In this document: positions 1 to 33,266 of the stretch, piece by piece
Layout of the letters: the number at the start of each line of letters is the position of its first letter
How positions within the stretch are numbered: position 1 is the first letter of the stretch
Assembly (NCBI GenBank): GCA_003602645.1
Contig: QQSI01000044.1
Span: 1 to 33,266 of the forward strand
Origin: Candidatus Poseidoniales archaeon
GTDB lineage: Archaea > Thermoplasmatota > Poseidoniia > Poseidoniales > Poseidoniaceae
Reading direction: 5' to 3'
DNA: 33,266 nucleotides
Program-made: the position numbers and the translations under genes
Notes under the pieces: model-generated
Databases searched by the model: none
What the model saw: only the letters and a program-made list of their open reading frames with translations
What the model was told of the DNA's origin: nothing

Positions 1-1
1 C

Positions 2-1099
2 GATGGAACACCGTTCAAAATTGCAGTGTTGATCCCAACCATCAACAACGCAGATGAACTCGACATTGTGCTTGAACGCCTTTCCAAGCAGACATACAGC
101 GACTTCGAAATCGTCATTGCCGACTCAAAATCGAAAGACCACACCAAACAGGTGTGTGAAAAGTACGGCGCCACATGGATTGAGGATCCTTCGAGAAACC
201 GTGCAGATGCTTGCAACTTTGTCCTTCGTCAAATGGAGCATGAACTCGTGTTGTTCACCGATGACGACACCATCCCTCCGTTGGATTGGGTCGAGAAATT
301 GGTTCGATGGTTCAAGGACGATGAAGTCGGCGCTGTCGGTGGGCCGAACTTTGCCCCCGATGAAGATCCATTCGGAGCCAAGTGTGCGGATGTTGCATTC
401 TGCACCCGATTCATGACGGCAGGCACTCGATATGGAGCCCAGCCAAAAGGTGAACTCGTTCCAATTACTCACAACCCAGGCGTCAACTGCGCTCACAGGA
501 TGGCCAACCTTCGTGAGGTTGATTTCTTTGAACCAGGTTGCATCGGCGCTGAAGACGTCGTGCTTGACGCGAAAATCCAACGAGCAGGCCACAAACTGTT
601 CATCGATCCTTCCAATGTGATGCCTCACCGCCGCCGACGCCCATTCAAACCGTACATGAAGCAAATGCGAAACTACGGCTATACTCGGATGGTCGCCAAC
701 AAGCGCTGGCCTGAAATCTCAGTTTGGTCGCACACCGCCATCGGCATGTTCCCTTGGCTGGTTGTTGGGGCACTCCTCGCCATGGTGTATGGAGCGCTCA
801 CAGGAGGCGCAGAAGCCGACCTTTGGTTTTCACTTTCCGGGGAATGGAGTGTATCTCGCATAGCCTTCCACATCCCGCTTGGCATGGTCTCGTTTTACAT
901 TGCACTGGCTTGGCTTGGAGCAGCGATAGGAACATCACCGCACCGATCGATTGGCACCGTGTTCTTCGCACCACTGTTTGTGTTCCTAGCCCACTGGGCC
1001 TATGGCCAAGGTGTCAACAAAGCATGGCGTGAAATTCGCCGCACAGGTGGAAAGGCTGGAGAAGGCGCTCAGATCGATGATCGTATTCGAACTGCGTGA
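2..1099 (+). CDS. Family 2 glycosyltransferase with C-terminal membrane segments (5' end open at window edge)
   Basis: N-terminal IAVLIPTINNADELDIVLERLSKQTYSDFEIVIADSKSKD, FTDDDTIPP (DxD-type), GGPNFAPDEDPFG. The frame is open upstream of the tracked GTG at 26, so the true start is probably outside the window. Confidence 0.85.
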   Translation, partial: DGTPFKIAVLIPTINNADELDIVLERLSKQTYSDFEIVIADSKSKDHTKQVCEKYGATWIEDPSRNRADACNFVLRQMEHELVLFTDDDTIPPLDWVEKLVRWFKDDEVGAVGGPNFAPDEDPFGAKCADVAFCTRFMTAGTRYGAQPKGELVPITHNPGVNCAHRMANLREVDFFEPGCIGAEDVVLDAKIQRAGHKLFIDPSNVMPHRRRRPFKPYMKQMRNYGYTRMVANKRWPEISVWSHTAIGMFPWLVVGALLAMVYGALTGGAEADLWFSLSGEWSVSRIAFHIPLGMVSFYIALAWLGAAIGTSPHRSIGTVFFAPLFVFLAHWAYGQGVNKAWREIRRTGGKAGEGAQIDDRIRTA

Positions 1100-1111
1100 A
1101 AGGGTGTGCTC

Positions 1112-2071
1112 ATGAGCCAAGACAGTTCGCCTCTACGAACCGCCGTAGCCACGTTCGGATTTGGGCGAATTGAGTACTTCGGCAGAATGCTTGCATCGCT
1201 TGGCCAATGCAAGGAAGTCGTTGACGGTACCGTCGATGTCATCCACTACCTTGATGGCGGCGAAGGAGGGGAGCAAGACACCCTCAAGTCGTTGATTGAA
1301 TCCTCTGGCGTTCCGTTCAAATCGATCGTTGTTCGCCCAGAAAATTTTGGTGTCGGTCGCCAATTGATTGGCGCACGAAGGGAAATCCTCGATGAACTCG
1401 GCTATGATCGAATGGTCATGGTTGAAGATGACATCGAACTCAACCCCACCTACATGACAACATTACTTCGTTTATCGGACTGGGCTGAGCAACACCATGA
1501 TGTGGGAACCGTACAAGTTTGGAACGTGGAGGCCGGCACAGAACAATCCTTGAAACCCCATTTACAAGAAATCGAGTTGACAAATCGACACTTTGTCAGC
1601 TATTGCCTCACCAAGCGAGTTTGGAACACAATCAAACCTATGCTCTACGAATACGAACAACGCTACCTCCTCAAACGCCCTTACAACAAGCGCCCCCATT
1701 ACAGAATTCGTGCGTTTATGAAGCGAATGCTGAGAAGGGAAATAGCAAGCCCGGAAGGCAAGCTTCTCAACCCACCAATCGAAGCCGTGAGCAACCCGTT
1801 CCCAACCGTATCATGGCGCACTTCACCGACGAGCCAAGATGCCATCACTTCCTTGGCCATGCATCAAGCTGGCCTCCATAGGATCACCACTCGGGTGCCG
1901 CATGCGTTTTATTTCGGAGAAGTTGGTGTTCATTGCACTCCGGAAGTTTATGATGAAATGGGCTTCAACGGCCAAGGCCATTGGCAGTGGAGCATGGATG
2001 ATGTCCCGGATACCTTCACTCCACGCTACAAGGACCAGAATGGCGAATGGTTGAGTTCGATTTATCGCTAA
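1112..2071 (+). CDS. Glycosyltransferase-like protein (GT-A type)
   Basis: TAVATFGFGRIEYFGRMLASL, MVEDDIELNPTYM acidic motif; immediately downstream of the GT2 gene on the same strand. Confidence 0.65.
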   Translation: MSQDSSPLRTAVATFGFGRIEYFGRMLASLGQCKEVVDGTVDVIHYLDGGEGGEQDTLKSLIESSGVPFKSIVVRPENFGVGRQLIGARREILDELGYDRMVMVEDDIELNPTYMTTLLRLSDWAEQHHDVGTVQVWNVEAGTEQSLKPHLQEIELTNRHFVSYCLTKRVWNTIKPMLYEYEQRYLLKRPYNKRPHYRIRAFMKRMLRREIASPEGKLLNPPIEAVSNPFPTVSWRTSPTSQDAITSLAMHQAGLHRITTRVPHAFYFGEVGVHCTPEVYDEMGFNGQGHWQWSMDDVPDTFTPRYKDQNGEWLSSIYR

Positions 2072-2174
2072 ACAAAATTGAGCGTGCCTCGGCCGCGAAG
2101 GCTGGATACGAAAACACCAGCCTCCAGCGGGTGAAGAAAGGCAATCCCTTTGACTGAAACCAAAATCCGTAGCC

Positions 2175-2492
2175 ATGGCGCGTCGTACATTTGCGGATCG
2201 TATGGCCGAGTTGGATCAACCCGATCTTCGCACAGATGAAGAGGAGATTTGGGGCGTGCTGCGGGCCGCTTTGAGCGTTGGGCGAGTAGTCGTGTTCCTC
2301 GGCATCATCCTTGTTTCGGAATTTTTGGAAGAGTACTTCTACAATGGATTAAGCATTGCGATTTGGTCGTTAATCATCGGTATTCCACTCTTTTTTGTGA
2401 TTTCTATGGCCATCATTCTTGGCGATTCTAAATTCGCCAAGGACAACAAAGAAGAGACAACTGTGCTGAGGCCGATTCAGCAACGGGTTTAA
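2175..2492 (+). CDS. Small membrane protein, hypothetical
   Basis: 105 aa ORF with two hydrophobic segments (VVVFLGIILVSEFL, LIIGIPLFFVISMAIIL); stop overlaps the convergent ABC transporter stop. Confidence 0.5.
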   Translation: MARRTFADRMAELDQPDLRTDEEEIWGVLRAALSVGRVVVFLGIILVSEFLEEYFYNGLSIAIWSLIIGIPLFFVISMAIILGDSKFAKDNKEETTVLRPIQQRV

Positions 2493-4420
2493 TCCTCAAC
2501 GTCGCTCAAACCAGCCATATCCCCGGTTTGGATGGTCCACTGACTCGCATAGACTCCACCGGCTTCAACCAATGAATCGTGTGTTCCACGCTCAACCACT
2601 GCTCCATCCACCATGGATAGGATCTCGTTGGCGTTACGGATGGTGCTTAACCGGTGGGCAACGGCGATGGTGGCGCGGTCCGAACCACTGGCGATCAAAT
2701 TCTCTTGGATCCGTCGTTCTGTTTCAGCGTCAAGTGCGCTTGATGCCTCGTCCAGAATCAGCAGACTGGGTTGCTTGAGCAACGCCCGGGCGAGTGAAAT
2801 GCGGGCTCGTTGGCCACCGCTCAATTTCGCACCCCGGTCCCCAACCATTGTGTCGAGTTTTTCTTCAAGTTCTTGAACAAAATCCCAAGAACCTGCAAGT
2901 TTGAGGGCGACTTGGAGTTCGTCTTCTGTCGCTTCCTGATTGTATTTGACGTTGTCACGTACCGTTCCGTAGAAGAGGAAGGGTTCCTGCGAAACAAATC
3001 CGATCTTGTCGCGAACGGAGTCGAGGGTGTAGTCGTTGATGCTGCGCCCATTGATGAGGACATCTCCGCTGTCAGGCACATAGTAGCGCATGAGGAGTTT
3101 CAAAATTGTCGTCTTCCCTGCTCCAGTGTGACCCATGACGCCAAGGAAATCGCCGCCCTCTGCCTTGAACGAAATACCGCTGAGCACTTTGATTGTAGTG
3201 TTTGGGTACGTGAAATGAACCTCATTGAATTCGACCGATGTGATGCCCTCATTGAGTTCAATCGCTCCTTCATCGTCGGTGATCGTTGGCTCTAGATCAA
3301 TGGCTGCAAAGACCCTACGAGCTGCTGCTTCACCGCGTTGCAATTGATTGATGAGAATTCCAAAGATGAACATCGGCATGGTCATTCGGGTGCTGATGAG
3401 AAGAAAGGTCACCAATTCACCCGTTGAGATTTCACCCTGACTTGCAAGCCATCCACCAGCGGTGACCAATAGACCAAATGCGACCCCTGCGATGACGTAA
3501 ATCATGGGCAAAAAGCGATTCCGGTCTCGGCTTGCACCCATTGCCTGATCGCGGTAAGAACCGGACTCTCTTGCCACACGGTCCGCCTCCCATGTTTGGG
3601 CGTTGTACGCTTGCACCACTGAAATTCCACTGATGAGGTTCTCGAGCACAGCATGAATGTCTCCAGTCGATTCGCGCTGCTTTCGGTACTTTCGTTGAAC
3701 GCGGGTCGAAAACCAATAGACACAGGGGATGATGAACAAAATGGGTCCGAAAAGCACCCCTGCTAATTTCCAGGACATCGATGCAAGGATCACGAACGCA
3801 GTGAGGAAGGTGAAAATGATTCTAATGATTGATGTTGAAGAATCTGAGACCACATCTTCGAGTTGATTGACGTCGCTCGACAGAACCGACATGATTTGTC
3901 CAGTTTGTCGCATATCGTAGTACGATGCTTCCATGCTAATGAGGGAGCGAGTGGCGTCCATGCGAAGGTCGTGCTGAATTTTGTATCCAAGGGTCTGCCA
4001 AGAGTATTCGGAAATGCCTTGGAAGACTGCAAGCATGGCAAAACCCAGGAAAATCATGAACCCGTACCCTATTGCAGGATCGTCGCTGATTGCATTCACA
4101 GCATCTTGAACGAATCCAGGTCCAACCAAGGTGTTGGAGGTAAAATAATCCACAGCCCAGCCAATGGCAACGAAGGGGACCAAATCCACAATGCGAGCGC
4201 AGGCGTTGCCGATGAAACCTGCGATCAGACGGCGCGGATATCGCAATGCGTAAGGGATGACTCGCCATACTTGGCGGCCCAGAACCTGATGATTCTCGTT
4301 GATGTCATCAGGAGACATCGGGTCTGACTTTGATGCATGTGCTCTCGTCATGTATCGGGGCCGGAACCACGGCATTTGAACCCTCGCCGGTGAGGGCTGA
4401 ACAATTGGCAATCCTCCCAA
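2489..4420 (-). CDS. ABC exporter half-transporter (permease fused to ATPase)
   Basis: Six-TM N-terminal region, Walker A GHTGAGKTT, signature LSGGQRARISLARALL, Walker B LLILDEASSALD. Start ambiguous (M at 4420, 4354 or 4318). Confidence 0.93.
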   Translation of the reverse strand: MGGLPIVQPSPARVQMPWFRPRYMTRAHASKSDPMSPDDINENHQVLGRQVWRVIPYALRYPRRLIAGFIGNACARIVDLVPFVAIGWAVDYFTSNTLVGPGFVQDAVNAISDDPAIGYGFMIFLGFAMLAVFQGISEYSWQTLGYKIQHDLRMDATRSLISMEASYYDMRQTGQIMSVLSSDVNQLEDVVSDSSTSIIRIIFTFLTAFVILASMSWKLAGVLFGPILFIIPCVYWFSTRVQRKYRKQRESTGDIHAVLENLISGISVVQAYNAQTWEADRVARESGSYRDQAMGASRDRNRFLPMIYVIAGVAFGLLVTAGGWLASQGEISTGELVTFLLISTRMTMPMFIFGILINQLQRGEAAARRVFAAIDLEPTITDDEGAIELNEGITSVEFNEVHFTYPNTTIKVLSGISFKAEGGDFLGVMGHTGAGKTTILKLLMRYYVPDSGDVLINGRSINDYTLDSVRDKIGFVSQEPFLFYGTVRDNVKYNQEATEDELQVALKLAGSWDFVQELEEKLDTMVGDRGAKLSGGQRARISLARALLKQPSLLILDEASSALDAETERRIQENLIASGSDRATIAVAHRLSTIRNANEILSMVDGAVVERGTHDSLVEAGGVYASQWTIQTGDMAGLSDVED

Positions 4421-4453
4421 TCATTCATGTGGGAGCCGCGATTAACGGAACTT

Positions 4454-7400
4454 ATGACACAGAACCGCCGGCGACATGCCTTGATGTTCTCAGCCCTGAT
4501 GATCATCCAAGTTTTAGCCCCAATCACATTTATTGGCGGAGCGGAATCTCCAGACGTTGGTGTAGAATCAACCGTGGATTTGGACCTTTTTTCCACCGTT
4601 AACCTCCACCCTAACGGCGATGTGATCCATGGATGGTTTGATCCTTCAGAAGGCGCAGGTTCGATTGATTTGCTTTACCGAGATGCTTCAGTCATACCAA
4701 TCAATCAATGGAGCGAATGGAGTGGAATGGGTCAAACCATTGATGGATGGTTCATTTTGACCCACTCTTTCCCTGTTCCTTCTCCATGGTTCCACCAGCT
4801 CGCCGATGCTGGCATCGAGTGCCATTCATTCCTACCACCGAACGGTTTCCATTGCCAAGTCAACGGTCATACGGTCGATGAATTGTCTGAATTGAACGTC
4901 GAGGGAATCGTGAAAATGGATGGTGTCGATAAAGTAAGAGAGGATCTTGTTCGAGGCATCACTGGCCTCGAGATGAATGCTGAGAACCTTTTCGTCCGAG
5001 AAGGTGTTGCGTCCGCAAACCTAGTTTTGAGCGGGGAATCACTTCCCGAAGGCATCACTTCCAGAGATGATCTCGTTCTCGAATATCATCAAGGTCGTTA
5101 CGCAACCGCCATCATCAAACCCACAGCAATCGCTTGGCTTGCTGCACAAGATGAGATCGAATGGATTGAAGAACGGCCCTGGCACACGCTTCACAACGAT
5201 GTCGCAGACACTGTGATGCGTGCTGACCAAGTGTGGGACCCAACCATCATGGCCGGCATCGATTCATCTTGGTCTGGCCTTGATGGCAGTGGCATCACCG
5301 TCACCGTCTCGGATACCGGCCTCGATAACGGTGTCAACAACAGTGCAATGCACCCCGACCTTCGAGACCATATTGTCGATATTGTCTCGTTCCCAATGTC
5401 TCCTTATTGGACAAACTATTGCGGCGCATCGAGCAACGACGACGGGGCTGAAGACCTTGACAGCGGCCACGGCACCCACGTTGCAGGTTCGGTGCTCGGG
5501 GATGGAACCAACACCGGAGGAGCGATTCGCGGTGCTGCACCTGAAGCTCGTCTTTACATGCAAGCAACAGAACAATATTGTGACAATTACAACGCCTATT
5601 ACCTCACTGGAATTCCATCCGATTACACGTTAATGTTTGAGCCAGCCTGGGACAACGGTAGCCGCGTTCACACCAATTCGTGGGGGTCAAATTATGCCGG
5701 AGCATACACTTCCGGCTCGATGCAAGCAGATTCCAGCGCCCGAGCATACCCAAACATGACCATTCTCTTCTCTGCAGGGAACAACGGCGTCGACGGTAAT
5801 TCCGACGGAGAAATCGATGATGATTCACTTGGATCACCTGCCACTGGAAAAAATGTCATCACTGTAGCCGCCGGTGAAAACGATCGCCCATCAATCACCT
5901 CAGAATGGGGTGGATGGTGGCCTGGATCCTACCCAAGCGATCCAATCAACTCTGACCGAATGGCGAACAACTCCGAGGGATTGGCTGCCTTTTCCAGCCG
6001 AGGACCCACCGATGATGGACGCCAAAAACCTGACATTACTGCACCCGGTAGTTTCATTCTTTCAACAAAATCTAGGTCCACCACCGACACCGGATGGGGC
6101 GCCTACTCCGGCAATGCAAATTACACATTCATGGGTGGAACCAGTATGTCATGCCCGCTCACCGCAGGAGCAGCAGCACTGCTCACACAGCACCTCATCG
6201 ACAATGAAGGGCATTCGAATCCTAACTCGTCGCTTGTTAAGGCCATTTTCACCGCTTCTGCAAGGGACATGCAAGGACAATATGGCTCGACGGCCAACGG
6301 AGCAGGGGAGCCTGCACCAAACATGCATGAAGGGTGGGGCTTGGTTGATCTTCGCAGTGCAGTCAATGCCACTTGGATTGACGGCGATTCGGTCCAAACG
6401 AATGAAGAGCGAGGCTGGAGCTTCATCATACCACCGTCATCCCCAGACCTCCGTGTCGCACTTTCTTGGACTGATCCAGCAAGTACACCTTCCGCAGGTA
6501 CGAATCTCGTCAATGACTTGGATTTGGCCGTTAAAGATCCATCAGGCACATGGACAAACTTATCCAACAACCTCGACAATCTGCGAGGACTCAGTTTTGC
6601 ATCTCCTGCACATGGCAGTTGGGAGGTTCATGTCCTGGGAACAAGCATTCCTACCGGCCCTCAACATTTCGCGCTTGCCCTCAACATCGACACGGACTTG
6701 GTCAATTTGACGGAAGACATGGACTTTGATGGAATCGAGGACGATTTTGATGATTGTATCGTTGTACCCGGCACTTCGACCATCGATCGCTCTGGTTGTC
6801 CTGACACCGACGGTGATGGGTACTCTGACCCAAATGCCACATGGACTGTGGCCAATGGTGCAGACGCCTTCATCAATGACGTCACTCAATGGGCGGACAC
6901 TGATTTGGATACGTATGGAGACAACCCAAGCGGAACGACACCTGATGCATGCGTCTCTATTTCTGGAACGTCTACTGGCGATCGCTATGGATGCACAGAC
7001 AGCGATGGCGATTCCTTCTCTGACCCCGATGTTCTGTGGACTCGCGTGCAAGGAGCGGATGCTTGCCCGAGCGTAGCCGGACCGTCAAGCGGTGACAGAA
7101 ACGGATGCCCTGATGAAGATGGAGACACATATTCTGACCCAGATCCTTCAGGAATCAACGGGTCAGTGTGGACAGTTTCGAATGGAGCGGATGCATTCCT
7201 TGGTGATGCAACCCAATGGAACGACACCGACAGCGACGGTTTCGGTGACAACCCACCTCCTGCAACGACTGGTGACAGTTGCCCAACAACACCGGGCACT
7301 TCAACGACCGATCGGTATGGCTGCCTTGATACGGATGGCGATTCATACAGTGATCCTGATTCATCGTGGACGGCTGCTGCCAATGGAGCTGACGCATTCC

Positions 7401-10123
7401 CGACCGATGTGAGTCAATGGGCTGACCAAGACGGAGATGGATATGGCGACAATGCAAGTGGAAACAACGCTGATGATTGCCCGACAATTTCCGGTTCATC
7501 CACCATGCTTGGCATGCTTGGTTGCGTTGACAGCGATGGTGATGGATATGCAGATCCATATCCGGGCTACGCTGTCGCTGACGGGGCAGATGCATTCCGA
7601 TTTGATGAAACTCAACACCTCGACTCCGATAGCGACGGGTACGGAGACAACGCGACCGGCAATTTCTCTGATTCCTGTCCGACTGTATCTGGTGCCTCCT
7701 CTCTTGACAGATATGGGTGTCCGGACACGGACGGTGATGGTGCATCAGATGAGGACCTCAGCGGTTCGAACGGTCCTGTATGGGCCATCAGTAACGGCGC
7801 TGATGTATGGCCAAATGATTCCACACAGTGGGCCGATCAAGATTCTGATGGATTCGGAGACAACCCAACCGGAACCACGCCAGATGCTTGCCTGGCCATT
7901 GCTGGCAACTCCACTTCTGATCGGTATGGCTGCATCGATACAGACGGTGACACCTATTCTGATTCAGATGCGCTATGGAAAGCAATCGATGGTGCAGACC
8001 GTTATCCCTCCGACCCTTTGCGATGGTCTGACTCTGATGGCGATGGTGTTGCAGACCAAATTGACGACGCCTGCCCGACGTTTGAAGGAACATCCAGCAT
8101 CGATCGTATTGGATGCCCTGACACCGACGGTGACGGGTATTCTGATCCTTCTGCCAATTGGACGGTAGCCGACGGTTCTGACGCCTTCAAGACCGACCCT
8201 ACCCAATGGGCGGACCAAGATGGTGATGGATTTGGTGACAACGCGACTGGAACCTTAGCCGATGATTGTCCAACCGTTGTTGGAAACTCATGGCAGAATG
8301 GCACCCTTGGGTGTTCGGACCTCGACCAAGACGGATGGGCAGACAGTGAAGACACCCATCCGAATGACATCACTCAATGGGCGGACTTTGATGAGGACGG
8401 GTATGGTGACAACCCTGGAGGAACGACACCTGATGCTTGTCCTGTTGTGGCAGGAAATTCGACCAACGGCAACCGGTTTGGATGCCTTGACAGCGACGGC
8501 GATGGGTGGGATGATGCCATTGACGCATTGCCAAATCTCTTCGGACAATGGCTAGACCAAGACAGTGATGGCTACGGGGACAATGCTACGGGACCCTATC
8601 CCGATGCTTGCCCTGGCGTGCCAGGAAATTCAACCCTTGACCGCTACGGTTGCCCAGATGATGACGGCGATGGCATGTCGAACATGAGCGATGCCTTCCC
8701 GGATGATCCAACACGATCCCAAGACTCTGATGGCGATGGTGTGGACGACTTGATGGATCACTGCACACTCGTGCCAGGTAATTCCACCATTGACCGGACT
8801 GGATGCAGGGACACGGACGGCGATGGCTATTCTGACCCGACCATCGCTTCAGGCAATGATGTTGCTTGGAATGAAAGCAACGGCGCTGATGCACTCCCGC
8901 TCGAGCCCACACAATGGGCTGACCAAGACGGCGACGGCTACGGGGACAATGCTGCAGGTGTCCTTCCAGACGCCTGCCCCACTGAATATGGACTTTCCAA
9001 CCTTGACGTCTATGGGTGCCCAGATGGCGATAACGACGGTTCATCCCAAGGCAACGACGCTTTCCCAAATGAACCAACTCAATGGGAGGACATGGACGGC
9101 GATGGTTATGGTGACAACCAAAACGGCACCAACCCCGATGCTTGCGTCAGTGTGATTGGAACTTCGACGATTGACCGCTTTGGCTGCCCTGATGAAGACG
9201 GCGATGGAGCAAGCGATGAGAACGACCTTTGGCTCGGCGACAGCTCACAGTGGTTTGATTCGGATGAAGACGGCTATGGCGACAACACACAGGGCACAGA
9301 TGGAGATTCATGCCCTACAACATTTGGTGCATCGAACCTCGGCACCTCCAAAGGATGCCCCGATGGCGATGGAGATGGCTTCAGTGATGACGAAGATGCC
9401 TTCCCTGATGAAGCAAGCCAATGGTCGGATCAAGATGGAGATGGTTGGGGTGATAACGAAACATCTGGCGCGTTCAAGCCCGATCATTGGCCAACTGACC
9501 CTGAGCGTAACGCAGCTGAAGCCGACATGACATGCACAGAGATCAATAAAATTGACATCGTAGCCGGTGGTTGGTTCAACTTCCAATGCACCGTCACAAC
9601 CGAAATCGAGGAAGTCACTGTTCGCGTGGAATGGCAGGCTATGACGGCCATTACGGCAGGTTCTCAGACCAACGTCCTCACCTTCAACGCTCAAACTGGC
9701 GGAAGTCAAACCCTGAATTTCGAAGGTGTTGCGAGGTACGCAGGAACCCATCAATTGGTGCTTGTTGCGAAAGAACCAGGCTCCGATGTCGGCATGGACA
9801 CCGTATCAATTGAACTGGAAGTCTGGGATTCTGCGATCATTATCGAAGACAGCAATGAAGGGAACGAAAATTTCTTGTCGTCCGTGGTCGAAAATCCAAT
9901 TGTGCAAGCTGCCCTTGGGGCTCTTGTCTTGTTCTTCCTCGTGGGCATGCTCGTCATTCGTGGTAACGCTAATGAGCGAAGAATTGCAGAAGAACGTCTT
10001 GAGCGTGCACGAGATCTAGTCAGTCAGCGGCTTGAAAGAAGCCGAAGTCCGGCAAACGATCCACGTCGCCAGGCGCTTGGTGTGCGGGGCAGAATCCCTC
10101 CACCGCCGCCGGGAATGAGCTAA
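4454..10123 (+). CDS. Secreted subtilisin-like S8 serine peptidase with TSP3-like Ca-binding repeat array and C-terminal TM anchor
   Basis: Signal-like N-terminus MTQNRRRHALMFSALMIIQVLAPITF. Catalytic motifs VSDTGLDNG (Asp), GHGTHVAGS (His), GGTSMSCPLTAG (Ser). Repeats such as DTDGDGYSDP...QWADQDGDGYGDN. C-terminal TM AALGALVLFFLVGMLVI and basic, Pro-rich tail. Confidence 0.93.
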   Translation: MTQNRRRHALMFSALMIIQVLAPITFIGGAESPDVGVESTVDLDLFSTVNLHPNGDVIHGWFDPSEGAGSIDLLYRDASVIPINQWSEWSGMGQTIDGWFILTHSFPVPSPWFHQLADAGIECHSFLPPNGFHCQVNGHTVDELSELNVEGIVKMDGVDKVREDLVRGITGLEMNAENLFVREGVASANLVLSGESLPEGITSRDDLVLEYHQGRYATAIIKPTAIAWLAAQDEIEWIEERPWHTLHNDVADTVMRADQVWDPTIMAGIDSSWSGLDGSGITVTVSDTGLDNGVNNSAMHPDLRDHIVDIVSFPMSPYWTNYCGASSNDDGAEDLDSGHGTHVAGSVLGDGTNTGGAIRGAAPEARLYMQATEQYCDNYNAYYLTGIPSDYTLMFEPAWDNGSRVHTNSWGSNYAGAYTSGSMQADSSARAYPNMTILFSAGNNGVDGNSDGEIDDDSLGSPATGKNVITVAAGENDRPSITSEWGGWWPGSYPSDPINSDRMANNSEGLAAFSSRGPTDDGRQKPDITAPGSFILSTKSRSTTDTGWGAYSGNANYTFMGGTSMSCPLTAGAAALLTQHLIDNEGHSNPNSSLVKAIFTASARDMQGQYGSTANGAGEPAPNMHEGWGLVDLRSAVNATWIDGDSVQTNEERGWSFIIPPSSPDLRVALSWTDPASTPSAGTNLVNDLDLAVKDPSGTWTNLSNNLDNLRGLSFASPAHGSWEVHVLGTSIPTGPQHFALALNIDTDLVNLTEDMDFDGIEDDFDDCIVVPGTSTIDRSGCPDTDGDGYSDPNATWTVANGADAFINDVTQWADTDLDTYGDNPSGTTPDACVSISGTSTGDRYGCTDSDGDSFSDPDVLWTRVQGADACPSVAGPSSGDRNGCPDEDGDTYSDPDPSGINGSVWTVSNGADAFLGDATQWNDTDSDGFGDNPPPATTGDSCPTTPGTSTTDRYGCLDTDGDSYSDPDSSWTAAANGADAFPTDVSQWADQDGDGYGDNASGNNADDCPTISGSSTMLGMLGCVDSDGDGYADPYPGYAVADGADAFRFDETQHLDSDSDGYGDNATGNFSDSCPTVSGASSLDRYGCPDTDGDGASDEDLSGSNGPVWAISNGADVWPNDSTQWADQDSDGFGDNPTGTTPDACLAIAGNSTSDRYGCIDTDGDTYSDSDALWKAIDGADRYPSDPLRWSDSDGDGVADQIDDACPTFEGTSSIDRIGCPDTDGDGYSDPSANWTVADGSDAFKTDPTQWADQDGDGFGDNATGTLADDCPTVVGNSWQNGTLGCSDLDQDGWADSEDTHPNDITQWADFDEDGYGDNPGGTTPDACPVVAGNSTNGNRFGCLDSDGDGWDDAIDALPNLFGQWLDQDSDGYGDNATGPYPDACPGVPGNSTLDRYGCPDDDGDGMSNMSDAFPDDPTRSQDSDGDGVDDLMDHCTLVPGNSTIDRTGCRDTDGDGYSDPTIASGNDVAWNESNGADALPLEPTQWADQDGDGYGDNAAGVLPDACPTEYGLSNLDVYGCPDGDNDGSSQGNDAFPNEPTQWEDMDGDGYGDNQNGTNPDACVSVIGTSTIDRFGCPDEDGDGASDENDLWLGDSSQWFDSDEDGYGDNTQGTDGDSCPTTFGASNLGTSKGCPDGDGDGFSDDEDAFPDEASQWSDQDGDGWGDNETSGAFKPDHWPTDPERNAAEADMTCTEINKIDIVAGGWFNFQCTVTTEIEEVTVRVEWQAMTAITAGSQTNVLTFNAQTGGSQTLNFEGVARYAGTHQLVLVAKEPGSDVGMDTVSIELEVWDSAIIIEDSNEGNENFLSSVVENPIVQAALGALVLFFLVGMLVIRGNANERRIAEERLERARDLVSQRLERSRSPANDPRRQALGVRGRIPPPPPGMS
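6721..9460 (+). repeat. Degenerate in-frame repeat array encoding about 14 Asp-rich (thrombospondin type 3-like) units
   Basis: Recurrent QWaDqDgDGyGDN...DaCPxxxGxStxdRyGCpDtDGDGySDp units. I counted 12 D-x-D-x-x-x-GDN cores plus 2 variants (SDSDGDGVADQ, QDSDGDGVDDL). Confidence 0.85.
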
Positions 10124-10146
10124 CAGCGGTAAAGAGCCAACCGATT

Positions 10147-10162
10147 CCCTCAATAATGAGGG
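10147..10162 (+). terminator. Hairpin 3' of the S8 peptidase gene, possible terminator
   Basis: CCCTCA-ATAA-TGAGGG perfect 6-bp stem, 24 nt after the S8 stop and upstream of tRNA-Gly; no strong T-run. Confidence 0.35.
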
Positions 10163-10188
10163 GCTTCTCGGATGGAACACCACATCGT

Positions 10189-10259
10189 GCGGATATGGTG
10201 AAGTGGTATCATAGGAGGTTTCCAACCTTTTGTCGTGGGTTCAACTCCCGCTATCCGCA
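10189..10259 (+). tRNA. tRNA-Gly(UCC)
   Basis: 71-nt cloverleaf: acceptor GCGGATA/TATCCGC, D stem GTGA/TCAT, anticodon stem GGAGG/CCTTT with loop TTTCCAA (anticodon TCC), T stem GTGGG/CCCGC with TTCAACT loop; CCA not encoded. Confidence 0.9.
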
Positions 10260-10298
10260 CCTCTTTCGAATCACTAAGCAGGGCAATCGCTGCCATTC

Positions 10299-12317
10299 GT
10301 GCTGAGCGCAAAGCCTCTTCAATCGCCCCTCAATCGAATCAACATGTGGACAGAGGAACATCGCAATTGGGGTGAGGTCGATTACACACCTCTCAAGGAC
10401 GGAAGCGCATTTCCTCCTGGATTCATGTGGGGTGTTGCAACGGCATCGCACCAAATTGAGGGTGGAAATCACAACAATTGGTCTGAATTTGAACCTCGGT
10501 CAAAAAGCCAGCAATTGAGCGGTGAAGCTTGCGATCACTGGAATCAAAGGAGTGAAGATGTCAAGTTAATTCGAGAACTTGATGTGTCTCACTATCGGTT
10601 TTCGATCGAATGGTCGCGCATCGAGCCAAGCCAAGGTGAATGGGACCAAGACGCAGCTGATTGGTATTCCGATTTAGTGGATGAATTGCTCAGCGTTGGC
10701 ATCCAACCGATGGCGACTTTGCATCATTTCACACACCCAGTTTGGTGGGACAAACTCGGTGGATTTGAACGCGAGGAAAACATCCAACACTGGGTCGACT
10801 TCTGTGCGAAGATGTTTGATCTATTGAGCGATCGAGTGGAATGGTGGTGCACGATTAACGAACCGGCAGTGTACACCACGATGGGTTACGTGCTAGGTGA
10901 ATTCCCGCCTGCCGTTCGTTCATTCAAGCGAGCACGCTTGGTGGCCTTGAACATGATGCGAGCCCACGCCCAATGCTATCGAACTCTTAAGGCGAAACCA
11001 AAGGGTGAACATTGTCACATTGGGTTGGTGAAAAACATCAATCTGTTTGATCCATACCGGCGTTGGAATCCTCTTCATTGGATTCAGGCCAAGGTGCTCG
11101 ATGGGATGTTCAATCGTTGTTGGATCAATGGATTGTCAAAGGGAAAATTCAAGCCGCCTTCTGGCCTCCGTTCTGTCTCAATCCCCGGCCTCAAAAACAG
11201 CAGTGATTTCATTGGAGTCAATTACTACACCCATCTTCTTGCAACGCCATTTATGCCGACCAAAGTTGAGATTGACCCGTTGATTCGCCCGTGGGAAACT
11301 CGGACGGATTTTCGCTACCCAATGTATGCAGAAGGTTTGCGTCGGGCGTTTGAAATGGTCAAAGATCTGAACATCCCGATCATTGTGACTGAAAACGGAG
11401 TGGCAGATGACGATGACGATATGCGGCCTGAACATGTTCGCCGCCACCTCCACATCACCGCAGAGGCAATTGCTGATGGCCTTGATGTACGCGGCTTTTA
11501 CCATTGGAGTTTGATGGATAATTTCGAGTGGGCTGAAGGCTATGACCAGCGCTTCGGCCTGTACCATGTTGATTTTGAAACACAAAAGCGAACACTGAAG
11601 GCGAGTGGGAGCGAATACAAAGCCATCGTCCAGGCTCATCGAACCCCTCAAGTGGTCATCATGGCCGGTGGCCTTGGAACCCGCTTAGGAACGATGACTG
11701 AACAGACTCCAAAATCCCTCATACAGGTGAACGGGAAACCAATTTTAACGCACATTCTCGATTGGGCACATCAACAAGGCTGCCTGAATGCTTTGGTGCT
11801 TACCGGGCACTTGGGAGAACAATTCGAAGGCTTCACACACCCGGGAATGTCGGTTCAATGCATCCGCGAGGATTCACCACTTGGGACGGGCGGCGCACTC
11901 TGGAATGCGCGCGAACACCTTGAGGAACGTTTTATTCTGCTTTGGGGGGATGATTTCCATCCAATTCAGTACTCAGATTTGTTGAACACGCACCGCACAA
12001 TGAAAGCACCCATGACGATGTGCGTCACCGAACACCATGCAGAGATGAACCTTCAACATGAAGATGGAATGCTTCTTGAATATGACAAAACCTTGCCGAA
12101 GGCTGAGTTCAACGGGTATGAGGCTGGCACAAGCATCGTCGAGAAATCAGTTGTCCTCGAGCATGGTGAGGAGGGCGTTTGGTCATGGGAAGAAACAGTG
12201 TACTCTGCGCTGAGCGGCAAAGCGGCTGTTCATCTGGATAACACGCCGTTCTGGGACATGGGTACGCCTGAAAGGCTTGAGTTACTCGAAAAATTCTTGC
12301 AAAAAACCACCCTCTGA
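10299..12317 (+). CDS. GH1 beta-glycosidase fused to a C-terminal sugar-phosphate nucleotidyltransferase domain
   Basis: GH1: GFMWGVATASHQIEGG, RFSIEWSRIEPSQGEWD, TINEPAVY (acid/base), IIVTENGVADDDD (nucleophile), SLMDNFEWAEGYDQRFGLYHVDF. NTP transferase from about 11645: VVIMAGGLGTRLGTMTEQTPKSLIQVNGKPILTHIL, EDSPLGTGGAL, LLWGDDF. Start may be 10344 (MWTEEHRNWG). Confidence 0.9.
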   Translation: MLSAKPLQSPLNRINMWTEEHRNWGEVDYTPLKDGSAFPPGFMWGVATASHQIEGGNHNNWSEFEPRSKSQQLSGEACDHWNQRSEDVKLIRELDVSHYRFSIEWSRIEPSQGEWDQDAADWYSDLVDELLSVGIQPMATLHHFTHPVWWDKLGGFEREENIQHWVDFCAKMFDLLSDRVEWWCTINEPAVYTTMGYVLGEFPPAVRSFKRARLVALNMMRAHAQCYRTLKAKPKGEHCHIGLVKNINLFDPYRRWNPLHWIQAKVLDGMFNRCWINGLSKGKFKPPSGLRSVSIPGLKNSSDFIGVNYYTHLLATPFMPTKVEIDPLIRPWETRTDFRYPMYAEGLRRAFEMVKDLNIPIIVTENGVADDDDDMRPEHVRRHLHITAEAIADGLDVRGFYHWSLMDNFEWAEGYDQRFGLYHVDFETQKRTLKASGSEYKAIVQAHRTPQVVIMAGGLGTRLGTMTEQTPKSLIQVNGKPILTHILDWAHQQGCLNALVLTGHLGEQFEGFTHPGMSVQCIREDSPLGTGGALWNAREHLEERFILLWGDDFHPIQYSDLLNTHRTMKAPMTMCVTEHHAEMNLQHEDGMLLEYDKTLPKAEFNGYEAGTSIVEKSVVLEHGEEGVWSWEETVYSALSGKAAVHLDNTPFWDMGTPERLELLEKFLQKTTL

Positions 12318-13121
12318 TGAGTTCACGAGGGGTGTTTCTGGAAGGACGTGGGCTCCTTCGACCAGAACAAGGATCATACCACCAAAACCGCCTCCCATCA
12401 TCCGAGCACCAAGCACACCAGGTGTTGAACGGAGGCGATTCACATGTGCATCGACCTTAGGATGGCTCACACCCAAAGCCACCAACGCCTCATGGGAAGC
12501 GTTCAGCAAACGCCCGAGTTGGGTTGGTTTTGCATGAAGGGCTTCCAGCACCCGCTGATTCTCTTCTTGGGCATGCTTTTCCAGTTCTCCAGCGTTGCGT
12601 GAAGATCCAAAGGAGGTTTCGCTCAAATCTCTACGCACGCCTGAATCAATCAACTTGAACAACCATTCTTTTGGTAATTCGAAATTTTTTACGCTGAGAG
12701 AAGAAAAATCAATCAGGCACCCGTAGTCTTCTTTGGAAAACATCATGGCAATTTGGTCGAGCAATCCACACGGAGTATTGAGAATTTTATGTTCGATCCG
12801 TTGCGCTTCAAGGCAAGCCTCCATCGGCTCCATTTCGCCTTGAGCGCACAGCACCACTGCCAAGCATAGAGCGGCTGACGACGACATGCCTGCACCAATT
12901 GGGATGGATGATTCGACTTCGAGCGTTGCCGGCCATCCATTCGCTTCTTCCCACAACGCTACGATGGTGGAGTCACCAGAGGTTGATTCAGCTGAACTTG
13001 CTCGAAGGATCAGGCGCGCCTCACAAGCAAATGGCAGTGCAAGGCCACCGAGGTAATCGGTGTGCTCACCAATGATGTTGATTCGAGCCGGGATGGACGC
13101 AGAGCGACGCATACCCATCAC
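12282..13121 (-). CDS. GHMP kinase, galactokinase-like
   Basis: ARINIIGEHTDYLGG galactokinase-type signature, IPIGAGMSSSAAL ATP motif, MMGGGFGGMILVLV C-terminal motif. Convergent 36-bp 3' overlap with the GH1 fusion. Confidence 0.85.
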   Translation of the reverse strand: MMGMRRSASIPARINIIGEHTDYLGGLALPFACEARLILRASSAESTSGDSTIVALWEEANGWPATLEVESSIPIGAGMSSSAALCLAVVLCAQGEMEPMEACLEAQRIEHKILNTPCGLLDQIAMMFSKEDYGCLIDFSSLSVKNFELPKEWLFKLIDSGVRRDLSETSFGSSRNAGELEKHAQEENQRVLEALHAKPTQLGRLLNASHEALVALGVSHPKVDAHVNRLRSTPGVLGARMMGGGFGGMILVLVEGAHVLPETPLVNSSEGGFLQEFFE

Positions 13122-13144
13122 GTGTCATCGCTGAAAGATTCACT

Positions 13145-14635
13145 TCATCCGTTTGTGATGAGGTGATACATGGTTCGGACGTGGACACCTGTTGCTCCGT
13201 TTCCAACCATGGTGTTTGTCTTAGCACCCCAGTATGTCCCAGCAATATCCATGTGAGCCCATGTGATTTGTTCTCCGTCTTTCTCGTAATTTCGGTTTGG
13301 TACGAATTGCTTGAGGAAGGCTGCTGCGGTGTTTGCACCGCCCCATCGCCCTGCTCCGAGGTTGCGAGTGTCGGCAATCTTTGAGTCGGTCATTTCCTTC
13401 TCAAACGCAGGGAGCAATGGCATAGGCCATGCGAGTTCGCCAACGGCGTTTCCTGCCTCATGAATGCGTGTTCGGAAATCATCATCGTTGGACCACAGAC
13501 CGGTTGCTTCGTGGCCGAGAGCAACCACACATGCACCGGTGAGGGTTGCGAAATCGATGATGTACTCAGGATCAAATTCACCAGCCTTCCAGAGACCGTC
13601 TGAAAGAACCAAGCGACCCTCTGCGTCAGTGTTCAAGACTTCAATGGTCTTACCTGAAAGCGTTGTAATCACGTCGCCGGGGCGTTGTGCATTGGCTGCT
13701 GGCATGTTTTCTGCCATACAGGTGATTGCGGTGACTTTCCCTTCGAAACCGGTTGCAGCCAAGGCTTGCATGGTCCCAAAGACGGTTGCAGAACCGCCCA
13801 TGTCGTACTTCATTTCATCCATATTTGCGCCTGGCTTGAGTGAGATACCACCCGTGTCGAAGGTGATCCCTTTGCCGACCAACATTGGTCCACGACCTTT
13901 CTTGTCGGAATTCATTTCGAAGATGACCATGCATGGTTTCCTTGAGGAGCCCATACCCACTGCAACGAGACCACCCATGCCTGCTTTTTGTGCTTGATCA
14001 TAATTGATGATGGTGACTTGGACATTGTCGAATTTCTTTGCCCATTCCCATGCCTGATCGGCAAAAGCTTCTGGGTACATGTCATTTGGAGGCATGTTGC
14101 CAAGATCGCGGGAAAGATGGACGCCAGAAGTGACGCCTGCAAGGGTGTGAATGAGGGATGAGAGTTCCTTTTCTTGACCCGCATCGCAGGTAACTCGAAC
14201 TTCAAGTTCGTCTTCCTTGTCTTCATCTTCAGCCTTGTACTTGTCAAAGGAGTAATCGCGAAGCATCATGCCTTCTGCGAAGGAACCCATGCAATCGACA
14301 GGTGCACCAGAAAACCGAACAGTGAGTTCGGTCCCAAGAGATTTCTTTCGAGCTGCGACAACCGCAGCACCAGCCTTACGATAAGCGTGAACATCTGCGT
14401 CTTCTTTCTTTCCAAGACCGACAAGCATTGCTTTGCCGCCATCTGTACCAACAAGGGACATTGTGGATTTTGCTTTCCCCTTGAAATCGCCTTCTCCAAG
14501 AACCATGTTGACTTGACTTTTGAGGGCGGTATGCATGCCTTCTGCATGGGCATCGGGAACCGATTCTGTTCCTTCAAAAATTGGCATGATTAGAGTTCCG
14601 TTGATGTTGTGTCCTGGGCTAACGCTGACCTTCAT
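13145..14635 (-). CDS. pepA: M17 leucyl aminopeptidase
   Basis: GKGITFDTGGISLKPGANMDEMKYDMGG and NTDAEGRLVLSDGL signature. Confidence 0.93.
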   Translation of the reverse strand: MKVSVSPGHNINGTLIMPIFEGTESVPDAHAEGMHTALKSQVNMVLGEGDFKGKAKSTMSLVGTDGGKAMLVGLGKKEDADVHAYRKAGAAVVAARKKSLGTELTVRFSGAPVDCMGSFAEGMMLRDYSFDKYKAEDEDKEDELEVRVTCDAGQEKELSSLIHTLAGVTSGVHLSRDLGNMPPNDMYPEAFADQAWEWAKKFDNVQVTIINYDQAQKAGMGGLVAVGMGSSRKPCMVIFEMNSDKKGRGPMLVGKGITFDTGGISLKPGANMDEMKYDMGGSATVFGTMQALAATGFEGKVTAITCMAENMPAANAQRPGDVITTLSGKTIEVLNTDAEGRLVLSDGLWKAGEFDPEYIIDFATLTGACVVALGHEATGLWSNDDDFRTRIHEAGNAVGELAWPMPLLPAFEKEMTDSKIADTRNLGAGRWGGANTAAAFLKQFVPNRNYEKDGEQITWAHMDIAGTYWGAKTNTMVGNGATGVHVRTMYHLITNG

Positions 14636-14670
14636 GGGTTCACCTACCCATGCGTGTCGCTCAAAGCACT

Positions 14671-16083
14671 TCAATACTTGCGCGCAGCAGTTCGTGCATC
14701 CTCTTCGTCATCAGGGGTTGTGCGGCGTACTTCCCGTTCGTTAGCAAAGGCTGCAACGCCAATGAATGCAACAAGCACGGAGACCGGATTGAACAAGCCG
14801 AAGCCGCTCAAGAAGCGACCATCATCGGCGTCGTCGAACGTGGCAGAGACATTGACCGACTCGTTGACCCAAAGAGAAGCGTCAATCACACGCTTTTGGT
14901 AATTCAGATTCCATCCACCATCGTTCGAAAACACTTCTTGATTTACCGCAAAGGAAACTGTTGTTCCGTTTGTGGCATTGACACCAAACAACGGGGAGGC
15001 CCACATGACTTCGCCCGCATCGCTGATGTATTCCAAGCTGGCGTTGGTCGTCGATGCCATGCCGTGGTTGAGTACTTCCGCCGTCAGCATATCATCGGCG
15101 ATCTGAATTGATTGTACATCAAGGCGAGCACGCCAGTACCAGACGTTGTTGATCAGGTACCTCATCACGTCCATTTCCTCTTCAAGACGGTCATGCAAGG
15201 ATTCGAATGTGCCTGGTACAAATTGCTCATCGTCTGTTTCAAATGTGAACGTCGGGAAACCCATCTTCCCGTAACCATAATCCCTGCTGGTACCGCAATT
15301 TGGGTACAGCCCTTGGTTTGCGTTCTGGATTGGGATTTCGGAGATATTTGATTGAACTTCATCGCGGATGCCGTGGAACAGTTCCCAGTCGGGGGGCTGC
15401 TCTGACCACTTGCCCCAAGGATAGAGCATAATCCACACACCGGTGTGCATGGTCACGTAAAGATCTGCGTCAGGGACAACGGTGTTCATGTAGACAGAAT
15501 TTGCAGCCGTTTCTGCTTCGCTGAATGCAGCGCTGCCAGGCTGAGTGGTTGGACAGGTGTTCCAGTAGTGATCGTAATTCCTATTCAAGTCGACTTGGTT
15601 GATGTTCCAGCGGGTATCGATGTCGTTGCCGTCAGGATTGAGCATGATGAACACATGGACCTCTGAATTTTTCAGGACATTAATGGCTTCTTCATCACCA
15701 GTGGCCCATCCGTTGATGTACCATTTTGCCGACAACCACGCCAGGGCCGTTCCGAGGTATTCGTTTCCATGATGCCCACCATCGATGTAGATGATTTCCT
15801 TGGCAGTACCATCTTCTTTTGTTTCCATGGACCAATCGGAAAGTCTGACCACCCAGAGGGTCTTGCCTAACTCAGATTCACCGATGCTGGTGAGGTCGAC
15901 AATGTCGGGATGATCATCGGCCCATTCGTTTACTTCCATGGTCAATGTGGCCCATGTCAGGTGAATGTGGTTGTCAATGGGCTCTCCTGGCCACATCGAT
16001 TCTTCAGCTGCAGTTGATTGTGCATACGATGCTGGAACCGATGCGAGGAGCATCGAAAGAACAAGACCGATGGCTACTCGCAT
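14671..16083 (-). CDS. Secreted M14-family zinc carboxypeptidase with C-terminal TM anchor
   Basis: Signal peptide MRVAIGLVLSMLLASVPASYAQS; GGHHGNEYLG (HxxE), MLNPDGND, DLNRNYDHYW, TMHTG, FTFETDDEQ; C-terminal hydrophobic PVSVLVAFIGVAAFA. Confidence 0.88.
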   Translation of the reverse strand: MRVAIGLVLSMLLASVPASYAQSTAAEESMWPGEPIDNHIHLTWATLTMEVNEWADDHPDIVDLTSIGESELGKTLWVVRLSDWSMETKEDGTAKEIIYIDGGHHGNEYLGTALAWLSAKWYINGWATGDEEAINVLKNSEVHVFIMLNPDGNDIDTRWNINQVDLNRNYDHYWNTCPTTQPGSAAFSEAETAANSVYMNTVVPDADLYVTMHTGVWIMLYPWGKWSEQPPDWELFHGIRDEVQSNISEIPIQNANQGLYPNCGTSRDYGYGKMGFPTFTFETDDEQFVPGTFESLHDRLEEEMDVMRYLINNVWYWRARLDVQSIQIADDMLTAEVLNHGMASTTNASLEYISDAGEVMWASPLFGVNATNGTTVSFAVNQEVFSNDGGWNLNYQKRVIDASLWVNESVNVSATFDDADDGRFLSGFGLFNPVSVLVAFIGVAAFANEREVRRTTPDDEEDARTAARKY

Positions 16084-16125
16084 GATGCTGCCTGACAACG
16101 GAGAATCAAAAACGCTTTGATTCCC

Positions 16126-16560
16126 TCACCAATCAGAAGTGAAGGCATTTGGATTGACAACCTTCTCTGATTCACGGGTCCAAATTGTGCCAACAGGGCT
16201 GAGTGCATTGCTACCACCATAGATGTCGGCGTATGGATCGATCTCTTCTGGTTCAAGATTGCGTTGCATGTAAGCTTCGACTCGCTCTCGCAAGTCTGGC
16301 TTAAATTTCCAATAGTGGATGCGCCACTCTCGACCGTCCCAAAGGGTGGTCTCTTCTGACTCAGTGGTCAACAAATCGTAATCTTGGAACATGTAAAACA
16401 AGTTTCGATCGGTAGGTTCGAGGGCGTTATCGATGATTCTGTTGTAAAAGCCAAAGAAACCAAGAGCGTGTTCTGCCATGCCCTGTGCGACTTCTGCGTC
16501 CATCTCCAGATCGATGTGTTGTTGGATTGCCTTTGTTAGTTCTGCAAGTGTCATCGTCAT
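16126..16560 (-). CDS. Hypothetical protein
   Basis: ORF with start MTMTLAELTKAIQQHIDLEMDAEVAQ; no secure family assignment. Confidence 0.6.
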   Translation of the reverse strand: MTMTLAELTKAIQQHIDLEMDAEVAQGMAEHALGFFGFYNRIIDNALEPTDRNLFYMFQDYDLLTTESEETTLWDGREWRIHYWKFKPDLRERVEAYMQRNLEPEEIDPYADIYGGSNALSPVGTIWTRESEKVVNPNAFTSDW

Positions 16561-16666
16561 GTCATCACCCCGTCGAAGGAAATTGCGCACTGGCGCGCAC
16601 ATTCTCCCGCAGACACTCTATTGTATTGTCATCCGACCCATATAGACCCATCGGCCAAAAACGATG

Positions 16667-16692
16667 AAAACCCTTCTGAGCAGGGTTTTTTC
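16667..16692 (+). terminator. Intrinsic-terminator-like hairpin with T-run, located between divergent genes
   Basis: AAAACCCT-TCTGAGC-AGGGTTTTTT: 8-bp stem, 7-nt loop, followed by Ts. Confidence 0.5.
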
Positions 16693-16779
16693 TTCGCTTA
16701 CTTGGGTGATTTCCAACTCAATCGGGTGTCTAAAACAGGGACAAATCCCCCTCGACAGTCAAGACACATGGCGAGTTCG

Positions 16780-16785
16780 TATAAA
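16780..16785 (+). promoter_or_regulatory. Candidate TATA box for the polyamine gene cluster
   Basis: TATAAA about 50 nt upstream of the agmatinase GTG start. Confidence 0.35.
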
Positions 16786-16831
16786 CGAGCCTCAACAACA
16801 GCCTCAAGAAGACTGCGCCTGACCCCGTGGC

Positions 16832-17851
16832 GTGAGCGAGACTTTCGTCGAGGGGAATTTTCTGGGCTTGCCCGAATCTGCTGGCCCTGTTGACCTCGTC
16901 GTGCTGCCGCTGCCGTACGAATTGACGACCTCGTACGGTCAAGGGACTGCAGATGGCCCCGCTGCATGCATTGCTGCAAGTGCGCAGGTGGAGGTGTTCG
17001 ACGCAGCTCTCAATGAGGATTTGCCAGCAAACCATTCGATACACACCGCCCCTGCATGGGAAGGAAACGGCCCGACGCTTGCCTCGCAACTCGATGAACT
17101 TGGTAGTTACCTCGCTCCATGGTGCAAAGGAGATGTCTTCCCCCTTGCCCTTGGCGGAGAACACGGTATCTTACCTCCGTTCATGTGGGCTCTACGCCAT
17201 CATCCTGCCATCGACGGTGATCTTGGCAAGTTGACCGTTGTGCAAATCGATGCCCACGCTGATCTTCGTGCAGAACTGGATGGTGAGGCATTTTCACATG
17301 CCTGTGCTGCAGCACGGTCGCTTGACATGGGCGTGGGACGATTGCTCCAAGTGGGTGTTCGGGCGTACGCCAAGGAAGAAGCGGAGTTAATTCAAACCGA
17401 CGAACGCATCACGACCTTCTTCGCAAAAGACACACAACATCCGACCACAGGGGATGCGACTTGGGAGCGGTGGATTGACCTGCTTTCACGATTGACCGGA
17501 CCAGTCCATTTGACCGTCGACATCGATGGCTTGGATGCGAGTTTAGTCCCTGCTACTGGCACGCCGGTGCCGGGGGGATTGTCGTTCTGGCAAGCAATCC
17601 AAACCATCGAAGCAGTGTTTGAGGCACCAGAAGCGGTTGTCATCAGCGCTGATGTCAATGAAATAGCAACCAACGAACATTCTCCACTCACGGAATTCAC
17701 AGCGGCAATGTTGGCAACAAAAACAGCAGCGAGTCATTTCAAGGCCCGCAAAGAAGGACGCTGGAAAGCCATGACAGACGCCCAAGGAAATGGGCGCAAT
17801 GGAGAACAATGCACATATTTCTCAACGATGATAAACAAAATCGAACAATAA
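16832..17851 (+). CDS. speB: Agmatinase / ureohydrolase family protein
   Basis: LGGEHGI, QIDAHADLR, DIDGLDASLVPATGTPVPGGLS metal-binding motifs; GTG start. Confidence 0.88.
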   Translation: MSETFVEGNFLGLPESAGPVDLVVLPLPYELTTSYGQGTADGPAACIAASAQVEVFDAALNEDLPANHSIHTAPAWEGNGPTLASQLDELGSYLAPWCKGDVFPLALGGEHGILPPFMWALRHHPAIDGDLGKLTVVQIDAHADLRAELDGEAFSHACAAARSLDMGVGRLLQVGVRAYAKEEAELIQTDERITTFFAKDTQHPTTGDATWERWIDLLSRLTGPVHLTVDIDGLDASLVPATGTPVPGGLSFWQAIQTIEAVFEAPEAVVISADVNEIATNEHSPLTEFTAAMLATKTAASHFKARKEGRWKAMTDAQGNGRNGEQCTYFSTMINKIEQ

Positions 17852-17897
17852 ATTCAACACTCAACGACGGTGCCATCGCAATTAAAGGAGGGGTTCA

Positions 17898-18287
17898 ATG
17901 GCAGAAAGTCAAGCACACGGCAAGCATGTCTTCCTCGATTTCGTAGGCTATGAATCACAGTCTGAAGCAGATGGGGCATGGATGCTTGATTTGCTAGAAC
18001 GAGCGGTCGAACAAAGCGAGGCACGGAACGTTCACGCCCATGTTGCCCAATTCGATGGTTCAGTCTCACCGATCGGTTTTGCCGCCGTCGTCTTATTGGA
18101 CGAGAGCCACGTCACTGCCCATTGCTATTCGGAAAAAGGCTGGTTGGCGATTGATTGCTTCACCTGTGGAGAAAGTGACCCGAGCGTGATCGCAGATTTT
18201 ATCCAAACAGAACTCAAACAATTCATGCCCAACCTTGACCTCAAGCAACGTAGAGTCGAAGATCGCTTCTTGCACGGAGAGGTCTAA
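17898..18287 (+). CDS. S-adenosylmethionine decarboxylase (SpeD)-family pyruvoyl enzyme; substrate uncertain
   Basis: GKHVFLDFVGYE, DESHVTAHCYSEKGWLAIDCFTCG: cleavage Ser, catalytic His and Cys retained. Upstream AAAGGAGG Shine-Dalgarno-like sequence at about 17884. Confidence 0.85.
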   Translation: MAESQAHGKHVFLDFVGYESQSEADGAWMLDLLERAVEQSEARNVHAHVAQFDGSVSPIGFAAVVLLDESHVTAHCYSEKGWLAIDCFTCGESDPSVIADFIQTELKQFMPNLDLKQRRVEDRFLHGEV

Positions 18288-19244
18288 ATGTCCATCCGAG
18301 CCTTTGTGGACGAACATTATCGGCATTTCAATGCGGGTGCGCTGGCTTCAGCAGCTCGTTCATTGACAGCCTTTCTTGAGCAAGGCGGTCGAGTCTTCAT
18401 CACGCTTGCAGGAGCGATGAGCACAGCAGAATTGGGTCGTAGTTTAGCCCCAATGATTCGAGCAGGTCATGTAGCCGGTGTTTCTTGTACCGGAGCCAAC
18501 CTTGAGGAAGATGTGTTCAATCTTGTCGCTCACGACTCATATGAGCGAATCGAGGATTGGCGGAGCCTGTCTGCGGCGGATGATGCAGCATTGTTAGAAC
18601 GTGGCTTGAACAGAGTCACCGACACGTGCATACCCGAGGAGCAAGCGTTTCGCCGAATTGAAGCCCACATGCTCAATGCTTGGCAAACAGCGTCAGAAGC
18701 GGGAGAATCTCATGCCCCGCATCAGTACTTCTACAGCATGCTTCGATCTGGTGCACTGGAGTCTGAATTCGAGGCAGACCCTGAAGCATCTTGGCTCCTC
18801 GAGGCTGCTAAAATTAACCTCCCTCTATTTGTGCCTGGATGGGAAGACTCGACGATGGGGAACATCTTCGCAGCACGTTGTATTGAAGGAGTCATCAACC
18901 AAGAATGCCTCAAGGGCGGTATCGATTACATGGTTGAACTTGCCAAGTGGTACGAAGCCTCAACCACCCAACTCGCTTTTCTCCAAATTGGCGGCGGAAT
19001 TGCCGGTGATTTCCCAATCTGTGTTGTGCCAATGCTAAATCAGGACCTCGAACGAAACGCGCCACTCTGGTCATGGTTCTGTCAAATCAGTGAGTCTTCA
19101 CCCTCCTATGGCGGCTACTCTGGTGCGCCTCCGAATGAAAAAATCACATGGGGTAAAATTGCTCAAGAAACTCCAAAATTCGTGATTGAAAGCGATGCAA
19201 GTATAGTGGCTCCGTTGCTGTTCAATTATGTCTTGGACCTGTGA
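18288..19244 (+). CDS. Deoxyhypusine synthase-like protein (bacterial-type DHS homolog; possibly homospermidine synthase)
   Basis: SCTGANLEEDVFNLVAHDSY, LFVPGWEDSTMGNIFA, QIGGGIAGDFPICVVPML, SGAPPNEKITWGKI (Lys equivalent to the DHS catalytic Lys). ATG directly abuts the SpeD stop. Confidence 0.88.
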   Translation: MSIRAFVDEHYRHFNAGALASAARSLTAFLEQGGRVFITLAGAMSTAELGRSLAPMIRAGHVAGVSCTGANLEEDVFNLVAHDSYERIEDWRSLSAADDAALLERGLNRVTDTCIPEEQAFRRIEAHMLNAWQTASEAGESHAPHQYFYSMLRSGALESEFEADPEASWLLEAAKINLPLFVPGWEDSTMGNIFAARCIEGVINQECLKGGIDYMVELAKWYEASTTQLAFLQIGGGIAGDFPICVVPMLNQDLERNAPLWSWFCQISESSPSYGGYSGAPPNEKITWGKIAQETPKFVIESDASIVAPLLFNYVLDL

Positions 19245-19299
19245 ACGGAAGGACGAAACACCACAAGTGTTGAAAAGGAGTGCACTCGTACTTTTTCAC

Positions 19300-22200
19300 A
19301 TGAATCTCAAGCGACGAACCCTTGCCTTGTCGCTTTGCTTGATGTTGCTACTACCGGTGATTGCTTCTGTTCAAGCAGACGGCCAACCCATTCCCCCTTC
19401 GATCACAACTGCTTGGAATGACGATGGACAAGGAAGCGTACATCATGCGTACAGTGTGACGTTTGCTGATGACGGAGCGTACGAAATTTCTGTGGAGTTG
19501 AATCACCTGCGAAATGGCACACTTTTGCCTTATGAGGTATTGACTTCATGGTCAGTTGAAGATGAGATTCGCATCGCAAACCTCCAGTTCAACACATCCT
19601 TAGCGTGGGGCGATGAAATTGATTTGAACATCGACGTCATTGGATGGAATGGGGATTCTCTGGACGATGTTGTGAGTGCCTCACGAAGCTTGACTGTTGG
19701 CACATGGAACCAACCCATGGCCGATCACGAAGTGATGACATCGACAACCTGGGACCTCAATCAAACATACCTAGACGAAAATGGGACCCAAGCATTCGTT
19801 CTTTCCTTTGAGGGCCAAGGCTGGCAGGAGCGGGTTGGACTCGCGCTTAATTCATGGGAATTAGGCAACGGCAGCCTTGTTTCATCAGAAGTAAGCAATG
19901 AAAGCGAGACAACGCTCAATTTGGTTTTGGAATCAATTTGGAAAAACGAGACACTCCTTAGCGGTTCATTGACTTCTCAAGTGTTTGATGCTCGAGGTTC
20001 GGGGACATTGATGATCATGAGCGAAGACGACGGCCTCACGACCGTCATCATGGCTAATGTATCAAACGGTCATTTCAACCGCTCAATGATCGAGGGGACC
20101 GTTTCAGAACGCGTGAATTTAGAAGCAACAGGCAGCTTAAACATCACTGGTGATGATGAGGATGGAGCGCTCACAATCGAAGGAGAAATTGGGGTCCTCT
20201 ACCTTGAAACATGGGATGAAAACGGTGAGCGGAGGCTCGACCACACACAATTCGAAGCGTTGGCAACCATGCTTCTTGAGGATGATGACACAACAATTGA
20301 CATTGACTTAGACGGCCTAACCACCATCGAACGATGGGTTGACGGCGTGCGGGTCGAGCACAAGGAGGAACTCGTCGGAAGCGGCACCTTTGGTTTCGGA
20401 GAATCTGATGAAAATTCAAGCATCCAAGTCAACGGCACCATTCTTGACTTCCATACGCTCATCGAAGACGGCATTACCCTCACCGATGATATCCATGTCG
20501 ACGGCGTCATTACGGGCGATGCGCAGGGAAGTTTCGGAATTGTTCGAACCATTGAAGAAACTGGCAACCAAGCAAATGCGACCGGCGAAGTGTTCCTCGT
20601 CAATGTCATTCATGAGGAGTCATGGTTCAATCTAACTGGCCTTAACGGAGGAAATTTCTTCCAAGATGAAGGCATTGGGGCATCTCATAACGAGACATGG
20701 GATTACCAAGTTGTCAACTCAGACTGGGCAAACCGAACGGTTCGTATTGTTTGGGAAGAGACGGGTGCTGACGCTTCGAGCGGTGATGAAAAACCAGCGC
20801 GCAGTCCGATTGAGCAAAATGCTACGCAACCAGAAGCACAAGAAATTCTCGGAAACATCAGCATTGTTCGAGAGACTGGGTTGATGCCGATTCCGATGGT
20901 TGCACATGATATCGTTCACCTCTCGGGACAAAATGGGCTCGAGCTGACCGTGGAAGCCTTTGCAACTGGACTCGATCCAAGAGATGGTTTCAACCTTTCA
21001 GTGGTCCATTGGAGCGGAACATACGGGTCTTCGGGCGGCTTTGCAAATGGCTCAATTGTGGACGAAGGTCCCTTGATGGGCTTGGTCTCAAGCGTCACAC
21101 GAAGCATGGACTTACCGTTCGGGGAAGGCAATGACACTGCACTGTTCACCGAGTCTCAAGTTGTGCAACGAATTCTGTCGCCTTCGATCATCACTGCAGA
21201 AAACAATTCTGCACCGGTCTTGGTCCAACTTGGCTTTGTCGAAGGATTGATCGTCGGCGAGGGAGGAAGCACCGGAACACTGGTTGCCCATGTCATCGAT
21301 GCTGAATTCAACATCGAATCGGTCACAGTTGACCTTACTCCACTCGGCGGGAGCGTGACCACACTCAATGACCGTGGCCTCGATGGCGATTCAGCAATTG
21401 GTGATGACAGATACACCACTCAGCACATTGTAAAGGGGCTCCAAGTCGGTAATGTTACGTTGAACCTCACGGCAGTGGATTGGTTTGGCTCCATCACCAC
21501 CGGGCAAGGGGTCGTCGAAGTTGTCAATCAAGGTCCAAGACTGACGTCGGTTGACATGCTTCCAGACAGAGGACCACGAGGCACAACCGTGATCATCAAC
21601 GCACAAGCCTACGACGGCCATGGTGTAGAAACTGTACAAATCGACATGCGAGATCAAGGCGGAGACTTGGTGGAATTGGTTGAAGAAAACGGCGTTTGGG
21701 CGGGTAACTTTTCAATTCCTCAATCCATTGCTCCTGGTGAACATGAATTACAATTCATCATGACCGACGCTCTTGGCAGGAAAACCACGGCTACTGCGTG
21801 GCATGCCTCGAGCGCAAACAGCACGCATGTGGATCTTTACGGGGAACATTACATCCCAGATGATGTGATGAATCCCGTTACAATACTCGTGTTCAACACG
21901 CCACCATCCATCGTGGCACCAAACACCATCGCTCTGAGCAAATCGGATGAGGCTGTGACTGCGCTTCTTGAGATTGAAATCTATGACGCTGACGGCGTTG
22001 CTGTGGCTCAGGCAAACCTCGGGGTGTTCACTCCGTTGGGGACTCGAACCACATGGGTTTCGATGAACGATGAAGGATTGAACGGGGACCGCATTGCGGG
22101 CGATGGAATCTTCACTGCAGAGATGAGTGTTCGTCCGAGCATCCCTCTTGGCACCCACGAAATCCTCGTACAAGCCTCCGACAGCTATGGTGAAACAACT

Positions 22201-22395
22201 GGTTTTACTTCGATTGCCATCAGTCTCGCTGAAGGCGAATCTCCGTTGATTGGCTCGGACGATGACTTCCTGTCAACAGGCGTTTTAGTGGGGGTCTTGG
22301 CGTTGTTTGGACTTGTGGCTGCAGCAATCGTGATCGTCTCGATTCGCAATGGACCTAAGCGTGGCGATGGGCAAGATATGTTCGGCTCACAATAA
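19300..22395 (+). CDS. Large secreted, membrane-anchored surface protein with Ig-like/cadherin-like C-terminal domains
   Basis: Signal peptide MNLKRRTLALSLCLMLLLPVIASVQA; two LNDRGLDGDSAIGDDRYT / MNDEGLNGDRIAGDGIFT motifs in beta-sandwich-like context; many NxS/T sequons; C-terminal TM VLVGVLALFGLVAAAIVIVSI. Confidence 0.75.
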   Translation: MNLKRRTLALSLCLMLLLPVIASVQADGQPIPPSITTAWNDDGQGSVHHAYSVTFADDGAYEISVELNHLRNGTLLPYEVLTSWSVEDEIRIANLQFNTSLAWGDEIDLNIDVIGWNGDSLDDVVSASRSLTVGTWNQPMADHEVMTSTTWDLNQTYLDENGTQAFVLSFEGQGWQERVGLALNSWELGNGSLVSSEVSNESETTLNLVLESIWKNETLLSGSLTSQVFDARGSGTLMIMSEDDGLTTVIMANVSNGHFNRSMIEGTVSERVNLEATGSLNITGDDEDGALTIEGEIGVLYLETWDENGERRLDHTQFEALATMLLEDDDTTIDIDLDGLTTIERWVDGVRVEHKEELVGSGTFGFGESDENSSIQVNGTILDFHTLIEDGITLTDDIHVDGVITGDAQGSFGIVRTIEETGNQANATGEVFLVNVIHEESWFNLTGLNGGNFFQDEGIGASHNETWDYQVVNSDWANRTVRIVWEETGADASSGDEKPARSPIEQNATQPEAQEILGNISIVRETGLMPIPMVAHDIVHLSGQNGLELTVEAFATGLDPRDGFNLSVVHWSGTYGSSGGFANGSIVDEGPLMGLVSSVTRSMDLPFGEGNDTALFTESQVVQRILSPSIITAENNSAPVLVQLGFVEGLIVGEGGSTGTLVAHVIDAEFNIESVTVDLTPLGGSVTTLNDRGLDGDSAIGDDRYTTQHIVKGLQVGNVTLNLTAVDWFGSITTGQGVVEVVNQGPRLTSVDMLPDRGPRGTTVIINAQAYDGHGVETVQIDMRDQGGDLVELVEENGVWAGNFSIPQSIAPGEHELQFIMTDALGRKTTATAWHASSANSTHVDLYGEHYIPDDVMNPVTILVFNTPPSIVAPNTIALSKSDEAVTALLEIEIYDADGVAVAQANLGVFTPLGTRTTWVSMNDEGLNGDRIAGDGIFTAEMSVRPSIPLGTHEILVQASDSYGETTGFTSIAISLAEGESPLIGSDDDFLSTGVLVGVLALFGLVAAAIVIVSIRNGPKRGDGQDMFGSQ

Positions 22396-22418
22396 GCATC
22401 ACCAACGGCCGATAACCG

Positions 22419-22424
22419 TTTATA
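22419..22424 (+). promoter_or_regulatory. Archaeal TATA box for tRNA-Gly(GCC)
   Basis: TTTATA centred about 29 nt upstream of the tRNA 5' end. Confidence 0.6.
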
Positions 22425-22450
22425 CCCCCGCTCGGTGGATTGAAACCTCT

Positions 22451-22522
22451 GCGAGCGTAGTGTAGCGGTTATCACCGAGCGTTGCCAACGCTTGAACCCG
22501 GGTTCAAATCCCGGCGCTCGCA
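22451..22522 (+). tRNA. tRNA-Gly(GCC)
   Basis: 72-nt cloverleaf: acceptor GCGAGCG/CGCTCGC, anticodon stem GAGCG/CGCTT with loop TTGCCAA (anticodon GCC), T stem CCGGG/CCCGG; genomic CCA follows at 22523-22525. Confidence 0.93.
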
Positions 22523-22550
22523 CCAAAACCCCACAAAACTGTCTCAATGC

Positions 22551-22919
22551 TCAGTTGTTTTGAGTCAATACATTCAGTCGGCGTTGTATTTCCTCAGCGG
22601 TGTCATAGTAGAGGGAAAGAGGTCCCCCTACAGGGTCTTCGAGCCCCCAATCCTCATCGATTTTCATGGTAGGACAGTGGACACCACAACCCATTGAAAT
22701 AACATAATCGTAGTCAATGGCCGAAAATTGATCTACGCTTTTCGGACGCATTCCATCGGTTGATATGCCGCGACTTTCAAGCACAGTCACTGCGTGTGTC
22801 GCAATCGAAGATGCTGGAGAGGTTCCTGCTGAATCAGCCTCATGACCCATTGCTTTAGCAAGCCCTTCTGCCATTTGCGAACGGCAGGAGTTTCCAACAC
22901 AGACAAAGAGAAGACGCAT
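22551..22919 (-). CDS. arsC: Arsenate reductase / low-molecular-weight protein tyrosine phosphatase family
   Basis: MRLLFVCVGNSCRSQMAEGLAKAMG P-loop, VISMGCGVHCP, DWGLEDPVG. Confidence 0.85.
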   Translation of the reverse strand: MRLLFVCVGNSCRSQMAEGLAKAMGHEADSAGTSPASSIATHAVTVLESRGISTDGMRPKSVDQFSAIDYDYVISMGCGVHCPTMKIDEDWGLEDPVGGPLSLYYDTAEEIQRRLNVLTQNN

Positions 22920-23004
22920 GGAACCTGGACAATGGCGAGGGTAATAAGCAATCTCTATTGATTTACGTGAGAGTGTTCTCAAACCTGCAAGGAGTCCCAT
23001 TGCT

Positions 23005-23382
23005 ATGGGGCAGAAGTCCAAACTCATTCGCGGGGTTGGCATCGCTGCAGCGATCTATGCCAGCTTATTCGTTGGCCACATCCTTGCAGCAGCGAATGGA
23101 TTGACGCTTCTCTTCCGTGCAATCGCCTTCAGCATAACGCTCATGACCTTCTTCATGGGACCGATTGTTTGGTTTCTTTCCCAACCTAAAGACGGCTTGG
23201 ACAACCTTGCCTACCGCGTTGGTTTTTGGGTGAGCGTTCCCCTGAGTGTTGGTTTGGCTTATGCCTATGCGGATCAGACCTTTGATGCAGCATATTCAAT
23301 CGGGTTCCTAGCGGTCACCGTACTGACCCATTGGCTCACATTGCGCGGCCGCTCAATCTTCATTGAACCGAAGGTGGGTTGA
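23005..23382 (+). CDS. Small multi-pass membrane protein, hypothetical
   Basis: 125 aa with about 4 hydrophobic segments. Confidence 0.55.
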   Translation: MGQKSKLIRGVGIAAAIYASLFVGHILAAANGLTLLFRAIAFSITLMTFFMGPIVWFLSQPKDGLDNLAYRVGFWVSVPLSVGLAYAYADQTFDAAYSIGFLAVTVLTHWLTLRGRSIFIEPKVG

Positions 23383-23407
23383 AGTAGCCCCTTTCAATCC
23401 AAAGGGC

Positions 23408-24415
23408 ATGGCCGATTCTCCGGTAACCCAGCACGGCGCCAACAGCGGTGAGGTACCCGCCGAGGCAACGCCGCAAGAACAGAAACAAATGGAACAGGCT
23501 TACGCTCAAATGAAGCGCAAGATGTCCATGGCAGAAATCGGACGAAAAATCAAGCACAAGGTCATGGTGTTATCTGGAAAAGGAGGGGTTGGCAAATCCA
23601 CTGTTTCCACTGGATTAGCACTGGCCCTTGCCCAACAAGGATTGAAAGTTGGAATCTTGGACATCGATATCACAGGACCTAATGTTCCGAAAATGATGGG
23701 ATTGGACGGTCGTCGACTTCATGTCGAATCCGGTCGCATTCACCCCGCCCAAGGCCATCTCGGCGTCAAGGTCATCTCCATGGCGTTCTTGTTGGACAAC
23801 GAAGACACACCTGTGGTTTGGCGTGGCCCGATCAAACTCGGGGCCATTCAACAATTCATTGGTGATGTGGAGTGGGGTGACCTTGACTACCTCATCATTG
23901 ACTTCCCACCTGGCACCTCGGATGAGCCATTGACGGTTGCACAATCACTGCCAGATATCGACGGCATGGTCATCGTGACCACGCCGCAAGATGTGGCTCT
24001 CCTCGACAGCAGGAAATCAATCACCTTCTCAGAGTCGCTGAAGGTGCCCGTGCTTGGCGTTGTTGAGAACATGAGTGGCTACACCATCAATGGAAAAGCA
24101 ACAGCAAATTCAGAAGTCCAAATTGCTGGCCCCGCTGGAAAGACATTGAAGGCAACAGCCGATGGTGAAGGAAACTTCTCGATTACCATTGATATTTTCA
24201 AGGAAGGCGGTGGCAAATCAACCGCAGATGAATTTGGCGTGCCCTTCCTCGGAGCGCTTCCATTCGACCCCGGCTTTGTCCGCGGTGGCGATGACGGCGT
24301 TCATCGCATTGTGAGCGAACCTGAGGGCCCATCTGCAGTTGCCTTTGCAAAGGTCGTTGCTGCTCTCCAAGACCAAATTGTTGATTCTTCAGGATCTGGT
24401 TTGGAAATTATTTGA
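23408..24415 (+). CDS. Mrp/NBP35/ApbC-family P-loop ATPase lacking the CxxC motif
   Basis: VMVLSGKGGVGKSTVSTGLALAL deviant Walker A, DIDITGPNVPKMMG, IIDFPPGTSDEPL, GVVENMSG, GVPFLGALPFDP; no cysteine in the entire translation. Confidence 0.9.
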   Translation: MADSPVTQHGANSGEVPAEATPQEQKQMEQAYAQMKRKMSMAEIGRKIKHKVMVLSGKGGVGKSTVSTGLALALAQQGLKVGILDIDITGPNVPKMMGLDGRRLHVESGRIHPAQGHLGVKVISMAFLLDNEDTPVVWRGPIKLGAIQQFIGDVEWGDLDYLIIDFPPGTSDEPLTVAQSLPDIDGMVIVTTPQDVALLDSRKSITFSESLKVPVLGVVENMSGYTINGKATANSEVQIAGPAGKTLKATADGEGNFSITIDIFKEGGGKSTADEFGVPFLGALPFDPGFVRGGDDGVHRIVSEPEGPSAVAFAKVVAALQDQIVDSSGSGLEII

Positions 24416-24426
24416 GGCGAACCAGA

Positions 24427-24779
24427 TGAGCGAAGAAATGCCGAACCTCACACGTTTTGAGCGAAGGGACGTTGACGTTGCGCTCACCTATGATGACGGA
24501 TCAGAATTTGTCATCACCTACGACGATTTGCGACATGCCTGCCCGTGTGCAAAATGTTCCCCGATGAGGAATGAGGATGAAGCAAGCAAAACACTCCGCA
24601 GGCAAGTTGAGGCCCATCCAAAAGAAAAGCCTCAGGTTCGAACGGTAGGCAATTACGCTTTAGGATTTGAATGGTCCGTTGGGTGCTCAAGTGGGATTTA
24701 CAGATTTGAAAGAATTTGGGATCTTGCCAACCGTCGAGACCCCGACAATGGCCGACCATACGTCCACGGTGCATGGTGA
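24427..24779 (+). CDS. DUF971-family protein
   Basis: ALTYDDGSEFVITYDDLRHACPCAKC, VGNYALGFEWSVGCSSGIYRFERIWDL; directly downstream of the Mrp gene. Confidence 0.8.
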
Positions 24780-24862
24780 GTGCGACAACCCGCCTTTCTT
24801 GCTTCTCTTCGACGAGGGTTTCATGAAGCCAATGCAACCCCAGCACACTTGGAGGTCACTGA

Positions 24863-26956
24863 TTGGACGGCATTTACCTCACATGGATGGTGAGCGCACT
24901 AGCGCTTGGCGTCGTGTTGTTGCCGGTCTTCAAGCAACCGTGGATGAAAGTCACATTACCGACGTTCATCGATTTTGTCCGCCGGTATTGGATTCACATT
25001 CTGATCGTCTTCACCATTTACAATTCAAAGGACGCACTGGACCAACTCGATCGGCTCATCATGGCGAACACAGGCCTCGACATGACACCGTGGATTTTTG
25101 CTGTTGAGGGCTCGCTTGCTTACGATGTTCAACAGGCTTTCAAAGCACCATGGTTAACATCGGTTTTGACCCATTTCTATGTAGCAGGTTACATGTTCAT
25201 CTGCTATGTTTCGATTTTCTACTTCGCATTCTTTGACGATCGGTGGATTGCAGACCGGATGACACTTTCACTGGCTTGGGTTTATTTGATCGCCATTCCG
25301 TTCTATCTCTTTTTCAACGTCAGGGTCACTGGCGATTACATTCCCGGTATGGAGACACTAGCTTACGACTTAACGCCTGAAATAGCCGATTGGTTCAGAA
25401 GAATTGACCCGTTCACAAACGGCTTCCCATCCCTCCACATCGGCATACCATTCGCCGTCTGGCTTTGTTTGACTCGATTTGATGAAGATCGCCGCTGGGA
25501 CCGCTACAGGCACCTGGTGTTGGTTTACATCGTTGTGACTGCATTCGCCATCATTTACCTCGGCATTCACTGGTTTGTCGACATTATCGGTGGTGTCCTT
25601 GTCGCCAGCCTGGCTGTGAGTTTAGCGGGTCGGACCTCTGGACCTTGGTGGAATATATTCGATGAACGAACCATCAATTCGAGGGTCGTTACCGTTCTGA
25701 CCAATCCGAAAAAGGCATTTGGGATTGTTCTTGACCGAATTCAAGGCGTTATCAGACGCTACCGCGAACCAACAAGCAAGGAAACTGGGACAATTGTTTT
25801 GGCCATTTTTGTCGTATTGTTTGCCCTCTTAACATGGGAGTTAAGTCACCAGAGCCTTCCTGCTGGAGGTGTAGAAGCCCCGCAAGATGTCGCTGCCGCA
25901 GACGGATGGATGGCGACGATTGACAACAAAGACGCCGGCGCAGTGCTCTTAATTCACGATCTAAGCAACCTTGATCAAGAGCCCTATGAAGTCCTAAATG
26001 GGACCATCGATCTTGATTCGCCTTTTGATGTTCAAGATGACCATCTCGCCATAGCAAACGAAACAGCACTGATGATTTTTGATTTGGGTGATCAAACATC
26101 AACAAATGAGTTTGAAATGATCCTTTCAAAGACAATGGAACGTCCTGAACGCATCCTCATCACCTCGTCCCAAACCAGTGCTTATGTGGTGATGCTCTCC
26201 AATGGATCACTCAGTGCGGTGGATTTCAGCGGTGCCCAAGTTGACATCAACCTCAGTCAACGCCCGATTCTCCATGTCCAAGCCGATGATTTAGAACTTG
26301 CAGTGGTCTATGAAGACGAACCAACAACAGTTCACTTTGCCAGAATTGGAACAACCGGTTCAATCGCAATCAAAGAGATCAACGCAAGTGCGTCAGCCGA
26401 ACAAGATGAAATTTTGTCTGGATGGGGGACTGAGGTGAACATGTCCAACGCGACGATTGTTGACATCGTTTTCGACGATGAATTCTTAGCAGCAACGGTC
26501 AATGTGACAGCAACGGATCGACTCGTAGTGTACAACCGCAGCAGTGACGCCCAGTGGTTGGCCAGCGATCCGAAGTATCAAGTGAGTGATCCGTCAATGA
26601 ACAGCGGGATTCTTGCCTGGTCCATACGTGACCACTTGAATCCAACCAGCCCGCAAACAAAGTATATGGATGGAGAAATTCAGTTCCTTAACTTCACTGA
26701 GAATCAAACCATGCTGCTGACATCAGATGAGTTGCACCAATTTGGCCCTCAAGTGCTTCCTGAACACCTCGTGTATTTCGAGGAGGATGAAAACGGTGTG
26801 GTCACTGTTCATGTCCACAACTGGGAGCCTGAATTGACGGTGTATTCCAACATCATTATGCAAATCGGCTTGCTTTCAGCGTTCTTGATGGCCTTTGTGT
26901 ATGCCTATCAACGGCAATCTGAACGAAGTTTTTTGCCAACAAATGAAGAGGAGTAA
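24863..26956 (+). CDS. PAP2-superfamily phosphatase/phosphotransferase fused to a large extracytoplasmic domain and final TM
   Basis: PSLHIGIPFAVW and YLGIHWFVDIIGG PAP2 motifs; additional TM IVLAIFVVLFALLTWEL; about 330-aa beta-rich-looking region; C-terminal TM MQIGLLSAFLMAFVYAY. TTG start at 24863 with upstream GGAGG. Confidence 0.82.
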   Translation: MDGIYLTWMVSALALGVVLLPVFKQPWMKVTLPTFIDFVRRYWIHILIVFTIYNSKDALDQLDRLIMANTGLDMTPWIFAVEGSLAYDVQQAFKAPWLTSVLTHFYVAGYMFICYVSIFYFAFFDDRWIADRMTLSLAWVYLIAIPFYLFFNVRVTGDYIPGMETLAYDLTPEIADWFRRIDPFTNGFPSLHIGIPFAVWLCLTRFDEDRRWDRYRHLVLVYIVVTAFAIIYLGIHWFVDIIGGVLVASLAVSLAGRTSGPWWNIFDERTINSRVVTVLTNPKKAFGIVLDRIQGVIRRYREPTSKETGTIVLAIFVVLFALLTWELSHQSLPAGGVEAPQDVAAADGWMATIDNKDAGAVLLIHDLSNLDQEPYEVLNGTIDLDSPFDVQDDHLAIANETALMIFDLGDQTSTNEFEMILSKTMERPERILITSSQTSAYVVMLSNGSLSAVDFSGAQVDINLSQRPILHVQADDLELAVVYEDEPTTVHFARIGTTGSIAIKEINASASAEQDEILSGWGTEVNMSNATIVDIVFDDEFLAATVNVTATDRLVVYNRSSDAQWLASDPKYQVSDPSMNSGILAWSIRDHLNPTSPQTKYMDGEIQFLNFTENQTMLLTSDELHQFGPQVLPEHLVYFEEDENGVVTVHVHNWEPELTVYSNIIMQIGLLSAFLMAFVYAYQRQSERSFLPTNEEE

Positions 26957-26959
26957 CGC

Positions 26960-28078
26960 TCACTTTTTGATTGAGAGCATTCGTTCAAGCGCCCAGAGGG
27001 ATCCGGTCTGAATCGCTTCTGAAACTTCGATTTTGTTTGGCACTTCACCGTCAACAATCCGTTCAAGGACATCCATCAGGTAGGCAGGGTGAATCATGTA
27101 CATCGTTGAGCAAGGGCAAATTTCCTCGTCCAAACATTCGATGTGTTTGTCTGGGTGTTCTTGAGCCAAACGAGCGACCATGTTGATTTCAGTACCAATA
27201 GCAATTCGTGCCCCTGGTGCTTGTTGAGCAACATAATTTCGAATGTATTGGGTTGAACCATTTGCGTCGCTGACGTCGACGGTTGCTTTCGGGCATTCGG
27301 GATGGACGACAACAAGTCCTTCGGGCTCTCGAGAACGGAATTCTTCAACCTGCTCAACGGTGAACCGTTTGTGTACTGAACAAAAGCCGTGCCAAAGAAT
27401 GATTCGGCTGCCTGATAGTTCGCCCATCGCACCAATTCCGGGCGTCCAAGTGGGCATGTGTTGTTCATCAATTCCCATTGCTGCCCCGGTGTTTCGCCCT
27501 AGATGTTGGTCTGGGAAAAACAGCACTGAGCCGTTTGGACCTGCTCGTTCAAATGCCCATTCAAGCGCACCTGAGGCATTGGTCGAAGTGCAAACGATGC
27601 CACCGTGGCGGCCAACGAAATCTTTGAGATCTGCACTGCTGTTCATGTAAGTCACTGGCACAAGAAACGCCTCACCTTCTGCTGCAAGAGCAACTGGATC
27701 TGGACGGCCGATTGGATCGCCAAGACCCGTTTGCTCGATGATTTCATCCCAAGCCACCTTGACCTCGCTCAGCGTTGCCATATCCGCCATGGAGCATCCA
27801 GCCCTCAAGTTAGGAAGGATGACGTGTTGGTCATCTGATGTGAGAATATCAGCTGACTCTGCCATGAAATGCACCCCACAGAACACGATGTACTTGGCTT
27901 TCGATTCCGCAGCCATTTGACTGAGCATGAAGGAATCGCCCAAAAAATCAGCATGCATGACGATGCTGTCACGTTGATAATGATGGCCGAGAATGAGCAA
28001 GTCTTCGCCAAGTTGTTGCCGTAGTTCGGAGATTCTATCAGAAATTGCTTGTTCTTCAACAGAAAGAGACGTGTCCAT
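26960..28078 (-). CDS. nadA: Quinolinate synthase
   Basis: LLILGHHYQRDSIVMHADFLGDSF, FCGVHFMAESADIL, VHPECP, CTSTNASGALEW, CPCSTMYMIHP; the expected Fe-S cysteines are present. Confidence 0.95.
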   Translation of the reverse strand: MDTSLSVEEQAISDRISELRQQLGEDLLILGHHYQRDSIVMHADFLGDSFMLSQMAAESKAKYIVFCGVHFMAESADILTSDDQHVILPNLRAGCSMADMATLSEVKVAWDEIIEQTGLGDPIGRPDPVALAAEGEAFLVPVTYMNSSADLKDFVGRHGGIVCTSTNASGALEWAFERAGPNGSVLFFPDQHLGRNTGAAMGIDEQHMPTWTPGIGAMGELSGSRIILWHGFCSVHKRFTVEQVEEFRSREPEGLVVVHPECPKATVDVSDANGSTQYIRNYVAQQAPGARIAIGTEINMVARLAQEHPDKHIECLDEEICPCSTMYMIHPAYLMDVLERIVDGEVPNKIEVSEAIQTGSLWALERMLSIKK

Positions 28079-28199
28079 GAAATCCACGGAACACATTGGC
28101 AAGGACACGGTCATGGTGACTCATTCGCGCCACCAAGTGTTCCCTTTTGAATCAATCCACATCTGCAGAATTCATAAACCAGCGGCGAAACCCATCCAC

Positions 28200-28883
28200 A
28201 TGGTCTTCCAAGAGGGCGAGCGCTTGCACCTCGGTGCTGAGGCCGAAGTATGGTCAGGCCAGTGGATGGGCCGGCCGGCAGTGCGCAAGTTACGAAGGCC
28301 AAGGGCGTGGAGACATCCCGATCTTGACCACCGATTAGGTCACCGACGGATGATGAGTGAGGCTCGGCTTCTCGTACGGATGCATCGAGCAGGCCTCCCT
28401 GTCCCTGCGCTTCTTGATTTGGATCCTGAGCAAGGCGTAATGGTCATGCAAATGATTCCTGGAAGGCCGTTAATCGAAGTCTTGCGCGACCCGGAAGCCT
28501 CGAGAGAATTTCTACAGCGTGCATTGGAAAGCACCGGTGCAGCCATCCGCAATGTGCACAGACTTGCCATCACTCATGGTGACCTTTCAACGAACAACGT
28601 CCTTATCGACGAAGAAGGCAATGCGGTGTTAATCGATTTTGGACTGGCCGTCATTGATTATGAGGTCGAGCGGTTTGGCATTGATTTGCATGTCATCGAT
28701 GAAATTCTCGGTGCATCGCACCCTGACATTGTTGGTGCTATTGACCACCTCTTGGCTGGTTATCTGGCGGAAGAGATGCGTCTCGGGCCGGCTGGGGAGC
28801 AAACCGGAGGTGCAGTACCGACAGCGAAAGAAGTGTTGAGCCGTCTAGAGAATGTTCGCACCCGAGTGCGCTACCACGGATAG
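28200..28883 (+). CDS. bud32: Kae1-associated kinase Bud32 (KEOPS component)
   Basis: GAEAEVW, RKLRRPRAWRHPDLDHRLGHRRMMSEARLL, HGDLSTNNVLID, LIDFGLA, ERFGIDLHVIDEILGASHP. Confidence 0.88.
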   Translation: MVFQEGERLHLGAEAEVWSGQWMGRPAVRKLRRPRAWRHPDLDHRLGHRRMMSEARLLVRMHRAGLPVPALLDLDPEQGVMVMQMIPGRPLIEVLRDPEASREFLQRALESTGAAIRNVHRLAITHGDLSTNNVLIDEEGNAVLIDFGLAVIDYEVERFGIDLHVIDEILGASHPDIVGAIDHLLAGYLAEEMRLGPAGEQTGGAVPTAKEVLSRLENVRTRVRYHG

Positions 28884-28885
28884 GT

Positions 28886-29305
28886 TCATTCCATCAAAAG
28901 TCTGAGTTCTTCCACGCTTCGTAACTCGGCGAGATAAATCTGTTCGATGGCGTCTTTCAGGTCTTGATCTTCTGCCGCTTCAAGTTGAATCATGACTTCG
29001 CCATACACTGCTGCAGCCTGAGCTTCGGTCTCAAGAGAATACTGGAGCATTTCTGAGTAATTCGTGGTGTGAGTGATGGGGTGAGGGTTGCGTTCTGTGA
29101 CCGGTATACCTTCCAGTTTGACGATTGACTTTCGTACAATGTTGGCGTGCTCCAATGATTCCGTTGCTTCTCCGTCAAACATGGGTGCGAGTTGTAGTCT
29201 GTGGATTCCTTTGACGTTGGCTGCGTAATGAGCGTACATGTTGATGGCGCGCAATTCCCAACCGAGGGCTTCGTTCAACTTGTCAATGAGGGCGTTTGTC
29301 GTCAT
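28886..29305 (-). CDS. Ferritin-like / bacterioferritin-type protein
   Basis: LNEALGWELRAINMYAHYA, EATESLEHANIV, ETEAQAAAVYGEV, LAELRSVEEL: helical bundle with Glu/His iron-ligand spacing. Confidence 0.75.
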   Translation of the reverse strand: MTTNALIDKLNEALGWELRAINMYAHYAANVKGIHRLQLAPMFDGEATESLEHANIVRKSIVKLEGIPVTERNPHPITHTTNYSEMLQYSLETEAQAAAVYGEVMIQLEAAEDQDLKDAIEQIYLAELRSVEELRLLME

Positions 29306-29407
29306 GGTGTCATCTCTTAGGGCCTACGAAAGATTTGCGTCTTCCTCAATCCTTGCCATTCCATCCAAGATGGCCTACATAAACCCATGCTGGGCACTGC
29401 ACGGCGC

Positions 29408-29779
29408 TTAGATCCACAAGGCTTCACCAGACTTCCACCCAATGAACGCAAGAAGTGGACACAACACCATCGTCAAGCCGACATAGATGAGCGCTGATGT
29501 GCTCTCGCCTCGATCGAAGAGGTCAATCGTTTCAGCAGAAAAAGTCGACATGGTTGTAAATGCACCCAAAACGCCGGTAGCCACAATCAAGGCTACATTG
29601 CTTGAAACTAAATTTTGAGCAACGGCCACCGTAAGGAAACCAAGAGCAAGCGAACCGACAAGATTCACAGTTAAGGTAGCGATGGGAAAACCCTCGCTGC
29701 TCAACCACTCGCCCACAGCATAGCGTAAAGCCGCGCCAATTGCTCCCCCAATGGCCACGAAACCAATCTGCTGGAGCAT
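29408..29779 (-). CDS. crcB: CrcB/Fluc fluoride exporter
   Basis: IGGAIGAALRYAVGEW, TLTVNLVGSLALGFL, GVLGAFTTMSTFSAET. Confidence 0.9.
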   Translation of the reverse strand: MLQQIGFVAIGGAIGAALRYAVGEWLSSEGFPIATLTVNLVGSLALGFLTVAVAQNLVSSNVALIVATGVLGAFTTMSTFSAETIDLFDRGESTSALIYVGLTMVLCPLLAFIGWKSGEALWI

Positions 29780-29881
29780 GTTGTCAGGACCGCTTCTCAC
29801 CTAACAAGCCTACCGGCAAGAAGGCTTCTCAAACCTTGATTTCAGGCGCACACCTCAAAGGCCACAACGCATCGGCATGGC

Positions 29882-30538
29882 ATGGGACGCACGGTTTGGT
29901 TTCTCACCGGGAACCTTGGAAAAGTCAAGGAAGCAACGCATCACCTTGAGCCGCTTGGGTACGATGTCAAGCAATTGGTGGTCCCAGAAGGAAGCATTGT
30001 CGAGCCCCAAGCACACGAATTGGTCGATGTCGCCATGGCTAAAATCGAACAAGCAATCCCATTCTTGGCCAACCCTGACGATCTGCTTTTGGTTGAAGAC
30101 GCTGGACTGTTCATTGATGCCCTTGACGGATTTCCTGGTGTGTACGCCGCCTACGCCCTTCACACCCTACGCTGTGAAGGTGTTTTGCGACTTCTCAGCC
30201 ACCTGGGTTCAGTCGACCCTGTCCAGTCGGCAAAATTGCGAAAAGCTTCATTCCAAGCCGTGGCAGCAATGTGGGTCGATGGCAAGGTGCTGATTGGAAA
30301 CGGCTCTTGCCCTGGCTGGATTTCGAATCAAAAGACCGAAGGTGAAGGATTTGGATTTGACCCCATTTTTATCCCGTCGGATCTTGATGAAGACAATCAA
30401 CCCCTGCCGCCTGGAACGTACGGCGTTGTCAGCACACACGGAATGACTTTTGGAGGCATTTCGATGGATGAAAAACAAAAATTCAGCCATCGCTCAAGAG
30501 CACTTGAAGACTTGCTGCGGCAATTGCCATCAGCATGA
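29882..30538 (+). CDS. rdgB: XTP/dITP diphosphatase (HAM1/RdgB family)
   Basis: FLTGNLGKVKEA, LVEDAGLFIDALDGFPGVYAAY, GEGFGFDPIFIP, FSHRSRAL. Confidence 0.92.
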   Translation: MGRTVWFLTGNLGKVKEATHHLEPLGYDVKQLVVPEGSIVEPQAHELVDVAMAKIEQAIPFLANPDDLLLVEDAGLFIDALDGFPGVYAAYALHTLRCEGVLRLLSHLGSVDPVQSAKLRKASFQAVAAMWVDGKVLIGNGSCPGWISNQKTEGEGFGFDPIFIPSDLDEDNQPLPPGTYGVVSTHGMTFGGISMDEKQKFSHRSRALEDLLRQLPSA

Positions 30539-30558
30539 TAAGTTAGGGCACTTTGGAG

Positions 30559-31488
30559 ATGGTGAGGCACATGGTATTTCTGAGATGGATATCGGGATTC
30601 TATGCCCTCGCCGCCACGACAATTTACATTGCATTCGCAAGTGAATGGACCGATGAAGTTGGATGGGGCCTTGTTGCTTCAATCATTCTAGCGTGCCTGA
30701 TTTTCATTGCACAAACTGGGACAGTACCACAAAATCGCCCACAACGCGCTCGTGCTCCAACAGCTCAAGCGATGGTGGAGACTGAGGAAGAGGAAACGAC
30801 AGAACTTGATATTCCTGAAGTGGTCACTGAGGCACCAATGGATGGTGCGACCTTGAGGGAGCGCAAACTTGCGAAAATCCAAGCGGCTGAAGCCAAGAAG
30901 GCTGAAGCACTAGCAGCGGCCTCTCAAAATGAGGAAAGCGAAGAAGAATTTGTTGAAGTCACCCTCGAGATGGAGGATGTGCACACAGCAGACGAATTTG
31001 TTGTCGAAGTGTCCCCTGAATCTGTTGAAGACGCCGATATCGAGGCCACAGTAAAGCAACGTCGTATCACTCACGATGCTGTGAGGGAACGCATCGAAAA
31101 GCGAAGACGTGGTCAACTTGCTGAGATTCGCGCTTCAACCGCTAAGATGTGGGAGGATCAGACGGCTGGCGAAGACATCGTGGCCCTGCTCCAAACACCA
31201 GGGCACGGTCATTCTGTGTTGATCGAGCCTGAAAATCCTGAGGCTGGACACATCTACGGTGCCACATTCATTCGGATTGATGAATCCCGAATTCTAAAAC
31301 TCCGAACGCCACTCGACAGTGGGTTTGAGAAAGTGAAGAGACAGGAACAACCTGCCTTACCGGTGCTCCTGGACCCTGATGGAAACCCCCTCCCACCGTT
31401 GCCACTGCCAGGTGAAGGCCCACTCCCTCTCCCTCTCCCTGCCGCAAGTGGCGCACTTGCAGCCCTCAAGGATGAAATGAATTCTTAA
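30559..31488 (+). CDS. Membrane-anchored acidic/coiled protein with Pro-rich C-terminus, hypothetical
   Basis: Two N-terminal hydrophobic segments, Glu-rich middle, C-terminal GNPLPPLPLPGEGPLPLPLPAASG. Confidence 0.6.
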   Translation: MVRHMVFLRWISGFYALAATTIYIAFASEWTDEVGWGLVASIILACLIFIAQTGTVPQNRPQRARAPTAQAMVETEEEETTELDIPEVVTEAPMDGATLRERKLAKIQAAEAKKAEALAAASQNEESEEEFVEVTLEMEDVHTADEFVVEVSPESVEDADIEATVKQRRITHDAVRERIEKRRRGQLAEIRASTAKMWEDQTAGEDIVALLQTPGHGHSVLIEPENPEAGHIYGATFIRIDESRILKLRTPLDSGFEKVKRQEQPALPVLLDPDGNPLPPLPLPGEGPLPLPLPAASGALAALKDEMNS

Positions 31489-31537
31489 TCGGAATTGATT
31501 GGTCAATGTTCAAGCCTTGAACAAACATAGCCCTCTC

Positions 31538-32248
31538 ATGGAAGACTTGACTTCAAACGTACAAGTCAACCGTAGATTAGCCCTCCTCGGGCTTCTTTTG
31601 GTTTCAATTGCACCCACCATATCCGTCACCACTGGCTTTATTCTTCAGGCTGGAACAATCGCTGTCATCGTGTTTATTGTCACTAAATTGTGGATTTACG
31701 GCCTTCCTGCATTTTGGCATTTGAAGGTTGAAAAAAAACCGATTTCATGGTCCAAACCAACAGATGGCGGTTGGGGCGTATCCCTGCTATTGGGAGTGGG
31801 TATGATCATTGTCATCGTCGGTGCATATCTATTGCTCGGAGACATGATGATCGACAAAAAAACGTTGGTTGAACTGCTCGAACCAGTAGGACTCACCACC
31901 CCAGGAACCCTGGCAGGTGCTATTTTCTTCTGGGTGTTCATCAACTCCGTAATGGAAGAGTATGTGTTCAGGTGGTTTATCACTTCAAAAATCGAGGAAC
32001 TTGTTCAAGGGAAATGGAAGCCAATTTTGCTCTCAGCGGGAATTTTCACCCTCCACCACTCCATCGCATTGATGATGTTCATTAGTCCCTTGGGCACACT
32101 CATAGCCTCAGTTGGCGTGTTCATTGGAGGCGCTATCTTTTCATGGATTTACTTGCAATACCGAAGTGTCTGGGTTGCTTGGATTGCACATGCGTGCGCT
32201 GATGTTGCTGTGTTTGGCATTGGATGGCACCTTGTCATCGGTTTTTGA
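31538..32248 (+). CDS. CPBP-family (CAAX prenyl protease-like / Abi) intramembrane metalloprotease
   Basis: NSVMEEYVFRWF (EExxxR), FTLHHS, WIAHACADVAVF; multi-TM. Confidence 0.85.
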   Translation: MEDLTSNVQVNRRLALLGLLLVSIAPTISVTTGFILQAGTIAVIVFIVTKLWIYGLPAFWHLKVEKKPISWSKPTDGGWGVSLLLGVGMIIVIVGAYLLLGDMMIDKKTLVELLEPVGLTTPGTLAGAIFFWVFINSVMEEYVFRWFITSKIEELVQGKWKPILLSAGIFTLHHSIALMMFISPLGTLIASVGVFIGGAIFSWIYLQYRSVWVAWIAHACADVAVFGIGWHLVIGF

Positions 32249-32296
32249 ATCGACTGTTACAGTGGACAATCGCCTTAAGCGGGCACTCCCAATTTA

Positions 32297-32307
32297 TTTT
32301 TTATATA
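32297..32307 (+). promoter_or_regulatory. Strong TATA-like element
   Basis: TTTTTTATATA about 190 nt upstream of the ATG at 32499. Confidence 0.5.
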
Positions 32308-32328
32308 CTGTGAGGTTGTAGATAAAGC

Positions 32329-32473
32329 GCAGGAACTGCTGGATCAGTGAATTTCATGGAAAAGTAACCCCGACAGCTTGCCCTAAGCGAATAAAGCGTC
32401 AGAGCGTAGAACTTGCTCAGTTTACTGAGTGATGAGGCGCTTTGGAAGGGCGCTGTGTGTCATCCTGACACAT
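32329..32473 (+). ncRNA. Candidate structured 5' leader or ncRNA (multiple consecutive hairpins)
   Basis: Hairpins CTCAG-TTTA-CTGAG (32416-32429), GCGCTTT-GGA-AGGGCGC (32437-32453), TGTGTCA-TCC-TGACACA (32456-32472), plus weaker GCAG-GAA-CTGC (32329-32339) and GCTT-GCCCT-AAGC (32376-32388). Confidence 0.45.
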
Positions 32474-32498
32474 TGCGAAACAAGCAAACGGAGGAACC

Positions 32499-32957
32499 AT
32501 GAATAGAAAGAAAAAACTAAGCCACCACAAGCCCAACCACAACGGAAAAAACCGGAAAACACGGAAACGAGTTTCGTTGAATCGGGCCTTAGAACCCGGC
32601 GATGGGCATAAAAAGAACAAACCGAAAAAGGACATCAGTGTTGATGAGGCAGAACGACGGAACCTGCTGAAGCAGAAACGAGCGGAACATGCAAACCTCG
32701 TCCGGCAAGAATGGCTGCGTCAGCGCCAAGGACCTGCCAAACCGTGCTGTGAGACCGATGAAGATTGTGAGGCCAAAAACAAATGGCTGATGAAACAATT
32801 GAAATCGATTCGTTGCGAAACGATTGTCGATGCAGAAACCGGGGTAAAAGTCAGTCGTGTCATCCCGCTCAGCTTTGAGCGTCGATCTGATGTCTGGCCT
32901 CACATGCGTCACTTTGCAAAGGTGGCCAAGAAGGCAGGTTACACTCGCCATTGGTGA
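32499..32957 (+). CDS. Small highly basic protein, possible nucleic-acid binder
   Basis: GGAGG Shine-Dalgarno-like sequence just upstream; MNRKKKLSHHKPNHNGKNRKTRKR N-terminus, PCCETDEDC cysteine cluster. Confidence 0.65.
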   Translation: MNRKKKLSHHKPNHNGKNRKTRKRVSLNRALEPGDGHKKNKPKKDISVDEAERRNLLKQKRAEHANLVRQEWLRQRQGPAKPCCETDEDCEAKNKWLMKQLKSIRCETIVDAETGVKVSRVIPLSFERRSDVWPHMRHFAKVAKKAGYTRHW

Positions 32958-33006
32958 GGACACCACCTGATGTCGAAAGGCATCACTTACCCTAAATGGG
33001 GGAGCC

Positions 33007-33037
33007 GGAGGTCGGGGGCTTCGGCCCCCGTCCCTCC
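33007..33037. terminator. GC-rich UUCG-tetraloop hairpin between convergent genes
   Basis: GGAGG-t-CGGGGGC-TTCG-GCCCCCG-tc-CCTCC: 7-bp inner stem closed by C(UUCG)G plus 5-bp outer stem; sits between convergent stops at 32957 and 33054. Confidence 0.5.
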
Positions 33038-33053
33038 CACACACAGATCTCAA

Positions 33054-33266
33054 TCATTCATGCTGCCATTCAGGTGTTGCTCTGTTGATGAACGCTTGAA
33101 CCCCGACTTCTTTATCCTTTGAATCGAAAAGCGAGGCGAATGCTTCCGCTTCGATCGCAACACCTTCTGTCAAACCAACATCAAGGGCGGCACGTACCGT
33201 CGTCTTTCCAACCCTCAGCGTATTGGAAGACTTGCTCCCAATCAACCGCGCCATAGCCATGGTCGA
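33054..33266 (-). CDS. Enoyl-CoA hydratase/crotonase-family protein, C-terminal part only (truncated by window)
   Basis: ALDVGLTEGVAIEAEAFASLFDSKDKEVGVQAFINRATPEWQHE resembles the crotonase C-terminus. Confidence 0.65.
   Translation of the reverse strand, partial: STMAMARLIGSKSSNTLRVGKTTVRAALDVGLTEGVAIEAEAFASLFDSKDKEVGVQAFINRATPEWQHE

Follow-up and report, generated by a model that had tools for sequence, protein, structure and literature searches.

A compact speB-speD-speY locus of a Marine Group II archaeon probably makes homospermidine from arginine without spermidine synthase

Which polyamine does a Marine Group II archaeon make, and by what route, if it has no spermidine synthase? The group is abundant in the surface ocean. 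The question is raised by a stretch of 33,266 nucleotides, contig QQSI01000044.1 of a Candidatus Poseidoniales assembly (hereafter, the window), in which genes for an agmatinase-family ureohydrolase (SpeB), a SpeD-family pyruvoyl enzyme, and a DHS-family enzyme (SpeY) follow one another. We consider it probable that in this Poseidoniaceae archaeon the three genes constitute the entire polyamine pathway, running through putrescine to homospermidine. Such a pathway is compact and independent of both PLP and AdoMet, and we found no other in these genomes. If true, it would explain how Marine Group II lives without spermidine synthase, and it raises the question of the aminobutyl donor for aIF5A.

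The pathway itself has been described before, and for this archaeal group, by Li et al. 2023 (PMC10407285), whose speB-speDA-speY clusters come from a Ca. Poseidoniales metagenome-assembled genome (MAG) and from an uncultured MGII/III euryarchaeote. Here, we add closure of the pathway across whole genomes, a separate DHS, a fusion of SpeD with SpeY, and SpeY on phage contigs.

Gene content of the locus

The source genome is a MAG of 1.76 Mb, 85% complete, whose closest named relatives are marine Candidatus Poseidoniaceae (Marine Group II). Open reading frames and Pfam matches bear out the original prediction of three adjacent, co-directional genes at positions 16832-19244 of the window (Table 1), and the matches to Arginase, AdoMet_dc, and DS all exceed the curated cut-offs. 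The speD stop does abut the start of the DHS-like gene, with TAA at 18285-18287 and ATG at 18288. Dozens of Poseidoniales genomes show these genes in the same order and on the same strand; therefore, the arrangement is not due to chance. On the other side of speB, and divergent from it, a gene for a DUF6015 protein occupies positions 16126-16602 of the minus strand.

Table 1. Features of the speB-speD-speY locus, in window positions
Feature	Position	Strand	Evidence
speB, agmatinase-family ureohydrolase, 339 aa, GTG start	16832..17851	+	Pfam Arginase, 1.1e-44
GGAGGGG, ribosome-binding-site-like, before the SpeD ATG	17887..17893	+	Sequence
speD-family gene, probable pyruvoyl arginine decarboxylase (SpeDA), 129 aa	17898..18287	+	Pfam AdoMet_dc, 1.7e-18; proline lost; same-order homologues assayed as ADC (PMC10407285)
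Ser70 codon, predicted pyruvoyl-forming residue (ESH motif); His75 and Cys90 downstream	18105..18107	+	Alignment to T. maritima AdoMetDC; invariance in ten sequences
speY, DHS-family gene, probable homospermidine synthase, 318 aa	18288..19244	+	Pfam DS, 6.3e-39; best NCBIfam model NF001980; predicted fold matches DHS
Lys290 codon, equivalent of catalytic Lys329 in human DHS	19155..19157	+	Alignment; invariant in 32 SpeY

SpeD-family protein as a probable arginine decarboxylase

The SpeD-family protein could act on arginine or on AdoMet. Its AdoMet_dc domain carries the pyruvoyl-forming serine and the catalytic histidine and cysteine found in SpeDA (Ser70, His75, and Cys90), and all three residues are invariant in ten sequences drawn from across the order. 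The proline characteristic of AdoMetDC is lost, the canonical H-T-W-P-E having become H-C-Y-S-E, which is the pattern of SpeDA. We inferred the position of this proline, which separates AdoMetDC from ADC, from the legend text of PMC10407285. Considering all loci together, the AdoMetDC-type proline is missing from 53 of 54 distinct SpeD motifs. A SpeD that does bear it (WPE; L082, G085:C47) occurs in a Poseidoniaceae MAG; it is of bacterial type and probably a contaminant, and we set it aside. Our reading of the alignments places Ala62 of the window SpeD at Ser55 of T. maritima AdoMetDC.

The window SpeD narrowly passes the AdoMet decarboxylase equivalog TIGR03330, scoring 79.1 bits against a cut-off of 75.65. 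A pass is expected if SpeDA has diverged little from AdoMetDC (PMC10407285), and we judge it to be outweighed by the lost proline, the missing SpeE, and published assays. In those assays, two SpeD homologues from Poseidoniales/MGII-III (DAC51064 and AIF02979) decarboxylated arginine but not ornithine or lysine, and neither restored spermidine to E. coli BL21speD; their kcat/Km values of 64 and 180 M-1 s-1 indicate low efficiency (PMC10407285). Both come from other genomes of the same order or group, Ca. Poseidoniales archaeon 70165 (DAC51064) and KM3_15_H06 (AIF02979), which resemble the window in their published gene arrangement, the same clustered trio. They were chosen as candidates for the absence of SpeE (PMC10407285), and the genome studied here likewise has no match to a SpeE partner or to any other ADC or ODC. 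Judging from its residues and from these assayed homologues, the window SpeD is probably an arginine decarboxylase (SpeDA).

Absence of other polyamine routes

The original prediction found neither a spermidine synthase nor a classical arginine decarboxylase in the window. This holds for the whole source genome, in which SpeE (Spermine_synth), fold-III PLP decarboxylases (Orn_Arg_deC_N), PvlArgDC, and OKR_DC are all unmatched. Because this genome is 85% complete, the absences rest partly on its relatives. SpeE was found in none of the 20 family genomes with a completeness of 90% or more, so the conservative possibility raised at the outset, a speE gene elsewhere in the genome, is not borne out. 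Among 97 genomes there were just two SpeE-like matches (in G081 and G092), each limited to a short stretch and scoring 19-23 bits, and we did not accept them as SpeE. PvlArgDC was matched in 0 of 38 family genomes and nspC in 0 of 16, and OKR_DC gave no match above cut-off in 16 genomes. A single family genome of 38 matched the fold-III PLP decarboxylases (PF02784 in L134, G022:C17:499-1236); this gene represents either an acquisition or contamination, and we did not accept it as a feature of the clade.

Of 194 genomes from the order, 181 contain AdoMet_dc itself, and almost all of these have just one copy. A congener assembled as one contig of 2.06 Mb (G011) has the same pattern of absences; therefore, the absences are not merely assembly gaps.

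SpeB, SpeY, and a separate DHS

On sequence grounds, the family membership of SpeB and SpeY is sure; model scores leave their substrates unsettled, since both proteins score below the equivalog cut-offs. The metal-binding motifs of the Arginase/ureohydrolase family can be read in SpeB (GGEH, DAHAD, and DIDGLD), and its score on the TIGR01230 agmatinase model is 150.4 bits, under the cut-off of 174.3. Of 58 family genomes, 53 encode exactly one SpeB, and in the remaining five we found no copy. In Thalassarchaeaceae, speB often lies elsewhere than the SpeD-SpeY locus. We rejected loss of SpeB as an explanation for these loci, having found the gene elsewhere in nearly all genomes searched. In one Thalassarchaeaceae lineage without an adjacent speB, a DDAH (dimethylargininase)-like gene directly follows speY (L041:6327-7253 and L042:2943-3767), a possible link to guanidino compounds.

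SpeY has the family match, the fold, and the catalytic lysine of DS proteins, with Lys290 conserved throughout the SpeY sequences compared. It scores best on NF001980, "homospermidine biosynthesis protein," with 132 bits against an equivalog cut-off of 450. Its scores on DHS models are at most 111 bits (cut-offs of at least 304), and it scores 74 bits on NF002699, the model for the 1,9-bis(guanidino)-5-azanonane synthase CdmS (cut-off 500). The NF001980/PRK00770 SpeY proteins, reported for Anabaena and SAR11, share the DHS fold and the catalytic lysine with the window SpeY. The sequence thus appears to fit SpeY in the broad sense of PMC10407285, as a separate subfamily outside the NF001980 equivalog. 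Where canonical DHS has SKHH, containing the Lys-His-His motif that includes H288 of the human enzyme, SpeY has AGDF.

Most Poseidoniaceae genomes have two DS-family genes. The second one in the source genome (L128:3631-4542) scores 361.8 bits against a DHS equivalog cut-off of 350, carries the Lys-His-His motif, and is 22% identical to SpeY. The same genome encodes aIF5A with its modification-site lysine kept (SKPGKHG). Another gene is thus available to serve as DHS, and the concern attached to the original prediction, that the DHS-like protein might be the only DHS and act on aIF5A, does not apply as judged by sequence. Human DHS is able to use homospermidine (stated in PMC9992855), and work on Haloferax suggests that archaea may have other donors (PMC5178350). 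Because we found no route to spermidine, homospermidine is the likely donor for hypusination of aIF5A.

Fusion of SpeD and SpeY in sister genera

In five Poseidoniaceae genera (g2, g5, g6, g9, and g11), the SpeD and SpeY matches share one open frame of about 430-500 aa. In the 22 genomes whose fusion frames we read, no stop separates SpeD from SpeY, the frame has an ATG start on the SpeD side, and linkers of different lengths join the two parts, which retain the pyruvoyl site and the DHS-type lysine. Counted from the ATG taken, the proteins are 424-469 aa long (L093, L096, L098, L102, L104, L105, L107, L110, L112-L120, L122-L124, L126, and L127). Some linkers hold internal start codons, from which an extra, separate SpeY may be made. 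The structure of one fusion is predicted with good confidence, at a pLDDT of 86 and a pTM of 0.77; the portion formed by SpeY matches DHS. Separate SpeD and SpeY genes were read in the window's own genus and in Thalassarchaeaceae. On the SpeY tree, the fusion requires three changes, and it may have a single origin.

Pyruvoyl cleavage of such a protein would detach the small beta chain, whereas SpeY would stay attached to the pyruvoyl alpha chain. The SpeD-SpeDC fusion proteins (PMC10407285) also join a SpeD-family domain to another polyamine enzyme; their partner is a second SpeD domain, whereas in the Poseidoniales fusion, which belongs to sister genera and not to the window, the partner is the DHS-like SpeY. 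We found no report of a SpeD-SpeY fusion in the open-access literature, and it is probably new. A natural fusion of this kind offers a direct means of deciding between agmatine and putrescine as the intermediate.

Proposed pathway and competing explanations

The SpeE-free route from arginine through agmatine and putrescine to homospermidine, as originally predicted, draws its support from the assayed ADC homologues, the absences, and the second DHS. SpeD would cleave itself between Glu69 and Ser70 to form its pyruvoyl cofactor and, as SpeDA, would convert arginine to agmatine. SpeB would convert agmatine to putrescine and urea. With NAD and an imine on Lys290, SpeY would then form homospermidine from two aminobutyl units. 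The separate canonical DHS would be left to hypusinate aIF5A, with homospermidine probably supplying the aminobutyl group. We infer the order of the SpeB and SpeY steps, and it is here that the strongest competing explanation differs. SpeY might instead couple two molecules of agmatine to caldomycin (1,9-bis(guanidino)-5-azanonane), from which SpeB would strip two ureas to leave homospermidine, with no free putrescine. There is precedent in Thermus thermophilus, where the DHS homologue CdmS (TTHA1570) and the SpeB-type ureohydrolase TtSpeBap run the steps in this order (Kobayashi et al. 2024, PMC10981699) and, as proposed here, a DHS homologue and a ureohydrolase together yield homospermidine. 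In Thermus, agmatine does not come from a neighboring SpeD-type enzyme as it would here, and the window SpeY is not close to the CdmS model. The genomic arrangement also speaks for it. Of 123 loci, some of them duplicates, 93 have SpeD and SpeY adjacent and 29 have them fused, so that 122 pair the two, and SpeB stands beside them in 96; SpeB is separable and often distant in Thalassarchaeaceae; and the partners fused in five genera are SpeD and SpeY, not SpeB. Tight pairing, a separable SpeB, and fusion together favor direct use of agmatine, and a fusion that pairs the first step with the third is odd if putrescine is the intermediate. In Poseidoniales, the SpeD-SpeY pair, which in those five genera would be a new self-cleaving, bifunctional enzyme, might conceivably pass agmatine straight to homocoupling, giving an archaeal route from arginine through agmatine and caldomycin to homospermidine that bypasses free putrescine, although we doubt it. 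Two observations weigh against agmatine coupling by the window SpeY: the SpeY model outscores the CdmS model for this protein by the bit scores given above, and in Gimesia maris, whose SpeDA belongs to the same clade, speDA adjoins speY, yet the organism uses the putrescine-making aguA/aguB (PMC10407285). Residues at which CdmS differs from human DHS are not diagnostic here. We rejected D243 and D316 of the human enzyme as a discriminator between CdmS and SpeY, because these acids are missing as well from the canonical archaeal DHS that the same genome encodes. Overall, we favor putrescine as the intermediate and regard the order through caldomycin as unlikely.

The two remaining explanations assign SpeY a part in hypusine synthesis. 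Under the more conventional one, the cluster serves ordinary spermidine and hypusine synthesis, with SpeD as an AdoMet decarboxylase, speE elsewhere, and the DHS-like protein as the hypusine enzyme. The TIGR03330 pass and the conserved catalytic lysine of the DHS-like protein fit this scheme, but the lack of SpeE in the genome and in all 20 good family genomes already contradicts it, and same-order SpeD homologues without AdoMetDC function (PMC10407285), the lost proline, and a separate DHS gene speak against it; we consider it the least likely explanation of all. SpeY could otherwise have a double role, making homospermidine and also modifying aIF5A, or it could transfer agmatine onto aIF5A for later action by SpeB, as proposed for Haloferax. 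Its membership in the DHS family would allow this, and agmatinase and aIF5A genes cluster in Euryarchaeota, for which action of the agmatinase after transfer was proposed (PMC5178350). Given that the same genome encodes a canonical DHS bearing the Lys-His-His motif, and that SpeY is without this motif and has a best model other than DHS, a double role seems very improbable.

SpeY on viral contigs

Viruses yielded no SpeY in a 2023 survey (PMC9992855), and we obtained no SpeY match in 50,697 named phage records or on the plasmids searched. In contrast to the survey, SpeY turned up in scans of IMG/VR, where 53 contigs encode it, at 41-60% identity. On one contig of 207 kb (L225), SpeY lies within 10 kb of genes for a head maturation protease, a Dda-like helicase, an endolysin, a sigma factor, and a proline-less SpeD homologue. 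At least one freshwater group of SpeY contigs looks truly phage; the other groups are less certain.

Large freshwater contigs carry SpeY and a SpeD homologue within about 3 kb of each other (L225:7808-10957 and also L222, L226, L229, L231, and L267), and the AdoMetDC proline is missing from those of their SpeD homologues that we read. Marine-looking contigs form another set (L250-L261), several of them near-identical, with SpeY 46-47% identical to that of the window; PHROGs weakly support their viral nature. On the tree, one branch with an SH-aLRT value of 97 separates SpeY of viral contigs from SpeY of Poseidoniales.
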